A stretch of 64,000 nucleotides of DNA from the NCBI RefSeq assembly GCF_900103535.1, contig NZ_FNHQ01000002.1, positions 62,001 to 126,000 of the forward strand, given 5' to 3'. The DNA comes from Megasphaera paucivorans (GTDB taxonomy: Bacteria; Bacillota; Negativicutes; Veillonellales; Megasphaeraceae). The translations under genes were made by a program, and so were the position numbers. A model generated the notes under the pieces. The model did no database searches. It saw nothing but the letters and a program-made list of their open reading frames with translations, and was not told the origin of the DNA. Positions 1 to 64,000 of this stretch are shown here, in pieces (the stretch's first letter is position 1; each line of letters starts with the position of its first letter).

Positions 1-221
1 TTTACTTTAATGATCATATCAGCGTTGTCGAAAACTTCTTTTTTAGTTAGTATTTGAGCACCTACCGCATTGTATTCCTCATCACTGAAATTACTTCCTT
101 TACCCGCACCGCTTTCTACTAACACGGTGTGTCCTGCTTCTTTTAAAGCATGACAGCCTGCTGGTGTCAAACCTACTCGAAATTCATGATCTTTGATTTC
201 TTTTACGGTTCCGATAATCAT
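1..221 (-). CDS. ald: Alanine dehydrogenase, N-terminal part (runs off left edge)
   Basis: This is the first 73 codons of an NAD-dependent alanine dehydrogenase, which interconverts L-alanine with pyruvate and ammonia. The translation opens MIIGTVKEIKDHEFRVGLTP, the standard family N-terminus; the Lys and Arg of KEIKDHEFRVGLTP belong to the pyruvate-binding end. A strong AAGGAGGT Shine-Dalgarno lies about 8 bases before the ATG. The rest of the gene, including the NAD-binding domain, lies outside the window. The related nicotinamide nucleotide transhydrogenase alpha subunit shares this fold, but the opening residues fit alanine dehydrogenase better. Confidence 0.85.
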   Translation of the reverse strand, partial: MIIGTVKEIKDHEFRVGLTPAGCHALKEAGHTVLVESGAGKGSNFSDEEYNAVGAQILTKKEVFDNADMIIKV

Positions 222-570
222 AATACATACCTCCTTAAAATAACTGAGAATACTGAATAATGTATACATTAGTGCATTAAAAATTATCATAATTACATAA
301 TTAATAAATAAATTCTAAAATGTAATCTCATGAATTACTTTGGGTAATTTATTAATTTCATTATACTAAGACAACAGATAATTTGCAATATGGGTGTGAA
401 TTAAATTTTTAATATAAATATTAAAAAAAATATGTATATATTATTATATTCAATAAAAATTAAATATCAGGGTAAAAAATATAAGACGCGTTCTTGTTTG
501 TATGCTACCGGATGACTTCTGAATTTATAAAAACAAAACTGTTTAATAAATGATACTATGTATCCATGAG

Positions 571-586
571 TGATAAGTAGATATAT
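571..586. promoter_or_regulatory. Candidate RpiR-family operator upstream of gnd
   Basis: TGATA-AGTAGA-TATAT. The first 14 bases of the element together with the preceding T-rich context match the operator in front of the gluconokinase gene at 5106-5121, where the same 6-base spacer is flanked by a perfect inverted repeat. The right arm is less perfect here. Assigning it to the RpiR regulator at 2192 is inference from shared sequence and position. Confidence 0.45.
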
Positions 587-639
587 ACTTGCTTACAGAA
601 AAGTGAATAAGAGAAAAATATATATTCTGCTTGTTTTGC

Positions 640-667
640 TGTCAAATAGAAATGAATATGGTATGAT
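640..667 (+). promoter_or_regulatory. Possible gnd promoter
   Basis: TGTCAA, 16 bases, then TATGAT, ending 42 bases before the gnd start codon. The -10 element is good and the -35 weak, so this is only a candidate. Confidence 0.3.
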
Positions 668-709
668 AAAAGAGTAAAGTTAGTATTTTATAACGTAGGG
701 AGCGTATAT

Positions 710-2122
710 ATGGAAAGCATAGATATCGGCATTATTGGATTATCAGTTATGGGAAGCAATTTAGCGCTGAATATGGCAGATCATGGATTTTCTGTCGCAG
801 GGTATGATTTTGAATCGTCATTTACGACGCAATTTATTACGGACAAGCCGCATTCAGGAGTGCAGGGATTTTATGATTTGCAGGAGTTTTTACATTCGTT
901 AACGAAACCGCGCCGTGTGTTTCTGATGATCAAAGCAGGAAAACCGGTGGATACAGTCATTGAACAAATCCTTCCTTTTTTGAGTGACGGCGATATTATT
1001 ATGGATGGCGGCAATTCGTTTTTTAAAGATACACAGCGGCGGTTCACGTATTTATCTGAAAAGGGAATCCATTATTTTGGCATTGGTGTTTCCGGCGGTG
1101 AAAAAGGAGCACGCAGTGGACCGGCACTGATGCCTGGCGGTAACATAGATATCTATGAAAATATTCGACCTGTTTTTGAAGCAATTGCCGCTAAAATAGA
1201 GGGACAGCCGTGCTGTTTTTTTATTGGAAGCGATGGAGCCGGCCATTACGTAAAAATGGTTCATAACGGTATTGAATATGCGGATATGCAATTGATATCA
1301 GAAGCGTATCGCTTGTTGAAATATATAGGCGGATATACAGACCTGGAAATTTCAAAAATTTTTTGCCAGTGGAATCAAGGAGAACTAAATAGTTATTTAG
1401 TGGGAATTACTGCAGATATTCTGGCCGAGTGTGATGCTGATGGGACTCCTTTGGTAGAACGAATAGTTGATTGCGCAGGGCAAAAGGGAACCGGCCGTTG
1501 GACGAGCATCGAAGCATTAAAGCAAGGCGTCGATGTTTCAATTATTACTACCGCTTGCAATGTACGCGTCTTATCAAATCTGATGATAGATCGCAGCAAA
1601 GCGGCTGAACTGATTGGGCATCCAATCCGGGAACATTGTGCAGATACGAATTTTGTGGAACAAGTCCGGAGAAGTTTATATACTGCAAAGATTGTGGCTT
1701 ATGCACAAGGGTTCTCATTGTATCGTTCGGCATCCATTCATTATGGATGGCATTTGGATTTTTGCAAAATTGCCGCTATTTTTCGTGGCGGGTGTATTAT
1801 TCGAGCACAATTTCTAAATAGAATCATGACGGCATATGAAAGACATCCCGAGTTGAGCAATCTTTTGTTTGATGAGTTCTTTTATGGAAAAATAAACGAA
1901 AATCAAGCAAGTTTGCGTGATATTATCTGTTTAGCAGTACAAAATGGGGTAGCTGTACCTGCTTTTTCCAGTGCATTACAATATGTTGATGGATATTGCG
2001 GGGGAACGATAGGTGCTAATCTTATACAAGCTCAAAGAGATTATTTTGGGGCACATACATATCAGCGGGTAGATAAAGAAGGCTCGTTTCATCATGAATG
2101 GAAAGAGCATTATAAAAAATAA
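710..2122 (+). CDS. gnd: 6-phosphogluconate dehydrogenase, decarboxylating
   Basis: Oxidises 6-phosphogluconate to ribulose 5-phosphate and CO2 with NADP+, in the cytoplasm. At 470 aa it has the usual length of the long, dimeric form. The Rossmann motif GIIGLSVMGSNLALNMADHG is at the N-terminus. IMDGGNSFFKDT, GVSGGEKGARSGP and the catalytic KMVHNGIEYADMQ block (Lys, His, Asn) follow, and DCAGQKGTGRWT marks the C-terminal helical domain. The ATG at 710 has a GGGAG Shine-Dalgarno. The gene stands alone and ends at a strong terminator shared with the convergent rpiR-type gene. It completes a gluconate route with the gluconokinase and GntP permease downstream, and shares an operator-like element with them. 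Confidence 0.95.
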   Translation: MESIDIGIIGLSVMGSNLALNMADHGFSVAGYDFESSFTTQFITDKPHSGVQGFYDLQEFLHSLTKPRRVFLMIKAGKPVDTVIEQILPFLSDGDIIMDGGNSFFKDTQRRFTYLSEKGIHYFGIGVSGGEKGARSGPALMPGGNIDIYENIRPVFEAIAAKIEGQPCCFFIGSDGAGHYVKMVHNGIEYADMQLISEAYRLLKYIGGYTDLEISKIFCQWNQGELNSYLVGITADILAECDADGTPLVERIVDCAGQKGTGRWTSIEALKQGVDVSIITTACNVRVLSNLMIDRSKAAELIGHPIREHCADTNFVEQVRRSLYTAKIVAYAQGFSLYRSASIHYGWHLDFCKIAAIFRGGCIIRAQFLNRIMTAYERHPELSNLLFDEFFYGKINENQASLRDIICLAVQNGVAVPAFSSALQYVDGYCGGTIGANLIQAQRDYFGAHTYQRVDKEGSFHHEWKEHYKK

Positions 2123-2129
2123 AATAAAA

Positions 2130-2166
2130 CAGCAGCGGCACGAATGAAGTGCCGCTGCTGTTTTTT
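2130..2166. terminator. Bidirectional intrinsic terminator, gnd / RpiR gene
   Basis: A perfect 12-bp GC-rich stem (2130-2141 with 2149-2160, 7-base loop) is followed by six T on the plus strand and preceded by an A-rich run, so it can serve both convergent genes. Confidence 0.9.
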
Positions 2167-2191
2167 ATATAAGTGAATAAGGAGATTCTTA

Positions 2192-3055
2192 TTATACGCG
2201 CCGCTTTGCTATTTCCAGACGCATTTTGTTCATGTTTTTCGTGAATTTATCGGGATCCTTCATCATTAAGCCGGTATAAATAATATCCATCAGGGCTAAA
2301 TGAACCAACCGGGAAGCTGTAGCTTCAGAACGATAAGTAACCTCTCTGCCGGCACCGCAGAGAATAATGTCGGCCAATTTGCAAAGCGGGCTTGTCTTAT
2401 AACTTGTCAGAACAATAATTTTAGCATGATTAGCTTTTGCTAACTTTGCGGCGGTAATGAGATCGAGATTAGAACCGGAATGGGATACGATAATTACCAC
2501 ATCTTCAGGGGTTAACAACGTAGCTGAAGTTACTTGCATATGAAGATCGGAAAAAGCATGGACCGGTTTAGAATAACGCAGGAGATGATTTTCGATATCC
2601 TTGGCGACACCTGAAGATACGCCATATCCATATACGTCAATCTTATGTGCGTTATAAATCAAATCAATAGCTTTATTGACCGCTTCAGAATCGAGATCTT
2701 TCAAGGTGTCTTGCAAGCTGTTGATCGTATTATAAAATACTTTAGAGGCAATTTCCTGCACTGTATCATAGGTGTTGATATCTTGGCAAACTGATTCCAA
2801 AGGTGTAAAAATTTCTGAAGCTAAAGCAATTTTTAAATCCTGCAGGCCATTGAAGCCGGCTTTATGACAAAAACGAGAAACTGTGATTTCTGAACTGGCG
2901 GTACTTTCAGCAATTTCTGAAATGCTTTGACGGATAGCTTCATGGGGATTTTCAGAAATATAATCCGCTATTTTTTGCTGAGATTTTGTGAAATAAGGAT
3001 AGTTGGACAACAGGAGAAGTAAGCAGTTTGCTGGTGGCTGCTTGGAATTTGCCAT
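2192..3055 (-). CDS. MurR/RpiR family transcriptional regulator
   Basis: A 287-aa regulator with the RpiR-type winged HTH at residues about 10-85 (…QQKIADYISENP, TVSRFCHKAGFNGLQDLK) and a sugar-isomerase (SIS) domain at about 120-260 containing VYGYGVSSG and IIVSHSGSN, which binds a phosphorylated sugar. It is the last gene of a two-gene operon, 16 bases downstream of the IlvD/Edd dehydratase. A likely effector is 6-phosphogluconate or another sugar acid phosphate, because gnd, gluconokinase and GntP flank it. Its probable target is the TGATA-N6-TATCA element found at the promoters of gnd, gntK and its own operon. The effector and the target are inference; the family is clear. Confidence 0.9.
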   Translation of the reverse strand: MANSKQPPANCLLLLLSNYPYFTKSQQKIADYISENPHEAIRQSISEIAESTASSEITVSRFCHKAGFNGLQDLKIALASEIFTPLESVCQDINTYDTVQEIASKVFYNTINSLQDTLKDLDSEAVNKAIDLIYNAHKIDVYGYGVSSGVAKDIENHLLRYSKPVHAFSDLHMQVTSATLLTPEDVVIIVSHSGSNLDLITAAKLAKANHAKIIVLTSYKTSPLCKLADIILCGAGREVTYRSEATASRLVHLALMDIIYTGLMMKDPDKFTKNMNKMRLEIAKRRV

Positions 3056-3071
3056 ATGATTACGTCCTTTC

Positions 3072-4712
3072 TTAGAATTTTTTACGTACAGCGCCTTTTG
3101 AAGCGTCTTCTGATATTTCTCTGTACAAATGCAGGAAATTACTATTTACATCTTTGACTACCGGTTGAAATGTCGTACGGCGTTTTGCTGCGGTGTCTTC
3201 AGAAACGCACCATTCTAATTTTCGTTTGGGAATATTGATTTTAATGATATCGCCATTTTGAACAAGCCCAATGGGACCGCCTGCATACGCTTCCGGAGAT
3301 AGATATCCTACAGATATTCCGGCAGAAGCTCCGGAAAAGCGGCCATCTGTAATAATAGCAACGCCGGGAATACCAGCTAAGATTTCTGTGGCGCGGTGCA
3401 TTTCTCTCATTCCAGGGCCGCCGGAAGGTCCTTCATATCGAATAATAACAGCAGTTCCATCTGGAATTTTATGTGCATAAGCGGCATCAGTACAATCTTC
3501 TTCAGAATCAAATACCATGGCGGGTCCTTCAAATATCCATTGATCTTCTGGGATTGCAGAACATTTTACAACACTGCCCTTTGGTGCCAAGTTACCATAC
3601 AGCACGGCAATACCGCCTTCTCTTTCAAAAGGATTGGTTATAGGCCGTATGATTTCACCATCTGCTGGTTTTGCATCGGCAATATTTTCTCCGATTGTAT
3701 GGCCATTTACGGTCAAGCAATCTGTATGAAGAATGGACCGCAGCTCATTCATGACCGTTTTTAAACCGCCGACAGTGTCTAAATCACCGGTTGCATATAT
3801 CTTGCTGTTTGGACAAATTCGTGTATTTAAAGGTGTATTACGGCTGATGCGATCAAAATCGTCAAGAGAAATAGGGATACCGCATTCGGCGGCAATGGCC
3901 GGGATATGAAGCGTGCTATTTAGAGAGCCGCCCATAGCTAATGTGACGGTAATAGCGTTTTCAAATGCTTCTTTGGTAAGAATGTCGAGTGGTTTTATAT
4001 CTTTTTTTACAAGATTTACAATAGTGCGGCCAGCCTCTGTTGTTAATTTCTTTTGTTCGTCACTTAAGGCAAGTACGGTGGAGACATTAGGGAGTGTAAG
4101 ACCTAATGTCTCAGCTATTTCACACATGGTATTCGCTGTTCCAAAAAATGGGCAGACACCGGCCCCTGTATAATATTCAGCACTCACGTCCAACAGTTTT
4201 TGCTCATCAATTTTACCGTGAATAAACTCCTGACGAGCGGCTTTGTTTTCTTTCGGTGTAATGTGATGTTTCATGGGGCCGCCGGTAATCATGATAGTTG
4301 GAATGTTTATCCGGGCGGCAGCCATAAGCATGCCGGGGACAATTTTGTCACAAGAGCCTAACATGACCATCCCATCGAAGATGCCATGTCCTTTTACCAT
4401 GGCTTCAACTGAATCTGCAATAAGTTCGCGACTAGCCAGCGAATACTTCATTCCGGCATGACCTTGAGCGATGCCATCACAAATGGCAATCGTATTGAAT
4501 TCTAATGGTACGGCGCCGGCGTCGGTGATGGATTGTTTGACTTGGTCAGCGAGAACACGCAGATGTACATGCCCTGTAACAATTTCATTCCAAGAGTTGA
4601 CGACGGCAATGATCGGTTTGTCGAGTTTTTTTTGATCGACACCGCAAGAACCTAAATGAACTTTAGCAATAGCTTTTTGATAGGTTGGAAATGTACTGAA
4701 ACGATTTGACAT
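3072..4712 (-). CDS. IlvD/Edd family dehydratase (sugar-acid or dihydroxy-acid)
   Basis: A 546-aa iron-sulfur dehydratase of the IlvD/Edd family, which removes water from 2,3-dihydroxy acids to give 2-keto acids. Family blocks include NSWNEIVTGHVHL, NTIAICDGIAQGHAGMKYSL, MLGSCDKIVPGM, VCPFFGTANTMC and GPSGGPGMREMHRAT. The first block has Gly where the [2Fe-2S] subgroup has Cys, resembling the oxygen-labile [4Fe-4S] type. Genuine IlvD acts in valine/isoleucine synthesis, but no ilv gene is near. The operon with an RpiR regulator and the gluconate genes next door suggest a sugar-acid substrate such as gluconate. AGGAGG precedes the ATG. Family is secure; substrate is open. Confidence 0.85.
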   Translation of the reverse strand: MSNRFSTFPTYQKAIAKVHLGSCGVDQKKLDKPIIAVVNSWNEIVTGHVHLRVLADQVKQSITDAGAVPLEFNTIAICDGIAQGHAGMKYSLASRELIADSVEAMVKGHGIFDGMVMLGSCDKIVPGMLMAAARINIPTIMITGGPMKHHITPKENKAARQEFIHGKIDEQKLLDVSAEYYTGAGVCPFFGTANTMCEIAETLGLTLPNVSTVLALSDEQKKLTTEAGRTIVNLVKKDIKPLDILTKEAFENAITVTLAMGGSLNSTLHIPAIAAECGIPISLDDFDRISRNTPLNTRICPNSKIYATGDLDTVGGLKTVMNELRSILHTDCLTVNGHTIGENIADAKPADGEIIRPITNPFEREGGIAVLYGNLAPKGSVVKCSAIPEDQWIFEGPAMVFDSEEDCTDAAYAHKIPDGTAVIIRYEGPSGGPGMREMHRATEILAGIPGVAIITDGRFSGASAGISVGYLSPEAYAGGPIGLVQNGDIIKINIPKRKLEWCVSEDTAAKRRTTFQPVVKDVNSNFLHLYREISEDASKGAVRKKF

Positions 4713-4836
4713 AAAGAAACCTCCTGTTTATGTTAAAAAAATAATAGATACGGCAATTACCGTTTGCGTATCTGAAATGAGTAAACAGAATGATTCATTT
4801 TTGCATGGGCTGGATACATTACGATGATTTATTGCT

Positions 4837-4865
4837 ATTATATGATACAAAACTATCTTTTTCAA
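4837..4865 (-). promoter_or_regulatory. Sigma-A-type promoter of the dehydratase-rpiR operon
   Basis: Read on the minus strand: TTGAAA (4865-4860), 17-base spacer, TATAAT (4842-4837). A TGATA-N6-TATCT element (4843-4858) fills the spacer, so a bound regulator would block RNA polymerase. Confidence 0.7.
4843..4858. promoter_or_regulatory. Candidate RpiR operator O1 (in promoter spacer)
   Basis: TGATA-CAAAAC-TATCT: the same arm and spacing pattern as the gntK operator, with one mismatch in the right arm. It lies between the -35 and -10 boxes of the leftward promoter. Confidence 0.5.
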
Positions 4866-4883
4866 GAGCTGTATATATTTTTT

Positions 4884-4899
4884 TGATGTAAAACTATCA
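4884..4899. promoter_or_regulatory. Candidate RpiR operator O2
   Basis: TGATG-TAAAAC-TATCA, exactly 41 bp from O1 (about four helical turns). That places both on the same face of the DNA, as expected for cooperative binding. Confidence 0.5.
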
Positions 4900-5067
4900 T
4901 TTATATAAAATAGATATTTTAACTAAGAATGTCCATATATGTATACTTTATTTGTGTAGTAAACACATTAAAAATGGCTTTAACTAGCTATTTGCGAAAG
5001 ATGCAATAAATGGCTGGTTTTTGAATTTACTATGTACAAAAAGAATAGGCATTATTTTTAAATGTTA

Positions 5068-5096
5068 TTTACATATCAAAAAAATGAATGTATAAT
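5068..5096 (+). promoter_or_regulatory. Sigma-A-type promoter of gntK
   Basis: TTTACA (5068-5073), 17-base spacer, perfect TATAAT (5091-5096). Transcription should start near 5103, at the left edge of the inverted repeat. Confidence 0.8.
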
Positions 5097-5102
5097 ACGA
5101 AT

Positions 5103-5124
5103 AAATGATAAGTAGATATCATTT
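5103..5124. promoter_or_regulatory. Inverted-repeat operator at the gntK start site
   Basis: Perfect 8-bp arms AAATGATA and TATCATTT around the spacer AGTAGA. It sits over the expected transcription start, a classical repressor position. The core TGATA-N6-TATCA recurs at 571, 4843 and 4884. Confidence 0.65.
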
Positions 5125-5211
5125 TTTTACTGCGAAACGGATAGAAGATTCGTCGGCTGGGTGAATCTGGGTAAAAGATGATGATGTATATAATGTTGGG
5201 AGAAATAAATT

Positions 5212-6801
5212 ATGGATTTCGGATACAATCCGGAGAAAGAGAGGATTAGAATGGTACAAGACGCCTTATTGCAAGAAGTCTGGATTGGTGTCGATGTGGG
5301 AACGACGGGAGTACGTGCTATCGCGTATACTGCAGAGGGAATAAACGTAGCTTCTTCAGAAGCGTTCTATCCGCTGTTGACGCCGCATCCCAATTGGGCA
5401 GAAGAAAGTCCTTTGCAAATTTATGAAGCCATAGAAGCTGTTATACGTAAAACAGTGGACGCACTTCATTATAAAAACTGCAAGCTTATTGGTGTGGCAT
5501 TAAGTACCGTTATGCATAGTTTCGCTGGCTTGGATAAGAATCATGAACCACTTATGGATATGCAGACTTGGGCTGATAGCCGCAGTGCAGATATTGTACG
5601 GGAATTAAAAAAAGATGCTGTACGTTGCCGAAAATTTTATGAACGAACCGGCTGTCCGATTCATGCCTGCTATCCTTTGGCAAAAATAGTGTGGCTGAAG
5701 CGTAACCAACCGGAAATATTTAAGCGAATGAAATACGTAGGTTCCTTGAAAGATTATATTTTTGAAAAACTGACGGGGCAATGGGTTATCGATCATTCTG
5801 CTGCCAGTACCAGCGGCATGTATAATGAGAAAGAAATGGATTGGGATGATGAAATACTGCAATTTGCCGGCGTTTCAAGAGACGCAATGCCGCCGGTTGT
5901 TTCTACGACGTATTCATATGCAGTAACCAATGCGGCAGCAAAACGAATGCATCTTCCCCAAGGACTGCCCATTGTTATTGGTGCAACTGACGGAGTTCTT
6001 GTAAACGTTGGCATCGGGGCTGTGGAACCAGGACAGCTCAGTGCCACTATTGGTACCAGCGGTGCGCTGCGTATGCTTACGGGTAAGCCGATGATAGACA
6101 GTAAGGGAATGCGTACGTGGTGTTATAATTTGGTGGATGATGTCTGGGTTTCCGGAGGTGCCATTAACAATGGCGGAATGATTCTGCGCTGGGTCCGTGA
6201 CAAAATTTGTCATTACAGCGGCGCACAAATGGAAAATCTTGACGTGGATCCGTATGATTTGATGACAATGAAGGCTTCCCATGTAGCTCCTGGTTCAGAT
6301 GGACTTATTATGATGCCTGCTTTTACCGGAGAGCGTGCACCATATTGGAATTCCGAATTGCGGGGGATGCTTTTTGGGCTATCTTTAAACCATGGCCGTT
6401 CACATATTATTCGTGCCACGATGGAAGGTATTTGTTATAGCCTGAACAGTGTGATGGATGCCTTAAAAGATTTTGGAGATGTTAGAGATATCCGTGTCAG
6501 CGGAAGTTTTACAAAGTCAGATTTATGGCTTCAAATCCTTTCTGATATTTTAAATGAACAGCTTATTTTGCCGGATAACAGTGAGGGAGCGGCATTCGGT
6601 GCAGCTGTTTTAGGTTTTATTTCCAGCGGCAGGATGAAGAGTATTCGAGATACCAAAGATCTTGTTCATACAAAAAAACTATATGTGCCCAATCCGGAAA
6701 ATCGGAAAACGTATGAGGAATTGTATGCAATTTTTGGACGATTATATAAGAATCTTCAGCAGGAATTTTCTGATATTACAGCATATCAAAATAACATATA
6801 A
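5212..6801 (+). CDS. gntK: Gluconokinase, FGGY family
   Basis: Phosphorylates D-gluconate to 6-phosphogluconate with ATP; it feeds Gnd. The protein has two FGGY actin-like domains. The N-terminal phosphate loop is WIGVDVGTTGVRAIAYT, the central block is IGATDGVLVNVG…GTSGALR, and the ATP-binding C-terminal part has VSGSFTKSDLWLQILSDI and EGAAFGAAVLG. About 515-529 aa agrees with the Bacillus-type GntK rather than the short E. coli type. An internal ATG at 5251, preceded by AGAGG, matches the usual family N-terminus and may be the true start; the ATG at 5212 has GGGAG. It forms an operon with the GntP permease 53 bases downstream. Other FGGY substrates cannot be fully excluded. Confidence 0.88.
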   Translation: MDFGYNPEKERIRMVQDALLQEVWIGVDVGTTGVRAIAYTAEGINVASSEAFYPLLTPHPNWAEESPLQIYEAIEAVIRKTVDALHYKNCKLIGVALSTVMHSFAGLDKNHEPLMDMQTWADSRSADIVRELKKDAVRCRKFYERTGCPIHACYPLAKIVWLKRNQPEIFKRMKYVGSLKDYIFEKLTGQWVIDHSAASTSGMYNEKEMDWDDEILQFAGVSRDAMPPVVSTTYSYAVTNAAAKRMHLPQGLPIVIGATDGVLVNVGIGAVEPGQLSATIGTSGALRMLTGKPMIDSKGMRTWCYNLVDDVWVSGGAINNGGMILRWVRDKICHYSGAQMENLDVDPYDLMTMKASHVAPGSDGLIMMPAFTGERAPYWNSELRGMLFGLSLNHGRSHIIRATMEGICYSLNSVMDALKDFGDVRDIRVSGSFTKSDLWLQILSDILNEQLILPDNSEGAAFGAAVLGFISSGRMKSIRDTKDLVHTKKLYVPNPENRKTYEELYAIFGRLYKNLQQEFSDITAYQNNI

Positions 6802-6854
6802 TTAAGGGTTTCCTTATTATTTATTTAATTTTTATTTAAAAGGAGGTTTTTATT

Positions 6855-8171
6855 ATGCCACTAGTCATCTTAGCGGTAGGTATTCTGGTTTTATTTTTCC
6901 TCATAGTTAAAGTAAAATTGAACAGTTTTTTGTCTTTGCTTCTCGTAGCCGGTCTTGTTGGATTTGCTGAAGGCTTGCCGATTGGACAAATTGTTCCGGT
7001 CATTGAAAAAGGCTTAGGCGGCACACTTGGCGGTCTGGCAATTGTTGTTTCTTTTGGAGCAATACTGGGTAAGCTTATGGCTGAAAGCGGTGGAGCACAA
7101 CGTATTGCGACGACGCTTATCAAGGTATTTGGCCGCAAAAATATTAAGTGGGCCGTTTGCCTGACTGGATTTATTGTTGGGATTGCTTTGTTCTATGAAA
7201 TTGGTTTTGTTCTTTTGATCCCCCTTGTTTTTACTATTGCCGCAGCTGCAAAAATCCCCTTGTTGGAAGCAGGTATTCCAATGGCAGCAGCTCTTTCTGT
7301 TACACACGGATTTCTTCCGCCCCATCCGGGCCCGACAGCTATTTCTATTATCTATAATGCGGATATTGGATTGACGCTTGTGTATGGTGCAATTATTGCT
7401 ATTCCGACGGCGATTGTAGCTGGCCCGTTGTTCTATGGTACTGTTAAACATATTAAAACGGAAATTCCGGAAGGGTTATTTGAACCTAAGGTATTTACAG
7501 ATGAAGAAATGCCTGGTTTCGGTATTAGTGTATTTACCGCATTGGTGCCTGTATTTTTAATGGCAGCAGCCGCTATTGCAAAAATGGAACTTGCAAAAGG
7601 AACGCCTGTTTTTGATGTACTTACCTTTTTGGGAACGCCGGACATTGCACTGACGATTTCTATTCTTATTGCATTCTATACATTTGGTATCGGACGCGGA
7701 AAATCAGTTGTTGACATCATGAAAGTTGCACAGGATGGCATTGTGGCTATTGCTATGATTCTACTGATTGTCGGCGGCGGCGGTGCCTTGAAGCAAATTT
7801 TGATTGATAGCGGTGTTGGCAGCTATATTGGGACATTGGCAGCAGGATCCAATCTTTCTCCGTTATTGTTGGCATGGACTGTTGCTGCTGTTATTCGTGT
7901 TGCTTGTGGTTCTGCAACTGTTGCGGCACTTACAGCAGGCGGGATTGCGGCTCCGGTCGTTGCGGTTACCGGGGTTAGTCCGGAATTGATGGTTTTAGCT
8001 ACAGGAGCAGGTAGTCTTATTATCAGTCCACCGAATGATCCGGGATTTTGGCTTTTTAAAGAATTCTTTGGGCTTACTGTTAAAAATACGGTACGTACTT
8101 GGTGTGTATTGGAAACGATTATTTCCGTTATGGGTTTAGCCGGAGTTCTTATTATATCTATGTTTATATAG
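6855..8171 (+). CDS. gntP: Gluconate:H+ symporter, GntP family
   Basis: A 438-aa inner-membrane permease with about a dozen hydrophobic segments, importing gluconate or a related aldonate with protons. Diagnostic GntP stretches are the N-terminal LVAGLVGFAEGL, GGLAIVVSFGAILGKLMAESGGAQRIA, the HGFLPPHPGPTAIS loop and ISPPNDPGFWLFKEFF near the C-terminus. AAGGAGGT stands 9 bases before the ATG. Directly following gntK, it supplies that kinase's substrate. GntP paralogues also carry idonate or ketogluconates, so the exact specificity is inference from context. Confidence 0.93.
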   Translation: MPLVILAVGILVLFFLIVKVKLNSFLSLLLVAGLVGFAEGLPIGQIVPVIEKGLGGTLGGLAIVVSFGAILGKLMAESGGAQRIATTLIKVFGRKNIKWAVCLTGFIVGIALFYEIGFVLLIPLVFTIAAAAKIPLLEAGIPMAAALSVTHGFLPPHPGPTAISIIYNADIGLTLVYGAIIAIPTAIVAGPLFYGTVKHIKTEIPEGLFEPKVFTDEEMPGFGISVFTALVPVFLMAAAAIAKMELAKGTPVFDVLTFLGTPDIALTISILIAFYTFGIGRGKSVVDIMKVAQDGIVAIAMILLIVGGGGALKQILIDSGVGSYIGTLAAGSNLSPLLLAWTVAAVIRVACGSATVAALTAGGIAAPVVAVTGVSPELMVLATGAGSLIISPPNDPGFWLFKEFFGLTVKNTVRTWCVLETIISVMGLAGVLIISMFI

Positions 8172-8185
8172 TGTATTTATGATGC

Positions 8186-8221
8186 CCGGTGCAGCGCATT
8201 TTTTAGAATGCACTGCACCGG
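8186..8221 (+). terminator. Stem-loop between gntP and the second FGGY kinase
   Basis: CCGGTGCAG pairs with CTGCACCGG and the stem extends inward after one mismatch. The T run lies 16 bases downstream rather than directly after the stem, so it may be a weak terminator or an mRNA-stabilising hairpin that separates the two operons. Confidence 0.5.
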
Positions 8222-8322
8222 AAAATAAATCACTATTATTTTTTTGTGTTTCATGATTGATTTCACAAGAGAAACTTATAGTGAAATTTAATTTTATATC
8301 TGAAATGAGAAAGGAGGAATAC

Positions 8323-9855
8323 ATGTTTATGGGATATTTATTAGGTATAGATGTAGGTTCTACAAATTATAAGGCAGTAGCCTGCGATTATAACGGACAT
8401 TTTTTGGCAACAGCTAAACGTCCAGCGGATACGACTTATTTGGAACATGGCTGGGCTCAACTAGATCCACAAAAAATGTGGGAAGGTGTAGCGGCATGTA
8501 TAAAAGAAGTCAGCCAAGCGCTTCCGGGAGAGATTTGTGACGGAATCGGCATAGCAACTAATGGGGAGGATATGTTCCTGGATGCTAGCGGAGAAGCTGT
8601 ACATCCGACGATCCGCTGGTTTGATACAAGGACGGATAAAATTGCGAAGGCCTGGAAAAATTTTGGTGTAGAACAAGTATATAAAATTACCGGAATTAAT
8701 CCTAATCCGGTGGCCGGTATTACTCGTATACAGTGGATAAAAAAACATCATCCTGAGTTATTTGCTAAAATCCACTGCTGGATACAGACACAAGGATTTG
8801 TTAGTTTAAAATTAACCGGTATAGCCCGGACAAGCTGGAATAATGCATGCCGGACGATGGCTTTTGATTTGCGTACACGTAATTGGTCTAAGGAAATTTT
8901 GGAGGAAGCCGGCATTCCGGAAGATATTCTGGCAGAACCTATACGTCCTGGCGAATTAGTTGGGATGACTACGGAGGATGTTGCTGCTATGATTGGGCTT
9001 CCGGCAGGTACTCCGGTATATGCCGGAGGCATTGATTATGCTTGCGGAACCTTTGCTACAGGTATTATAAAATCCGGACAGATGCTGGACTCTACCGGAA
9101 CTAGTGAGCAATTGGTGTTTATTTCTGATGAACCGCAAAGCAGTCCCAAATATATCAATAAAAATTTTACATCTGTGTCGTATGTTGTTAATGATAAATA
9201 TTATATGATGGGACAAATTATTTCTTCCGGTGGAATTCTTGAATGGTTTAAGCGGGAATTTGAAGGGGCATCTTTTGATGAACTTGTTGCAGAAGCTTCT
9301 CTGCGACCTATAGGTGCTAATGGGTGTATGATGCTGCCGTATTTTTCTGGGAGATACACGTTGGGCAGCGATGCTGCAGCGCGAGGTGCTTTTTTGGGTA
9401 TTACAACGGCGACGACGCGCGGGGATTTCGTACGTGCGATTTTGGAAGGACTATGCTTTGAAATGTATAGCATTGTTCGCAATGTGCAACGTATTTCTGA
9501 TAAGGAAATTCAATCTATATATGCAATTGGAGGAGCAGCCAAAAGTGATTTTTGGATGCAATTAAAAGCAGATATTACAGGGATTCGAGTTAAAAGTAAA
9601 AGTGTTCCCGAGGCAGCGGCATTGGGAGCAGCTATGTTAGCTGGTATTGGCGCTGGAGTCTACGACAGTCCCGAAGATGCTGTAGAAAAAGTTTCATTTC
9701 CTGAAAAAGTATATGAGCCGAATAAAAAACGGCATAAAAAATATATGGATATTTATGAAAGATTGAATCAACAAATGTATCCGGCATTAAAATATTTTAA
9801 TGATACAGTTACTGAAATGCAGTCTTCTCTTATAGAGTGGGATGATGAAGAATAA
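8323..9855 (+). CDS. FGGY-family carbohydrate kinase, substrate unknown
   Basis: A 510-aa sugar kinase with the phosphate loop LLGIDVGSTNYKAVACD, the central GGIDYACGTFATG…DSTGTSEQLV block and the C-terminal IGGAAKSDFWMQLKADI and PEAAALGAAMLAG. It resembles xylulokinase-like members of the FGGY family more than gluconokinases. The start was set at 8323, where AAGGAGG lies 6 bases upstream; the frame is open 66 bases further but without a ribosome site. It heads an operon with a D-2-hydroxyacid dehydrogenase and a zinc alcohol dehydrogenase. It may phosphorylate a keto sugar or keto acid made by those two oxidoreductases; that is inference. Confidence 0.85.
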   Translation: MFMGYLLGIDVGSTNYKAVACDYNGHFLATAKRPADTTYLEHGWAQLDPQKMWEGVAACIKEVSQALPGEICDGIGIATNGEDMFLDASGEAVHPTIRWFDTRTDKIAKAWKNFGVEQVYKITGINPNPVAGITRIQWIKKHHPELFAKIHCWIQTQGFVSLKLTGIARTSWNNACRTMAFDLRTRNWSKEILEEAGIPEDILAEPIRPGELVGMTTEDVAAMIGLPAGTPVYAGGIDYACGTFATGIIKSGQMLDSTGTSEQLVFISDEPQSSPKYINKNFTSVSYVVNDKYYMMGQIISSGGILEWFKREFEGASFDELVAEASLRPIGANGCMMLPYFSGRYTLGSDAAARGAFLGITTATTRGDFVRAILEGLCFEMYSIVRNVQRISDKEIQSIYAIGGAAKSDFWMQLKADITGIRVKSKSVPEAAALGAAMLAGIGAGVYDSPEDAVEKVSFPEKVYEPNKKRHKKYMDIYERLNQQMYPALKYFNDTVTEMQSSLIEWDDEE

Positions 9856-9895
9856 AAGACTGCAGTAAGTATTTACAATAAAAGGAGGAATATAA

Positions 9896-10963
9896 ATGAA
9901 AACGTTAGTAATTGGGGATCCTTTATTATCTTCAGAAAAATTAAAAATTGCTGTTCATGAAATTATGGGTGAAGAAGTCGAGGTCTGCTGTGTTGACTGG
10001 AAACCGGCAAATGATGAAGAATTTTGGTATTTACGCAGTATTGTTGAAAAAAATGGTCCGTCTGTGGGAAAGCCGCCGCAGGAAATTTTTGATTATGTCG
10101 GAGAAGTTGATATGATTATTACACAACATACGCCTATCAATGAACAAATTATTGAAGCGGCAAAAAAATGTAAAGTCATTGGAGTATGCCGCGCGGGCGT
10201 AGAAAACATTGACGTGACCGCGGCAACAAAACATGGCATTCCCGTTTGCCGTACAATGGGACGTAATGCGAATGCTGTATCTGATTACACCGTGGCTCTT
10301 ATGATTACGGAAATGCGCAATATAGGACGCGGTCATGCCGCTTTAAAACAGGGCGAGTGGAAAAAGCAGTATTCCAATTATGAATTTGTTGGAGATATGT
10401 ACGGAAAAACTGTTGGACTAGTCGGTTTTGGATACATTGGGCATTGTGTAGCGAAAAAACTTAAAGGATTCGATGTAAATATTCTTGTTTATGATCCTTT
10501 TGTAAAGGCAGAAGAAATTGAAGCACAAGGCTGTAAACTTGTATCTTTGGAAGAACTTTGTGAAAAATCGGATTTTATTAGCATGCACGCTCGTCTTTCT
10601 GATGAAACCCGTGGTCTTATTGGGACGGCACAATTTGAGTTGATGAAACCTACGGCGTATATTATCAATACAGCTCGGGCAGGATTGATTGACGAACAAG
10701 CATTGATTGCCGCGCTGCAAGATAAAAAAATTGGGGGTGCCGCTATTGATGTATGGTGGGTAGAACCACCGGCTAAAAACCATCCGTTCATGACACTGGA
10801 TAATGTGACGATTACACCGCATTTGGCGGGTTCAACTAAAGATGCATTTAATCGAACACCCTATCTGCTGTTAGAAGAAATTAAGCGGACGGCTCAAGAA
10901 GGTAAGCCACGCTGGATTGTGAATGCTAAAGACGTATCAGTGGAATTAAATACATTGCAATAA
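9896..10963 (+). CDS. D-isomer 2-hydroxyacid dehydrogenase
   Basis: A 355-aa NAD(P)-dependent oxidoreductase of the D-2-hydroxyacid dehydrogenase family (phosphoglycerate dehydrogenase-like). The nucleotide site is VGLVGFGYIGHCVAKKL. The catalytic residues are Arg in INTARAGLIDEQAL, the acidic residue in the following VEPP region, and His in ITPHLAGST. The N-terminal substrate domain includes VCRAGVENIDV. It is the middle gene of the operon, 40 bases after the kinase and 34 before the zinc dehydrogenase, with AAAGGAGGA before the ATG. A 2-keto-sugar-acid reductase (for example 2-ketogluconate) would fit the neighbourhood, but serine synthesis or another 2-keto acid cannot be excluded. Confidence 0.85.
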   Translation: MKTLVIGDPLLSSEKLKIAVHEIMGEEVEVCCVDWKPANDEEFWYLRSIVEKNGPSVGKPPQEIFDYVGEVDMIITQHTPINEQIIEAAKKCKVIGVCRAGVENIDVTAATKHGIPVCRTMGRNANAVSDYTVALMITEMRNIGRGHAALKQGEWKKQYSNYEFVGDMYGKTVGLVGFGYIGHCVAKKLKGFDVNILVYDPFVKAEEIEAQGCKLVSLEELCEKSDFISMHARLSDETRGLIGTAQFELMKPTAYIINTARAGLIDEQALIAALQDKKIGGAAIDVWWVEPPAKNHPFMTLDNVTITPHLAGSTKDAFNRTPYLLLEEIKRTAQEGKPRWIVNAKDVSVELNTLQ

Positions 10964-10997
10964 AAGTTTATTCAACGTGTAAAAGGAGGATGTTGGG

Positions 10998-12095
10998 ATG
11001 AAAGCAGCAGTATATAAAGGAATAGGCAACATGGTAGTTGAAGAGATAGCTAAACCATCTGCCGGTAAAGGCGAATTACTCGTACAAGTTAAGGCGTGTG
11101 CTATTTGCGGGGGCGATATCCGAACATTCCGTCATGGACATAATGCAATTAAGCCGCCTATTGTGCTGGGACATGAAATTGCAGGCGTTGTTGTAGAAGC
11201 CGGGGAAGATGTAGATCGTTATAAAGTGGGAGATCGGGTCATTGTTGCACCGGGAATTGGCTGCGGCCATTGTGCATTTTGTCTTTCCGGCCGCCAGCAT
11301 CTTTGTTATACGAGAAAAACAATTGCTCATCATTATAATGGCGGCTTTGCTGAGTATGTTTTAGTTCCGGCTAATGCTGTAGCGGCAGGGAATGTTAATT
11401 TTATTCCCAGCGAAGTCGATTATCTTAGTGCATCGTTAGCGGAACCTTTGGCATGTGTCATTAATGGGCAAGAGGCAATACATATACAGCTAGGGGATAC
11501 CGTAGCGGTTATCGGTGCCGGCCCGATTGGAATTATGCATGCAGAATTAGCAAAGGCACAAGGAGCGGGAAAAATTTTTCTTATTAACCGCAGCAGCAAG
11601 CGACTGGAAGCGGCAAGAGAACTTCTTTATGATGCCTATATAGATTCCAGCAAAGACGATGCAGTACAGGTTGTAAAGGACTTAACGGAAGGTATGGGCG
11701 CTAATGTCGTTATCGTTACTGCAGGTAGTGCCGCAGCACAAAATATGGGAATCCCAATGGCTAGCAAAGAGGGCAAAGTTTGCCTGTTCGCCGGATTGCC
11801 TAAAGACAATCCTATGTTAAATTTTGATGTGAATTTTATTCATTATCGCCAGATTGCTTTGTATGGTACTTTTTCTTCAGCACCACGGCATAATGCGTTG
11901 GCCATTGAGATGATACGCAGTGGAAAAATCAATGTGGATCAAGTATTGACACATGTTGTAGCGTTAGAAGATATTTGCTGCGGCATGGAATTGGTTGAAA
12001 ATCGTGCTGGTTTGCGTGTAGCAGTAGCGCCGAACTTGACGGATATACAAGATGATCTTGCTCGTCATGACAAAATTATTATTGCTAAACCTTAA
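10998..12095 (+). CDS. Zinc-dependent medium-chain dehydrogenase (sorbitol/idonate type)
   Basis: A 365-aa zinc dehydrogenase (MDR superfamily). The catalytic zinc ligands are Cys in CAICGGD and the His-Glu of LGHEIAG. Structural zinc is bound by the four Cys of GCGHCAFCLSGRQHLC. The NAD-binding motif is VAVIGAGPIGIMHAELAKAQGAG. Such enzymes oxidise a secondary alcohol of polyols or sugar acids to a ketone (sorbitol, threonine or L-idonate dehydrogenases). It is the last gene of the FGGY kinase operon and ends at a clear stem-loop. Given the gluconate locus beside it, an aldonate such as L-idonate is a plausible substrate, but sequence alone does not decide. Confidence 0.85.
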   Translation: MKAAVYKGIGNMVVEEIAKPSAGKGELLVQVKACAICGGDIRTFRHGHNAIKPPIVLGHEIAGVVVEAGEDVDRYKVGDRVIVAPGIGCGHCAFCLSGRQHLCYTRKTIAHHYNGGFAEYVLVPANAVAAGNVNFIPSEVDYLSASLAEPLACVINGQEAIHIQLGDTVAVIGAGPIGIMHAELAKAQGAGKIFLINRSSKRLEAARELLYDAYIDSSKDDAVQVVKDLTEGMGANVVIVTAGSAAAQNMGIPMASKEGKVCLFAGLPKDNPMLNFDVNFIHYRQIALYGTFSSAPRHNALAIEMIRSGKINVDQVLTHVVALEDICCGMELVENRAGLRVAVAPNLTDIQDDLARHDKIIIAKP

Positions 12096-12110
12096 TCGTT
12101 ACTATAAAAG

Positions 12111-12150
12111 ACAAGGCGCTGTTATGAGAATAACAGCGCCTTGTTTGTAT
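12111..12150. terminator. Terminator after the zinc dehydrogenase
   Basis: A perfect 15-bp stem (12111-12125 with 12130-12144) with a GAGA tetraloop; the downstream T run is short and interrupted. It also faces the convergent gene at 12211. Confidence 0.75.
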
Positions 12151-12210
12151 GTGTTAGAACTATAGAATGACAGATAGAGAGTGCGGCATTCAATAGAGGC
12201 TGAGATTTGT

Positions 12211-13035
12211 TTATGTGTCCCAATGTTGTTTAATTATTTTTTGAGCAGCAGTATAACTTGTTTTTGCTGTATATAACAAACCTTTTGACATTATGCGGTC
12301 AGAAAGCATTTCAGTAGAAATGACGCGGGGTTGTACTCCTAGCGTTTTTAAGGCATGCAGCATAACTATTGTTTCGTTGCTGCCGCTTCCTGCAGGCAGA
12401 CGGTCATGGCGGGATTCTTGACGAAGATTTTTATAGGGAAGACGATGAGCATCATCAACTTGGATAGCAACAATGCGATCTGCAGGAATGTTTTCTAAGT
12501 TTTCTGGTGACTGATGAGCTCGGGTCCAATGCCAGGCATCGCAAATAATTTTTGCATTTTGACACTCCGATTGCTGAATAACACGCCAAACTGTTTGAAG
12601 TGTTGGGAAACTGCTGTAAGGCATGAATTCGATAGCAATATCCAATTCTTCTGCACGTATACATAAATTTTTTAAAGCAGAAATCATTTGTTTTTCAGAA
12701 AAAGATTGAAATAAAGTGGCATTAATATGTTTTACTTTAAAAAGACGAGCCATATGAAATAAGAGTTGCTCTTTTTTTTGCTGGTCCGGTGTGCGATCAG
12801 AATTGGCTCCCCAGTCAGTCAGTAGTTCAATTTCAGTGACTTTGAGATGATATTTTTTTAACAAAGCAAGTATGTGAGCATCGGTGAAGCCAGCGGCCAA
12901 GGCTTCCATATAGTTTTCGACCCGCAGGCCGATTCCTGTAAAGCCGGATTCGGCAGCAATATGAATACGGTCATATAATGAAACCGTAGTTCCTAATGTG
13001 TATGAACTGATTGTTAAATTATTTGCAAATTTCAT
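12211..13035 (-). CDS. Sugar phosphate isomerase/epimerase, xylose isomerase-like TIM barrel
   Basis: A 274-aa AP-endonuclease-2/xylose-isomerase-like TIM barrel. Visible family features are the opening KFANNLTISSYTLG…IAAESGFTGIGLRVENY, the strand-end acidic residues in IAIEFMPYSSFPTL, KIICDAWHWTRA and IVAIQVDDAHR, and the late STEMLSD. Together these supply the usual Glu/Asp/His metal site. Members include sugar isomerases, myo-inosose dehydratase and 3-dehydroshikimate dehydratase. The open frame continues three codons to a GTG, but AAAGGTGA fits the ATG at 13035. It stands alone and convergent to the unknown kinase operon, and could process a product of that route. Substrate is unknown. 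Confidence 0.75.
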   Translation of the reverse strand: MKFANNLTISSYTLGTTVSLYDRIHIAAESGFTGIGLRVENYMEALAAGFTDAHILALLKKYHLKVTEIELLTDWGANSDRTPDQQKKEQLLFHMARLFKVKHINATLFQSFSEKQMISALKNLCIRAEELDIAIEFMPYSSFPTLQTVWRVIQQSECQNAKIICDAWHWTRAHQSPENLENIPADRIVAIQVDDAHRLPYKNLRQESRHDRLPAGSGSNETIVMLHALKTLGVQPRVISTEMLSDRIMSKGLLYTAKTSYTAAQKIIKQHWDT

Positions 13036-13351
13036 GAAAATCACCTTTTTGATTATTGATGCAAAAATAAAATCAATTATATCATAATACCATTATAATT
13101 GTTATTAATAAAAAGACAATGTAATTAAGATTCAATTATTGTTTTTTTATATAGGATCTGTTTATAAAAAACACTATAAAAATTTTATCGGAATTTGATA
13201 GTTTTTATATAGACTGTAAGTTGACTTTAATATTATACTAATGGTACCATAAACCAAGATATTTTCTAAATGTAACAGCAATGAATATAGTTTTTATAAA
13301 AAGATAAAATTATATTTTGCCTATCATAATCAAAGAAAAGAAGGTACTGTA
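13036..13351. other. Divergent AT-rich intergenic region
   Basis: No gene is seen. A possible rightward promoter is TTGACT (13221-13226), 18 bases, TACCAT (13245-13250), with a poor -10. A weak resemblance to the TGATA operator at 13196-13211 is not convincing. Confidence 0.4.
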
Positions 13352-14413
13352 ATGAATCGAAAAATAGTAATATTACCCATTATTATGTGTATATGCGGCG
13401 CATTGCTTTTAACAGGATGCAGTGTGTTACCGCAGCAGGAGGAAAAAAAAAGCGGCATAGCTATGGATACCACGGTTTCTTTGTACGCTTCTGGATCAGA
13501 GGCTAAAGCGGCTGTAGAGGAAGGATTTCAAAAAATTCACGAGATAGATTTGCTGGCAAATATGATGAATCCTGACAGTGATGTTTCGAAAATTAATAAT
13601 GCCGCCGGTAAAAGTTTTGTGCAAGTCGATCCCCAAGTTTATGAAATGATAAAATATTCTGTTTTATATTCTCAAAAAACAAATGGTAAATTTGATATTT
13701 CTGTTGGACCGATTAGTAATCTTTGGCAGATTGGAACGCCCAATCAGCATATTCCTTCGCCGGAGGATATCAAGAATACATTGCCTAAAGTGAATTATAA
13801 AAATATAAAATTGCGCCCTGAAGATCATAGTGTTATGTTGATGCAGCCAGGAATGGCAATTGATTTGGGCAGCGTTGCTAAAGGGTATTGTGTAGATCAG
13901 ATTGTAAAAATTTATCAAAAGCATCATATAAAAAGTGGATTAATTAATATGGGGTCCAGTTCTATGTATGCCATTGGAATGAATAGCAAAGGAAATCCAT
14001 GGTCTATTGGCATAAAACATCCTCGGTCTGATACAGAGGGGGAATATTTGGGGATTGAGAAAATTACAGATAAGGCGTTATCAACTGCAGGAGATTATGA
14101 AAGATATTTCATACAAGATGGCAAACGCTATCATCTTATCTTTGATCCTCAAACCGGAGTGCCTGCAGAAACGGGTATTATGAGTGATACCATTGTTATT
14201 GATGGTTCTGTTGAGCATTGTGGAATGATAACGGATATACTATCTACGGCTATTTTTGTATTAGGACCTAAAGATGGCATAGCGTTTATTAATAGTATTA
14301 AAGGGGCTGATTGTGAAATTACAGGAAAGGATGGTTCTATTTATACAACAAAAGGGTTTAAAAATAATTTTTCTGATTTAAATCCGCAATTTCATTTTGC
14401 GGAAACAGAGTGA
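13352..14413 (+). CDS. apbE: FAD:protein FMN transferase, lipoprotein
   Basis: ApbE attaches FMN covalently to Thr/Ser of flavoproteins outside the cytoplasm, such as Rnf/Nqr subunits or urocanate-reductase-like proteins. The 353-aa protein begins with a lipoprotein signal ending in the lipobox LLLTGC (Cys at about residue 23). Next come AMDTTVSLY, IDLGSVAKGYCVD (substrate-binding block), NMGSS, and the FAD/metal region YHLIFDPQTGVPAE. The GAAGGT Shine-Dalgarno is weak but well placed. It is a single-gene unit. Its substrate protein is not encoded in the window. Confidence 0.92.
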   Translation: MNRKIVILPIIMCICGALLLTGCSVLPQQEEKKSGIAMDTTVSLYASGSEAKAAVEEGFQKIHEIDLLANMMNPDSDVSKINNAAGKSFVQVDPQVYEMIKYSVLYSQKTNGKFDISVGPISNLWQIGTPNQHIPSPEDIKNTLPKVNYKNIKLRPEDHSVMLMQPGMAIDLGSVAKGYCVDQIVKIYQKHHIKSGLINMGSSSMYAIGMNSKGNPWSIGIKHPRSDTEGEYLGIEKITDKALSTAGDYERYFIQDGKRYHLIFDPQTGVPAETGIMSDTIVIDGSVEHCGMITDILSTAIFVLGPKDGIAFINSIKGADCEITGKDGSIYTTKGFKNNFSDLNPQFHFAETE

Positions 14414-14472
14414 AACTAAAAAATGATTGAAATGACATGCGGATGAACGCATAAGTGATTATACATTAAACG

Positions 14473-14521
14473 GACCGGGATATATACTTAAGAAATTGTT
14501 TCTTAAGTATATATCCCGGTC
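14473..14521. terminator. Long perfect hairpin between convergent apbE and outer-membrane gene
   Basis: A 23-bp uninterrupted stem (14473-14495 with 14499-14521) and a 3-base loop. There is no T tract on either side, so termination efficiency is uncertain; the stem could instead be a transcript-end stabiliser. Confidence 0.6.
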
Positions 14522-14552
14522 AATTGTATACGAGTGAATAGTAATAGTATAT

Positions 14553-15056
14553 TTAGAATTTAAAAGTTACTCCGGCTCCCAGGCCATGTTCGGTACTGCC
14601 GTTATCAGGAACATAATTGTGGTAATTTACGTTAACGCCGACCCCCATGGCAATACTGAAATTAACGCCGATCTGAGCTTCACCAAAGTTAGAGCCTTTC
14701 ACATAAGAGGCATAGGGCTGAAATCCCAGAATACTAGGTGCAGATACGGCTAATCCGCCGTACAAGGAATCGGATTGATTATGCATGTGATTGCGATAAC
14801 CGCCTATGGCTTGAATATTAGATCCGGCGAGATTATATTTAGCATAAAAGTCATTTTGATGACCATTGGTATCGCGATCTAAATATTCATAGCCGATAGT
14901 TGTCTTAGGATTGATTTTTCCTTCTATATAGGTTTCCTTTGTTCCGACACTGACCGCAATTCCTCGGTCAGAAGATAATGTTGTTACTGGCGCGGCAAAT
15001 GCTGTGACTGCGATAAACATAGTAAACATACTACATAATATAATTGATTTTTTCAT
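14553..15056 (-). CDS. Small outer-membrane beta-barrel protein
   Basis: A 167-aa secreted protein with a typical signal peptide (MKKSIILCSMFTMFIAVTAFA, cleavage after AFA at about residue 21). Alternating beta strands follow and the C-terminus is GAGVTFKF, ending in the aromatic residue recognised by the BAM machinery. Length suits an 8-strand barrel. Such proteins are typical of diderm Firmicutes. No enzyme motif is present. GGAGGGCG precedes the ATG. It is a single gene. Confidence 0.75.
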   Translation of the reverse strand: MKKSIILCSMFTMFIAVTAFAAPVTTLSSDRGIAVSVGTKETYIEGKINPKTTIGYEYLDRDTNGHQNDFYAKYNLAGSNIQAIGGYRNHMHNQSDSLYGGLAVSAPSILGFQPYASYVKGSNFGEAQIGVNFSIAMGVGVNVNYHNYVPDNGSTEHGLGAGVTFKF

Positions 15057-15267
15057 AATACGCCCTCCTAGTTATTGATTCGGCGATACGTATTGCTTAT
15101 ACTGTCGAATACTAAACTAATATTAGTGTACCTTGTTTCACTGTATTATGCAAGAGTGACAGGTTTCATTGCATTTTTTACGAAATTTAGGTATGATTGT
15201 AATTAAAGAGTATGATTATAATTTAAGTTCGAGTTTATATAATATATTATTTTAGGAGGATATGGGC

Positions 15268-15681
15268 ATGGCGATTTTAAGTATTGAACTGGTATCGAAA
15301 ATTCCAATAACTGTGGATCAAATGCCGGAAGATGAAGTAGAGCAGCATTTAATTATTACGCATAAAGGCGAAGTATCTTTTGATTCTTATACAGCAGATA
15401 ATAAAAAAGAACCATGCCGGCATTTTATGGTACACATGGATCAGCATGCCATAACGATGGCATTGGTTTATTTGGATTTGTACTTTGAAGAAGAATCGGT
15501 GATTTGTCATACGCAAGGAGAAAGAAAGTGGCAGCTTACTATTCGTGAGGATGATGAGTCCTTGAAAACGTTTACAGGATCACTAGGTGAAGATATTTTA
15601 TTTAATGGACGCAGTATTTCCTATGGCTTGAGAAAATTTATTCCTATTACTGATTTATGGCTTTTTGACGGTAAAAAATGA
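15268..15681 (+). CDS. Hypothetical protein, 137 aa
   Basis: I do not recognise this family. The product is an acidic soluble protein without signal peptide or membrane segment (opening MAILSIELVSKIPITVDQ), with alternating beta-like segments such as KWQLTIRED and a single pair of Cys (PCRHF, VICHT). The ATG at 15262 is only two bases from the AGGAGG box; the one at 15268 is eight bases away and is chosen. It sits 36 bases upstream of the GntR regulator and may share its transcript. Confidence 0.6.
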   Translation: MAILSIELVSKIPITVDQMPEDEVEQHLIITHKGEVSFDSYTADNKKEPCRHFMVHMDQHAITMALVYLDLYFEEESVICHTQGERKWQLTIREDDESLKTFTGSLGEDILFNGRSISYGLRKFIPITDLWLFDGKK

Positions 15682-15717
15682 TGAAATATTTTAATGTTTG
15701 CAAAGGAGGGATATGAA

Positions 15718-16386
15718 TTGGATTTTGAATTTTCCCCTATTAAGTTTGACAATACCTACAATATCAGAGACTCCGTATATTCCATATTGCGTGGGGCAAT
15801 TTTAGATGGCAGGCTAAAGGCGGGACAGCATTTAGTAGAACGTGATATAGCAGGGCAGTTGAAAGTAAGCAGAACACCTGTGCGCGAAGCCATTCAAAAA
15901 CTGGAAAACGAAAAGTTAGTTACCCATGTTCAACGCAAGGGTGTTTTTGTGGCTGGATTTACGAAAGCAGATGCAGAAGAGATTGGTGTTATTCGTATTG
16001 CACTAGAGTCATTATGCTGCAGTATTGCTGCTTCTAAAATAACAGAAAAAGAATTAGTGAATTTAGAAAATATTAATCAAAAGATGTTGGAAGAACATTT
16101 ACAAGGCAACCTTACTAAGGCAGTTCTTCTGAATAAAAAATTTCATGAAAGTATTTATAAGTCCGCCAGAAGTCCTCATCTATATTATTTTGTTAGTACG
16201 TTGAGGGATTATATCAGCCCGTTTACTAAATTATCTTATACGAAAGAAGGACGTATTCAAGAAGTTTTTGAAGAACATGCGGATATTATTCAAAAACTTA
16301 GACTTCATGATGAACAAGGTGCACATGATGCGGCGAAAAATCATATTGAAAAATCAGGGAAAACCTTTGTAAGAATGGCATATTAA
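15718..16386 (+). CDS. GntR family regulator, FCD type
   Basis: A 222-aa transcription factor. The N-terminal winged HTH (residues about 8-75) has ILDGRLKAGQHLVERDIAGQLKVSRTPVREAIQKLE. The C-terminal all-helical FCD domain includes the metal/ligand residues of IRIALESLCC, NKKFHESIYKSA and EEHADIIQKL. The frame is open to an ATG at 15694, but the AAGGAGGG Shine-Dalgarno lies inside that extension at 15703-15710, 8 bases before a TTG at 15718. Translation therefore probably starts at TTG. It ends at a strong terminator. The effector is likely an organic or sugar acid; the target is unknown. Confidence 0.85.
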   Translation: MDFEFSPIKFDNTYNIRDSVYSILRGAILDGRLKAGQHLVERDIAGQLKVSRTPVREAIQKLENEKLVTHVQRKGVFVAGFTKADAEEIGVIRIALESLCCSIAASKITEKELVNLENINQKMLEEHLQGNLTKAVLLNKKFHESIYKSARSPHLYYFVSTLRDYISPFTKLSYTKEGRIQEVFEEHADIIQKLRLHDEQGAHDAAKNHIEKSGKTFVRMAY

Positions 16387-16388
16387 AA

Positions 16389-16438
16389 AGAAGCATGTAA
16401 AATTTTGTGTATACGAAATTTTACATGCTTCTTTTTTT
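16389..16438 (+). terminator. Terminator after the GntR gene
   Basis: A perfect 17-bp stem (16389-16405 with 16416-16432), 10-base loop, then seven T. Confidence 0.9.
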
Positions 16439-16658
16439 GTTGACATTTGTATTAATATGTGATAAAATTCTATTAAACAAAAGGCTATTATACGATTTCT
16501 TGGTATACCAAATACATTTAAAAATATATTATAATATAAGAATATTACTGATGTTTATTGACATATTTTATATATATAAAATACCTATAAATACAATGTC
16601 GACGTGATTATAATTAGAAAATAAGTATGTATATTTTATGAGAAAGGTGGACTGAGTT

Positions 16659-16814
16659 ATGATAACGACACAAAAGCAATGCAATGTAACGGAATCATCT
16701 AAGAAGCAAGATAGGATGAAACAAGAGTATCCTAAACAATCTGTATGGAAACGTTTAATTCATGATATCTTCCATGCCGAACCTCATAGAAATAATAACG
16801 ATTCAGATAAATAA
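16659..16814 (+). CDS. Small hypothetical protein, 51 aa
   Basis: A short open frame with AAAGGTGG 8 bases before the ATG. The product is hydrophilic, rich in Lys, Gln and Asn, opening MITTQKQCNVTESSKK and containing VWKRLIHDIFHAEPH. There is no membrane segment or recognisable motif. Within the 636-base gap between the GntR gene and queC it is the only frame with a good ribosome site. Whether it is expressed is unknown. Confidence 0.4.
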   Translation: MITTQKQCNVTESSKKQDRMKQEYPKQSVWKRLIHDIFHAEPHRNNNDSDK

Positions 16815-16876
16815 TGAATTTATTATCTAAAATTAACGAAAGTATATTGTAGAAATAACCTTTCATACCTTTAAAA

Positions 16877-16934
16877 CACTCCAACAGAAACGGGATGCGG
16901 GCATATTAGCCTGCATCCCGTTTCTGTCGGAGTG
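16877..16934. repeat. 26-bp near-perfect inverted repeat upstream of queC
   Basis: Left arm 16877-16902, loop 16903-16908, right arm 16909-16934, with one mismatch and one G-U pair. No T tract follows on the plus strand; on the minus strand the stem is followed by TTTTAAA. It may end the transcript of the small gene or of antisense transcription. Confidence 0.6.
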
Positions 16935-17022
16935 CAGGGAGAAATTGTTCATTGCTGGTAGCTGCATAATAAAAAATGAAGTATAATTCTTAATAGGATA
17001 TTTTTTACTAGGAGGGACAAAA

Positions 17023-17706
17023 ATGAAAGCAGTTGTACTGTTAAGCGGAGGAATTGATTCGACGACGTGTTTAGCGCTGGCGGTAGAAAAGTATACGAAG
17101 AATGAAGTGTTGGCCTTGACTATGCATTATAATCAAAAACATGTTAAGGAAATAGAAGCATCCCATAAAGTGGCATATTATTACGATGTACAACTTCAGG
17201 AGAGCGATTTGTCACAAGCGTTTTCTTTAAGTGATTGTCCGTTGTTGCAGCAAAGTCATAAGAAAATTAAACATGAATCGTATGCAGAACAGCTTGAAGA
17301 ATTGGGTGGGACTGGTACGGTAGATACATATGTTCCTTTTCGCAACGGATTATTTTTATCTTATGCGGCAGCGGCAGCTATTAGTGTTGGTGCGAATGTT
17401 ATTTATTATGGCGCACATGCGGATGATGCGGCAGGACGAGCGTATCCGGATTGTACTCCTGCGTTTGAAACAGCGATGAATACTGCTATTTATGAAGGAT
17501 CGGGGCATACTTGTTGTTTAGAGGCACCGCTGCTTAATTTTACAAAAACAGAAGTTGTCCGGATGGGGCTGCGTCTTCATGCACCCTACGAATTGACATG
17601 GAGCTGTTATGAAGGAGGTACTCGTCCTTGCGGTGTATGTGGTACTTGTATTGACCGAGCAAAGGCTTTTGCTGAGAATGGGATACCGGATCCGGCATTA
17701 AAGTAA
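17023..17706 (+). CDS. queC: 7-cyano-7-deazaguanine synthase
   Basis: QueC converts 7-carboxy-7-deazaguanine to preQ0 with ATP and ammonia, on the way to queuosine in tRNA. The PP-loop LLSGGIDSTTCLALA is at residues about 6-20. Other family blocks are TYVPFRNGLFLSYA and YYGAHADDAAGRAYPDC. Four zinc-binding Cys lie in SCYEGGTRPCGVCGTC. Length (227 aa) is normal, and TAGGAGGG precedes the ATG. It stands alone; queD, queE and queF are not in the window and no preQ1 riboswitch was recognised in front of it. Confidence 0.95.
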   Translation: MKAVVLLSGGIDSTTCLALAVEKYTKNEVLALTMHYNQKHVKEIEASHKVAYYYDVQLQESDLSQAFSLSDCPLLQQSHKKIKHESYAEQLEELGGTGTVDTYVPFRNGLFLSYAAAAAISVGANVIYYGAHADDAAGRAYPDCTPAFETAMNTAIYEGSGHTCCLEAPLLNFTKTEVVRMGLRLHAPYELTWSCYEGGTRPCGVCGTCIDRAKAFAENGIPDPALK

Positions 17707-17854
17707 AATGTGAAATAGAGTGTGTTAATTGACATCGGTTCGTATTCAACACTGATGAATGTAAATGGGGCTTTTATGAATGTTTTTGTAATTATTTAGT
17801 ATGCGCCTCAGGTGTCAGTGGAATAACGGGATTCATTTGTTAGGAGGAATCAAC

Positions 17855-19189
17855 GTGAATGTTTTGAAGGAATATCAACAAAAACTTCAGACACCAGAAG
17901 ACGCAGTGAAAATCGTAAAAAATGGCGATTGGGTTGATTATAGCCAAACTTGTTCTTTTCCGACGGCCCTAGATGCAGCGCTCGCTGCCCGTCATACTGA
18001 ATTAAGAGACGTGAAAATTCGTAATGCCATCAGTATGCGGCCGGTACAGACCGTTGAACAGGATCCTCAGGGGGCAGCGTTTACTTACAATGCATGGCAT
18101 TGTTCGGGAATTGATAGAAAATATATTGACGAAGGACGGGCATACCATATTCCGATGCTTTTCCGGGATTGCGGATCATATTATCAAAAAGGATTTGCTC
18201 CGGTCAATGTGGCAATGATATCTGTAACTCCTATGGATAGGCAGGGAAATTTTAATTTTGGATTAACGAATTGCTGCCAGCAAGCTATTTTGGAAGCGGC
18301 AGATCGGATTATTCTTGAAGTGAATTCCCAGATGCCGTATATCTGTGGCATGGAGGCAGATCATATCCATATTTCTGATGTGGACGCAGTAGTGGAAGGC
18401 CATGCAGAAATTCCTACGGTCAGCAGTCCCAGTGCAACGGTTATAGATAAACAAATTGCCAATCTGATTTTTCCATATTTACATGACGGAATCACGCTGC
18501 AATTGGGAATTGGCGGGATGCCCAATGCTTTGGGAACGCTCATTGCCGCATCAGATTTAAAAGATATAGGAATGCATACGGAATTGATGAGCGATGGATA
18601 TCTTACTTTATATAAGTCTGGAAAAATTACTAATAGGAAAAAAGAACTGCAGAGAAGAAAGGGGGTATTTTCTATTTGCAATGGCTCGCGGGAATTGTAT
18701 GACTTTCTGGATCATAATCAAGATATTATTTCTGCACCTATGAGTTATGTCAATAACCCCTATACTATTTCACAGTTTTCTGATTTTGTGTCGATTAATA
18801 GCTGTATAGCAATGGACTTATACGGCCAGGTTTGTTCGGAATCAGCAGGTACACGGCAAATTAGTGGCACTGGCGGACAGCTGGATTTTGTTACAGGAGC
18901 ATATCGAGCAGAACACGGAATGGCTTTTTTAGCGATGGCATCTACTTTTACAGATAAAAAAGGAATTAAACATTCTCGTATTTTGCCTAAATTTACGCAA
19001 GGTGATATCATTACAACGCCCAGAACGCAGGCACCCTATATGGTTACTGAATATGGCGCGGCCAACCTTTCAGGATTAACAACATGGCAGCGCGCAGAAG
19101 CGATTATTAATATAGCGCATCCTGATTTTCGTGAAGACTTGATCAAAGCAGCGGAACAGCAAAAAATTTGGCGTCGATCTAATACATAG
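17855..19189 (+). CDS. Acyl-CoA:acetate CoA-transferase (butyryl-CoA / 4-hydroxybutyrate CoA-transferase family)
   Basis: A 444-aa CoA-transferase of the acetyl-CoA hydrolase/transferase family that moves CoA between acyl-CoA and acetate. The opening LKEYQQKLQTPEDAVKIV…GDWVDY, the IGGMPNALG loop, the catalytic Glu in GMHTELMSDGYL, and the ISGTGGQLDFVTGA block agree with butyryl-CoA:acetate CoA-transferases of gut butyrate producers. In such an anaerobe it would be the last step of butyrate formation. The open frame extends upstream, but AGGAGG is 8 bases before a GTG at 17855, so GTG is the probable start. The exact acyl group cannot be read from sequence. Confidence 0.85.
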   Translation: MNVLKEYQQKLQTPEDAVKIVKNGDWVDYSQTCSFPTALDAALAARHTELRDVKIRNAISMRPVQTVEQDPQGAAFTYNAWHCSGIDRKYIDEGRAYHIPMLFRDCGSYYQKGFAPVNVAMISVTPMDRQGNFNFGLTNCCQQAILEAADRIILEVNSQMPYICGMEADHIHISDVDAVVEGHAEIPTVSSPSATVIDKQIANLIFPYLHDGITLQLGIGGMPNALGTLIAASDLKDIGMHTELMSDGYLTLYKSGKITNRKKELQRRKGVFSICNGSRELYDFLDHNQDIISAPMSYVNNPYTISQFSDFVSINSCIAMDLYGQVCSESAGTRQISGTGGQLDFVTGAYRAEHGMAFLAMASTFTDKKGIKHSRILPKFTQGDIITTPRTQAPYMVTEYGAANLSGLTTWQRAEAIINIAHPDFREDLIKAAEQQKIWRRSNT

Positions 19190-19218
19190 TATTAATTCTA
19201 TATAGAATATAAAATTTT

Positions 19219-19260
19219 TTAACCTTTGCTTGGAATCTGAGCAAAGGTTAATTTTAAATT
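19219..19260 (+). terminator. Terminator after the CoA-transferase
   Basis: A 12-bp stem TTAACCTTTGCT / AGCAAAGGTTAA with a 9-base loop and a T-rich, interrupted tail. Confidence 0.65.
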
Positions 19261-19318
19261 TTATTATAATGTGTGTTAAAATATAGAAAAATACAAAAAT
19301 ATCGTGGGAGGCACTATA

Positions 19319-19561
19319 ATGGATGAAAAACAAGTATGTGAATTTTGCGGTAAAAAAATTCCTAAAAATCAAAAACCGTTATATCAAAAAAATAAAAAAA
19401 CGGGAGAACAAAAGATTATGTGTCAACATTGTTTTGCCAGTGTTAATAATATGGAATATAGTGAATTTCAAAAACGTAAAAAACGCTTTACTATGGGAAT
19501 ATATGGATTAATAATTTGTCTTGTCGCCATGTTGATTTTGTTATATCACGTAATGGTCTGA
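19319..19561 (+). CDS. Small membrane-anchored zinc-ribbon protein
   Basis: An 80-aa protein with a CxxC pair (CEFCGKKI, residues about 6-9) and a second CxxC (MCQHC, about 39-42), forming a zinc ribbon. A highly basic linker (KRKKRF) and one C-terminal membrane helix (IYGLIICLVAMLILLYHVMV) follow. The zinc domain should face the cytoplasm. GGGAGG lies 7 bases before the ATG at 19319; the longer GTG frame contains that box. Function unknown; tail-anchored zinc ribbons often act as protein adaptors. Confidence 0.7.
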   Translation: MDEKQVCEFCGKKIPKNQKPLYQKNKKTGEQKIMCQHCFASVNNMEYSEFQKRKKRFTMGIYGLIICLVAMLILLYHVMV

Positions 19562-19699
19562 TGAAACTATCAGCGGCAATCAAAGAAGATAAAGTTGCTA
19601 TTTGTTCTGAATTTTCCTATATTACTTAATAGACATAGTTGTTATGTTATTATATACTGAAAACATAATATATTAGAATGACATAAGGATGGAATTTGA

Positions 19700-20446
19700 A
19701 TGGAATATGTATCTGCTTTACTGCAGCCGGAAAATCTACAGCCGTTATTTGTCGTTTTTTTTGCAGCTTTTGTGCAGGCTATTACCGGCTTTGGATTGGT
19801 TATACTGGCGGCGCCGATGCTGATGCTTTTTTTTGCAGCCAAAGAAACTATACTTATTACGCTTCTTGTTGCTATATGTTCTAATACACTGCAAACGGGA
19901 TTAGTATACAAAGATGCGGATGTTAGACTTGTACGACATCTGGTCATGGGGGCTGTGGCAGGATTACCGGTAGGGTTGTTTTTTTATCATGGGGTTTCCA
20001 ACGCTATGCTGAAAATCTTGATCAGTTTAGCTATCTTGGCATTTCTGGTTATTTCTCATTTTTTACGATTGCATTTTCAGAAAACGAAAAAAAAATCACT
20101 TATGACAGGTGTATTATCCGGATTTTTTTATACAACGACAGGGATGGGGGGAATACCTCTCATATTGTATACGACACATATGAATATGACTCCTAAAATG
20201 ATGAGGGGAACATCTATATTATATTTTTTCTTTGGGAATATATTTTCATTTTTAGCTTTTTATTTGAGTGGAACTGATTTTTTTTATGCGGGACAACATG
20301 TATTGTATCTTTTGCCGGGGTTATTTATGGGACTGGGATTGGGGCATATTATTTTTCCGCATGTTCCCGTTGTTATTTTTCGCAGACTGGTATTTGTTTT
20401 ATTGTATATTGCCTGTTTTTACTCTATTTATGCAGCATTATCATGA
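19700..20446 (+). CDS. TSUP (TauE/SafE) family membrane transporter
   Basis: A 248-aa integral membrane protein with about eight hydrophobic segments in two repeats. It shows the family motif QAITGFGLVILAAPML in the first repeat and the Gly-rich TTTGMGGIPLILY in the second. TSUP proteins export sulfite, sulfoacetate or other sulfonates and some organic anions. AAGGATGG serves as ribosome site. The hydrogenase gene follows 65 bases later in the same direction. Substrate is unknown; a second TSUP gene lies at 26812. Confidence 0.85.
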   Translation: MEYVSALLQPENLQPLFVVFFAAFVQAITGFGLVILAAPMLMLFFAAKETILITLLVAICSNTLQTGLVYKDADVRLVRHLVMGAVAGLPVGLFFYHGVSNAMLKILISLAILAFLVISHFLRLHFQKTKKKSLMTGVLSGFFYTTTGMGGIPLILYTTHMNMTPKMMRGTSILYFFFGNIFSFLAFYLSGTDFFYAGQHVLYLLPGLFMGLGLGHIIFPHVPVVIFRRLVFVLLYIACFYSIYAALS

Positions 20447-20511
20447 TAGGTGGATAATGTTTTGAAGGTCTGGAGTTCGCGGATCGTGTACAATGGAAAG
20501 GAAGGGATTAT

Positions 20512-21750
20512 ATGAGTTCGCTAGATGAGTTATACAAAAAAATGCTGCAAAATGCTGTAACTGGTGAAGACTATACTGTTCCAGAAGATGCTGATGAGGA
20601 TCAGTTAGATTGCCTTCTTCATCCGGAGGCCCATCCTTTAGTATGGAGGACGGAATCTTGTGACTGTGCCAAAAATGGAAAAAGTTCATGCATGTCAGTT
20701 TGTGAGTTTGGAGCTATTACATCTGATCCCGAAAAGGGAATTTCTATTGATGATAAACAATGCGTAGGCTGCCAGGCGTGTATTGATGAATGTAAGCTTC
20801 ATAATCTTACTCCCAGCAAGGATATTATGCCGGTAGTGGAAACGCTGCATACATATCAAGGTCCGGTGTATGCATTGATAGCACCGGCGTTTTCAGGACA
20901 GTTTGGTGATGATATTACTTCAGGGAAACTGCGTACCGCCTTGAAACAGTTGGGATTTGCAGGCATGATTGAAGTGGCCATCTTTGCAGATATATTGACG
21001 TTAAAAGAGGCGTTGGAGTTTGATAAAAATATTAATAGTGAAGCAGACTTTCAGCTTACAAGTTGCTGCTGTCCTATGTGGATTGCTATGATAAAAAAAC
21101 TCTATCATCAATTACTTCCTAATGTTCCCGGAGCCGTATCGCCGATGATTGCCGGCGGACGAACCATAAAGGCGCTTCATCCTCAGGCTAAGACTGTTTT
21201 TATCGGACCTTGTCTGGCAAAAAAGGCTGAACGGCGTGAGCCGGATATTGCTGATGCAATTGATTATGTTCTGACATATCAAGAGTTAAGGGATTTGCTG
21301 GAAGCTTCTGATATTGATCTTGCATCTTTGGCAGAAGATGATCGCCAGCATGCTTCTCGTGCGGGCATTAGTTATGCATATGCCGGTGGTGTTAGTGAGG
21401 CAGTGCAAAAAACGGTGGAAAAATTGAATCCCAATCGGCCTATTTCGATTCATACGCGAAAAGCAGATGGGGTTCCTGGATGTAAAGCGTTAATAAATGA
21501 TATATTGGAAGGGCACCGCGAAGGGAATTTTTTTGAAGGGATGGGGTGCGTTGGTGGTTGTGTTGGCGGACCCCGGGCAATTATCGATAAAGAAAAAGGG
21601 AAAAGTCATGTACAATCATATGGTGCAGCTGCCAAGTATGATACGCCTATGGAAAATCCTTATGTTATTGAATTATTAAAACGGTTAGGGTTTGATACAA
21701 TTGAAGATTTTTTAGAAAAAAGTGATATGTATAATCGGGAATTTAAATGA
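20512..21750 (+). CDS. [FeFe]-hydrogenase, monomeric, ferredoxin-like N-terminus
   Basis: A 412-aa iron-only hydrogenase catalysing 2H+ + 2e- to H2, probably with ferredoxin. The N-terminal half has Cys clusters for iron-sulfur centres (SCDCAKNGKSSCMSVC, then CVGCQACIDEC). H-cluster motifs follow: L1 TSCCCPMW, L2 FIGPCLAKKAE and L3 EGMGCVGGCVGGP. These differ from the classical group A wording (TSCSPGW, MPCTAKKFE, MACPGGC) and look like the group B or related lineages. The N-terminus is shorter than in clostridial CpI and there is no NuoG-like domain. GGAAGGG precedes the ATG. Sensory forms are possible, but no PAS or other signalling domain is present. Confidence 0.85.
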   Translation: MSSLDELYKKMLQNAVTGEDYTVPEDADEDQLDCLLHPEAHPLVWRTESCDCAKNGKSSCMSVCEFGAITSDPEKGISIDDKQCVGCQACIDECKLHNLTPSKDIMPVVETLHTYQGPVYALIAPAFSGQFGDDITSGKLRTALKQLGFAGMIEVAIFADILTLKEALEFDKNINSEADFQLTSCCCPMWIAMIKKLYHQLLPNVPGAVSPMIAGGRTIKALHPQAKTVFIGPCLAKKAERREPDIADAIDYVLTYQELRDLLEASDIDLASLAEDDRQHASRAGISYAYAGGVSEAVQKTVEKLNPNRPISIHTRKADGVPGCKALINDILEGHREGNFFEGMGCVGGCVGGPRAIIDKEKGKSHVQSYGAAAKYDTPMENPYVIELLKRLGFDTIEDFLEKSDMYNREFK

Positions 21751-21825
21751 TATAGAAAAATCGATCGGAAGCGGCACATAATTACTGGTATAGTATCATG
21801 TTGCTGCCGGCTGCAGAAAAATAAT

Positions 21826-21874
21826 AAAAAGCTGTTCAAAAGGTAAAGAGATACGTTCTTTTGAACAGCTTTTT
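21826..21874. terminator. Bidirectional terminator, hydrogenase / HxlR
   Basis: A perfect 17-bp stem whose outer pairs are A5/T5 (21826-21842 with 21858-21874), giving a T run on both strands for the convergent genes. Confidence 0.85.
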
Positions 21875-21875
21875 A

Positions 21876-22214
21876 TTATTTGGGTAATTTATTTTTTGTG
21901 CCCCATTCACAAAGTGTTTCTAAAATAGGAATCAATGTTTTACCTCGTTCAGTAAGTGAATATTCAACTTTTGGCGGGATTTGAGGATATTCTTTGCGGT
22001 TTACTAGTTTGTCAGCTTCTAAATCTTTGAGCGTAGAACTGAGAGTTTTATAAGAAATGACGCCAATATACTTTTTCATTTCATTGAAGCGGACAACGCC
22101 AAATTCCGCTAATGTATATAAAATAGACATTTTATACTTGCCGCTGATTAATGATAAAGTATAACTAAATCCTGTATTGCCCCAATTTTCTTGGGATATG
22201 CAATTTTTATTCAT
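21876..22214 (-). CDS. HxlR family transcriptional regulator
   Basis: A 112-aa winged-helix regulator of the HxlR type, with the family core LISGKYKMSILYTLAEFGVVRFNEMKKYI, SYKTLSSTLKDLEADKLVNRKEYPQIPPKVEYSLTERG. AGGAGGAAAG precedes the ATG. It is divergent from a DUF2156 protein with 121 bases between the start codons. A 6-bp inverted repeat AAGTAT-C-ATACTT lies in that gap close to its own start. HxlR proteins commonly sense electrophiles or redox stress; the signal here is unknown. Confidence 0.9.
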   Translation of the reverse strand: MNKNCISQENWGNTGFSYTLSLISGKYKMSILYTLAEFGVVRFNEMKKYIGVISYKTLSSTLKDLEADKLVNRKEYPQIPPKVEYSLTERGKTLIPILETLCEWGTKNKLPK

Positions 22215-22233
22215 TTTACACTTTCCTCCTGGT

Positions 22234-22246
22234 AAGTATCATACTT
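22234..22246. promoter_or_regulatory. Palindrome, candidate HxlR operator
   Basis: AAGTATCATACTT, a perfect 6-bp inverted repeat with a single central base, between the divergent HxlR and DUF2156 genes. A related half-site GTACTT abuts the -35 box of the rightward promoter. Confidence 0.45.
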
Positions 22247-22258
22247 AAATGTGCGTAC

Positions 22259-22286
22259 TTGAATTATTTATTATTCTAGATACAAT
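22259..22286 (+). promoter_or_regulatory. Promoter of the DUF2156 gene
   Basis: TTGAAT (22259-22264), 16-base spacer, TACAAT (22281-22286), 49 bases before the start codon. Confidence 0.5.
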
Positions 22287-22335
22287 AATAATGTACAAAA
22301 TAAGGAAAGTCAAGAGATTGATAGGAGGAGTTATT

Positions 22336-23310
22336 ATGTTTTCAAATGCTTTGCGTCAGCAGCGTACAGCAGACTACGATACAGCGTTTACGTGTGATCC
22401 GAAATTGCAATTGCATTTTCGTAAGCTTCAATTATTTGATAAAGAATGGATAGATACTTTATTAAAGGCAGAAGACAGTCTGAGTTCTGTTGGTTGTTTT
22501 GGAACGTTGTATTTATGGGGGAATTTTTATGGATTAGAAATTGCTAAAATGGGCAGTCGTCTCATTTCCAGATATACGTCAGAAAAGGAAATTACATTTG
22601 GCTATCCGATGGGAAGCGGCAATTTGCAGGGAGCCATTTTAGCGATGTGGCAATCTGCAAAAAAAACAGAAATTTCTTTTGTCATGCGGGGGGTTACAGA
22701 ACAACAAGTTGAACAATTGAAGCAGATATTTCCCGACCGGTTTTCTATTGCCGAGACAAGAGATACAGCAGATTATATTTATGAAGCACAAGCGCTGGCT
22801 CAATTAGCAGGTAATAAACTTCACGGCAAACGCAATCATTGTAATCAATTTATGAAGCGATATCCGGATTGGAGATTTGAAATATTGACGGCCGACCATG
22901 TTCAGGATTGTTTATCCTTGCTGGAACAGTGGGAAACAACTCGGCAGACAGTAACGACGAGCGAACAGACTGCTGAACCGGAAGCTATTAAGAAATCTTT
23001 TGCAGCTTATGATGAATTAAATCTGGACGGAGGTATTTTATTTGTTGGGAATCAGCCGGTAGCTTTTACCATGGGCGAAAAAGTAGGACGACAGGGATTT
23101 GATGTGCGTTTTGAAAAAGCAGAAACAGCATATGATGGCAGCTACACGATGATTAACCGGGAATTTGTACGATTTTTGTTAGAAAAATACAAGGATTTGG
23201 TATATATCAACAGAGAAGAAGATTTGGGGCTGGAAAATTTGCGTAAAGCAAAACTTTCATATAAGCCGGCATTACTGCTTAAAAAGTATGATGTATATTG
23301 GAAAGAATAA
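22336..23310 (+). CDS. DUF2156 / LPG-synthase C-terminal-like protein
   Basis: A 324-aa cytoplasmic protein with a duplicated GNAT-like fold related to the C-terminal domain of phosphatidylglycerol lysyltransferases. Typical stretches are TLYLWGNFYGLEIAK near residue 55, GKRNHCNQFMKRYPDWRFEILT at about 165-185, GGILFVGNQPVAFTMGEKV, and the final YINREEDLGLENLRKAKLSYKPALLLKKY. AGGAGG lies 8 bases before the ATG at 22336; the longer frame (from 22249) overlaps the promoter. No membrane segments, so it is not a full MprF. Acceptor substrate unknown. Confidence 0.78.
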   Translation: MFSNALRQQRTADYDTAFTCDPKLQLHFRKLQLFDKEWIDTLLKAEDSLSSVGCFGTLYLWGNFYGLEIAKMGSRLISRYTSEKEITFGYPMGSGNLQGAILAMWQSAKKTEISFVMRGVTEQQVEQLKQIFPDRFSIAETRDTADYIYEAQALAQLAGNKLHGKRNHCNQFMKRYPDWRFEILTADHVQDCLSLLEQWETTRQTVTTSEQTAEPEAIKKSFAAYDELNLDGGILFVGNQPVAFTMGEKVGRQGFDVRFEKAETAYDGSYTMINREFVRFLLEKYKDLVYINREEDLGLENLRKAKLSYKPALLLKKYDVYWKE

Positions 23311-23365
23311 ATGAGTATTAAAATAAGAGGGGGTCATGGTGCCTCCTCTTATTTTAATACTCATT
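23310..23365. terminator. Long hairpin between convergent DUF2156 and dead-exonuclease genes
   Basis: A perfect 21-bp stem (23310-23330 with 23345-23365) around a 14-base loop, starting within the stop codon of the left gene; a T-rich run follows on the plus strand. Confidence 0.75.
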
Positions 23366-24445
23366 TTATTTTTTTTCGATCATTTGGAATGGGGCATAAC
23401 CGCTGGCTGTTGTACTGCTCCCGTCGGCAATGGTAACAGGGACAAATCCGTTGTCTAATGGTTTCCCGGTAACCTTAACGGCAGTCCGGGACGAAAAGAT
23501 GATAACTTTTCCTTCTTTTACCATTGTGCGCAGTGTATCCTGCATTTTTTCTTTTGATGTAATATGTATGCTGTTTAAGTCTTTTGCATCAAGAATGATA
23601 TATGTCCCGCTTTCCATATAGTATGTTTGGTTGGTGTCATATACAGGGGGCGCAGCTTGTTCAACGATACTTGATGCAGGCGCATTGATTAATTCATTTT
23701 GCATGAACATATAATATCCCATGCTGATAGCAGAAACGATTAGAAAAACACCAAGACCTATATACGGATTACGGAAAATATACGGATTGCGGGGTGTTTG
23801 AGCTGAATTTTTTTCCAGATAAAAGCCACGATGGGGTTTCTTGGCAGGCATATCTGATACTAAACCCAGTATGATGGCTAAGGGGATGCCGTAATCATTG
23901 ACAGGATATGCTGACTGAATCCAGTCCACTGCACATACACAGGCCATGGCCCGGCTTAGGCAGCTGTCTAAATCTACATTAATATCCATTTTATGTGTAA
24001 TTGATAATAAAGAATCATTTCCCAGATTTGGCAAATAAGTACGTGCTAAAATGGATAAGTCACGAACGAAGAAGTCATTGTCGGCAAAAGTTTTTCCGGA
24101 TTGTTCATAACTGGCTTTTATGGACAGGAATAAAGGTTCTGATTTATATGCCGATAAGGTAGGATGTCTAAGTAAAGGGCGAATATCACGATCCCATACG
24201 ACATCAAAGGTATCACTGTCCTGAACCATTACTGCCGTTACTTTGCGGGAAGCGCTGAAATCGTCTGTGGGAGGCTTAGCATAATAATAAATGCCTCGGA
24301 CATTACCGCCGCTGATCCATGCAACAGCGATACAGCAAATGCTGTTGAGATTTTCGTTAGCTAAGTCAACCGACAAAGCGATGGTTGTATTGGGTTTTAA
24401 ATTATTCAAGGTGTCTAAGGTTTCTCTGACCGCATTATTGACCAT
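23366..24445 (-). CDS. Membrane-anchored protein with a degenerate DnaQ-like exonuclease domain
   Basis: A 359-aa three-part protein. Residues about 20-180 follow the DEDDh exonuclease pattern of DnaQ/RNase T: TIALSVDLANENLNSICCIAV matches the strand that carries the Asp/Glu pair, then VTAVMVQDSDTFDVVW, then LSAYKSEPLF. All metal ligands look replaced: the DxE pair reads S25/D27, the second Asp is L105, and the HxxxxD motif reads D160/S164. One membrane helix follows at about 229-248, then a beta-rich tail (280-359, IILDAKDLNSIHI…VKVTGKPLDNGFVPVTIADG) resembling an SH3-like domain, presumably extracytoplasmic. Function unknown; a pseudo-nuclease that binds nucleic acid or protein is inference. 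Confidence 0.65.
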   Translation of the reverse strand: MVNNAVRETLDTLNNLKPNTTIALSVDLANENLNSICCIAVAWISGGNVRGIYYYAKPPTDDFSASRKVTAVMVQDSDTFDVVWDRDIRPLLRHPTLSAYKSEPLFLSIKASYEQSGKTFADNDFFVRDLSILARTYLPNLGNDSLLSITHKMDINVDLDSCLSRAMACVCAVDWIQSAYPVNDYGIPLAIILGLVSDMPAKKPHRGFYLEKNSAQTPRNPYIFRNPYIGLGVFLIVSAISMGYYMFMQNELINAPASSIVEQAAPPVYDTNQTYYMESGTYIILDAKDLNSIHITSKEKMQDTLRTMVKEGKVIIFSSRTAVKVTGKPLDNGFVPVTIADGSSTTASGYAPFQMIEKK

Positions 24446-24514
24446 AATGGTATATTTCCTTTCGTGAGATTAATATTTAATTATATTTTACAATAAGAAT
24501 GACAGATATGCAAA

Positions 24515-24540
24515 ACCGGATAGGGAAAAGCCTATCCGGT
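24515..24540. terminator. Hairpin between the NYN-LOTUS and dead-exonuclease genes
   Basis: A perfect 10-bp stem ACCGGATAGG / CCTATCCGGT with a 6-base loop. On the minus strand it is followed by TTTT, a weak terminator ending the NYN gene. Confidence 0.6.
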
Positions 24541-24554
24541 ATGTAACTATAGTG

Positions 24555-25427
24555 TTATTTATTTCGGTTATTGCGGCGGTGTATCATGTGAGAGCGCTGT
24601 CGCGGCAAGGGCTTTAATCTAAAATAATTGTGTTTGACAGTTTCGTTTTTAGTGTCAGTAATTGTATTGACTTCAAACATTTTTAACGATTCGATAAAAG
24701 GAACAAATTTTTTATAACCAAAATTACGGACATCAAAATCGGAAAACTGTTTATTCAGCAAATTTCCTAAAGTTCCGGAAAAAATCCACCCATTATCATC
24801 AGAGTTTTCTTCTGTTAATTTAATTAATGCTTGTTTTATGGTTTTGATATCTTTTCCGGAGGTCGTGTCTGGGGAAAACTCGTTTATAATATCGTCAGTA
24901 TGGGAGGGAACGCTTTTATCCATATGGGATATACAAGTTTTAGGGGCAAGTGCGGTGTGTTCTTCTTCCTCCACCGTCGTTTCTTGGGTTTGTGTAAGCA
25001 ATACATCCAGATAAAGAAATTTATTGCATGCAGAAATAAAAGAACGAGGAGTTTTGCTTTCTCCCATGCCGATTACGTATTTTTGCGATTCCCTTAACCG
25101 AGATGCCAGACGGGTAAAATCACTGTCTGAGGAGACGATGCAAAATCCATCCAAGTTGTTTTGATACAATAAATCCATGGCATCAATAATTAATGCCGAA
25201 TCGGAAGAGTTTTTCTTTGTCGTATTACTGTATTGCTGGATAGGTTGAATGGCATTATCCAAAATTGTATTTTTCCATGAAGCCATCTGTGATGTGGTCC
25301 AATTGCCGTAGATTCGTTTGTAAATTACGTCGCCAATACCGTTAGCTTCTGATAAAATTATATCAATGTAAGCTCCAGATATGTTTTCTGCATCAATTAG
25401 TACGGCTAGTTTCATTTCATTATCCAT
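24555..25427 (-). CDS. NYN-domain (PIN-like) ribonuclease with C-terminal LOTUS/OST-HTH domain
   Basis: A 290-aa protein. Residues 6-150 form a NYN/LabA-like PIN domain: KLAVLIDAENISG (Asp12), SSDSALIIDAMDLLY (Asp76, Asp82) and GFCIVSSDSDFTRLASRLRE (Asp101, Asp103) provide the acidic metal site. Residues about 210-275 (IKQALIKLTEEN…WIFSGTLGNLLNKQFSDFDVRNFGYKKFVPFIESL) match the LOTUS/OST-HTH domain, which binds RNA. The C-terminus is basic. The frame is open much further upstream, but GGGAGGA precedes the ATG at 25427. The combination is known in bacteria and suggests RNA cleavage or RNA handling; the target is unknown. Confidence 0.85.
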   Translation of the reverse strand: MDNEMKLAVLIDAENISGAYIDIILSEANGIGDVIYKRIYGNWTTSQMASWKNTILDNAIQPIQQYSNTTKKNSSDSALIIDAMDLLYQNNLDGFCIVSSDSDFTRLASRLRESQKYVIGMGESKTPRSFISACNKFLYLDVLLTQTQETTVEEEEHTALAPKTCISHMDKSVPSHTDDIINEFSPDTTSGKDIKTIKQALIKLTEENSDDNGWIFSGTLGNLLNKQFSDFDVRNFGYKKFVPFIESLKMFEVNTITDTKNETVKHNYFRLKPLPRQRSHMIHRRNNRNK

Positions 25428-25530
25428 ATTAAAAATCCTCCCGAATATCTTTATTTTATCATTACCTATAGGATAAAGCAAAAAATGCTGATTATACGTA
25501 ATCAAATATATAAAAATACAAAGAAAACAG

Positions 25531-26397
25531 TTATATGTTTTCTTTTTTTTCTCTATCAAGCAGATAGCTGCAAAATGTTTTTACAACGTTGTTATCTTTA
25601 CATTGTTCATTGAGATACAGCCAAGTATGCCGTATGAGCGGCTGGTTATTTCTATCACATAGATTTTTGCTCCAAAGCGTTGGGATTGCTCCGGAAGGAG
25701 CTAGCAGAGTATAGCCTAATCCACTGCAGACCATTTGCATACATAAATCAAGGCTATTGACCTCGATACGAGTATGGGGCAATTGATTAAAGTTGCTGGT
25801 CCACCAATCATGAAGCGACGATTGCAGCGGTCGGTCTGCCTGGCGGTAAATCATAGGAATTTGCGGGAGTTTTTTCAAATCAATAGGAGTAGCATTAATG
25901 ATACAGTAGGGATCTCTGCGCAATAAAAATTTAGGTCCAGACCAAGGATAGTCTCCGCGGATAATTCCCATTTGAATGGTACCGCCGCAAAGTTTATCAT
26001 AAATATTTTGGCTTAGATCGGTGTGCAGACGGACATTGACAACAGAGTGATCGTGACAAAAATCGTTTAGTATATCACCTAGTTTATACTTTGCATAAAT
26101 ACTAGCACAACCGATATTTAATGTTCCCATAATATCCGTTGTTTTTGGCTGAATAGCATGTTTTATTTGACGAAAGTCCTGTAAATAACGCCTGGAAAAT
26201 TGGCATAAAAGCTCTCCTTCCGGTGTAAAACTAATGCCGCGTACACTGCGAATGACAATGTTACAGCCCATTTCTTTTTCTATTTGTTTGATTTTTGCAC
26301 TTATTGTAGGTTGAGTAAAAAATAATCGTTTGGCTGTTTTTGTAATGCTTCGTTCTTCGTGAAGCATGTTGAGTAATTCCCAATCTTTTTCGTTCAT
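25531..26397 (-). CDS. LysR family transcriptional regulator
   Basis: A 288-aa LysR-type regulator. The N-terminal winged HTH is LNMLHEERSITKTAKRLFFTQPTISAKIKQIEKEMG, and the effector-binding domain spans residues about 90-285 (LNIGCASIYAKYKLGDIL… and MQMVCSGLGYTLLAPSG). It is transcribed away from the small gene and TSUP transporter at 26621-27570. LysR regulators usually control the divergent neighbour, so this one probably governs that transporter. Effector unknown. Confidence 0.88.
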   Translation of the reverse strand: MNEKDWELLNMLHEERSITKTAKRLFFTQPTISAKIKQIEKEMGCNIVIRSVRGISFTPEGELLCQFSRRYLQDFRQIKHAIQPKTTDIMGTLNIGCASIYAKYKLGDILNDFCHDHSVVNVRLHTDLSQNIYDKLCGGTIQMGIIRGDYPWSGPKFLLRRDPYCIINATPIDLKKLPQIPMIYRQADRPLQSSLHDWWTSNFNQLPHTRIEVNSLDLCMQMVCSGLGYTLLAPSGAIPTLWSKNLCDRNNQPLIRHTWLYLNEQCKDNNVVKTFCSYLLDREKKENI

Positions 26398-26620
26398 AAA
26401 ATAATACCCTTCTGTGCGAGATAATTACTTTTATTATAACATATAAATAGTTCTAACACTTAAATTTAAAGCATATAGGTATCCTCTATGGCTAAAAATA
26501 AAAAAATTTAGTTTTTCAATGATAAGCAAGAAGTCTATAATAAAAGAAAAGAAGAATTTTAAAAGAAAGACTCTTGTGTAACTTAAACATATATAGGGAA
26601 TCAGAGAGGAGGCAGATAGT
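26398..26620. other. Divergent regulatory region, lysR / small gene-TSUP
   Basis: A gene-free, very AT-rich stretch expected to hold both promoters and the LysR binding sites. No individual element could be named with confidence. Confidence 0.4.
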
Positions 26621-26776
26621 ATGATGAGTAAGTGGATGCGCATGCAAAAAAAAACAGGAAATAAACAAAATACGGATACGTCCTTATTTTGTTTATTAAT
26701 TCGAGATACGTATGAAATTCTATGTAATTTACAGAGGCAGATGGCAGCAGAAGGAAATACGTGGATGCTTGGCTGA
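26621..26776 (+). CDS. Small hypothetical protein, 51 aa, ahead of TSUP gene
   Basis: An open frame of 51 codons with AGAGGAGG 8 bases before the ATG, a better ribosome site than that of the transporter 35 bases downstream. The product opens MMSKWMRMQKKTGNKQ, has a mixed core (SLFCLLIRDTYEILCNLQRQM) and no recognised motif. It probably shares the transcript with the TSUP gene and may be its small partner or a leader peptide; both are inference. Confidence 0.5.
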   Translation: MMSKWMRMQKKTGNKQNTDTSLFCLLIRDTYEILCNLQRQMAAEGNTWMLG

Positions 26777-26811
26777 TAATTTACCATTACTGTATGAAAG
26801 GAAGTTTTGTC

Positions 26812-27570
26812 ATGGAAATATTATTGATCTTATTTATTATGGGATGTTTTTTGGGATTTGTCGGCGCCGGAGGAGCCGGGGTGGTTATTGCGATTCTTAC
26901 TGTAGTTTTTGGTATACCTATTCATGTGTCTTTAGGCACCTCTCTCAGTGCCATGGCATTTACTACATTGTCTGGTGCCTATAGTCATTACAGAGAAGGC
27001 AATGTGGTATTAAAAAGTGGAATAGCCGTCGGTTTTTTTGGAGCATTTGGTGCTTTTGCCGGAGCTAAAATATCAGCGGCAATTCCAGGGGCGCAGATGC
27101 ATTTTCTAACAGGAGCAATATTATACATTACTGCTGTTTTAGTATATTTAAAAGTATTTTATCCCCATAGTGGTATTTTTTCCCTTATTAGTCCGCATAC
27201 ACTGACCCGGGGGAAAAAGTTTTGGTTGATGGCAGGTATTGCCGGGATTTTTAACGGTGTTTTGTCAGGAACATTTGGTATTGGAGCAACTCCTTTTATT
27301 CAATTGACATTGATGATTTTTTTTGGACTATCTATGATTGAAGCGGTGGGAACGACTATGTTGGTCATTTTGCCTATTGCGGTTATGGGAGGATTTGGAT
27401 ATATGACTTCTGGATTATTGGATTTTAATTTATTTGTTAAAGTAGTAATCGGTCTTATGGCTGGCGCCTATATTGGAGCAAAATTTACCAGACGGGCCAA
27501 TCCTATGCTGCTTAAAATAGCGATGGTCGCAGTTCCCATATTTGGGGGTACTATGTTGATATTTGGTTAA
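26812..27570 (+). CDS. TSUP (TauE/SafE) family membrane transporter
   Basis: A 252-aa permease with about eight membrane segments. The first-repeat motif is GFVGAGGAGVVIAILTVVFGIPIHVSLGTSLSAMAFTTLSG and the second is GVLSGTFGIGATPFIQ. The longer reading frame starts at a GTG without a ribosome site; GAAAGGAAG precedes the ATG at 26812. Predicted to export small sulfur-containing or organic anions. It is divergent from a LysR regulator, which likely controls it, and follows a 51-aa open frame. Not closely similar by eye to the TSUP protein at 19700. Confidence 0.87.
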   Translation: MEILLILFIMGCFLGFVGAGGAGVVIAILTVVFGIPIHVSLGTSLSAMAFTTLSGAYSHYREGNVVLKSGIAVGFFGAFGAFAGAKISAAIPGAQMHFLTGAILYITAVLVYLKVFYPHSGIFSLISPHTLTRGKKFWLMAGIAGIFNGVLSGTFGIGATPFIQLTLMIFFGLSMIEAVGTTMLVILPIAVMGGFGYMTSGLLDFNLFVKVVIGLMAGAYIGAKFTRRANPMLLKIAMVAVPIFGGTMLIFG

Positions 27571-27631
27571 GATATAAGCGGTTTTGACAATATCATACAA
27601 ATTATTACTATACTTTTCATAAAATTTTATT

Positions 27632-27645
27632 TGTGAAAATTCACA
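27632..27645. promoter_or_regulatory. Inverted repeat upstream of the flavin-reductase promoter
   Basis: TGTGAA-AA-TTCACA, 6-bp arms with a 2-base gap, ending 3 bases before the -35 box. It resembles Crp/Rex half-sites, but the spacing is too short for either. Confidence 0.35.
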
Positions 27646-27647
27646 CA

Positions 27648-27677
27648 TTGTCTAAACAGGGAAAAATATAGTATAAT
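27648..27677 (+). promoter_or_regulatory. Promoter of the flavin-reductase gene
   Basis: TTGTCT (27648-27653), 18-base spacer, TATAAT (27672-27677), 46 bases upstream of the start codon. Confidence 0.65.
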
Positions 27678-27722
27678 AATATAAACGAATAATTGAAGAT
27701 ACATAGGGAGGAGAGATTTTTC

Positions 27723-28226
27723 ATGGCCTTACAAAAAGTGGATTTGAATGTGCTTACACCAGAAGTATTTTCTGTATTTGGTACACAAAATGCACTTCTT
27801 ACGGCAGGGGACAAGAGTAACAGCAATACGATGACCATTGGCTGGTGCGGATTAGGACGCATGTGGAACTTGCCATCATGCAATGTTTATGTGCGACAGT
27901 CTCGTTATACCTTTAACTTTATAGAAAAATATCAGTATTTTACAATTAGTGTATTACCCAGAGAACTGCATGATAAGGTGACGTACTGTGGTATTCATAG
28001 CGGACGCGACGTGGATAAGTTTCAACAATGCGGATTAACACTTCAATATGGAATCGAAAATGCACCATTCATTGCTGAAGCAGAATGGGGAATTGTATGC
28101 AAAAAATTATATGCTCAAGATTTAAAACCTGAATCTGTCATAGATGAACGAGTTTTTAAGTCGTATGCAGCAGAAGGCTGGCATCGTATGTATATTGGAG
28201 AAGTTCTGGAATTATATATGAAATAA
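27723..28226 (+). CDS. Flavin reductase-like protein (FMN-binding split barrel)
   Basis: A 167-aa protein of the flavoredoxin/flavin reductase family, binding FMN in a split beta barrel. Characteristic runs are NALLTAGDKSNSNTMTIGWCGLGRMWNLP, VYVRQSRYTFNFIEKYQYFTISVLP and YCGIHSGRDVDKF. AGGGAGGAG stands about 9 bases before the ATG at 27723; the longer frame contains that box. In anaerobes such proteins reduce flavins or iron, or help detoxify oxygen. It is a single gene with its own promoter. Exact electron donor and substrate unknown. Confidence 0.85.
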   Translation: MALQKVDLNVLTPEVFSVFGTQNALLTAGDKSNSNTMTIGWCGLGRMWNLPSCNVYVRQSRYTFNFIEKYQYFTISVLPRELHDKVTYCGIHSGRDVDKFQQCGLTLQYGIENAPFIAEAEWGIVCKKLYAQDLKPESVIDERVFKSYAAEGWHRMYIGEVLELYMK

Positions 28227-28264
28227 TATCAGGTACATATGTTAAGCGAAAAGTGTATCATATG

Positions 28265-28288
28265 GTATTGTTTTTATGTATACAATAC
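28265..28288. promoter_or_regulatory. Inverted repeat upstream of the GntR gene
   Basis: GTATTGT (28265-28271) pairs with ACAATAC (28282-28288) across a 10-base gap containing most of a TGTATACA palindrome. A candidate autoregulatory operator, 41 bases before the start codon. Confidence 0.35.
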
Positions 28289-28329
28289 ACTGTAAAATTA
28301 AAGCGGCATTGCCTAAGGAGATTATCATT

Positions 28330-29055
28330 ATGGGGGAACTAACACAGAAATATTTGAAGCCTATAAAAACTAAATCGGTCGTACAGCAGGTGGTTGATCG
28401 TTTGACGCAGGCATTAATCAATAAAGAATTACGACCAGGAGATAAGATCCCGACGGAGCAGGAATTAGCCGCGACTTTTGGTGCAGCCAGAAATTCTGTA
28501 CGGGAGGCGATTAAAATTCTTGTCTCCTTTGGTGTGTTGGAAATTCGCAGACCAGAGGGAACTTTTGTGACGAACGGATTTACGGATGCGATGATTAATC
28601 CATTATTATATGGGATTATTCTGGATGATGTAGGGTCTATGGATTCTTTAATGGAATTGCGGGAATGGAATGATTTTGGTATGCTGCGATTAGCAATAGA
28701 TAAAGCGACACCCTCTGATATTGAACTACTGGAAAAATGTTTAGTAAATTTAAAAAAACAATTTGAAGACAATAATTTTGAAGGTATATTTTTAGCGGAT
28801 GATGAATTTCATGAAACATTAGCTCTTATTACGCATAACTCATTATTCGGGAAAATATGTCATATAACCAGATTATTAACAACGTCATTACGGTATAAAA
28901 CGATTACGCATATGCTGCGTTCTGAGAAAAGTGCAGAAGAATTATATAAAACGCATGTCGAGGTACTTAACGTCATTAAGAATAAGGATATCCAGAATGC
29001 GGAACATATTATCAGACAGAGTTATTTCTATGACGAAGGAGCATTAGACGGATAA
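28330..29055 (+). CDS. GntR/FadR family regulator, FCD type
   Basis: A 241-aa regulator. The winged HTH (residues about 12-80) includes ALINKELRPGDKIPTEQELAATFGAARNSVREAIKIL and the wing GVLEIRRPEGTFV. The FCD effector domain follows with LMELREWNDFGMLRLA, DDEFHETLALITHN and KTHVEVLNVIKN. AAGGAG precedes the ATG at 28330, so the 18-codon longer frame is rejected. A terminator and an independent promoter separate it from the transketolase operon that it most likely controls. Effector probably a sugar acid or polyol-derived metabolite; this is inference from the family. Confidence 0.88.
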   Translation: MGELTQKYLKPIKTKSVVQQVVDRLTQALINKELRPGDKIPTEQELAATFGAARNSVREAIKILVSFGVLEIRRPEGTFVTNGFTDAMINPLLYGIILDDVGSMDSLMELREWNDFGMLRLAIDKATPSDIELLEKCLVNLKKQFEDNNFEGIFLADDEFHETLALITHNSLFGKICHITRLLTTSLRYKTITHMLRSEKSAEELYKTHVEVLNVIKNKDIQNAEHIIRQSYFYDEGALDG

Positions 29056-29078
29056 GCCGTTTAAATAGCTTAACTACT

Positions 29079-29110
29079 AAAGTGCGGAAGTTTTTTCGCG
29101 CTTTTTTTTT
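29079..29110 (+). terminator. Terminator after the GntR gene
   Basis: AAAGTGCG pairs with CGCGCTTT (one G-U pair), 10-base loop, followed by a run of T to 29110. Confidence 0.8.
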
Positions 29111-29167
29111 GCATATAAACAGTCAATATAGATGCTTATTTATCATAAATGAATTTATAAAAACTCA

Positions 29168-29196
29168 TTGACAGGCGCATTTCTGGATGATATGAT
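29168..29196 (+). promoter_or_regulatory. Promoter of the transketolase-pfk operon
   Basis: Perfect TTGACA (29168-29173), 17-base spacer, TATGAT (29191-29196). The 87-base leader contains a short CATCCT / AGGATG stem that could be an operator or an mRNA hairpin. Confidence 0.75.
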
Positions 29197-29282
29197 TGCA
29201 GTGTATTAAACATCCTACGTTGAGCATTGAACATATAGAGGATGCTTTTATCGGCAATTAATTTAATATGAGGTGATTATTC

Positions 29283-30116
29283 ATGAAAAACACAAGTGTC
29301 AAAGAGTTGCAGCAAATTGCTAATGAGTTACGCAAAAAAGCTGTTACGATGATTTATGAAGCACAGTCAGGCCATCCTGGCGGCTCATTATCTGTAGCAG
29401 ATTATGTTGCAGCTTGTTATTTTAGGGAAATGAACATTGATCCCCAAAATCCGCAGTGGGTGGATCGTGATCGTTTTGTATTATCCAAAGGACATGTCTG
29501 TCCTATTCAGTATGCTGCATTAGGTACGCTGGGCTATTTCCCGGAAGCAGATTTACATACTCTTCGGCAGGAAGGTTCTAAACTGCAAGGGCATCCGGAT
29601 ATGAAAAAATGTCCCGGCATCGATATTTCTACAGGATCATTGGGACAAGGCTTGGCTTGTGCTGTAGGAATGGCTATTGCTGCCAAAAATGAAGACAAGG
29701 ACTATCGGGTTTTTGTAGCAGTAGGGGATGGAGAATGCCAGGAAGGTGAAATTTGGGAAGCCTGCCAGACGGCACATAAATATGAATTAGATAATTTGAT
29801 TGTGTTTGTTGATAATAATAATCTTCAGATTGATGGAACGACGGACGAAGTTATGCCTAATATTGATCTTGGCAAAAAATTTGGAGCTTTTGGTTTTGAT
29901 GTATATGAAATCGATGGCAATGATATGGAACAAATTGTGCATACGCTAGACATGATTCGCATGCGTAAAAATAAAAAGCCGCATTGCATATTTGCGCATA
30001 CCGTTAAAGGGAAGGGTGTTTCATTCATGGAAAACAGCTGCAGCTGGCATGGAATAGCACCGAATGATAAGGAATATAAACAAGCAATAGCAGAACTAGA
30101 AGGAGGCGTGCAGTAA
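29283..30116 (+). CDS. Transketolase, N-terminal (TPP-binding) subunit
   Basis: The 277-aa N-terminal half of a split transketolase, binding thiamine diphosphate. Features are SGHPGGSLSVADYVAACYF, VLSKGHVCPIQYAALG, GHPDMKKCPGIDISTGSLGQGLACAVGMA and the TPP motif GDGECQEGEIWEACQ…VDNNNLQ. Its stop codon overlaps the start of the C-terminal subunit by one base, typical of translational coupling. Split transketolases are frequent in anaerobes and Archaea. The partner at 30116 supplies the rest of the active site. It transfers two-carbon units among sugar phosphates; special donors such as apulose phosphate or sulfosugars are known for some split forms. Confidence 0.93.
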   Translation: MKNTSVKELQQIANELRKKAVTMIYEAQSGHPGGSLSVADYVAACYFREMNIDPQNPQWVDRDRFVLSKGHVCPIQYAALGTLGYFPEADLHTLRQEGSKLQGHPDMKKCPGIDISTGSLGQGLACAVGMAIAAKNEDKDYRVFVAVGDGECQEGEIWEACQTAHKYELDNLIVFVDNNNLQIDGTTDEVMPNIDLGKKFGAFGFDVYEIDGNDMEQIVHTLDMIRMRKNKKPHCIFAHTVKGKGVSFMENSCSWHGIAPNDKEYKQAIAELEGGVQ

Positions 30117-31048
30117 TGGCTGATATAATAAAAAAAGCAACTAGGGAAGGTTTTGGAGAAGAAATAGTTGCATTGGGTGAAAAAAATAAAAATATTTATA
30201 TCGTAGATGTAGATATTGCAAAATCTTGCAAATCTACGGCATTTGGCAATGCATATCCCAAACAGCACGTTAACGTTGGAATAGCGGAACAGAATGCGGC
30301 GGGTATCGCTGCCGGACTTGCAACGACCGGTAAAATTCCGTTTGTTGTAACATATGCTGTATTCGGTTCTTTACGAATGTGTGAAATGATACGGCAGGAA
30401 ATCTGTTATCCGAACTTAAATGTTAAAATTGCTTGTTCGCATGGCGGGGTGACGCCGGCAAATGATGGGGCCAGCCATCAGGCCATTGAAGATATGGGCG
30501 TACTGCGGACTATTCCTAATATGACGATTGTGATGCCGGCTGATTATATTTCAGCTAAAAAATTAACGGCAGCAGTTGCTGAAAAGCATGGTCCATGTTA
30601 TATTCGCTTTACCCGTGATGCGATTCCGGTTATTTATGAAGAAGATACCGTATTTGAAATCGGCAAAGCCCATTTAGTCAAAGATGGACAAGATGTGGCA
30701 ATTATTGCAAATGGGGATACGGTACGATTGGCAATTACTGCAGCAGAAGAACTTGCAAAAGAAGGCATAACGGCAAAAGTCCTTGACATGCATACGATAA
30801 AACCTCTTGATGTGGATGCTGTAAAAGATTGTATCGAACATATCGGGAAAATTATTACTGTGGAAGATCATAATATTTTGAATGGATTAGGCAGTGCAGT
30901 TTGTGAAGTTGTGGCCGAAATGGGTAAGGGAAAGGTGAAAAGAATCGGTATTCGCGATCAATTTGGAGAATCTGCACCCTATGAACGGCTTTTGGCTAAA
31001 AATGGAATAACGGTTGAAGATATTGTGGCGACTGCCAAGAAATTATAA
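30116..31048 (+). CDS. Transketolase, C-terminal subunit
   Basis: The 310-aa pyrimidine-binding and C-terminal part of the split transketolase. Typical runs include VNVGIAEQNAAGIAAGLATTGKIPFVVTYAVF (Glu that activates TPP), HGGVTPANDGASHQAIEDMGVLRTIPNMTIVMPAD, GPCYIRFTRDAIPVIY, and the C-terminal domain VKDCIEHIGKIITVEDHNILNGLGSAV. It overlaps the preceding gene by one base and is followed 28 bases later by an MFS carrier gene. The two subunits together equal one ordinary transketolase. Confidence 0.93.
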   Translation: MADIIKKATREGFGEEIVALGEKNKNIYIVDVDIAKSCKSTAFGNAYPKQHVNVGIAEQNAAGIAAGLATTGKIPFVVTYAVFGSLRMCEMIRQEICYPNLNVKIACSHGGVTPANDGASHQAIEDMGVLRTIPNMTIVMPADYISAKKLTAAVAEKHGPCYIRFTRDAIPVIYEEDTVFEIGKAHLVKDGQDVAIIANGDTVRLAITAAEELAKEGITAKVLDMHTIKPLDVDAVKDCIEHIGKIITVEDHNILNGLGSAVCEVVAEMGKGKVKRIGIRDQFGESAPYERLLAKNGITVEDIVATAKKL

Positions 31049-31076
31049 TCTGTGTTGATTTTAAAAGGAGAAAATT

Positions 31077-32414
31077 ATGGATACTACTGCTATCGAAAGC
31101 CGTACCGTACAAAAGGTAACAAAACGACTCATTCCTTTTCTGTTTTTATGTTTTGCTATTTCTATACTTGACCGTGTAAATATTGGTTTTGCGGCATTAC
31201 AGATGAATTCGGATTTAGGTTTTTCCAGTGCTGTTTTTGGATTTGGTGCCGGTATCTTTTTCTTTGGATATTTTCTGTTGGAAGTGCCAGGCGGAGCTCT
31301 TATGACAAAATTTGGAGCTCGGCGCTGGATTTCCCGCATTATGGTTTCTTGGGGGATTGTATCTTGCTTGACGGCGTTTGTCACTACCGATATTCAATTC
31401 TATTGTGTCCGTTTTGCTTTGGGGGTTTGTGAAGCTAGTTTCTTTCCCTGTATGGCTTGGTATTTAAGCAATTGGTATCAGACTAAACATCACGCTAAGG
31501 CAATTGCTGGTTTCATGATTGCGATTCCCAGTGCCAGTGCTTTTGGATCTCCTATTTCCACATATTTGCTGCAAATTAATTTATTTGGACTTCACGGCTG
31601 GCAGTCTCTGTTTATTTTAGAAGCGATTCCTTCCTTCATTTTAGGTATTATCGTTTACTTCTATTTGACAGATACGATTGAAGAAGCGCATTGGCTCGAT
31701 TCAGATGAAAAAGAATGGCTCTTGAATGTTGTCATGGAAGAACAAAAAGTAAAAGCTGCCAAGAAACATGTATCTTTCTTGTCTGCTTTGAAAGAACGGG
31801 ATGTATTGATTTTAGCAGGCGGGTATTTTGCCTGGATTTGTGGATATTATGGTATTGTCATGTTCTTGCCGACTTTGGTTAAAGGAATGTCCGGTTCTTT
31901 GAGTACGACTGCGATTGGTTGGATTATTGGAGCAATGTATTTATTTGCGGCAATTGTTATGTATCTTAATGGATTGCATTCAGATAAAACAAATGAACGT
32001 CGGTATCATGTTGCTGTCTGCTTGGTAGTTTCAGCAATCGGCATGGTGGGAAGTGTATATGCAGCACAGTCTGATGTCGTTTTAGGATTGATCGTGTATG
32101 CGATTGCTTTAGCGGGTGCCTATGGAGCGTATTCCCCTTTCTGGGCAATTCCACCGGCATATTTATCAGGAACAGCAGCAGCTGCGGGAATAGCGCTTAT
32201 TAACAGTGTGGGCAATTTGGGCGGGTTTGTAGGCCCGTATGTAATGGGATATATTAGTACGACTACAGGTTCTTTTAATGCCGGTATCTTATTTTTAGCA
32301 GCATGTATGATAGCAAGTGCTTTTATTGTTACAGTTTGTGTAAAACAGACCGGTAAAGCCTTAAGTCATGACGAAATAAAAAATGGGCAGCAAACGTCAA
32401 CGGTTTCTCATTAA
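31077..32414 (+). CDS. MFS transporter, anion:cation symporter (ACS) type
   Basis: A 445-aa permease with twelve predicted membrane segments. The family signature ISILDRVNIGFAALQMNSDLGFS is in the first helix region, and VPGGALMTKFGARRWISRIM and FALGVCEASFFPCMAWYLSNWY are in the following ones. ACS carriers import sugar acids, tartrate, phthalate and similar anions with protons. It lies between the transketolase and the SDR gene in one operon (AAAGGAG before the ATG). This suggests the operon's substrate is an organic acid or a related polyhydroxy compound taken up unphosphorylated. Confidence 0.9.
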   Translation: MDTTAIESRTVQKVTKRLIPFLFLCFAISILDRVNIGFAALQMNSDLGFSSAVFGFGAGIFFFGYFLLEVPGGALMTKFGARRWISRIMVSWGIVSCLTAFVTTDIQFYCVRFALGVCEASFFPCMAWYLSNWYQTKHHAKAIAGFMIAIPSASAFGSPISTYLLQINLFGLHGWQSLFILEAIPSFILGIIVYFYLTDTIEEAHWLDSDEKEWLLNVVMEEQKVKAAKKHVSFLSALKERDVLILAGGYFAWICGYYGIVMFLPTLVKGMSGSLSTTAIGWIIGAMYLFAAIVMYLNGLHSDKTNERRYHVAVCLVVSAIGMVGSVYAAQSDVVLGLIVYAIALAGAYGAYSPFWAIPPAYLSGTAAAAGIALINSVGNLGGFVGPYVMGYISTTTGSFNAGILFLAACMIASAFIVTVCVKQTGKALSHDEIKNGQQTSTVSH

Positions 32415-32487
32415 AAATTAGTTAATGGAAAAGCATGTAAGGTGAATAAATTTAGCTGATTATATATAGTATTAGGAGGTCTTTACA

Positions 32488-33246
32488 ATGTTGGATTTTG
32501 ATGATCAAGTTATTATTGTTACAGGGGCAGGTTCGCCCAAGGGAATCGGCCGCGTTATCGCTAAGACATTTGCGAAACAAGGAGGCATGGTAATTATTGC
32601 CGACATTAATAAAGCAGGTGTTGATGAAACTGTTAAAATTATTAAGGATGAAGGCGGAAAAGCAGAAGGAATTTTGTTGGATGTAACGAGCAAAGAATCG
32701 ATAGATAATATGGTTAAGCATGTTATAGATACATATGGACGATTAGATGTACTTATTAATAATGCCGGCATATCTCAAAAGGTTACAGTGGAGGATATGA
32801 CGCTGGATGACATTAAACGTGTTTTCAATGTTAATATGTTTGGTCTTTTCTTATGTACACAGGCTTGTATGAAACCAATGGTAAAAGCAGGATATGGACG
32901 TATCGTAAATCTTTCTTCTGTTTCGGCCAAGCGCGGCGGCGGCATTTTTGGCGGAGCACATTATTCAGCATCTAAAGCGGCTGTGTTGGCTTTCTCTAAA
33001 AACCTGTCCCGTGAAATTTGCCAACATGGAGTTACTATAAATAGTGTTTGCCCCGGTCTTATTAATACTGAGATTTGGAAATCTCTGCCACAAGAACAAG
33101 CGCAGAAGATTATTGATGGCATCCCGGTAGGCCGTCCTGGGGAAACACAGGAAGTTGCCGATACAATTGTATTTTTAGCGTCCAAAGAAGCTTCCTATAT
33201 CACCGGCGAAGAAATTGATATTAACGGTGGGCAGCATATGGATTAA
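32488..33246 (+). CDS. Short-chain dehydrogenase/reductase (SDR)
   Basis: A 252-aa NAD(P)-dependent oxidoreductase of the classical SDR type. The cofactor loop is VTGAGSPKGIGRVIAKTFAKQGG (GxxxGIG), with NNAGI, and the catalytic Ser-Tyr-Lys set is in VNLSSVSAKRGGGIFGGAHYSASKAAVLAFSKNL. PGLINTEIW and TGEEIDINGG complete the fold. The GGGIFGGxHYSxSK wording is often seen in sugar or polyol dehydrogenases encoded near split transketolases. TTAGGAGGT precedes the ATG. A terminator-like hairpin follows, so downstream genes may be expressed less. Probable role: oxidation of a polyol or sugar acid; substrate not determinable. Confidence 0.88.
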   Translation: MLDFDDQVIIVTGAGSPKGIGRVIAKTFAKQGGMVIIADINKAGVDETVKIIKDEGGKAEGILLDVTSKESIDNMVKHVIDTYGRLDVLINNAGISQKVTVEDMTLDDIKRVFNVNMFGLFLCTQACMKPMVKAGYGRIVNLSSVSAKRGGGIFGGAHYSASKAAVLAFSKNLSREICQHGVTINSVCPGLINTEIWKSLPQEQAQKIIDGIPVGRPGETQEVADTIVFLASKEASYITGEEIDINGGQHMD

Positions 33247-33272
33247 TTACGGCAGGGTGTAATGTAAGCTGT

Positions 33273-33332
33273 TATCAGGAATTGCTCTTAAGGAATTTGC
33301 TCTTGGGCAGTTCCTGATGACATTTTTTTTTG
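33273..33332 (+). terminator. Intraoperonic terminator-like hairpin
   Basis: TATCAGGAATTGCTC pairs imperfectly with GGGCAGTTCCTGATGA, followed by nine T. It lies between the SDR and MDR genes, which are 118 bases apart, and may attenuate expression of the downstream half. Confidence 0.7.
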
Positions 33333-33364
33333 TAGAAATTTTATTAGAAAACGAGGGATACAGT

Positions 33365-34393
33365 ATGCGAGCAGGATATATAGAAAAACCGTTAACCGCA
33401 ATGTTTAGAAATGATATGCCGGAACCGCAGATTACTACAGGAAATATGGTAAAGATTCAAGTAAAAGCAACGGGAATTTGTGGATCGGAAGTCCATGCAT
33501 ATCATGGCCGACATGCCTGGCGAGTACCGCCTCTTGTGTCAGGTCATGAATTTGCCGGTATTATTTGTGAGGTAGGGAATGATGTAACGACATATAAAGT
33601 AGGGGATCGAGTGACGGCAGAACCGCAATATGGCTGTGGTCATTGTGATTTGTGCGAATCGGGAAATTATAATTTATGTGCAGATAAAAAAATTCTCGGA
33701 GCTACGTATTGGAGCGGATCTTTTGGAGAATATGTTGTTGTTCCGGAACAGTGTGTTATACCGCTGGCTTCTAATGTGAGTTTTGAACAAGGGGCTTTGA
33801 TAGAACCGTTAGCCGTAGGAATGCATGCAGTACGAACTCATGAGGTCGGAAGAGATAGTACCATTGCTGTCATTGGCTGCGGCACGATTGGCTTGGGGGT
33901 CATTTTAAGCGCAGGGTGTTATGCTCCTGAAAAAATTATAGGTATCGATGTAGTTGATTTTAATCTTGAAAAAGCGAAGGAAATGGGTGCGGATATAACA
34001 CTTAACAGTATGCATGATGCTGTAACTGAAGAAGTAATGAAATTAACAAAAGGAAAAGGCGTTGATATTACATTCCTTGCTTTCGGCAATAAAGCTTGTA
34101 TGAGACAGGCAGCTGAAATAACAAAAAATGGCGGGATTATTTCTGAAATTGCAGTTATGGATAATGAAGTGCAGGCACCTTTTGGCCTTATTCAAGTAAA
34201 AGAACTGCATGTTGCCGGTTCCAATATGTACACCCGAAAAGATTTTAAAGCGGTTATCAATGGTATTTCCAATGGCAAGATTAAACTGGATGGCTTTGTC
34301 TCTAAGCGTTTTCCTATTGAGAAAATGAAAGAAGCGATGGAGTATGCAGATAAAAGACTGGAACCCCAGGTCAAAGTTATATTGGAATTTTAA
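33365..34393 (+). CDS. Zinc-dependent medium-chain dehydrogenase
   Basis: A 342-aa MDR enzyme. Catalytic zinc ligands are Cys in TGICGSEVH and His-Glu in VSGHEFAG; the four structural-zinc Cys are in YGCGHCDLCESGNYNLC; the NAD site is IAVIGCGTIGLGVILSAGC. It resembles sorbitol, threonine or L-idonate/gulonate dehydrogenases. The frame is open to an ATG at 33317, but that lies inside the terminator-like hairpin; ACGAGGG precedes the ATG at 33365. Together with the SDR gene upstream it could perform a two-step epimerisation, as IdnD and IdnO do in the E. coli idonate pathway. That parallel is inference. Confidence 0.87.
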   Translation: MRAGYIEKPLTAMFRNDMPEPQITTGNMVKIQVKATGICGSEVHAYHGRHAWRVPPLVSGHEFAGIICEVGNDVTTYKVGDRVTAEPQYGCGHCDLCESGNYNLCADKKILGATYWSGSFGEYVVVPEQCVIPLASNVSFEQGALIEPLAVGMHAVRTHEVGRDSTIAVIGCGTIGLGVILSAGCYAPEKIIGIDVVDFNLEKAKEMGADITLNSMHDAVTEEVMKLTKGKGVDITFLAFGNKACMRQAAEITKNGGIISEIAVMDNEVQAPFGLIQVKELHVAGSNMYTRKDFKAVINGISNGKIKLDGFVSKRFPIEKMKEAMEYADKRLEPQVKVILEF

Positions 34394-34435
34394 AATAAAT
34401 GGGTAAAAGATAGTATCCTATAGGAGGAATACAAT

Positions 34436-35368
34436 ATGCCATTAGTCACGACAACGGAAATGTTTACGAAAGCGTATGAAGGTAAATATGCGGTGGGGGC
34501 TTTTAACGTTAATAATATGGAAATAATACAAGGTATTATTGAGGCAGCTCGGGAAGAGCAAGCTCCGGTTATTTTACAGGTATCTGCCGGAGCTCGTAAT
34601 TATGCCAAACATATTTATCTTACTAAATTGGTGGAGGGGGCCGTTGCCGATGCACCGGATGTACCCATTGCTTTGCACTTGGACCATGGGGATAGCTTTG
34701 AACTTTGTAAGGCGTGTGTAGACGGAGGATTTACATCTGTTATGATTGATGGTTCCCAATATACTTTTGAAGAAAATATTGCATTAACTCAAAAAGTGGC
34801 AGCATATGCTCATGCGAAGGGGGCGGTTGTTGAAGCAGAACTAGGGACGTTGGCTGGTATAGAGGATGATGTCAATGTAGCTGCTGAAAATGCGTCCTTT
34901 ACCGATCCGGCACAGGCAGTGGAATTTGTGGAACGTACAGGGATAGATTCATTAGCTATTGCCATAGGAACCAGTCATGGAGCTTATAAATTCAAAGGCA
35001 CCCCGCAACTTGATTTCCAGCGGTTGGAAAAAATATCGCAGCTTTTATCGGGATTTCCGCTTGTTCTTCACGGAGCATCGACGGTTATTCCTGAATTTGT
35101 AGAGAAATGCAATTTATATGGAGGAAAAATTCCCGGGGCGCAGGGCGTACCGGAGGAAATGTTGTTAAAAGCAGGTAAAATGGGAGTGTGTAAGATTAAC
35201 GTTGATACGGATTTGCGGTTAGCCATGACCGCTTCTATTCGAGAAACATTGGCTGAAAATCCCGCTGCTTTTGATCCACGTAGTTATCTGGGAGCTGGAC
35301 GTGATGCGATACGGACTATGGTGGCACATAAAATGAGAAATATGCTGAACTGTTCTCATAGGATATAA
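34436..35368 (+). CDS. fba: Class II fructose-bisphosphate aldolase
   Basis: A 310-aa zinc-dependent class II aldolase cleaving ketose 1,6-bisphosphates to DHAP and an aldose phosphate. Metal-binding and catalytic blocks are IALHLDHGDS (Asp, His), VVEAELGTLAG (Glu), AIAIGTSHGAYK (His) and LVLHGASTVI (His). Length and motifs fit FbaA/GatY-like members. Fructose-, tagatose- and sedoheptulose-bisphosphate activities cannot be separated by sequence alone. It is 42 bases after the MDR gene and 20 before pfk. TAGGAGG stands ahead of the ATG. Confidence 0.92.
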   Translation: MPLVTTTEMFTKAYEGKYAVGAFNVNNMEIIQGIIEAAREEQAPVILQVSAGARNYAKHIYLTKLVEGAVADAPDVPIALHLDHGDSFELCKACVDGGFTSVMIDGSQYTFEENIALTQKVAAYAHAKGAVVEAELGTLAGIEDDVNVAAENASFTDPAQAVEFVERTGIDSLAIAIGTSHGAYKFKGTPQLDFQRLEKISQLLSGFPLVLHGASTVIPEFVEKCNLYGGKIPGAQGVPEEMLLKAGKMGVCKINVDTDLRLAMTASIRETLAENPAAFDPRSYLGAGRDAIRTMVAHKMRNMLNCSHRI

Positions 35369-35388
35369 AAGAAAGGAAGTTATATGTT

Positions 35389-36354
35389 ATGATACATAAA
35401 ATCGGGGTATTGACCAGCGGTGGTGATTCTCCCGGCATGAATGCGGTAATTCGCGGGGTTACTCGATATGCACTTTACAAAGGTATTGCGGTAGAAGGTA
35501 TATTGCGTGGGTATGAGGGATTACTTCGTGAAGAAAGTATACCGTTGGACCGACGTTCTGTCGGTGAAATTATTCATCGCGGCGGGACTATGCTAAAAAC
35601 AGCACGTTCAGAAGAATTTAAACAGGTTAGTGCACAGCATCGGGGAATACAATATTTGCGTTCTAAAGGGGTAGATGGATTAGTCGTTATCGGTGGAGAT
35701 GGCTCTATGAAAGGAGCCGAATGTTTGGGGAAGCTTGGGATGCCTACCATTACCATTCCGGGGACAATTGATAATGATATGGCTGGAACCGAATATACAA
35801 TTGGGTTTGATACAGCCGTGAATACTGTTCTTGATGCAGTTAATCGCATTCGGGATACAGCATTTTCCCATGATCGGGTAGCTATTGTTGAAGTAATGGG
35901 ACGACAAGCTGGATTTATTGCATTGCACGCAGGCATTGCCTGTGGGGCTGAAATTGTACTTGTTCCTGAAAAAAATATTACATTGCCGGAAATAAAAAAA
36001 CGATTAGTCGCATCGCATCAGCAAGGAAAAACAAGCAGTATTATTATTGTAGCCGAGGGGGCTATGACGGGAGAGGAAGTATACCAATACATTAAAGAAA
36101 ATACTGCGAATATGAATCCCAGTCTTACAGTACTAGGATATATTCAGCGCGGAGGAGCCCCGACAGCACGCGATGTGATGATGGCAAGTGTTTTTTCAGA
36201 AAAGGCAATAGATTCCCTTATTCATGGAGTCGAAAACGCTATTATTGGACTTGTGCACTGTGAAGTAGTCGCTACTCCTTATGAAGCAGCACAGCAGTAT
36301 AAATTCGCTATTAATAATGATATGTATAATCTGGTACATGCGTTAGGACAGTAA
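35389..36354 (+). CDS. pfkA: 6-phosphofructokinase
   Basis: A 321-aa ATP-dependent phosphofructokinase of the PfkA family. The ATP/substrate motifs are IGVLTSGGDSPGMNAVIRG, GGDGSMKGAECL, the catalytic loop IPGTIDNDMAGTEYTIGFDTAVN, VEVMGRQAGFIALHAG, and GYIQRGGAPTARD. The Gly in GGDGS favours ATP rather than pyrophosphate as donor. GAAAGGAAG precedes the ATG. It is the last gene of the operon and ends at a good hairpin. Beside a transketolase and an aldolase it may also phosphorylate sedoheptulose 7-phosphate, as PFKs do in transaldolase-free organisms. Confidence 0.93.
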   Translation: MIHKIGVLTSGGDSPGMNAVIRGVTRYALYKGIAVEGILRGYEGLLREESIPLDRRSVGEIIHRGGTMLKTARSEEFKQVSAQHRGIQYLRSKGVDGLVVIGGDGSMKGAECLGKLGMPTITIPGTIDNDMAGTEYTIGFDTAVNTVLDAVNRIRDTAFSHDRVAIVEVMGRQAGFIALHAGIACGAEIVLVPEKNITLPEIKKRLVASHQQGKTSSIIIVAEGAMTGEEVYQYIKENTANMNPSLTVLGYIQRGGAPTARDVMMASVFSEKAIDSLIHGVENAIIGLVHCEVVATPYEAAQQYKFAINNDMYNLVHALGQ

Positions 36355-36406
36355 ATTTGCTATGGATTTCTTGTATGCAAAATATTTTTTATATTACAAT
36401 ACGAAT

Positions 36407-36451
36407 ACGGCACTATCCTTTCCAATGAGTAGGATAGTGCCGTTTATATTT
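36407..36451. terminator. Terminator after pfkA
   Basis: A perfect 13-bp stem ACGGCACTATCCT / AGGATAGTGCCGT, 11-base loop, T-rich tail. It lies between convergent pfkA and the MFS gene. Confidence 0.8.
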
Positions 36452-36497
36452 GCAGTAAACTGCATACAAGTATATTGTTTTTCAAACAATTGATAGT

Positions 36498-37829
36498 TTA
36501 GTCTGCCTCTTTTTCAGATATAGCAGCTATTGATTTGATGCGGTGAATATCTCCTACAATAAAAATAAAAGAAAATACGCCGATAGCAGCAACACAGCTG
36601 ATAAAAATCATAGCACCTACAAAGGATCCGGTTGATTGAACGATAATGCCGATAACAATAGGGGTAATAATACCGGCCATATTGCCGATAAAGTTAAAGA
36701 CGCCGCCTGCAACTCCTACTGAATCAGCAGGAGCAATATCACCGACAGTACTCCATACAATAGCGGCCATGCCTTGTCCAAAAAAGGCAATAGCCATAAT
36801 AACAATAACGGTATCCAAGGAATCTGCGTAATTGGCCGCCATAATAGTCATAGAACAAATAAGACCGCAGATAATAGGAGTTTTTCGTGCCTTAGAAAGA
36901 CTCGCTCCGTGTTTGAGCATGGAGTCTGACCAAAAGCCGCCAAGAAGCACTCCGAAAAGAGCACCTATATAAGGGATGACAGCATAAAAACCAGCTTTTA
37001 ACATAGGCATTTGTTTCGCGACAACCAAATAGGTCGGAAACCATGTTAAAAAGAAATACATAGTACTGGTATTAGCAAACTGTCCTAAATATACGCCGAG
37101 AAGCTGGCGATGCTTAAATAAATCAATGAGCTGTGCCCACGTGATTTTTGATGTTTTTGGTGCAGCGTCTGCCAAACCGCCGCCTTCACGAATATACGTT
37201 AATTCAGCTTCATTTACATCAGTACATTCATTGGGTTCGCGATATAATAGATACCAGAAGACACTGGCAATAATGCCGATAATACCAGTAACATAAAAAA
37301 TGTAATGCCAGGTATACGTATTTAAAATCCAAAATAACACCGGTGTTAAAAATGCCAGCCCAATAAATTCTCCTGCTGTATATATTGCAGTTGCCATAGC
37401 ACGTTCCTGATTGGGGAACCAACTGGCCACAACACGGCTATTGGTTGGAAAGGCGGGAGCCTCAGCAGCCCCGATTGCTAGACGAATTCCAAACAAGGAG
37501 GCAAAGCTGCGGCCAAAGCCCATGGTTATAGTAAATAACGACCATAGAAAAAGTGATATCGTATAGGCGATATGGGAGCCGAAACGCTCTATAAATAATC
37601 CTCCGGGGATTTGCATAAATCCATATGCCCAGGCAAATGCTGAAAATAATAAGCCCATTGTGGTAGCACTGAAGCCTAGTTCGGCACTCATGCTTGGTGC
37701 GGCGACAGCCATGTTTGTCCTATCCAGATAATTGATAGCGGTAAGAATAAACAAAAGCATCAGCATAAACCATCGTTTTTTAGTCCGCTTTTGTGGGTTG
37801 GATATAGAACTTTGATTTACTGATCTCAT
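36498..37829 (-). CDS. MFS transporter, glucarate/galactonate-like (ACS family)
   Basis: A 443-aa twelve-helix permease. NYLDRTNMAVAAPSMSAELGFSATTMGLLFSAFAWAY, QIPGGLFIERFG, and AIGAAEAPAFPTNSRVVASWFPNQERAMATAIYTAGEFIG are characteristic of hexuronate, glucarate and galactonate carriers of the ACS family. GAGGAGGAATT precedes the ATG at 37829, so the nine-codon longer frame is dropped. It is divergent from the LDH/MDH-like gene, which could act on an imported hydroxy acid. It is more similar to sugar-acid carriers than the MFS protein at 31077. Confidence 0.88.
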   Translation of the reverse strand: MRSVNQSSISNPQKRTKKRWFMLMLLFILTAINYLDRTNMAVAAPSMSAELGFSATTMGLLFSAFAWAYGFMQIPGGLFIERFGSHIAYTISLFLWSLFTITMGFGRSFASLFGIRLAIGAAEAPAFPTNSRVVASWFPNQERAMATAIYTAGEFIGLAFLTPVLFWILNTYTWHYIFYVTGIIGIIASVFWYLLYREPNECTDVNEAELTYIREGGGLADAAPKTSKITWAQLIDLFKHRQLLGVYLGQFANTSTMYFFLTWFPTYLVVAKQMPMLKAGFYAVIPYIGALFGVLLGGFWSDSMLKHGASLSKARKTPIICGLICSMTIMAANYADSLDTVIVIMAIAFFGQGMAAIVWSTVGDIAPADSVGVAGGVFNFIGNMAGIITPIVIGIIVQSTGSFVGAMIFISCVAAIGVFSFIFIVGDIHRIKSIAAISEKEAD

Positions 37830-38035
37830 GGTAATTCCTCCTCTGATATATGCCACTCCGTTGGGACACTATATTATGTTCAATAATTCACATACTAAAA
37901 TAACGAAACATAATTACTATTTCATTGTACCCTATACAATCATTTTCAACAATAATATTTTTTGAATAGAATTGATAACATTTTTATTATTGATTAAAAA
38001 TAAAATGTGCTAAGTGTCAGATATTATTTTGTTTC

Positions 38036-38064
38036 TTGCTATTTTTTTAAGTGACAGGTATAGT
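38036..38064 (+). promoter_or_regulatory. Promoter of the LDH/MDH-like gene
   Basis: TTGCTA (38036-38041), 17-base spacer, TATAGT (38059-38064), 46 bases before the start codon. Confidence 0.55.
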
Positions 38065-38110
38065 AATAAGTGTAAATGAACTAGTGTGTATATCAGAGGA
38101 GGAATTTTCC

Positions 38111-39070
38111 ATGTTACAGACGCGTAAAGTTGTTATTGTTGGGGCAGGGCATGTCGGATCTCATGTCGCATTGGCTTTAATTCAGTCGGGAGAAGCAGAC
38201 GATATTGTTTTGATTGATATTGATAAGCAAAAAGCAGCAGCTCAGGCTTTGGATCTTGATGATGGAATCAGTGGTGCGTTGTGTGGTAAATATGCGGATA
38301 TTCGTGCGGGAGAATACGAAGAGCTCAATGATGCTGATATTTTGGTAATGGCGTTTGGCCGCAGCCGCCGGCCGGGTGAAACTCGGCTGGATATGTTTGA
38401 TGATTCCATTAAAATGGCAGATGAAGTTATTTCACATCTTAAACAAGTTGATTTTAAAGGTATTATGGTCAGCATTTCCAATCCGGCCGATATTATCTGT
38501 GAATATATTCGTCGTCAAATGAAATGGGAAAGTCATCGTTGTTTTTGTACGGGAACGAGTTTGGAAACATACCGTTTATTGCGGGTAATTTCTCATGCTA
38601 CGGGATACAGTCGTCGTTCCATTCAGGGATTCTGCATGGGAGAACATGGCAATTCCAGTTTTATTGTGTGGTCCCGAATTTTTATTAACGGTAAATGTTT
38701 TTTGGATTTGCTTAAAGAAAAGAAAGAGTTGGCGCATATTTGCTTGGATGATTTACAGGTGCAGGTTAAACGAGCGGGTGATATTGAAATTGATGGTAAA
38801 GGATGTACAGAATTTGGTATCGCCAATGCGGCACATATGATTATAAGCGCTATTTTTCATGATCAAAAATTGGTATGGCCTTGTTCGACTGTTTTGAATG
38901 GTGAATACGGACAACAGAATGTGGCGGCGGGTGTTCCTTGCGTTATTGGCAAAAATGGTATTGAAGAGATATTAGAGATACCAATTGACGGACAGGAGCA
39001 ACAAAACTTTAATGCTTCTTGTGATATTTTACGTGGCTTTTTGGAACGAGCAGAAAATTTAAAAAAATAA
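38111..39070 (+). CDS. L-2-hydroxyacid dehydrogenase of the LDH/MDH family
   Basis: A 319-aa NAD-dependent dehydrogenase of the lactate/malate family. The NAD loop is VVIVGAGHVGSHVALAL, with an acidic strand end in VLIDIDKQ. SISNPAD carries the substrate Asn (124). The substrate loop reads GRSRRPGETRLDM: residue 86, equivalent to Gln102 of Bacillus LDH, is Arg, the residue typical of malate dehydrogenases. The expected catalytic Asp168 is Glu152 (SLETYRL, with Arg155 kept) and His195 is His179 (MGEHGNSS). AGGAGG precedes the ATG at 38111. It may therefore prefer oxaloacetate or another keto-diacid; lactate activity cannot be excluded. Confidence 0.82.
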   Translation: MLQTRKVVIVGAGHVGSHVALALIQSGEADDIVLIDIDKQKAAAQALDLDDGISGALCGKYADIRAGEYEELNDADILVMAFGRSRRPGETRLDMFDDSIKMADEVISHLKQVDFKGIMVSISNPADIICEYIRRQMKWESHRCFCTGTSLETYRLLRVISHATGYSRRSIQGFCMGEHGNSSFIVWSRIFINGKCFLDLLKEKKELAHICLDDLQVQVKRAGDIEIDGKGCTEFGIANAAHMIISAIFHDQKLVWPCSTVLNGEYGQQNVAAGVPCVIGKNGIEEILEIPIDGQEQQNFNASCDILRGFLERAENLKK

Positions 39071-39089
39071 CGATAGCATATAATACAGG

Positions 39090-39140
39090 ATCCACTCAAA
39101 GGGGACGATGTCTGTCCAATTTGGGTGGATTTTTGTATTT
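39090..39140 (+). terminator. Terminator after the LDH/MDH-like gene
   Basis: ATCCACTCAAA pairs with TTTGGGTGGAT (one G-U) and an inner GGGGAC / GTCC stem extends it; TTTTTG follows. Confidence 0.75.
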
Positions 39141-39142
39141 TA

Positions 39143-39171
39143 TTGACAAACATTTAAAAACATTTTACAAT
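39143..39171 (+). promoter_or_regulatory. Promoter of the TetR-exporter operon
   Basis: Perfect TTGACA (39143-39148), 17-base spacer, TACAAT (39166-39171). An inverted repeat starts two bases downstream of the -10 box. Confidence 0.75.
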
Positions 39172-39172
39172 A

Positions 39173-39190
39173 AAATCAAACGATTGATTT
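39173..39190. promoter_or_regulatory. TetR-type operator
   Basis: AAATCAA-ACGA-TTGATTT: perfect 7-bp arms with a 4-base centre, covering the expected transcription start of the tetR operon. Autorepression by the product of 39220 is the natural reading. Confidence 0.6.
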
Positions 39191-39219
39191 AAAATAAAAG
39201 TAATGGAGGAAGTTAAACA

Positions 39220-39834
39220 ATGGATAAGGATGCAAAGAATCGTCTTATTGAAGCGGCTATGCCTTTATTTCCAGCGAAAGGCTATGCGGGTGTATCTATA
39301 CGGGAAATTGCGGAGGCTGCACATGTAAATAGTGCCGCAATTTCATATTACTTTGGCGGAAAAGAAGGGCTTTATGAGGCAGTATTAGATGTTTTGTTTT
39401 CACAAATTGACGATGCTATTCACACGGTTGATGTTTTACAGGAGGAGCCGCAGGAATTTATTCAGCGCTTTGCAATGATGGTGTTAAATATTCATATGCA
39501 TAATCCTTATATCATGCTTTATTTATATCAGGAATTAAGCCATCCGTCTCCTTATTTGGAACAAATTATTCAAAAACATATTCGCAAAGCTTTTAACACG
39601 ATATATATAGCGATATCTAAAGGTATTTCGGCCGGCATTTTTAAGAAAGATATAAATATTGAACATGCAGTTATGTCATTAGCAGGAATTATTAATTTTT
39701 ATTTTTTCATGACACCGGTTAGAAAAATTGTATTAAAAAATTATGCTGATAATGAAAAAGAGTATGTACAGCAAGCTATTTCTATTTTTTTAAATGGAAT
39801 TAGGAGGAATTGTGATGAAAAAAAACATACCTAA
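39220..39834 (+). CDS. TetR/AcrR family regulator
   Basis: A 204-aa repressor. The TetR HTH is at residues about 5-55: KNRLIEAAMPLFPAKGYAGVSIREIAEAAHVNSAAISYYFGGKEGLYEAVLDVLF. The helical C-terminal ligand domain is of the CerR/YbiH-like type (FAMMVLNIHMHNPYIMLYLYQELSHPSP). It is the first gene of an exporter operon and overlaps the HlyD gene by 20 bases. TGGAGGAAG precedes the ATG. The 7-4-7 inverted repeat at its promoter is the probable binding site; the inducer is likely a compound exported by the pump. Confidence 0.9.
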   Translation: MDKDAKNRLIEAAMPLFPAKGYAGVSIREIAEAAHVNSAAISYYFGGKEGLYEAVLDVLFSQIDDAIHTVDVLQEEPQEFIQRFAMMVLNIHMHNPYIMLYLYQELSHPSPYLEQIIQKHIRKAFNTIYIAISKGISAGIFKKDINIEHAVMSLAGIINFYFFMTPVRKIVLKNYADNEKEYVQQAISIFLNGIRRNCDEKKHT

Positions 39835-40798
39835 AAAAATAGTTATCGGAATCTTTCTTGTATTGGTATTGATTGGAACTGCCATGTATAAGTTGTATAA
39901 TCCTTCACGACAGGAAATTACAGCTACGGGAACAATTGAGGTTACGAAGGCTGATATCATGCCAAAAGTCAGCGGGTATATCAGAGGCATATCTTTTGAT
40001 GTAGGCAGTTCTTTGAAACAAGGTCAAGTTGTAGTGCAGATTGATCGGCCAGATATAAAAGCACAATTGTTGAGAGATGAGGCGGCATTGGATAAAGCTA
40101 AAGCACAATTACAGGATTTGGAAAATGGTCCTCGTCCGCAGGAATTGGCAGATGCGTCCGCTAACGTTCAATCCGCACAAGCTGTATATGAAAAAACGCA
40201 AAGTGATTATCAAAGATATATGGTTTTATATCAGCAGGAGGCTATTTCCGTGCAGCAGCTGGATGCTTCTAAATCAGCGGCTGATGTTGCGTATCGCACA
40301 CTGCAATCCGCACAGGCTAAGCTAAGCCTGCTGCAAGAGGGAAATCGAACAGAAGTAATAGCGGCACAACGGCGCGAAGTAGAAAGAACGGGCGCAATTC
40401 TTGAAGCAACCCGGACGCAGGAGGCTGATACAACCATATATTGTCCGGCAGATGGGTTGGTACTAACAAAAAATTTTGAAAATGGAGAATATGTCGGAGT
40501 GGGCTCTCCTATTGCCACTATCGGGGAAATGGGAGATTGCTGGGTAAAGGTATATGTAGCTTCAGAACAGCTGGGACGTATTAAGACCGGACAAATTGTT
40601 GCTGTCCGTGTCGATTCATTTCCCAACCGTGTTTTTCAAGGAAAAATTAAAGAAATCAGTCAAAATGCAGAATATACACCCCGCCAAAGCATTACGCAGC
40701 GGGAACGGGCAAATATGGTGTTTGCGGTTAAAGTAAAGTTGGATAATTCAGAAAACATTTTTAAACCGGGAATGCCTGCGGATGTTGTTATTGGGTGA
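39815..40798 (+). CDS. HlyD-family periplasmic adaptor subunit
   Basis: A 327-aa membrane-fusion protein with an N-terminal signal anchor (KKIVIGIFLVLVLIGTAMYKL). It has a biotinyl-lipoyl-like half motif (TGTIEVTKADIMPKVSGYIRGISFDVGSSLKQGQVVVQID), an alpha-helical hairpin at about 85-200 rich in Ala/Gln coiled-coil residues, and the second half (TIYCPADGLVLTKNFENGEYVGVGSPIATIG). AGGAGG lies inside the end of tetR, 7 bases before the ATG at 39815. It couples the inner-membrane ABC transporter downstream to an outer-membrane channel, as YbhG does in E. coli. No TolC-like gene is adjacent. Confidence 0.88.
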   Translation: MKKNIPKKIVIGIFLVLVLIGTAMYKLYNPSRQEITATGTIEVTKADIMPKVSGYIRGISFDVGSSLKQGQVVVQIDRPDIKAQLLRDEAALDKAKAQLQDLENGPRPQELADASANVQSAQAVYEKTQSDYQRYMVLYQQEAISVQQLDASKSAADVAYRTLQSAQAKLSLLQEGNRTEVIAAQRREVERTGAILEATRTQEADTTIYCPADGLVLTKNFENGEYVGVGSPIATIGEMGDCWVKVYVASEQLGRIKTGQIVAVRVDSFPNRVFQGKIKEISQNAEYTPRQSITQRERANMVFAVKVKLDNSENIFKPGMPADVVIG

Positions 40799-40816
40799 AT
40801 CGGGGGAGATGATAAA

Positions 40817-41722
40817 ATGTATGCTGTAGAGGCGGTTGGATTGACACGGCGTTTTGGATCACTAACAGCTGTTGATCATGTTGATCTTGCAATAAAACCA
40901 GGTACTATCTATGGATTTCTTGGTTCTAACGGTTCAGGAAAATCAACAATGATACGTATGTTATGCGGGGTTTTAACTCCTGATGAAGGGAAAGGATCTA
41001 TCTTGGGTCACGATATTGTGATGGAACAAGATAAAATAAGGGCTCAAATGGGATATATGTCACAAAAATTCAGCCTGTATCCGGATTTAACTGTGTATGA
41101 AAATTTATCTTTTTATGCGGGAATGTACAGCTTAAAAGGAAATGAAAAAAAGGAGCGGATAGAAGCTATGCTGGATATGGCGGACCTATCTAAGCGAAAG
41201 CGAGAATTAGCAGGGAATCTGTCAGGCGGATGGCGTCAAAGACTGGCATTAGGGTGTGCGATTCTTCATCGCCCCAAGGTTCTTTTTCTAGATGAACCTA
41301 CAGGCGGTGTGGATCCCATGGCTCGGCGCTTATTTTGGGATATTGTTTGTGAATTGGCGGCTGCCGGTACAACTATCATGGTAACGACACACTTGATGGA
41401 TGAAGCAGAACGCTGTGATAAAGTAGGATTTCTTTTTGATGGTAAATTAATCGTGGATGATACGATTGCAAATTTAAAAAGTACATTGCCAGGAATCCTG
41501 CTGGAAATAAAATCAGATGAACCCTTGAAATTGAAAAAAATCATAGAAAAAGATAGAAAGCCATATATAGATATGTACCCGTTCGGAGTAGCATTGCATA
41601 TACTAGCAGATAGAAATCAATTAGAAGAATTTACCGTTTTTTCTCCACAAATTATCCGTCCAACATTGGAAGATGTATTTGTATATTATCTACGGAAATT
41701 TCGTGGGGAGGTATCCGGATGA
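40817..41722 (+). CDS. ABC transporter ATP-binding subunit (YbhF-like)
   Basis: A 301-aa ATPase with Walker A FLGSNGSGKSTMIRML, the signature LSGGWRQRLALGCAILHRP, Walker B VLFLDEPTGGVDPMARR and the switch His in MVTTHLMDE. The C-terminal about 70 residues form the extra domain common to drug and lipid exporters of this type. It carries one nucleotide-binding domain, so the active pump needs a dimer, whereas E. coli YbhF has two fused. It overlaps the permease gene by four bases (ATGA). Confidence 0.92.
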   Translation: MYAVEAVGLTRRFGSLTAVDHVDLAIKPGTIYGFLGSNGSGKSTMIRMLCGVLTPDEGKGSILGHDIVMEQDKIRAQMGYMSQKFSLYPDLTVYENLSFYAGMYSLKGNEKKERIEAMLDMADLSKRKRELAGNLSGGWRQRLALGCAILHRPKVLFLDEPTGGVDPMARRLFWDIVCELAAAGTTIMVTTHLMDEAERCDKVGFLFDGKLIVDDTIANLKSTLPGILLEIKSDEPLKLKKIIEKDRKPYIDMYPFGVALHILADRNQLEEFTVFSPQIIRPTLEDVFVYYLRKFRGEVSG

Positions 41723-42843
41723 TTCGCTTAAAAGCATTGCTGGTCAAAGAATTTTTGCAAATGAAACGCGATAAAGCAGTTATTGCCATGATGCTTTTTT
41801 TGCCAGTGGTACAACTGCTGTTGTTTGGATTTGCTATTAATACCGATGTTAAGCATTTGCCAACCATTGTGTATGATCAATGTCTGCAGCAGGATAGCCG
41901 TGACCTACTGGATTCTTTTACTGCCAGCGGCTATTTTGATATCAAAGATATTGCGGGTAATTTTGAAGAAGTGGATGAGGCTGTTGATGCCGGACGAGAA
42001 AAAGTCGGTATCATTATTCCCCCTGACTTTGCCAGTAATATAAAGCATGGACGGAGCGCTGAAGTGCAGGTTATTGTAGATGCATCGGACTCTATGACTG
42101 CCTCTTCGGCCATTAATGCGGCACAAATTATTGGTCAGCTAAAATCGCAGGAACTTATGGGAAAAAAATATCGGCAATTAACTGGAGAAAAATATATTAC
42201 ACCGTATGATATACGTATCAGGCCTTGGTATAATTCAGATTTTGTAACTGCATATTATATGGTTCCCGGTATTTTGGGAATTGTCCTAACCATGACAATG
42301 GTTATGATAACATCTATGGCAATTGTACGGGAACGGGAAACGGGAACGTTGGAACAGCTTTTGGTAACACCGATGAAGTCATATGAACTTATGCTGGGGA
42401 AAATTATTCCATATATTTTTGTTGGATATATTCAAGCTGCGGTGGCACTATCCGCCGGCATCCTCGTCTTCGATTTACCGGTGCGGGGAAGCTTAAGTTT
42501 ATTGTTTTTATTAACAACGCCTTTTATAGTAGCCTCTTTGGCCTTAGGAATTTTGATATCAACAATAGCTAAAACACAAATGCAAGCGATGCAAATGTCC
42601 TTCTTTGTTTTACTGCCTAGCGTGCTTTTATCAGGATTTATGTTTCCGCGTGAAGCGATGCCGACTCTCTTTTATTATTTAGGGGATATACTGCCCGCTA
42701 CTTTTTATATGGAAATCATGCGGGGCATTATTCTTAAAGGAATAGGCATACAATATTTATGGACACAGGCAGCCGCGCTGGGAGTATTTATTATTGGGGT
42801 ATTTACGATAAGTCTTGTAAAATTTTCTAAAAAAATTACATAA
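41719..42843 (+). CDS. ABC-2 type permease (YbhS/YbhR-like)
   Basis: A 374-aa ABC-2 membrane subunit. An N-terminal helix (AVIAMMLFLPVVQLLLFGFAI) is followed by a large periplasmic domain (about 40-175) and five C-terminal helices. Typical motifs are MTMVMITSMAIVRERETGTLEQLLVTPMKSYELMLGKI and LLSGFMFPREAMPTLFYYLGDILPATFYMEIMRGIILKG. It is the last gene of the tetR-hlyD-ABC operon. Only one permease is present, so a homodimer is expected, while E. coli has the YbhS/YbhR pair. Substrates of relatives include cationic drugs; the one here is unknown. Confidence 0.9.
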   Translation: MIRLKALLVKEFLQMKRDKAVIAMMLFLPVVQLLLFGFAINTDVKHLPTIVYDQCLQQDSRDLLDSFTASGYFDIKDIAGNFEEVDEAVDAGREKVGIIIPPDFASNIKHGRSAEVQVIVDASDSMTASSAINAAQIIGQLKSQELMGKKYRQLTGEKYITPYDIRIRPWYNSDFVTAYYMVPGILGIVLTMTMVMITSMAIVRERETGTLEQLLVTPMKSYELMLGKIIPYIFVGYIQAAVALSAGILVFDLPVRGSLSLLFLLTTPFIVASLALGILISTIAKTQMQAMQMSFFVLLPSVLLSGFMFPREAMPTLFYYLGDILPATFYMEIMRGIILKGIGIQYLWTQAAALGVFIIGVFTISLVKFSKKIT

Positions 42844-42893
42844 ATGAGCTATGCCAATGACAGGTTCCGGTGAATTTATATTGACATATTTGG

Positions 42894-43970
42894 TTATCGT
42901 ATAAATTCGAAACGGAATTGTCGTCCCGGTGTGATGTATTTGATGAGAAAGAGTTCATTCGGTATGATTCGGGCGGCAATATTGGTTCGTTCATTGGAAG
43001 GTTGTTCCGTTGTAATAATTTGTACTTCTCCCATGTAGCGCTTATAGTCTTTATTGTCTATGGTAATGTCTCCCAAACGTTTGTCGAGAATGGTTGTAGC
43101 ATCTGGCTGGATAGTATGACCATGTAATAAATTACGGCTTTCTTGTGCACGTACAGCGTCGCGAGAGGGATCTTGGCGAGCGGTAAAGGAGTGGGAGAGA
43201 AAATCACGAACAAAGGGATCATGACTTAATAAACGGGCTTTTAGAACCACTACATTTTTTTGTGTTTGTGTAAGAGCAGATAGTTCTTCGTCCGTAGGAT
43301 AAGAATCACCAATAAAAATAGAGTCTGTGTCTAATGCTGTTAAATGACGAGCTGCTAAGCTGACGCTTATGTTCCGATGTGCTTCCAGTGTGGGCAGCCC
43401 TTCATAAAGAGGACCACGGCGTCCGCTGCTGCAGCTGGGAATAAAAGCACCTACAGAAATTCCTTTTTCCCGGAGATAGTTGTTTTGACTGCAGAAATAG
43501 CGCTCACTTAGTCCTGTATAGGGCCTGGGATAAAAATTATGCAGGGCATCCATATGGGAAAAATCAGCGTTCGCGGCTTGAAGAGCGGTAAGAGTATCAT
43601 GAGTAAGTGTAGAAGCATTAAGCTGAACCTGCATGATAGTACTGAATAATGCAATTTTATCAATACTAAAGCCGTAATCACAGCGAATAGTCGTAATACC
43701 TATTTTTTGTAATTCAATGGGGTCTAATTTTTTCAGGCCGAGAAGCGTACAAGCCTGGGGGGAAACATCACATACCACATCTAATTGAAGTATGTGAGCT
43801 TGCAGTAATAGGTCCCGCAATTCTTTTTTGAACAATGTTTGATTTGTTTCAGGAATGTGCAATGATGTAAAGATACGATTGATTCCATAGTTTTTTGCTT
43901 TTTTTAATAACTCCATATTTTGTTCCAGTGTGTTGTCTAACCCCGGATATAATGAAATGCCTGTTTGCAT
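42894..43970 (-). CDS. mupG: 6-phospho-N-acetylmuramidase (DUF871 family)
   Basis: A 358-aa DUF871 protein. MupG of Staphylococcus hydrolyses MurNAc-6P-GlcNAc disaccharides in the cytoplasm during cell-wall recycling. Its large TIM-barrel domain begins MQTGISLYPGLDNTLEQNMELLKKAKNYGINRIFTSLHIPE and includes VCDVSPQA, IRCDYGFS, LNASTL, NFYPRPYTGLS and IGDSYPT. The C-terminal cyclophilin-like domain covers about 245-358. It is nine bases downstream of the PTS transporter gene and in operon with murQ, the same arrangement as the staphylococcal mup-mur operon. This supports MurNAc-GlcNAc as the imported sugar. Confidence 0.88.
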   Translation of the reverse strand: MQTGISLYPGLDNTLEQNMELLKKAKNYGINRIFTSLHIPETNQTLFKKELRDLLLQAHILQLDVVCDVSPQACTLLGLKKLDPIELQKIGITTIRCDYGFSIDKIALFSTIMQVQLNASTLTHDTLTALQAANADFSHMDALHNFYPRPYTGLSERYFCSQNNYLREKGISVGAFIPSCSSGRRGPLYEGLPTLEAHRNISVSLAARHLTALDTDSIFIGDSYPTDEELSALTQTQKNVVVLKARLLSHDPFVRDFLSHSFTARQDPSRDAVRAQESRNLLHGHTIQPDATTILDKRLGDITIDNKDYKRYMGEVQIITTEQPSNERTNIAARIIPNELFLIKYITPGRQFRFEFIR

Positions 43971-43979
43971 ACGAACCTC

Positions 43980-45359
43980 CTATTTATTTTGAAGATCATC
44001 AAAGCCAATGATCCATGTGGCGATGAAACCGGTAATATAAGCTGTGACTAAGCCTAATAAATAGATAGGGATATTATCTGCAGCGGCAGCTAGGGGCAAG
44101 CCGGAAATTCCCAATGTTGCCGAACCTACCATATAGGCAGCCTGAATAGCACCGCCGCAAGCACCGCCGATACAAGCACCAATAAAAGGTTTTCCTAAAG
44201 GTAGTGTTACTCCATAAATGAGCGGTTCACCAATACCCATGAGACCCACTGGAAGGGAAGAAATAATCGTCTTTTTTAAACGATGATTTTTTGTTTTGAT
44301 ATATACGGCAATAGCGGCACCTACCTGACCGCCGCCAGACATGGCCAAGATGGGCAAGAGAATAGTTACCCCATAGCGAGATAACAATTCTGCATGAATA
44401 GGAGTTAATCCTTGATGAATACCAAGCATAACCATTGGTAAAAAAGTTCCGCCTAAAATAAAACCAGTTAGGGCACCCCCTCTGCCGATGGATTCTGTAG
44501 CGGCAAAGCCAATTATTTCTGAAAGATACCCCCCGATAGGCTGACAGATAAATAAAGCGATGAAAGTGGAAATAAGTACGACGATAAGGGGGGTTAGAAA
44601 GAGGTCGAACATTTCGGGGATAATTTTATGAAGGTGCTTTTCTAAAACAGAAGCAAAAAGTACGACGAGTAAGACGGCGATAATACCGCCTCTTCCCGGC
44701 ACAAGAAAGCTGCCGAACACACTGATATGGGTTAAACCTGGATGGGTGATAATGGCGGCCATAACACCGCCTAGCATGGGAGAACCGCCAAATTCTTTGG
44801 CAGCACTAATGCCGACGAACAAGTTTAGGCCCCAAAAGGCGGCATTGCCGGCAATTCCTAAAATTTGTATTATTGGCAGTGCAGCTAATAAAGGATTTAA
44901 TTTTATACAGATATTTAACAGTCCTGTAATTAAGCCGCAAGCGATAAAAGCGGGAATAATAGGAATAAAAATATTAGATATTTTTTTTAGTATTAACTTT
45001 CCGGGAGTTGCATTTTTCTGTCGAATTGTATCATGGAGAGCTTTACCGTCGCCGATTTGGGCATTTTGTGCCAGCTGGAAAAATGTGTTTTCTTGCTCTC
45101 CCGTGGTATCGACTGGTTCTAATAAATTTTTGAATTCGGTGGTAACATTTGTGGCTTTTCCCGGACCTAAAATGATTTGCCATTCATCATTTATTTTGTT
45201 GACGCCGATAACGCCGGGGAGATTAAGAAAATCTTCTTTGACAAAATGTTCTTCTTGTACATGTAACCGCAGCCGTGTCATACAGTTTTGAACACGGATA
45301 ATATTATTTGCAGGGCCGGTAATAGAAAAAATGGCTTGTGCTAATTCTTTATTAGTCAT
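43980..45359 (-). CDS. murP: PTS EIIBC component, MurNAc/MurNAc-GlcNAc specific
   Basis: A 459-aa phosphotransferase-system permease that imports and phosphorylates an amino sugar. The EIIB domain (residues 1-85) has the phospho-Cys in VQNCMTRLRLHV. The EIIC domain (about 120-459) has ten hydrophobic segments and the motif GIGEPLIYGVTLPLGKPFIGACIGGACGG. No EIIA domain is fused, as in E. coli MurP, so EIIA must come from elsewhere. GAGGTTG precedes the ATG at 45359; the gene overlaps murQ by eight bases. Substrate is inferred from the murQ and mupG neighbours. Confidence 0.88.
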   Translation of the reverse strand: MTNKELAQAIFSITGPANNIIRVQNCMTRLRLHVQEEHFVKEDFLNLPGVIGVNKINDEWQIILGPGKATNVTTEFKNLLEPVDTTGEQENTFFQLAQNAQIGDGKALHDTIRQKNATPGKLILKKISNIFIPIIPAFIACGLITGLLNICIKLNPLLAALPIIQILGIAGNAAFWGLNLFVGISAAKEFGGSPMLGGVMAAIITHPGLTHISVFGSFLVPGRGGIIAVLLVVLFASVLEKHLHKIIPEMFDLFLTPLIVVLISTFIALFICQPIGGYLSEIIGFAATESIGRGGALTGFILGGTFLPMVMLGIHQGLTPIHAELLSRYGVTILLPILAMSGGGQVGAAIAVYIKTKNHRLKKTIISSLPVGLMGIGEPLIYGVTLPLGKPFIGACIGGACGGAIQAAYMVGSATLGISGLPLAAAADNIPIYLLGLVTAYITGFIATWIIGFDDLQNK

Positions 45360-46269
45360 GATGCAACCTCTTTTTCTTTTGTAAAGCCAGATAAACATAC
45401 CCGTTGCAAGCTGTTAATAAAGAGGAAGCCTCTTGTTTAGAGATATCCAGCGCGGCCGCAATAATTGCTTCTTTCGTATTATTGTTGGTTTTCGATAGTG
45501 CTGCAATCGCTGTTTCACGGTTGCAGCCGGCAGCTTTCATGACAATACGCAGGGCTCGTTCTTTTAATTTTTCATTAGAAGATTTGACATCTACCATCAG
45601 GTTGCCATATACCTTTCCTAATTTGATCATGATTCCGGTTGAGAGCATATTGAGGATCATTTTTTGCGCCGTGCCGGCCTTCATGCGGGTGGATCCAGTT
45701 ATTACTTCAGGCCCGACGAGTGCGCATAAATCAATTTGTGCATAATGAGAGATACTTGAGTTCGGGGAACAATCAATAGAAATTGTAACAGCGCCGATAG
45801 AAGAGGCATAGGCTAATCCCCCTAATACATACGGGGTTCTGCCGGAGGCGGATAGGCCGATGACAACATCACTGTTCGTTAGATTGTTGGCTTTTAAATC
45901 AAATTCGCCCAACTCTTTTGCATCTTCGGAACCTTCTTTAGCTCGAAACATGGCATTGTATCCGCCGGCGATCAAACCTTGTATTGTTTGTGGGTCTGTT
46001 CCATAAGTAGGCGGGCATTCTACGGCATCCAAGATCCCCAAGCGTCCGGAAGTCCCGGCGCCTATGTAGAACAGACGGCCTCCTGCGCGAAGTGCAGGAG
46101 CAGTAAGATCAATAGCCGCGGCTATCTGAGGAAGAATGCATTCAATTGCCTGAGCAACTTTTTTATCTTCATTATTTATGATACGTGTCATTTCTAGTGT
46201 TGAGACAGTATCAATTTGTTCACTAGCAGGGTTTGATTTTTCTGTATAGAGTTTTTCTAATTCGATCAT
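45352..46269 (-). CDS. murQ: N-acetylmuramic acid 6-phosphate etherase
   Basis: A 305-aa lyase that splits the lactyl ether of MurNAc-6P to GlcNAc-6P and D-lactate. The SIS domain contains LFYIGAGTSGRLGILDAVECPPTYGT (Glu of the active site), FRAKEGSEDA (second Glu), VIGLSASGRTPYVLGGL and TGSTRMKAGTAQKMILNMLSTG. The C-terminal helical UBA-like part ends NNTKEAIIAAALDISKQEASSLL. It is the first gene of the leftward murQ-murP-mupG operon, and its product feeds NagA, encoded divergently at 46439. Confidence 0.96.
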   Translation of the reverse strand: MIELEKLYTEKSNPASEQIDTVSTLEMTRIINNEDKKVAQAIECILPQIAAAIDLTAPALRAGGRLFYIGAGTSGRLGILDAVECPPTYGTDPQTIQGLIAGGYNAMFRAKEGSEDAKELGEFDLKANNLTNSDVVIGLSASGRTPYVLGGLAYASSIGAVTISIDCSPNSSISHYAQIDLCALVGPEVITGSTRMKAGTAQKMILNMLSTGIMIKLGKVYGNLMVDVKSSNEKLKERALRIVMKAAGCNRETAIAALSKTNNNTKEAIIAAALDISKQEASSLLTACNGYVYLALQKKKRLHHD

Positions 46270-46303
46270 ACGAAGACCCTTTCTGAATACTATAATATAC
46301 TTT

Positions 46304-46333
46304 ATTATAATGCTAAAACTACGGGGAAAGCAA
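46304..46333 (-). promoter_or_regulatory. Promoter of the murQ operon
   Basis: On the minus strand: TTGCTT (46333-46328), 18-base spacer, TATAAT (46309-46304), 35 bases before the murQ start codon. Confidence 0.5.
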
Positions 46334-46438
46334 AATATAAATAGTGATAAATTTTATAAGGAGACTGCATCCAAGGAAAAATATTGATATTCTATGATAT
46401 ACTAAAAGAAATATACATAGCAGTGGAGATGAAAGAAT

Positions 46439-47587
46439 ATGAAGGCGATTATTAATGGAATTATTATTTTGCCGCATGAACTGGCAACAGGTCAGGTACT
46501 CTTGTATGATGAAAAAATAAAAGGAATCATACCGAGGAATGAATGGCATGCCGGTCATTGTACAGATATTATAAATGCACAGGGGGGATTTGTATCGGCG
46601 GGATTTATTAATGAACATTTGCATGGCTGCGGTGGTTATGATGTAATGGATGATACAGATGAAGCCTTGGAAACGATAAGCGAATTATTACCGCGGACAG
46701 GTGTTACGGCATTTGTTCCTACTACAATGACCTATGATCGGCCGCGGGTCGAACGGATTTTAACGCGTATTAAACATTCACAAGGGAAAATCCAAGGAGC
46801 ACATATTTTAGGAGCGCATATGGAAGGGCCGTTTATTAATGCTGAGTATAAAGGTGCGCAGGATGGAAAAAATATCGCAGCACCTGATTTTTCATGGCTG
46901 GAAGGGTATAGAGAATGTATTAAAATTATTACCTTGGCACCGGAAATGTGTTCCAATCATCAATTTTTAGACAAATGTGAAAAAAATAATATCTTGATAT
47001 CTATCGGGCACAGTGCCGCTTCTTATGAGGACGTTCTGTCTGTTATGAGACATACTGCTGCTTGTCATATAACGCATCTATTCAATGCTATGCCGACAAT
47101 GCATCACCGTGCGCCTGGAATTATCGGAGCGGCTTTTACAGAAGATAAAATTCGTTGTGAACTCATTTGCGATAATCTCCATGTACACCCGGCAATGCAG
47201 AAACTTGTATACAAAGTGAAGGGACGTGATGGAATTATTCTTATTACAGATTCCATGAGAGCTTGTCTTTTAGGTGATGGGAAGTCGGAGCTCGGGGGAC
47301 AGGATGTATTTGTTGAAAAGGGACAGGCACGTTTGGCAGATGGAGCATTGGCTGGCAGTGTGTTGACTATGGATAAAGCTGTGATGAATTTTTTAAGTAA
47401 CACAGGTGCTTCTTTACCAGATACGATTGCAATGGTCACCATTAATCCAGCGAAAGATCTAGGGGTCTATGATCATATGGGATCGCTGGAAGCAGGTAAG
47501 AATGCTGATGTTACAATTTTTGATGAAAATGGTAACATACAATATACTGTTATTAGCGGAAATACACTATTTAGCAGCATGCAGTAA
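46439..47587 (+). CDS. nagA: N-acetylglucosamine-6-phosphate deacetylase
   Basis: A 382-aa amidohydrolase that deacetylates GlcNAc-6P to glucosamine-6P. Metal-site residues are in GFINEHLHGCGG, HMEGPFINAEYKGAQ (Glu), ISIGHSAASYE (His), HITHLFNAMPTMHHRAPG (His), and the catalytic Asp in ILITDSMRA. LADGALAGSVLTMDKAV and INPAKDLG complete the signature. It is divergent from murQ and processes its product. nagB and a glucosamine transporter are not nearby. It ends at a long hairpin. Confidence 0.95.
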   Translation: MKAIINGIIILPHELATGQVLLYDEKIKGIIPRNEWHAGHCTDIINAQGGFVSAGFINEHLHGCGGYDVMDDTDEALETISELLPRTGVTAFVPTTMTYDRPRVERILTRIKHSQGKIQGAHILGAHMEGPFINAEYKGAQDGKNIAAPDFSWLEGYRECIKIITLAPEMCSNHQFLDKCEKNNILISIGHSAASYEDVLSVMRHTAACHITHLFNAMPTMHHRAPGIIGAAFTEDKIRCELICDNLHVHPAMQKLVYKVKGRDGIILITDSMRACLLGDGKSELGGQDVFVEKGQARLADGALAGSVLTMDKAVMNFLSNTGASLPDTIAMVTINPAKDLGVYDHMGSLEAGKNADVTIFDENGNIQYTVISGNTLFSSMQ

Positions 47588-47620
47588 CTGTGAAATATAG
47601 TCCGATACAGATAGTAATGA

Positions 47621-47666
47621 GATACAACGAACGCCTCCTATTTTATATGGAGGCGTTCGCTGTATC
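47621..47666. terminator. Hairpin between convergent nagA and Crp/Fnr genes
   Basis: An 18-bp stem (47621-47638 with 47649-47666) with one mismatch and a 10-base AT loop; no T tract follows directly. Confidence 0.6.
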
Positions 47667-47711
47667 TAAAGGAGATGTTGTCATTAAAAATTTAATGATA
47701 ACCTAAGGAGG

Positions 47712-48365
47712 TTAGTAAAATTCTTTTCCTTCAAATATCTCTCGTAATTTTTGACGGTCTAATACTCGAATATGTTTATATTCTTGAATGATCATATCTT
47801 TTTCCACTAAATTGTTCATGACCCGGGTTGCCGTTACCCTGCTCATGCCGGTAACAGCAGCGATTTGTTCATGTGTTAAATTTACTTTATCATCATTTTC
47901 ATCGGTTATAGAATACAAAAGACATGCTATTTTTTCTTCATTTTTTATGAATTGAGCATAAAAGATCCAGCTGTGCAGCAATGTTATTTTTTTCATAAAA
48001 AAAGATAGTAATTCGTGCATGCTTTCATCATCATTCATACATGCTCGAAGTAATGTTTTGGCATCTAACCGATAAGTATGTAGTTTTGTCATGGCCCCTG
48101 CACAAACGATACGGATAGGCGGTGTTGCAAATATTTCTTCGCCGGCTAAGTTATTATTGGAGAAATAGCATAATGTACGTTCACTGCCATCCGGATAGGG
48201 AAGGAATGCGCGCAGGCGGCCGTCAATAATATAATATAAATAATCAGCAGGGTCATTTTTCATAAATAAAATTTCCCCAGATTGAAAAGTCTTTTTTTGA
48301 CCGTATTCTTTGAATATTTCGGGAATACACAGCAGGTTTGGCTGGAATAAATCATTGGTAGTCAT
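47712..48365 (-). CDS. Crp/Fnr family transcriptional regulator
   Basis: A 217-aa regulator with a cyclic-nucleotide-binding-like beta roll (residues about 20-120: FQSGEILFMKNDPADYLYYIIDGRLRAFL…GSERTLCYF). A dimerisation helix follows, then a C-terminal HTH (LTHEQIAAVTGMSRVTATRVMNNLVEKDMI). It lacks the N-terminal Cys cluster of oxygen-sensing FNR; the Cys present are scattered. GAGAAGG precedes the ATG at 48365; the longer frame has no ribosome site. The ligand may be cAMP, haem or another small molecule. Targets unknown; it sits beside nagA and the GarR-like gene. Confidence 0.88.
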   Translation of the reverse strand: MTTNDLFQPNLLCIPEIFKEYGQKKTFQSGEILFMKNDPADYLYYIIDGRLRAFLPYPDGSERTLCYFSNNNLAGEEIFATPPIRIVCAGAMTKLHTYRLDAKTLLRACMNDDESMHELLSFFMKKITLLHSWIFYAQFIKNEEKIACLLYSITDENDDKVNLTHEQIAAVTGMSRVTATRVMNNLVEKDMIIQEYKHIRVLDRQKLREIFEGKEFY

Positions 48366-48821
48366 GTTGGTACCTTCTCTCCTTAGATAATAGTATACGG
48401 GTGTTCTTGATGAAATTATAACATAAAATAATGACATTGTAATAGATTATACAGAAGTATTTTTTACAAAATAGTATAATAGAGATGAAAATTTATCATA
48501 ATAATTACCGATGAATTATTTGCGGAGGGTAACTGATTGTAAAGGGTGTTGAAGGAGGGGGATTTACAACCGTTAGATTTTTATAAATGATTGCAAGGGA
48601 GTTCCTATGATTGGAACTATAATTCAAGAGTACGGTTTTCATATGAAGAATCTGCTGGAGAGATTTGCGCATGTATGTCTTATAACAAGAAAGTTTTTTA
48701 TTATGCAGATGCTGCTAATACATCAAAAATTCACTCAATAACATGAGAAATTGATGTGACAGAGCAGTCAAATTAAGATTATAGTTGTTTGTTTATATTA
48801 TTATAAAAGGAGTTGTTCAAA
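48366..48821. other. Intergenic region with a short echo of the downstream gene
   Basis: No intact gene is seen in 456 bases. At 48703-48724 there is a 22-base segment matching 49005-49026, inside the downstream reductase gene, at 20 of 22 positions. This may be a decayed partial duplication. Short stop-interrupted frames surround it. Confidence 0.4.
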
Positions 48822-49706
48822 ATGAAAATTGGCTTTTTAGGATTAGGTGTTATGGGTCTTCCCATGGCAAAAAATGTGATTAAAAAATCAGGTTGTGAAT
48901 TGTATGGATTTGATGTTGTCCAAGAAAAACTGGATGAATTAGAGGCAGCGGGCGGACATGCTATTAGCGATCAGACAGAGATTTACAAAAATTGCGATGT
49001 AATCATGCAGATGCTGCCAACACATCCTATTATTATCAATTCTATTGAAAAAGCGATTGCATATGGCAAGCCGGGCAACATTATTATTGATTTATCTTCG
49101 ACAGCACCGAATATTATTATTGATATGTACCAAAAGGTTAAAGCTGCGGGAATGTCACTGCTGGATTCTCCTGTAAGCGGGGGAAATCCGAAGGCGATTG
49201 ATGGTACGCTGGCAATTATGACAGGCGGAGATAAAGATATTTATGATCGGGTAGAACCTCTTTTGCAATGTATGGGAATTCCTGTGTATACGGGAGGTAC
49301 AGGTAGCGGAGATGTTACCAAACTGGTCAATAATACGATTGCCGGAGCCTATATGGTTGCTGTTGCTGAAGGCTATGCATTTGCGGCTAAAGCGGGTATT
49401 GACTTACAGACAACGTTTGAAGCAACAAGGTATGGATTTGCCGGTGGACCCGCCTATGAAAATAAAGTTCCTAAAATGCTTGCCCGTGATTATGAACCAG
49501 GTGCGCGGATTGCAGTTCATCGCAAAGATATCATTAATGCAAAGCATTATGCTCATCATCTGGATATTGATTTGCCAATGACGGATGTTGTGCTTATGGT
49601 GATGGATTGGATGAATGATAATGGATATATCAATGAAGATCAGGCAGCGATGGTCAAGTATTTTGAAGAAAAAATGAATGTTAAAGTAGGGAAAGAAAAT
49701 AAATAA
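48822..49706 (+). CDS. 2-hydroxy-3-oxopropionate reductase-like (beta-hydroxyacid dehydrogenase)
   Basis: A 294-aa member of the beta-hydroxyacid dehydrogenase family, like GarR/GlxR, which reduce tartronate semialdehyde to D-glycerate, or 3-hydroxyisobutyrate dehydrogenases. The NAD(P) loop is IGFLGLGVMGLPMAKNVIKK. The substrate motif is LLDSPVSGGNPKAIDGTLAIMTGG, and the catalytic Lys167 is in GDVTKLVNNTI. AAAGGAG precedes the ATG at 48822; the annotated longer frame begins three codons upstream with TTG. It ends at a terminator and stands alone. A glyoxylate carboligase or glycerate kinase is not nearby, so the pathway is open. Confidence 0.82.
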   Translation: MKIGFLGLGVMGLPMAKNVIKKSGCELYGFDVVQEKLDELEAAGGHAISDQTEIYKNCDVIMQMLPTHPIIINSIEKAIAYGKPGNIIIDLSSTAPNIIIDMYQKVKAAGMSLLDSPVSGGNPKAIDGTLAIMTGGDKDIYDRVEPLLQCMGIPVYTGGTGSGDVTKLVNNTIAGAYMVAVAEGYAFAAKAGIDLQTTFEATRYGFAGGPAYENKVPKMLARDYEPGARIAVHRKDIINAKHYAHHLDIDLPMTDVVLMVMDWMNDNGYINEDQAAMVKYFEEKMNVKVGKENK

Positions 49707-49720
49707 ATATGTTTCCCCGT

Positions 49721-49751
49721 AAAGGGTCGCATTTCCGCGCGGCCCTTTTTT
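49721..49751 (+). terminator. Terminator after the GarR-like gene
   Basis: AAGGGTCGC pairs with GCGGCCCTT (one G-U), 8-base loop, six T. Confidence 0.85.
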
Positions 49752-49777
49752 GCCGAAAAGAAAAAATTTAGTATAAT
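49750..49777 (+). promoter_or_regulatory. Promoter of nagZ
   Basis: TTGCCG (49750-49755), 16-base spacer, perfect TATAAT (49772-49777). The -35 box begins inside the T run of the preceding terminator. Confidence 0.6.
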
Positions 49778-49821
49778 GAATGTAAAGTATATAATTGTAT
49801 CTGGCGGGAGGGGATTTATAT

Positions 49822-50955
49822 ATGAAAATGAATAAAGTTATTGCAAGTATAGTAATGATAAGCATGACGGTCTGCTTCAGCGGCTGTAAACAAGAAGTAA
49901 AAAATGAGGCGCAGCCAGCGGTGCAGCATCACACGATAAATGAACAAGCAAAACAGATAGTAGCACGTATGAGCGACACTCAAAAAATAGGGCAGTTAAT
50001 GATGATCGGTATTACTGGCCCGGTGGTAGATATAAAAACAGATCGTGCACTAGCTAAATATAAATTTGGCAATGTTATTTTATTTGATCGAAATATGCAA
50101 AATCAAAATCAGGTAAAAAAACTTACGGCAGATTTGCAAGAAAAAATCAGCATAAATAGTGGGATTTTTCCATTTATTGCGCTTGATCAAGAGGGTGGGG
50201 CTGTACTGCGGATGCGCAGTCATTTTCCGGAAGTTCCTAGTGAGCAAGAATTAGGTCGAAAAAAACCTTCAGAAACAAAAATATGGGCAGAAACTACGGG
50301 TAAAGAATTGAAAGAAATGGGTATAAATATCAATTTTTCTCCTGTTGTGGATTTAGGATTATCTCATGGACGGTCTTATAGTGATGATCCGGGTGTGGTC
50401 TCAACTTATGCAGAACAAGCTTGTACCGGGTACAAAGATGCAGGTATTTTGTGCGTTCTTAAACATTTTCCCGGTATCGGCAAGGCAGAAATAGATCCTC
50501 ATATGGATGGGGCAAGTGTAGCTGTTGGACGAGAGCAATTGGAACAGGAAGATTTAAAACCTTTTCGGGATTTGATACAGCGTATAGATAATAAAAATAT
50601 GTTTGTCATGGTTTCCAATGTGACTTTTCCGGCATTGGATACGCACTATCCGGCATGTGTGTCAGAAAAAATAATGACGGATATATTACGTAATCAGTAC
50701 GGATATAAAGGTCTTATTTTAACGGATGATATGGAAATGGGAGCGATGTCTAAACACTATACTTTTTCTCAAATGGGAGTCATGGCGGTTAAAGCCGGTG
50801 CAGATATTATTTTAGTTTGTCATGATTATGAGCATGAACAGGAAGTATATAAGGGATTGCTGAAGGCTTATCGCAGCGGAGAATTGTCCCGGGATAAAAT
50901 AGATAAGAAGGTATTACGGATTGTAGAAATGAAATTAGCGTATAATGGCAAATAA
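49822..50955 (+). CDS. nagZ: Beta-N-acetylglucosaminidase (GH3), lipoprotein
   Basis: A 377-aa glycoside hydrolase family 3 enzyme that removes terminal GlcNAc from muropeptides or cell-wall fragments. The N-terminus is a lipoprotein signal with lipobox CFSGC (Cys at about residue 23), so it acts outside the cytoplasm, like Bacillus NagZ. Motifs are FIALDQEGGAVLRM, NINFSPVVDLG, LKHFPGIGKAEIDPHMDG (with the Asp-x-His dyad kept in DPH, although the usual PGHG is PGIG) and the nucleophile Asp in LTDDMEMGAM. GGGAGGGG precedes the ATG at 49822. It belongs functionally with the mur/nag genes upstream. Confidence 0.92.
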   Translation: MKMNKVIASIVMISMTVCFSGCKQEVKNEAQPAVQHHTINEQAKQIVARMSDTQKIGQLMMIGITGPVVDIKTDRALAKYKFGNVILFDRNMQNQNQVKKLTADLQEKISINSGIFPFIALDQEGGAVLRMRSHFPEVPSEQELGRKKPSETKIWAETTGKELKEMGININFSPVVDLGLSHGRSYSDDPGVVSTYAEQACTGYKDAGILCVLKHFPGIGKAEIDPHMDGASVAVGREQLEQEDLKPFRDLIQRIDNKNMFVMVSNVTFPALDTHYPACVSEKIMTDILRNQYGYKGLILTDDMEMGAMSKHYTFSQMGVMAVKAGADIILVCHDYEHEQEVYKGLLKAYRSGELSRDKIDKKVLRIVEMKLAYNGK

Positions 50956-50996
50956 ATTAAATTAATTATATATAATAACAAAAGGCGGGAAAAATA

Positions 50997-51767
50997 ATGA
51001 AGGTTACACTTATAGGCAATGCCGGGGTATGGCTGAGGGATACGGGATTATCTATAGTAATTGACGGGTTATACGGGAAAAATGAATTTTTCAGTGACCC
51101 GCTGCATGAGATGGATGCAGCAGCAGAAGGAACTGCATCTATGTTCCGGCATATTCGAACATTGGCATTTACTCATCGACATGAAGATCATTTTAATGCT
51201 GCTTATGTTAATACCTATCTTATGCATAATACCGTGCAAAATGTATATATTCCTAAGATAACGGAGCCACCCAATCAATATGAAGATGTGGGCGTTGTAG
51301 TGCCCGGCAGATCGGGGGCCAGAATTTTTTCTATAGGAGAACGTGATGAAGAAATATACTATGATAGGATTTCTGACGACAGCTGGATTATATTTTTTAA
51401 AACAATCCATATGGGAGGATCGCAGTATAATGCACGGCATTATGGAATTATTATTATATCATCAGGGTATAGTTATCTTTTTATGGCAGATACGGATTGG
51501 ACATATGCGGTCAAAAATGTGGTACAATTATTGAAAGATACAACGTTAAAAGCTGCGTTTGTCAATCCATTATCTTATATGGACGCCCGTGGAAAAGAAT
51601 GGCTGTCTTATCTTCATGTGCCTAATGTGGTTATATATCATGTACCGTATGAAGAATCAGATAAAAGCGGCATGCGGAAACTGGTGCAGCGAGAATTGAC
51701 TTCTCCTGTTTCCCGTTCGTGGAGGCTGCAGGCACTTACAGAAAAAATGCAGACTATCATTATATAA
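50997..51767 (+). CDS. Metallo-beta-lactamase-fold protein
   Basis: A 256-aa MBL-fold protein of the UlaG-like type. It opens VTLIGNAGVWLRDTGLSIVIDGLYG. The metal motif reads FTHRHEDHFNAAYV (HxHxDH with Glu between), a second His lies in FFKTIHMGGSQYN, and the Asp in LFMADTDWTY and a late His in IYHVPYEE complete a plausible site. No lactamase or RNA-processing (beta-CASP) domain is present. AAAGGCGG precedes the ATG. It is 41 bases after nagZ and may share its transcript. Substrate unknown. Confidence 0.78.
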   Translation: MKVTLIGNAGVWLRDTGLSIVIDGLYGKNEFFSDPLHEMDAAAEGTASMFRHIRTLAFTHRHEDHFNAAYVNTYLMHNTVQNVYIPKITEPPNQYEDVGVVVPGRSGARIFSIGERDEEIYYDRISDDSWIIFFKTIHMGGSQYNARHYGIIIISSGYSYLFMADTDWTYAVKNVVQLLKDTTLKAAFVNPLSYMDARGKEWLSYLHVPNVVIYHVPYEESDKSGMRKLVQRELTSPVSRSWRLQALTEKMQTIII

Positions 51768-51842
51768 ACTAATATCATGCGGCGGCATGTCGGTGTCCTG
51801 GATATAGAAAATAAGCAGCGCTGGTTCGTAAAGGAGGGTATT

Positions 51843-53078
51843 ATGGATTTCTTTATTAGCCCTATTCAATTACTGCAAAGTATATCATTAGCCTTAGAAT
51901 TATCAGCAGGTGGATTATCCAGTCATCAATGGAGAGTTGCTATGATAGCGGATCATGTAGCCGATAAACTGGATTTAACACGCGAAGAGAGGCAAACGCT
52001 GGTACATGTTTCACTTATTCATGATATTGGAGCAGCTGCCAGCTGGGAAAAAGTTGCAGGACTTCGAGTGGGGAAAAGTGCGGATTTATATGCGCATGCG
52101 TATGCTGGATATACGTTGTTGAAGGATTCTGCAGCATTTCATGATATGGCTCCGTATATCCGATATCATCATGACCGCTGGGATGGGAATAATATATCTG
52201 GATTGTCGGGAAAACAAATTCCGTTGTTGAGTCGGATCATTTGTCTTTCCGATAATGTGGCCATACAAATTGATGCACAACGATTTATTTTTGATCAGGT
52301 TCCGGGTATTTTGGAAAACATACGTGAAGGGAGCGGAACATATTTTCAGCCTGAGTTAGTTGATGTATTTCTCCGGATAGCTCAATCAGAAGGATTTTGG
52401 CTTGATTTGATCAATGCCTATGCATTTCCTGAATTTTTTAAGCGTGTTGGCCGATATGGAGATATTTGTTATTCCTTAGAGGATGTCATGGATATAGCGG
52501 AAATATTGGCAACTGTTGTCGATTGGAATGACCCATTTACCGGTGGTCATTCCCGCAGGGTTGCAGTTATTTCCGAATATTTGGCAAGCCAAAAAGGATT
52601 TTGTTCGGATGAAGTGAAGTTGATGCGCATTGCGGGATTGCTCCATGATATAGGAAAGTTAGCGGTTTCCCGCACTATTTTGGAAAAGCCCGACAAGTTG
52701 AATAGTTCAGAATTTTATATTATTAAACAACATCCGTATTATACGTATCACATTCTTCATAACATTGAAGGCCTTCAGGATGTTGCAGTATGGGCGGCAT
52801 ATCATCATGAAACATTAGATGGAAAGGGCTATCCATTCAGAATCAAAGGGGAGTCACTGTCTTTAGGATCCCGTATTGTTGCGGTGGCGGATATTTTCAC
52901 AGCACTTACGGAAAAACGTCCGTATCATGCCACGATGGAGCGGGATGCAGTGCGCCAAATAATGCAGGGAATGGCGCAGCATGGTAAAATTGATGGTTCA
53001 TTGGTAGCAGTGTTATTCCATGATCCTGAAAAAATTAATTATTTGATTGCTCACGTTTTTGCGATACAAAAAAAATAG
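51843..53078 (+). CDS. Tandem HD / HD-GYP domain phosphodiesterase
   Basis: A 411-aa cytoplasmic protein with two HD domains. The first (residues about 25-160) has HVSLIHDIGAAASW and YIRYHHDRWDG, a reduced HD-GYP pattern that lacks the GYP. The second (about 240-400) is complete: FTGGHSRRVAVISEYLA, IAGLLHDIGKLAVSRTILEKPDKLN, IIKQHPYYTYHIL, and the GYP signature AYHHETLDGKGYP at about 320-331. HD-GYP proteins hydrolyse c-di-GMP or related cyclic dinucleotides. No receiver or sensor domain is attached. AAAGGAGGG precedes the ATG at 51843. Confidence 0.88.
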   Translation: MDFFISPIQLLQSISLALELSAGGLSSHQWRVAMIADHVADKLDLTREERQTLVHVSLIHDIGAAASWEKVAGLRVGKSADLYAHAYAGYTLLKDSAAFHDMAPYIRYHHDRWDGNNISGLSGKQIPLLSRIICLSDNVAIQIDAQRFIFDQVPGILENIREGSGTYFQPELVDVFLRIAQSEGFWLDLINAYAFPEFFKRVGRYGDICYSLEDVMDIAEILATVVDWNDPFTGGHSRRVAVISEYLASQKGFCSDEVKLMRIAGLLHDIGKLAVSRTILEKPDKLNSSEFYIIKQHPYYTYHILHNIEGLQDVAVWAAYHHETLDGKGYPFRIKGESLSLGSRIVAVADIFTALTEKRPYHATMERDAVRQIMQGMAQHGKIDGSLVAVLFHDPEKINYLIAHVFAIQKK

Positions 53079-53079
53079 A

Positions 53080-53131
53080 AGCACATAAAGAAAGCTATAT
53101 CCCATTTGGGATATAGCTTTCTTTATGTGCT
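53080..53131. terminator. Long perfect hairpin between convergent HD-GYP and NifX-like genes
   Basis: A 25-bp perfect stem (53080-53104 with 53107-53131) and a 2-base loop. On the minus strand it is followed by a run of eight T after TCTA, suiting termination of the leftward operon. Confidence 0.75.
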
Positions 53132-53136
53132 GAGTC

Positions 53137-53520
53137 TTATTGATGATGACCGCAGTGATGAGGGTGGTCACCCTGCTGGTCGTGATCGTGATGACTGCAG
53201 CGAGCATCCGGATCATACGATAACGAATCTTTTAATAGTGCGTTTACTGCGTCATCGGCAGAACCCGTAACGCCGCCATACCAAGTAATATCGGCAGCGG
53301 TGAGGGCTTGCTGAGCACCGCCGCCAATGCCGCCGCAAATAAGTTTGTTTACACCGGCTTGTTTTAACCAAACAGCTAATGATTCGTGACCGGCACCATC
53401 GGTTCCCAGTATTTGGCTGGCAGTAATGATATTATTTTCTATCGTATAAATCTTAAATTGTTCCGTATGACCGAAATGTTGGAATACAGAGCCATTTTCA
53501 TAAGTAACAGCTATTTTCAT
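53137..53520 (-). CDS. NifX/NifB-like iron-molybdenum-cofactor-binding family protein
   Basis: A 127-aa protein of the dinitrogenase iron-molybdenum cofactor family. Its fold runs MKIAVTYENGSVFQHFGHTEQFKIYTIENN through ICGGIGGGAQQALTAADITWYGG. The C-terminal tail (from about 105) is rich in His with one Cys at each end (CSHHDHD…HPHHCGHHQ), suggesting metal binding. It is the last gene of a leftward operon with an Mrp/NBP35 ATPase and a DUF134 protein. The three genes occur together in many anaerobes, in most cases without nitrogenase. Probable role in iron-sulfur or other metal-cluster handling. Confidence 0.85.
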   Translation of the reverse strand: MKIAVTYENGSVFQHFGHTEQFKIYTIENNIITASQILGTDGAGHESLAVWLKQAGVNKLICGGIGGGAQQALTAADITWYGGVTGSADDAVNALLKDSLSYDPDARCSHHDHDQQGDHPHHCGHHQ

Positions 53521-53538
53521 ATAATACCTCCCAAACTA

Positions 53539-54369
53539 TCAAAAAACAGATTCTAAATATGCAGCCGTTTCTTCTAAATAATTTTTGTTAAAGCTTTCTA
53601 TGTCACCGGCATCACAATGAGCTGCAAATTCCGGATCGATTGGTAACTTCATGGAATGAGGAATTTGATACTTTTCGGCGGTTTCTGCAACATGGCTGGC
53701 CCCAAAAATTTCATGCTGTTCATGACAATCAGGACATTCAAAATAGCTCATGTTTTCAATGAGACCTAATACGGGAATATGCATCATTTCTGACATTTTA
53801 AGTGCTTTTTCCACTATCATGGAAACAAGTTCCTGGGGAGAGGTGACTACAAAGATACCATCGACAGGAAGTGATTGGAAAACGGTTAACGGAACATCAC
53901 CTGTTCCCGGGGGCATGTCTACAAACATGTAGTCGATGTCGCCCCAAACGATATCTGTCCAAAATTGTTTTACGGCGCCGGCAATGACGGGACCACGCCA
54001 TACAACGGGCGAAGAAGTATCTTCTAATAAAAGGTTAATGGACATGACTTCAATGCCTTTTTTTGTATTTACTGGGAAGATTCCGTGTTCATCACCGGTA
54101 GCTTTTTCGGTCATACCGAAAATTTTTGGAATTGAAGGACCTGTAATATCAGCATCTAAAATCGCTGTTTTATATCCTTTTCGCTGCATTTGTACAGCTA
54201 ATAAAGAGGTTACCAAGGATTTACCAACCCCGCCTTTACCGCTAACGATACCAATAACATGTTTTACGTGAGTGCCCATATGTGGAGCGACTTGCATGCT
54301 TTCTGGTTTTGTACGACTGTCACAAGAGCTGCCGCAGCTGGAACATTCATGATTACATTCTTCACTCAT
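53539..54369 (-). CDS. Mrp/NBP35-family iron-sulfur carrier ATPase
   Basis: A 276-aa P-loop ATPase (Mrp/ApbC/NBP35) that carries iron-sulfur clusters to target proteins. The N-terminus has a Cys cluster (CNHECSSCGSSC). The deviant Walker A is GIVSGKGGVGKSLVTSLLA, Walker B region MFVDMPPGTGDVPLTV, and the pair CPDC in YFECPDCHEQHEIFG probably bridges a cluster at the dimer interface. AAAGGAG precedes the ATG. It lies between the DUF134 gene (4 bases away) and the NifX-like gene (18 bases). Confidence 0.93.
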   Translation of the reverse strand: MSEECNHECSSCGSSCDSRTKPESMQVAPHMGTHVKHVIGIVSGKGGVGKSLVTSLLAVQMQRKGYKTAILDADITGPSIPKIFGMTEKATGDEHGIFPVNTKKGIEVMSINLLLEDTSSPVVWRGPVIAGAVKQFWTDIVWGDIDYMFVDMPPGTGDVPLTVFQSLPVDGIFVVTSPQELVSMIVEKALKMSEMMHIPVLGLIENMSYFECPDCHEQHEIFGASHVAETAEKYQIPHSMKLPIDPEFAAHCDAGDIESFNKNYLEETAAYLESVF

Positions 54370-54373
54370 TTTA

Positions 54374-54736
54374 TCAATCTCCTTTTTTTATGTGTTGTGT
54401 AGAACGGCAATGGCAGGAATTACAGCATTTGCCGGATTGTTTACATAGTTCAATATTACCGCCTTCGATAAGCAGGCGTTTTCCATGGACGAGGGCATCG
54501 GCAATTTTACGGCGGGCAACATCATAAATACCGGTAACAGTTGTTCGCGCAACATTAATTTGCAAAGCACATTGTTCCTGCGTTAATCCGACCAAGTCAA
54601 TCAAACGGATTACCTCATATTCATCAATACTCATAATTACAGTATCTATAGTATTTGGACAAGCTATTCCAGCAGGAGCAAATTCTCCTGATCTTGGCAT
54701 AGAACAAACACGGCGGCAACGTTGAGGACGTGGCAT
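54374..54736 (-). CDS. DUF134 family DNA-binding-like protein
   Basis: A 120-aa DUF134 protein. The family opening MPRPQRCRRVCSMPRSGEFAPAG and the sigma-70 region-4-like HTH (SIDEYEVIRLIDLVGLTQEQCALQINVARTTVTGIYDVARRKIADALVHGK) are clear. The C-terminal tail has a Cys-rich segment (LCKQSGKCCNSCHC). Such proteins are usually encoded beside NifX-like and Mrp proteins, as here. It could be the operon's regulator, perhaps sensing a cluster through its Cys residues; that is inference. GGGAGG precedes the ATG. Confidence 0.88.
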   Translation of the reverse strand: MPRPQRCRRVCSMPRSGEFAPAGIACPNTIDTVIMSIDEYEVIRLIDLVGLTQEQCALQINVARTTVTGIYDVARRKIADALVHGKRLLIEGGNIELCKQSGKCCNSCHCRSTQHIKKGD

Positions 54737-54869
54737 AGGAAAAAACCTCCCTTTTAAGGTATGGCATTATTATATGATTATTTGTGACATATGTCAATAA
54801 TTAAAACCATATAAATAACATATATACACTGTTATTTAAAATCATTTGGTATACGTTGCCAAATGAAGC

Positions 54870-54897
54870 TTGCAATTTTTTTTCAGCTTGTTATAAT
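54870..54897 (+). promoter_or_regulatory. Promoter of tRNA-Val
   Basis: TTGCAA (54870-54875), 16-base spacer, perfect TATAAT (54892-54897), 14 bases before the mature 5' end. Confidence 0.7.
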
Positions 54898-54911
54898 GGA
54901 GAAGTACACTT

Positions 54912-54988
54912 GGGATTATAGCTCAGCAGGTTAGAGCGCCACGCTCACATCGTGGAGGTCGAGAGTTCGAGTCTCCCTAATCCCACCA
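54912..54988 (+). tRNA. tRNA-Val (anticodon CAC)
   Basis: A 77-base cloverleaf. Acceptor stem GGGATTA pairs with TAATCCC and CCA is encoded. The D arm is GCTC…GAGC. The anticodon arm CCACG-CTCACAT-CGTGG gives anticodon CAC (codon GUG). The T loop TTCGAGT is standard; the T stem has one mismatch. It is a lone tRNA gene with its own promoter. Confidence 0.93.
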
Positions 54989-55181
54989 AAGAGTTGTTTT
55001 TACTTTTATTTTGAAACTTTGCCACTGCATAAGGTAAGGTTTCTTTTTTTGTTTTCATTTGACTAGTATAATGTTTAGCCATCTTCGCCCTATTGTGCAG
55101 CAATTTACTATCGTCTCCACTCTCTCCTCCTGCGGTTTTGATCATAGCTGTTTGCCGGTTCTGTATAAGGAACATGTAAAA

Positions 55182-55208
55182 GGGACTGACCGATAAACCG
55201 TCAGTCCC
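55182..55208 (-). terminator. Hairpin, minus-strand terminator-like
   Basis: GGGACTGAC pairs with GTCAGTCCC, 9-base loop. On the minus strand it is followed by TTTT. The PNPOx-family gene to the right is transcribed toward it, though 276 bases away. Confidence 0.5.
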
Positions 55209-55224
55209 CAATAAGTTAAATTTT

Positions 55225-55269
55225 AAGTAAACCGTCTATTTGTCTAGGGTGGGGCGGTTTACTTTTTTT
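55225..55269 (+). terminator. Intrinsic terminator on the plus strand
   Basis: AAGTAAACCG pairs with CGGTTTACTT, followed by a run of T to 55269. The only upstream plus-strand gene is tRNA-Val, 236 bases away, so it may end a tRNA read-through or an unrecognised small RNA. Confidence 0.65.
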
Positions 55270-55484
55270 GTTGCAAAAGTGCAACGAAGTGCGATTAAAT
55301 ATAACAAGATTATATTTTATTATATCGTTCATGCGTATCACTCTGTTTTAGAGGCAATATTGACTGTCTATCGTTTTGTAACAGTACCTTGTAAGAGCGT
55401 ATCAGGTTCTAAGAAGTCAGTCGAGGTGTCCCCTTTATACGAGCACTGCATATGCGGCGGCTTTTTTTTATTTGCAAGCATACA

Positions 55485-55880
55485 TTAGAATTCAATTATT
55501 TTAGGATTTGTTGTGAAAGAATAAATAGTAGCTGTGCCATGTTCAAAATAAAACACAGTCATTAAATTATCATCAACGGTGTACATACTGCTTAATACTG
55601 ACTGGTTGGCATTCATCATAGCTGCTCTGGCTTCTCGGCGTAAGTCTTCTTTGACATTGCCTTCGACTCGAATCCATGTTCCTTTGTACATGCCGCATAT
55701 TTCGATTTTTTCATTTTTTTTCATTTGATGATAAACTTTTTTTTGATTATTGGTAACAATGTACAATTTCCCTTCAAAGGAACATACCGCTCCAAATGGT
55801 CTAACATGAGCTTGTCCGGCATCACTGGTGGCAAGATAAAATGTTCCGCAAGATTTTAGATATTCCATTATTTCATTCAT
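55485..55880 (-). CDS. Pyridoxamine 5'-phosphate oxidase-family protein
   Basis: A 131-aa FMN-binding split-barrel protein. Runs such as MNEIMEYLKSCGTFYLATSDAGQAHVRPFGAVCSFEGKLYIVTNNQKKVYHQMKKN and IEICGMYKGTWIRVEGNV are typical of small proteins of this superfamily found in anaerobes. True pyridoxamine oxidase is longer. GGAAGGAG is 10 bases before the ATG at 55880, and the longer frame includes that box. It is divergent from an HxlR regulator, which probably controls it. Likely a flavin-dependent reductase or stress protein; substrate unknown. Confidence 0.85.
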   Translation of the reverse strand: MNEIMEYLKSCGTFYLATSDAGQAHVRPFGAVCSFEGKLYIVTNNQKKVYHQMKKNEKIEICGMYKGTWIRVEGNVKEDLRREARAAMMNANQSVLSSMYTVDDNLMTVFYFEHGTATIYSFTTNPKIIEF

Positions 55881-55974
55881 TTTAAAATCTCCTTCCATAG
55901 ATACAGTTGTATTTGTTGTTATTTGCAAGTATAATTATAACGTACAGGATAAATAAAGCAAGTACGATATTTAT

Positions 55975-55988
55975 TGATACCGGTATCA
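55975..55988. promoter_or_regulatory. Perfect palindrome upstream of HxlR gene
   Basis: TGATACCGGTATCA, a perfect 14-bp palindrome 13 bases ahead of the HxlR start codon; a likely operator for autoregulation. Confidence 0.5.
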
Positions 55989-56001
55989 GAAAGGAACGTG
56001 T

Positions 56002-56343
56002 ATGGAAAAGAAGGAATTGTTTGGACGTTGCCCTTATGTAACTGCGCAAAAGGTATTAACTGGAAAGTGGTCTATGTATATTTTATATCTTTTATCTGAG
56101 GGGGCGATTCGTTTTAATGAACTTCAGAGACGAATGCCTGAAGAAATGACACACACAACATTATCACGTCAATTAAAAACGCTGGAAAAGGAAGGATTGA
56201 TTATTCGGACAGAATATCAGCAGATACCTCCCCGAGTAGAATATCGGTTAAGTGAAGTAGGCGAGAAATTTAAAAGTGTTTTGTCGGTGCTTAAAATATG
56301 GGGAGATGAATATATTTTGTATTTAAATAAAACAAAGAAATAG
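56002..56343 (+). CDS. HxlR family transcriptional regulator
   Basis: A 113-aa HxlR-type winged-helix protein: CPYVTAQKVLTGKWSMYILYLLSEGAIRFNELQRRMPEEMTHTTLSRQLKTLEKEGLIIRTEYQQIPPRVEYRLSEVG. The Cys near the N-terminus (residue 10) is conserved in redox- or aldehyde-sensing members such as HypR and YodB. AGAAAGGAA precedes the ATG. It is divergent from the PNPOx-family gene with 121 bases between start codons, and a palindrome sits at its promoter. Confidence 0.9.
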   Translation: MEKKELFGRCPYVTAQKVLTGKWSMYILYLLSEGAIRFNELQRRMPEEMTHTTLSRQLKTLEKEGLIIRTEYQQIPPRVEYRLSEVGEKFKSVLSVLKIWGDEYILYLNKTKK

Positions 56344-56407
56344 CGTAATAGATACAATTTATCTTTATGGCATATAGATTATTTTTTAAAGCTAATTTAT
56401 TATAAAA

Positions 56408-56454
56408 ATGCGTTACAAAAAAGCGATTCAGCCATCGTCTTTTTTGTAACGCAT
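56408..56454. terminator. Bidirectional terminator, HxlR / outer-membrane gene
   Basis: A perfect 15-bp stem (56408-56422 with 56440-56454) whose inner part is A6/T6. It lies between the convergent genes; the external T run is distant. Confidence 0.6.
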
Positions 56455-56483
56455 AAAAATCTTTTTCGTATTACTATTAAACT

Positions 56484-57119
56484 TTATTTGCCGCTTCCTA
56501 AGCGATAGGAGGCGCCGATGATAGCACCTTTATAGGTAAGATTGATATCATCATTAATTTCCGTATTGACATACCGATATCCTGCATTGACGTCCAGATT
56601 TTTAGATACAGCATAATTGATGCCGGCTTCCCACAAGGAAGTCTTTTTTGTTCCCAAAGCGCCTTTAGCGTACACATCAAAATTATTTCCAATAGATTTT
56701 TTTGCAATAACACCTAATTGCAGTACGTTATTTGTACAGTTATAATTGCGGGCACTTTCATCGCTTCCGACATTATTGAACGAATTTTTAATGCGGTTCC
56801 AGCCGCCATACACGGCAACATTTTTATTAAGAGAATATACAGCATTTATTTCCTGCGAATTTCCGGTAGTATCGTCATGCTTTGTCTTTAAACCGGAATA
56901 TTCATATTGTACGGCCCATTGGTCGGTTAAGCCGTAGGTTGCACCGCCGTTTACATTCCATTTACTGCCCGTAGAACCGCCGGATTCGGCTTTCGCATTC
57001 CAAAGACCTAAATCAATTTGAGTTTCTCCTTTGTTCCATTGTGTCTGTGGGGCTGCAAAGGCAAAAGAAGTAATACATGTTGCTAACATAGCTGCTAATA
57101 CTAAAGATTTATTTTTCAT
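56484..57119 (-). CDS. Outer-membrane beta-barrel protein
   Basis: A 211-aa secreted protein with a clear signal peptide (MKNKSLVLAAMLATCITSFAFA, cleavage before APQTQW). A series of amphipathic strands follows (TQIDLGLWNAKAES, WNVNGGATYGLTDQWAVQYEYSG, NKNVAVYGGWNRIKN, LDVNAGYRYVNTEIN, GAIIGASYRLGSGK). It resembles opacity/OmpA-like eight- to ten-strand barrels. The last residue is Lys rather than Phe. AAAGGG precedes the ATG at 57119. Together with 14553 it shows that the cell has an outer membrane. Specific function unknown. Confidence 0.75.
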   Translation of the reverse strand: MKNKSLVLAAMLATCITSFAFAAPQTQWNKGETQIDLGLWNAKAESGGSTGSKWNVNGGATYGLTDQWAVQYEYSGLKTKHDDTTGNSQEINAVYSLNKNVAVYGGWNRIKNSFNNVGSDESARNYNCTNNVLQLGVIAKKSIGNNFDVYAKGALGTKKTSLWEAGINYAVSKNLDVNAGYRYVNTEINDDINLTYKGAIIGASYRLGSGK

Positions 57120-57450
57120 GTTTTTACATCCCTTTCTCGGTATAAGAACTTTTATAAACATAGATTATCATATCATTTTGTGAAATAAAATACAATATTA
57201 TTTTGCAAAATGTAATTAAAATATTGGTCATATGCATAGGAATAAACATAGTGTTGACGTGATGCCGGGTTGGTTTATGTCGACGGATTTTTATTTGGAA
57301 TAGGATTACATAAGGAAGGATGCAGCAAAAATATTTTTTATTATATAATACAAAAAAATAATATGGAAGTACCCCCTATATAGTTAATCGAAAAATAACA
57401 TAGGGGGTACAATCTATTCCGGGTATATGTTGGTACAGAGTGTGATTCGG
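57120..57450. other. AT-rich intergenic region
   Basis: No gene seen. It holds the leftward promoter of the outer-membrane gene and an 11-bp stem GTACCCCCTAT / ATAGGGGGTAC (57369-57379 with 57400-57410, 20-base loop) that probably ends the thi operon transcript. Confidence 0.5.
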
Positions 57451-57972
57451 TTATCGTATATGGATTTGACAAGCCTGCATAGCAGTTAGGGCCGTTTGAT
57501 GTGCGTCTTCAGTACTTCCGGCACAGCAGTTGCTGTATACTGCAATGTTTTTTTCAGGATAAAAAGCCTTAAGCAGCAGTGCATTGGAAATGATGCAAAT
57601 ATCGGTACAAAGTCCCATAAGGATCAGTGTATCATAAGGCACGGCTTCTTCTATGAGTGCAGTGCATCCAAATGTGGATTTTTCTAAAACAACAGCATCC
57701 AGTGTATACGGCAGAAGATCGCGACAAATATTCCAGCCATGACTATCCTTTTGACAGTGTTGTATGGGGAGATTTTTTCCTTCTTGTGTGTCCAAATACC
57801 GCTCATCGTGTGTATCTTGTGTGAAAATGAGTTTTGTCGTATCGGCTGCATTTTTCTTTACTTTGATAATTTCCTCTTCAATGCGGGGAACAATACGTTG
57901 TGCCGATGCCGATCCCAGCGTACCTGTAATAAAATCATTCTGCATGTCTATTATAATGTAAGCTTGCTTCAT
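57451..57972 (-). CDS. Nicotinamidase-like cysteine hydrolase (isochorismatase family)
   Basis: A 173-aa cysteine hydrolase. The triad is Asp in IIIDMQNDF, Lys in VVLEKSTFGCTAL, and Cys in LMGLCTDICIISNALL; FTQDTHDERYL and QHCQKDSHGW supply metal and substrate contacts as in PncA. The most likely reaction is nicotinamide to nicotinate for NAD salvage, although related enzymes act on other amides. It is the last gene of the leftward thi operon, 35 bases after thiE. Confidence 0.82.
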   Translation of the reverse strand: MKQAYIIIDMQNDFITGTLGSASAQRIVPRIEEEIIKVKKNAADTTKLIFTQDTHDERYLDTQEGKNLPIQHCQKDSHGWNICRDLLPYTLDAVVLEKSTFGCTALIEEAVPYDTLILMGLCTDICIISNALLLKAFYPEKNIAVYSNCCAGSTEDAHQTALTAMQACQIHIR

Positions 57973-58007
57973 ACGAAGGCTCCTTTTTAGAATGGCTATA
58001 CAAGTAG

Positions 58008-58601
58008 TTAGTTATTGTCCAGCTGTCTTAAATATGCAGGTATATCGGAGCAAGTCATTAAGCTGGACATAAGCGCTATACCTGAAATAGGAAGAGCGTT
58101 CAGCGCAGCAATATTTTTTTCAGTAATTCCGCCTAAGGCATATACCGGAATGGAAACAGCATTACAAATATTTTTTAGTTCGCTGATTCCGATGGGAGGG
58201 GAATCCGGCTTGCAATTTGTCTCAAAGATGTGGCTGGCCATGATGTAGGTAGCCCCAAGTTCTTCTGCTTCTTTTGCTTCTCCTGCCGTATGCACAGAAA
58301 CTCCTAAGGTAGTCATAAAATAACGAATAGAAGAATGAATCCGTAGATAGGACAAGGAACATTGAAATCGTGGAACATGAAGCTGAATAGCTGTTTTCCC
58401 AAAGTGATGGAGAATGCACGTCTTTCCGTGAGCATTGCAGATTTGCAATGCTTGCCGGGCATATGTCATGTAATCCTCTTCATTTAGTGTTTTTTCTCTC
58501 AGAATCAAGGTGCTTACATCCGATGCGGCTATTTTTTCTAATTGTTCCCAATAACTGTTGGGAGCTAATGTGCGGTTCGTTATGGCAAGTATATTTTGCA
58601 C
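58008..58601 (-). CDS. thiE: Thiamine-phosphate synthase / TenI family protein
   Basis: A 197-aa TIM barrel of the ThiE/TenI family. ThiE joins the thiazole and pyrimidine phosphates; TenI aromatises the thiazole. Visible blocks are ILAITNRTLAP, STLILREKTLNEEDY, LGVSVHTAGEAKEAEELGATYIMASHIFETNCK, and IPVYALGGITEKNI. The pyrimidine-diphosphate contacts are not all recognisable, so TenI-like function is possible. The start is a GTG at 58601 with AGGTGA upstream. It follows thiF in the thi operon. Confidence 0.8.
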   Translation of the reverse strand: MQNILAITNRTLAPNSYWEQLEKIAASDVSTLILREKTLNEEDYMTYARQALQICNAHGKTCILHHFGKTAIQLHVPRFQCSLSYLRIHSSIRYFMTTLGVSVHTAGEAKEAEELGATYIMASHIFETNCKPDSPPIGISELKNICNAVSIPVYALGGITEKNIAALNALPISGIALMSSLMTCSDIPAYLRQLDNN

Positions 58602-58679
58602 GTTATATCACCTGTTCATTGCAAGTTTATTTTATATATAATACTATACCTTAATATCATAGGTGAGTCAATGCATAGA

Positions 58680-59498
58680 CTAACTTGCAGCATCTGGTAA
58701 AATATCTACCAGAAGTTTTACAATCAGGTTAGCTTCGTGGGCGGAACAAATAGCGACCCGGGGGGCCATAAGACCCCGCCCGGGTATGGCACCTTGTGTG
58801 CCGTCACCACAAAGATAAAAGTGGTCTGTAATTTTTCGTGTTTGAATATCGTTACTGTTTCCGTAACCTGCCATGCCAGAGGCAGATACAATATATTTTT
58901 TGGGACACTGTGTTAATATTGTATTAATAAGCATCGCTTTGGCAGCCGGATTATCAAAAGCTTCACAGATGATGCAATCATCTGCAAAAAGAGAAGCAGC
59001 ATTTTCGCTAGTCACTTTGACAAAGTCTGTATGTACATGAATAAATGGGTTTATTTCTGCAATCTGAGCAGCTAGGGCAGCCGTTTTTTGTTTACCTAAA
59101 TCATTGATTCTATAAGCTTGTCGATTTAAATTGCTGACATCGACAGTATCAAAGTCGACAAGATGCAGTGAACCTACCCCGGTACGTGCTAAAAAAATAG
59201 CAGCATGAGAACCGAGGCCGCCAAGTCCGGCAATAGCAACTTTTCCTTGCTTTACTTTCTCGTGAACATGAGGAGTATGACGGGAACACATCATTGCTTC
59301 TAATGATGTACGGGATGGCAATTTGTTCTTTTCGATAAAATAAATGTCATCACCTGTTTGCAACGGTAAGTTTTCAGTAGTGGCATATCCGTTTAAAATT
59401 GATAGATCTGCCGAAGGAAAGCAATGATGGTGCAAGTCTTGGAGAAACAGAAATTCTGTTGTTTGTGCCTGTCCGTTTATGTTTATTTTTTTTGTCAT
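58680..59498 (-). CDS. thiF: ThiS adenylyltransferase with N-terminal ThiS-like domain
   Basis: A 272-aa E1-like enzyme that adenylates the C-terminus of ThiS. Residues about 1-60 (KKININGQAQTTEFLFLQDLHHH…LQTGDDIYFIEKNK) resemble a ThiS/ubiquitin-like domain without the terminal GG. The catalytic part follows with VAIAGLGGLGSHAAIFLARTGVGSLHLVDFDTVDVSNLNRQ and INPFIHVHTDF. This ThiS-like plus ThiF layout is usual for clostridial-type ThiF. It is 12 bases after thiH. The zinc Cys pairs of the MoeB type are absent. Confidence 0.88.
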   Translation of the reverse strand: MTKKININGQAQTTEFLFLQDLHHHCFPSADLSILNGYATTENLPLQTGDDIYFIEKNKLPSRTSLEAMMCSRHTPHVHEKVKQGKVAIAGLGGLGSHAAIFLARTGVGSLHLVDFDTVDVSNLNRQAYRINDLGKQKTAALAAQIAEINPFIHVHTDFVKVTSENAASLFADDCIICEAFDNPAAKAMLINTILTQCPKKYIVSASGMAGYGNSNDIQTRKITDHFYLCGDGTQGAIPGRGLMAPRVAICSAHEANLIVKLLVDILPDAAS

Positions 59499-59510
59499 GG
59501 CATACCCTGC

Positions 59511-60671
59511 TTATAAATAAATGTATTCACTGGTCACAGGCTGGAGATGTTCTGATTTAACAGCAGCATAAATTTCGTCGAAAGAGCGGGTGTCGCTGAT
59601 TTCAAACTGTTCATCGCCTTTTTGTTCATCTTCTATTATATGGCCGCCTATACCAGTACATACACCGGCAGATATTTTTGTAGCAGCGATTTTGATAATA
59701 TTGTTGCGGAAATAAGGACTTTCTCTGCTGGAAACAACGATGCTGGCGTATGGCATAAATAAACGATAGGCACAAATTATCTGGACCAACTGCTTTTCAT
59801 GTACGTCTTTTGGATTTATTTTATCATTATTAATAATAGGACGAAGGCGTGGACATGACAGCGAGATTTCTGCATGAGGATATTTTTTTTGCATAAGCCA
59901 GGCATGCATACCGGTAGCAACAGCATCTTTTTGATAATCATCAAGTCCTAAGAGTGCTGCAAAACCAACCCCTCTCATGCCGCCTAAAATAGCTCTTTCC
60001 TGAGAATAAAAACGATAAGGGAAAATACGTTTGTGACCGGCGAGATGAAGCGTTTCGTATTTGTCAGAATTATACGTTTCTTGAAATACGGTGACATAGT
60101 CTGCGCCGCATTCGTGTAAATATTTGTATTCATCTACATTTACCGGATAAATTTCTACACCTACAATACGGAAATATTCCCTGGCAATTTTAATGGCATT
60201 ACCGATATACGCGACATCGGACATATGACGGCTTTCCCCGGTTAACATAAGAACTTCTTCTAATCCGGTTTTAGCAATATTTGTGCATTCTTGACGAAGT
60301 TCAGCATCAGACAACTTGGCACGATGTATTTTGTTGTGAGAATTGAAACCGCAGTAAATACAGTAATTTTCACAATAATTTGCAAAATAGATAGGTGTAA
60401 ATAAGTTAATGGAGTTACCAAAATGACGACGCGTTATCGTGTGTGCCTTTTGAGCCATTTCTTCCAGAAAAGGCAAAGCTGCCGTAGAAAGAAGAGCCAT
60501 AAAATCCTGAGGTTCCAAATGGGTTTTGGCAAGAGCGCTTTTTACATTTTTTGCGGTAAAGTCTTCATTGCGAAAAGCATCGTGATATTGCAGTACATCC
60601 TCCAGCATAGTAGAGTCGATAATTTCCATATCCGGTAAATATTTCATGTGATCGATACGTTTTTCTTCCAT
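59511..60671 (-). CDS. thiH: 2-iminoacetate synthase (radical SAM)
   Basis: A 386-aa radical-SAM enzyme that cleaves tyrosine to dehydroglycine for the thiazole ring, the oxygen-independent alternative to ThiO. The cluster motif CENYCIYCGF (CxxxCxxC) is in residues about 95-105, followed by EEVLMLTGESRHMSDV, ISLSCPRLRPI and VVSSRESPYFRN. The late KGDEQFEISDTRS is also family-typical. GGGGGTG precedes the ATG, 11 bases after thiG. Confirms anaerobic thiamine synthesis. Confidence 0.95.
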   Translation of the reverse strand: MEEKRIDHMKYLPDMEIIDSTMLEDVLQYHDAFRNEDFTAKNVKSALAKTHLEPQDFMALLSTAALPFLEEMAQKAHTITRRHFGNSINLFTPIYFANYCENYCIYCGFNSHNKIHRAKLSDAELRQECTNIAKTGLEEVLMLTGESRHMSDVAYIGNAIKIAREYFRIVGVEIYPVNVDEYKYLHECGADYVTVFQETYNSDKYETLHLAGHKRIFPYRFYSQERAILGGMRGVGFAALLGLDDYQKDAVATGMHAWLMQKKYPHAEISLSCPRLRPIINNDKINPKDVHEKQLVQIICAYRLFMPYASIVVSSRESPYFRNNIIKIAATKISAGVCTGIGGHIIEDEQKGDEQFEISDTRSFDEIYAAVKSEHLQPVTSEYIYL

Positions 60672-60682
60672 TATAACACCCC

Positions 60683-61453
60683 CTAATCTCCTAAAAAGCC
60701 TGTAAGCGGATCTGATGCAGAAGCCGTTTCACGAACTCTGCCAAGTCCAGATAGATAAGCGGCTCGGCCTGCTTCGATAGCTTGTCGGAATGCTTTTGCC
60801 ATAAGCGGTATATTACCAGATGTGGCAAGTGCGGTATTAGCCATAATTGCGGAAGCACCCATTTCCATGGCTTCACAGGCTTGGGAAGGACGGCCGATAC
60901 CTGCATCGATAATGACTGGCAAATCTATTTCATCAATGAGAATTTGAATGAAATCACGAGTAGAAAGTCCCTTATTCGTGCCAATTGGCGAAGCAAGGGG
61001 CATAATTGCGGCAGCACCGGCATCACGGAGAGAACGGGCCGCATATAAATCCGGGTACATGTAAGGCAATACGATGAACCCTTCTTTGGCAAGTTGTTCT
61101 GTTGCCTTGATGGTTTCGGCATTATCGGGGAGCAGGTATTTTGTGTCACGCATAACCTCGATTTTAATAAAATCTCCGCAGCCAAGTTCTCGGGAAAGAT
61201 GAGCAATGCGAATTGCTTCTTCGGCAGTACGGGCACTAGACGTATTTGGCAGCAGTGTTATTCCTTTGGGAATGTAATCAAGAATGTTATCTTTTTGACC
61301 AGCTTCGACACGCCGCAAAGCCATCGTAATGATTTCTGCACCAGCTTGTTCGACCGCCGCTTTAATTAAATCTACATTATACTTACCTGAACCTAAAATA
61401 AAACGAGATGAAAATTCATGACCGCCTAATACGAATGTATCGTTTGTTTCCAT
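60683..61453 (-). CDS. thiG: Thiazole synthase
   Basis: A 256-aa TIM barrel that builds thiazole phosphate from DXP, iminoacetate and ThiS thiocarboxylate. Key stretches are [42 protein letters not shown], the Schiff-base Lys in [31 protein letters not shown] and [21 protein letters not shown] precedes the ATG at 61453; the longer frame overlaps the thiS terminus region. It lies 52 bases downstream of thiS. Confidence 0.96.
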
Positions 61454-61505
61454 TATGACCACTCCTTGTTTTTTTATAGGGTACAACTGTCTTTTAGATG
61501 ACGGG

Positions 61506-61700
61506 TCAGCCGCCGCCGACAAATTGCACTATTTCTATTTTGTCGTTATCGGTAAGGCGCGTTTGCTCATAGGCACTGTGCGGTATGATGGAACCGTTAA
61601 GTTCAACTGCGACTCGTTCCTTTTGATAGCCCGCTTGTGTCAGATAGTTGTTTAACGTGATACCGTCAGCAACAACTTTTTTTCCATTGATGGTAAGCAT
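61506..61700 (-). CDS. thiS: Sulfur carrier protein ThiS
   Basis: A 64-aa ubiquitin-fold protein ending FVGGG, whose terminal Gly is adenylated by ThiF and converted to a thiocarboxylate. The opening [20 protein letters not shown] and the [35 protein letters not shown] end are diagnostic. It is the first gene of the thi operon, with AAAGGAGG before the ATG, immediately after a leader attenuator. Confidence 0.95.
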
Positions 61701-61720
61701 AATATGAACCTCCTTTCTAA

Positions 61721-61781
61721 AAAAAATAAAAGCCGCACGAAGAATTACACCCTAGGTGGTGTACCCCTTCGTGCGGCTTTT
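61721..61781 (-). terminator. Leader attenuator of the thi operon
   Basis: On the minus strand, a perfect 15-bp outer stem (61781-61767 with 61742-61728) with a nested TACACC / GGTGTA stem is followed by TTTTATTTTTT. It lies between the thi promoter and thiS, so it should terminate or regulate. No TPP aptamer motifs (CTGAGA, ACCC…GAACCTG) are recognised in the roughly 100-base leader. Confidence 0.8.
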
Positions 61782-61802
61782 ATAGTTAGCACTCTAAGAA
61801 AA

Positions 61803-61830
61803 AGTATAGCCTTTTTTGCTGAAAAGTCAA
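61803..61830 (-). promoter_or_regulatory. Promoter of the thi operon
   Basis: On the minus strand: TTGACT (61830-61825), 16-base spacer, TATACT (61808-61803). It gives a leader of about 95 bases that contains the attenuator. Confidence 0.7.
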
Positions 61831-61903
61831 CTATTAATAGTGGAAAAATTTATTTCGTACATTTTCTGAATATGGTATGATATACATATGGGAGGTATCC
61901 GTC

Positions 61904-63172
61904 ATGAGTGAAGAATATACGCATATTTCAAAACAATTTTATTGGCATGATGAACAATTGAAAATGTTTTCGGATCAATTTTGTCATTCTCTGCATGATG
62001 CGATGAATGGACGGCCTTCTTCTCTTTCCAAATTGGATGCGTGCATCGGATTACCGTCGGGATATGAAAAGGGAGTCTACTTGGCACTGGATTGGGGCGG
62101 CACAAATATTCGAGCTTCTCGTGTGCGATTAATAGGAAAACGGTGTTATATTATAGAAAGGCAAGTAGCACGGCCTTTGAAAAGTATAGGACAATATGAT
62201 TTTACCAGCCCTGATACAGATATGGAGACATTATTTGATTTTATTGCTGATTGTGTAGCGGCAGTGGCTTTGCCAAATTGCACGTATGTACTGGGCCACA
62301 GTTTTTCTTTTGCTGTTTGCCAGGATCACATCCGAGATGCCCGGCTTCTGGCATGGTCTAAAGAAATCAAAGTACCTCATATGAAAGGGCGTTATATTAA
62401 CGAATTATTGCAGCAGGCATTGAGGCGGAGAGGATTGACGCATATCATTCCGACCGCTTTGATTAATGATACGACGGCGGCTCTTTTGGCATCTTCTTAT
62501 CGCGGCGGAGCATCCAAGGTAGCGGTTATCTGTGGAACTGGTTTTAATATTTGTTTTTATGATGCGGCAGCAGCCCGTATTTATAATATCGAAGCAGGAA
62601 ATTATAATGGCGGAAGACAATTAAAATGGGATAAGGAAGTAGACAAAGAATCGGAAAAACCAGGAGATCATTGTTTGGAAAAAATGGTAGCGGGTCGCTA
62701 TCTTTGTGAGATTTTCCGACGTACAGCGATGACTTATTTTGACATCGCAGACATTCCGGCGTGTACAACAGAGGAAATGAATGCGTTACTGCATATCACA
62801 GATGTACAGCAACTGCGGTTTATGATGGGGCGGCTATGGCATCGTATTATTATTCAGCAAGATATAGAACGGCTGAAGGATATGGCCGTTAGTATTTTTA
62901 TTCGGTCAGCTCAGTTAACGGGCGCTGCATGCAGCGGTGTTTTGCGATATCTTTATCCGAGTGGAGAGGTTCCAGAACAGACGCTTGCTATTGAAGGCAG
63001 TGTAATAGCAAATGTTACAGGCAGTATTGTAATGGTCCAAGATGCAATGCGTGCCTGTTTAGCCGTCGATGATTCAGGCTGGACTCGCCCGGTACCAGTT
63101 AAGCCTCTTATTGTTAAAGAGGGACCTGTTATTGGCGCGGCGGTTGCTGCGGCTATGTGTGTTTCTTCATAA
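61904..63172 (+). CDS. Eukaryotic-type hexokinase
   Basis: A 422-aa hexokinase of the eukaryotic (type A) family rather than the bacterial ROK/glucokinase kind. Phosphate-1 loop YLALDWGGTNIRASRVRL, the sugar-binding LGHSFSFAVCQ, LINDTTAALLASSY (catalytic Asp), phosphate-2 VICGTGFNICF and IEAGNYNGG are all in order. The C-terminus EGPVIGAAVAAAMC is the adenosine region. GGGAGG precedes the ATG at 61904. It phosphorylates glucose or a related hexose with ATP. The gene is divergent from the thi operon and overlaps the convergent bioB by six bases. Confidence 0.88.
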   Translation: MSEEYTHISKQFYWHDEQLKMFSDQFCHSLHDAMNGRPSSLSKLDACIGLPSGYEKGVYLALDWGGTNIRASRVRLIGKRCYIIERQVARPLKSIGQYDFTSPDTDMETLFDFIADCVAAVALPNCTYVLGHSFSFAVCQDHIRDARLLAWSKEIKVPHMKGRYINELLQQALRRRGLTHIIPTALINDTTAALLASSYRGGASKVAVICGTGFNICFYDAAAARIYNIEAGNYNGGRQLKWDKEVDKESEKPGDHCLEKMVAGRYLCEIFRRTAMTYFDIADIPACTTEEMNALLHITDVQQLRFMMGRLWHRIIIQQDIERLKDMAVSIFIRSAQLTGAACSGVLRYLYPSGEVPEQTLAIEGSVIANVTGSIVMVQDAMRACLAVDDSGWTRPVPVKPLIVKEGPVIGAAVAAAMCVSS

Positions 63173-64000
63173 ATGCGGGGCTGCAGTCCGGCGGTTTAAA
63201 TCACGAAGCATTTGTTGGTCTTCACTAATAGTGCGTCCCTTTGTTGTCAGATAATCGCCAATCATCAATCCGTTTAAACCCCCGGTTAAGGCATAAGCCT
63301 GCATGGACCGGAGGTTTATTTCGCGTCCGCCGGCGGTGCGGATGAGGGCATAAGGCAGAATGAATCGGAATACAGCAAAGGCTCGGAGAATTTCCCAGGG
63401 ATCAAGAGGGCTGTTGTTTTCAAAAGGGGTTCCTATGATGGGGTTCAAAATATTTAAAGGGATAGAATCAATGCCAAGAGACTTCAATGTAAAAGCCATT
63501 TCTATACGCTGACTGCGTGTTTCACCTAATCCGAATATTCCGCCTGAACAGAGTCGAAGACCAGCCTTTTGTGCAATATGAATGACGGACACTTTATCTG
63601 TAAATGTGTGAGTGGTACAAATTTGGGGAAAATATGAAGGTGCGGTTTCAATATTAGCATGATACCGGGAAATGCCGACTGTTTTTAGTGCTTTGGCTTG
63701 TGTAAGATTGATAAGACCCAAAGAGCAGCAGGTTTCTATTTTTATATCGTTTTTGATATGCTGCAGTGTTGTAAGAATTTGGTTGAATTCTTCTCCTTCT
63801 GAAACAGAACGTCCGCTGGTAACTATAGAGAAACGAGCAGCTCCCAAGGCTTTTGCTTTTCTTGCAGCGTTGATAATTGTATCGGAATCAAGTAATTTGT
63901 GGGTTGTGGCACCCGTATCGTAATGAATAGATTGAGCACAAAAACGGCAATTTTCAGAACATTTTCCCGAACGTCCATTAATGATGGCACAACAATCTAC
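63167..64000 (-). CDS. bioB: Biotin synthase, 5' end missing (runs off right edge)
   Basis: The C-terminal 277 residues of a radical-SAM biotin synthase, which inserts sulfur into dethiobiotin. The cluster motif is at the window edge: DCCAIINGRSGKCSENCRFCAQS (CxxxCxxC). ARFSIVTSGR, YHANIETAPSYFP and GIFGLGETRSQRIEMAFTLKSL follow, and the Arg ligand of the auxiliary cluster lies in ALIRTAGGREINLR. The initiation codon lies beyond 64000; the frame is open to the edge, so the internal TTG at 63847 is not the start. Its 3' end overlaps the hexokinase gene. Confidence 0.93.
   Translation of the reverse strand, partial: VDCCAIINGRSGKCSENCRFCAQSIHYDTGATTHKLLDSDTIINAARKAKALGAARFSIVTSGRSVSEGEEFNQILTTLQHIKNDIKIETCCSLGLINLTQAKALKTVGISRYHANIETAPSYFPQICTTHTFTDKVSVIHIAQKAGLRLCSGGIFGLGETRSQRIEMAFTLKSLGIDSIPLNILNPIIGTPFENNSPLDPWEILRAFAVFRFILPYALIRTAGGREINLRSMQAYALTGGLNGLMIGDYLTTKGRTISEDQQMLRDLNRRTAAPHL

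Follow-up and report, generated by a model that had tools for sequence, protein, structure and literature searches.

A predicted membrane-anchored, catalytically degenerate DnaQ-like protein encoded beside a NYN-LOTUS predicted ribonuclease in Megasphaera paucivorans and its relatives

Genes and features of the locus

The window, a stretch of 64,000 nucleotides from the 2.9 Mb genome of Megasphaera paucivorans, carries a gene, hereafter A, that starts at the ATG at 24445 after an AAAGGA ribosome-binding site and codes for a protein whose closest named record, in a contig scan with the single sequence, is that of a Megasphaera sp. MAG (90% identity). Immediately upstream and in the same orientation lies a gene for a protein with an NYN and an OST-HTH/LOTUS domain, both of which exceed the curated Pfam cut-offs; its likely start is an ATG with a GGGAGG ribosome-binding site, while the ORF list starts it at the TTG at 25559. 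The coordinates of the two genes and of their elements are collected in Table 1.

Table 1. Features of gene A and of the adjoining NYN-LOTUS gene, in window coordinates
Feature	Position	Strand	Basis
Gene A, membrane-anchored pseudo-DnaQ (predicted), 359 aa	23366..24445	(-)	ORF; 12 orthologues; purifying selection
DnaQ/RNase H-like domain of A, about residues 20-180, predicted catalytically degenerate	23906..24388	(-)	Profiles; structure model
Degenerate Exo I motif, S25 (for D) and D27 (for E)	24365..24373	(-)	Alignment
Degenerate Exo II position, L105 (for D)	24131..24133	(-)	Alignment
Degenerate Exo III motif, D160 (for catalytic H) and R165 (for D)	23951..23968	(-)	Alignment
Single transmembrane helix of A, residues 229-247	23705..23761	(-)	Hydropathy; helix in AlphaFold model
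C-terminal SH3-like domain of A, about residues 262-359, predicted periplasmic	23369..23662	(-)	Model; same domain in two lipoproteins
Terminator-like hairpin CCGGATAGG-CTTTTC-CCTATCCGG + TTTT between A and NYN-LOTUS	24516..24539	(-)	Seen by eye
NYN (PIN-like RNase) + OST-HTH/LOTUS protein, upstream of A	24555..25427	(-)	Pfam NYN 3.5e-36, OST-HTH 4.7e-15

In the window protein no segment other than the transmembrane helix is strongly hydrophobic, and the lysines and arginines that flank this helix (two before, none after) fit a tail outside the cell, with a charge signal that is weak or ambiguous in several orthologues. From residue 271 onward the tail is modelled at a pLDDT of 57-83 per ten-residue block and resembles SH3-like barrels, including bacterial NlpC/P60 SH3b domains, with a best Z of about 5.5; this moderate score supports its assignment as an SH3-like beta barrel. 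Beyond the A family, the tail domain occurs in only two proteins, both lipoproteins as judged by their signal sequence, which supports an extracytoplasmic, and thus probably periplasmic, position of the tail in A. The single helix and the external SH3-like tail had both been put forward in the original prediction; the former is recovered and the latter finds support, its location outside the cell being probable. The best reading of the topology is that of a single-pass inner-membrane protein with a cytoplasmic DnaQ-like domain.

At L165:1523-5001 (+), genes for two successive DnaQ fusion proteins, one of which bears a SWIM zinc finger, are followed by a gene for a lipoprotein with the SH3-like tail domain of A; the DnaQ and SH3-like tail domains are thus fused in the A lineage and encoded by adjacent genes at that locus. 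In the window, A and an LPG-synthase-like gene converge on a long hairpin of 20 pairs (23314-23361), which is probably a terminator shared by the two. Two TauE/SafE-type exporters are encoded within 7 kb (19700-20446 and 26761-27570 (+)), one of them adjoining a [FeFe]-hydrogenase-like protein (20512-21750).

The DnaQ-like domain and its degenerate site

The assignment of the N-terminal domain relies primarily on profile comparisons. Pfam returned no significant match for the window protein, and across the family its RNase_T model reached only one of the 13 members, not significantly (E=0.11), while the NCBIfam model NF004844 (DNA polymerase III epsilon) covers residues 22-171 of A at E=1e-4 and finds 12 of the 13 members, the best at 1.7e-7. 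Moreover, the profile of the domain aligns by hhalign over 148 columns with the active short DnaQ of Negativicutes (probability 98.9, E=2e-17), against probabilities of 0.1-0.7 for the controls, namely ten column-shuffled and two unrelated alignments. The A family profile, run without bias over all six frames of 300 genomes from the class (E<=1e-9), recovered the A family, a paralogous family, hereafter B, and otherwise only genuine DEDDh exonucleases; a direct search of solved structures with the sequence of A gave no meaningful match.

The AlphaFold prediction for residues 1-195, computed from 40 aligned rows, reached a pLDDT of 88 and a pTM of 0.84, and both Foldseek (best E 1.3e-7) and VIA-align (Z 18-19) group the resulting model with the PolC and epsilon exonuclease domains of DNA polymerase III. 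As the input rows are almost all DnaQ relatives, including DnaQ rows from viral contigs, this agreement is partly circular and confirms the fold rather than proving it independently, although the profile tests and their controls back it; when the full-length protein was modelled with one close relative only, the DnaQ part reached a pLDDT of only about 27. On the combined evidence of profiles and model, the N-terminal domain belongs to the DnaQ/RNase_T (RNase H-like) fold superfamily. The original prediction of a DnaQ-like fold in the first 180 residues is thereby borne out, and the different fold that would have spoken against it was not what structure prediction returned.

Against the intact 185-aa DnaQ encoded in its own genome, A has all five DEDDh ligands replaced (D by S25, E by D27, D by L105, H by D160, and D by R165). 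The same set, S/A/T, D, L/T, D and R, is found in 12 of the 13 members of the family, so that the DEDDh residues, whose retention in orthologues would have contradicted the initial reading, are lost there too; the remaining member, L015 of genome G005, is further degraded (H, R, Y, D, C) and retains D160. Four of the losses listed in the original prediction (S25, D27, L105, and D160) hold, whereas the position of the last aspartate corresponds to R165 and not to S164, which occupies the H+4 position, where some active relatives also carry a serine. The ligands are intact in the 185-aa DnaQ that these genomes encode besides A. Loss of exonuclease activity in A is therefore what the absent ligands lead us to infer.

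The residues of the domain have nonetheless been kept under constraint. D129, D158, D160, S164, Y100, and H151 do not vary among the 13 members, the most diverged included, D27 and R165 are kept in 12, and C169 and H151 are the only invariant Cys/His residues of the family. Between close pairs, dN/dS of the DnaQ part is 0.04-0.13, the lowest or near-lowest value within the protein and below that of the linker and membrane part, and orthologues with identities down to 38-45% are found. These ratios indicate strong purifying selection, which does not suit a relic, and judged by the pattern of substitutions the domain is a maintained one with a changed job. Lastly, the domain is acidic in most members (pI about 5), a property that speaks against simple nucleic-acid binding and favours binding to protein.

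Gene neighbourhood, paralogues and distribution

The NYN-LOTUS gene lies immediately upstream of A, and co-oriented with it, in all 12 genomes in which this can be tested, the window included; in the thirteenth, G006, A is at a contig edge. The genes outside the pair vary between lineages on both sides and, named by eye, include TetR, LacI-like, helicase, CpXC, ATPase, DUF368, CobT, and, downstream, LPG synthase. The gap between the two genes is 23-48 nt in seven genomes, in which a single transcript is likely, and 99-122 nt in the other five, which include the window. In the window co-transcription is uncertain, since the longer gap there holds the hairpin listed in Table 1; a scan that did not report this hairpin gave no minus-strand terminator and pointed to a weak promoter-like site at 24514-24485.

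By protein search, NYN-LOTUS is present throughout the family (17 of 17 genomes) and absent from the other 44 genomes of the order. Each of the 17 proteins keeps the acidic motifs IDAEN, SSDSALIID, and SSDSDF, with one S/T change in the second of them. Four genomes, which form one clade on the NYN tree, have NYN-LOTUS without A, so that the RNase does not require A there. At 11 NYN-LOTUS loci read in other Negativicutes families, no A-like neighbour was seen. A gene for a secreted M48-type peptidase, named by eye, often precedes NYN-LOTUS, also where A is absent (L071, L074-L076, L050, L051).

Family B is a second group of dead DnaQ proteins, encoded away from A in 15 of the 17 genomes (L002:1261-2340 (+), L016-L024; G000:C49). 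Its members, of about 318-359 aa, begin with a membrane helix, which is followed by a DnaQ-like domain (Pfam RNase_T 6e-11), again devoid of the DEDDh ligands, and by a C-terminal region with no assigned fold. Homology between A and B is clear, with the A2 profile matching A at 5e-14 and an hhalign probability of 97.7, while the intact 185-aa DnaQ is kept in the same genomes as A; in a tree, A, B, and the active DnaQ form separate groups, on branches too long to show which of them gave rise to which. In the lineages checked, the gene beside B codes for S (L101:7014-7478), a small secreted protein that no Pfam model matches. At E<1e-40, S is present in 11 genomes, and these coincide with the set that has an intact-form A together with B. 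This co-occurrence is based on few events, since the four genomes without A are one clade; four genomes have B but no A, and two, one of them only 78% complete, have A but no B. In another bacterial family, genome G105 encodes (L167:3486-4532 (+)) a membrane-anchored DnaQ with intact DEDDh residues and a SAP domain; its position between XRE-type regulators and a tyrosine integrase suggests that it is probably carried by an integrated element.

Within the class, one genome per species was sampled, while the search outside the class was one contig scan with the window protein, which reaches close relatives only. Plasmid and phage collections gave no match to A, viral contigs none to the profile of A or B, and PADLOC none to A at E<=0.01 with a 2023 library, an absence that excludes little. 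In the open-access literature, a membrane-anchored bacterial pseudo-DnaQ was not found. The original statement that no such system had been described holds for the combination, of which no report was found, but not for its parts, which are known from Maelstrom, pExoDinG, and TREX1.

Proposed function and comparison with known systems

Because the A gene always adjoins the NYN-LOTUS gene, A is a candidate to hold or control the RNase, or its RNA, at the membrane, and the reading favoured here, with a probability of about 0.4, is that A is a membrane-anchored pseudo-exonuclease that serves the NYN-LOTUS RNase, or its RNA, as a dock or regulator at the inner membrane. Specifically, the DnaQ-like domain would have lost exonuclease catalysis and been kept as a binding module, and A would form a two-gene unit with its constant neighbour, the predicted ribonuclease. 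The dead domain may bind either the RNase or the RNA 3' ends on which the RNase works, by which A would bring the NYN-LOTUS activity to the inner membrane, and the SH3-like tail could touch an envelope ligand and may signal the state of the envelope inward. The sensor or scaffold role suggested in the original prediction would be of this kind, and the NYN-LOTUS neighbour and the second dead DnaQ paralogue, both of which it had missed, give the idea testable content. The fuller picture is distinctly tentative: a membrane-bound assembly for RNA processing, where a dead DnaQ, by a Maelstrom-like logic, would recruit an RNase of MARF1-like architecture while the periplasmic SH3-like domain couples it to the envelope. 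A would then be the first partner described for a LOTUS nuclease in bacteria.

Other readings of the same data are each less likely. The dead domain of A could by itself bind single-stranded nucleic acid and serve as a tether or sensor at the membrane, without involvement of the RNase and with the adjacency reflecting shared regulation only; Maelstrom, an RNA-binding dead DnaQ (PMC4408791), is a precedent, and promoter-like or terminator-like elements separate the genes in some genomes, but the acidity of the domain and an adjacency of 12/12 despite differing outer flanks make this unlikely. Somewhat less plausible again is a heteromeric, envelope-linked complex of A and B, perhaps with S, to which the neighbouring RNase would be peripheral. 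DEDDh enzymes, RNase T among them, form dimers, and such a complex would suit the clear homology of the two ligand-less families as well as the match between S and the genomes with intact-form A and B; it is weakened by the genomes that have only one of the two, by the unlinked genes, and by the small number of events behind an absence confined to one clade.

The invariant residues also raise the prospect that a re-made site (D27, Y100, D129, D158, D160, and R165) still gives A a catalytic activity or lets it bind nucleotides, an "active site switch" like that proposed for Maelstrom. Acids remain at the old ligand positions only as D27 and D160, the Exo II aspartate having become leucine and the last one arginine, and no DEDD enzyme is known to work with such a set, so that this reading is improbable. 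As for an exonuclease relic on its way to loss, with a functionless DnaQ domain, the absence of A from four genomes and its further degradation in G005 could be cited, but this was rejected as barely credible, being largely refuted by the substitution pattern (dN/dS 0.04-0.13), by the conservation of the replacement residues themselves, and by the retention of A across its diverged orthologues. The docking of the RNase or its RNA by A thus remains the preferred explanation.

Bacterial NYN-LOTUS proteins are widespread predicted RNases, for which a conserved membrane partner offers a concrete handle on function and location. Moreover, two separate membrane-anchored dead DnaQ families beside an intact one, in a single bacterial lineage, would be a clean case of the turning of an exonuclease fold into a binding module outside eukaryotes.

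Among the known systems, the short DEDDh 3'-5' exonuclease of Negativicutes (DnaQ-like, about 185-210 aa, RNase_T PF00929) shares fold and profile with A over residues 22-172, whereas A has the five ligands replaced and adds the membrane helix and the SH3-like tail. TREX1, whose C-terminal helix holds it at the membrane, is likewise anchored, and its fold compares with the model of A at a Z of about 15; unlike A, it is an active eukaryotic DEDDh-fold enzyme with no domain beyond the membrane. The metazoan Maelstrom is a DnaQ-fold protein that has lost DEDD and binds single-stranded RNA (PMC4408791), and its MAEL domain resembles that of A in the loss of the ligands and the conservation of residues of its own (PMC4408791, PMC2628886). 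Conversely, the invariant columns of A lack the EHHCHC / ECHC zinc set, and Maelstrom belongs to the eukaryotic germline and has neither anchor nor tail; since A has neither the DEDDh ligands nor the MAEL zinc set, it is filed in the fold superfamily only. In pExoDinG, a DinG protein, the N-terminal pseudo-exonuclease domain, thought to bind nucleic acid and modulate its partner domain (PMC11981726), is bacterial like A but DEDDy-type, fused to a helicase, and devoid of a membrane anchor. Pseudo-DnaQ domains are hence already known, while the pairing of A with NYN-LOTUS appears undescribed, as does their gene linkage as far as could be found. The neighbour gene itself has the architecture of bacterial NYN/LK-nuclease + OST-HTH proteins and of MARF1/Limkain b1; a 2010 survey (Anantharaman et al., PMC2848206) described no conserved neighbourhoods that link bacterial genes of this kind to other known systems for RNA processing, a picture from which the present family differs in that its NYN-LOTUS gene has a constant membrane partner.
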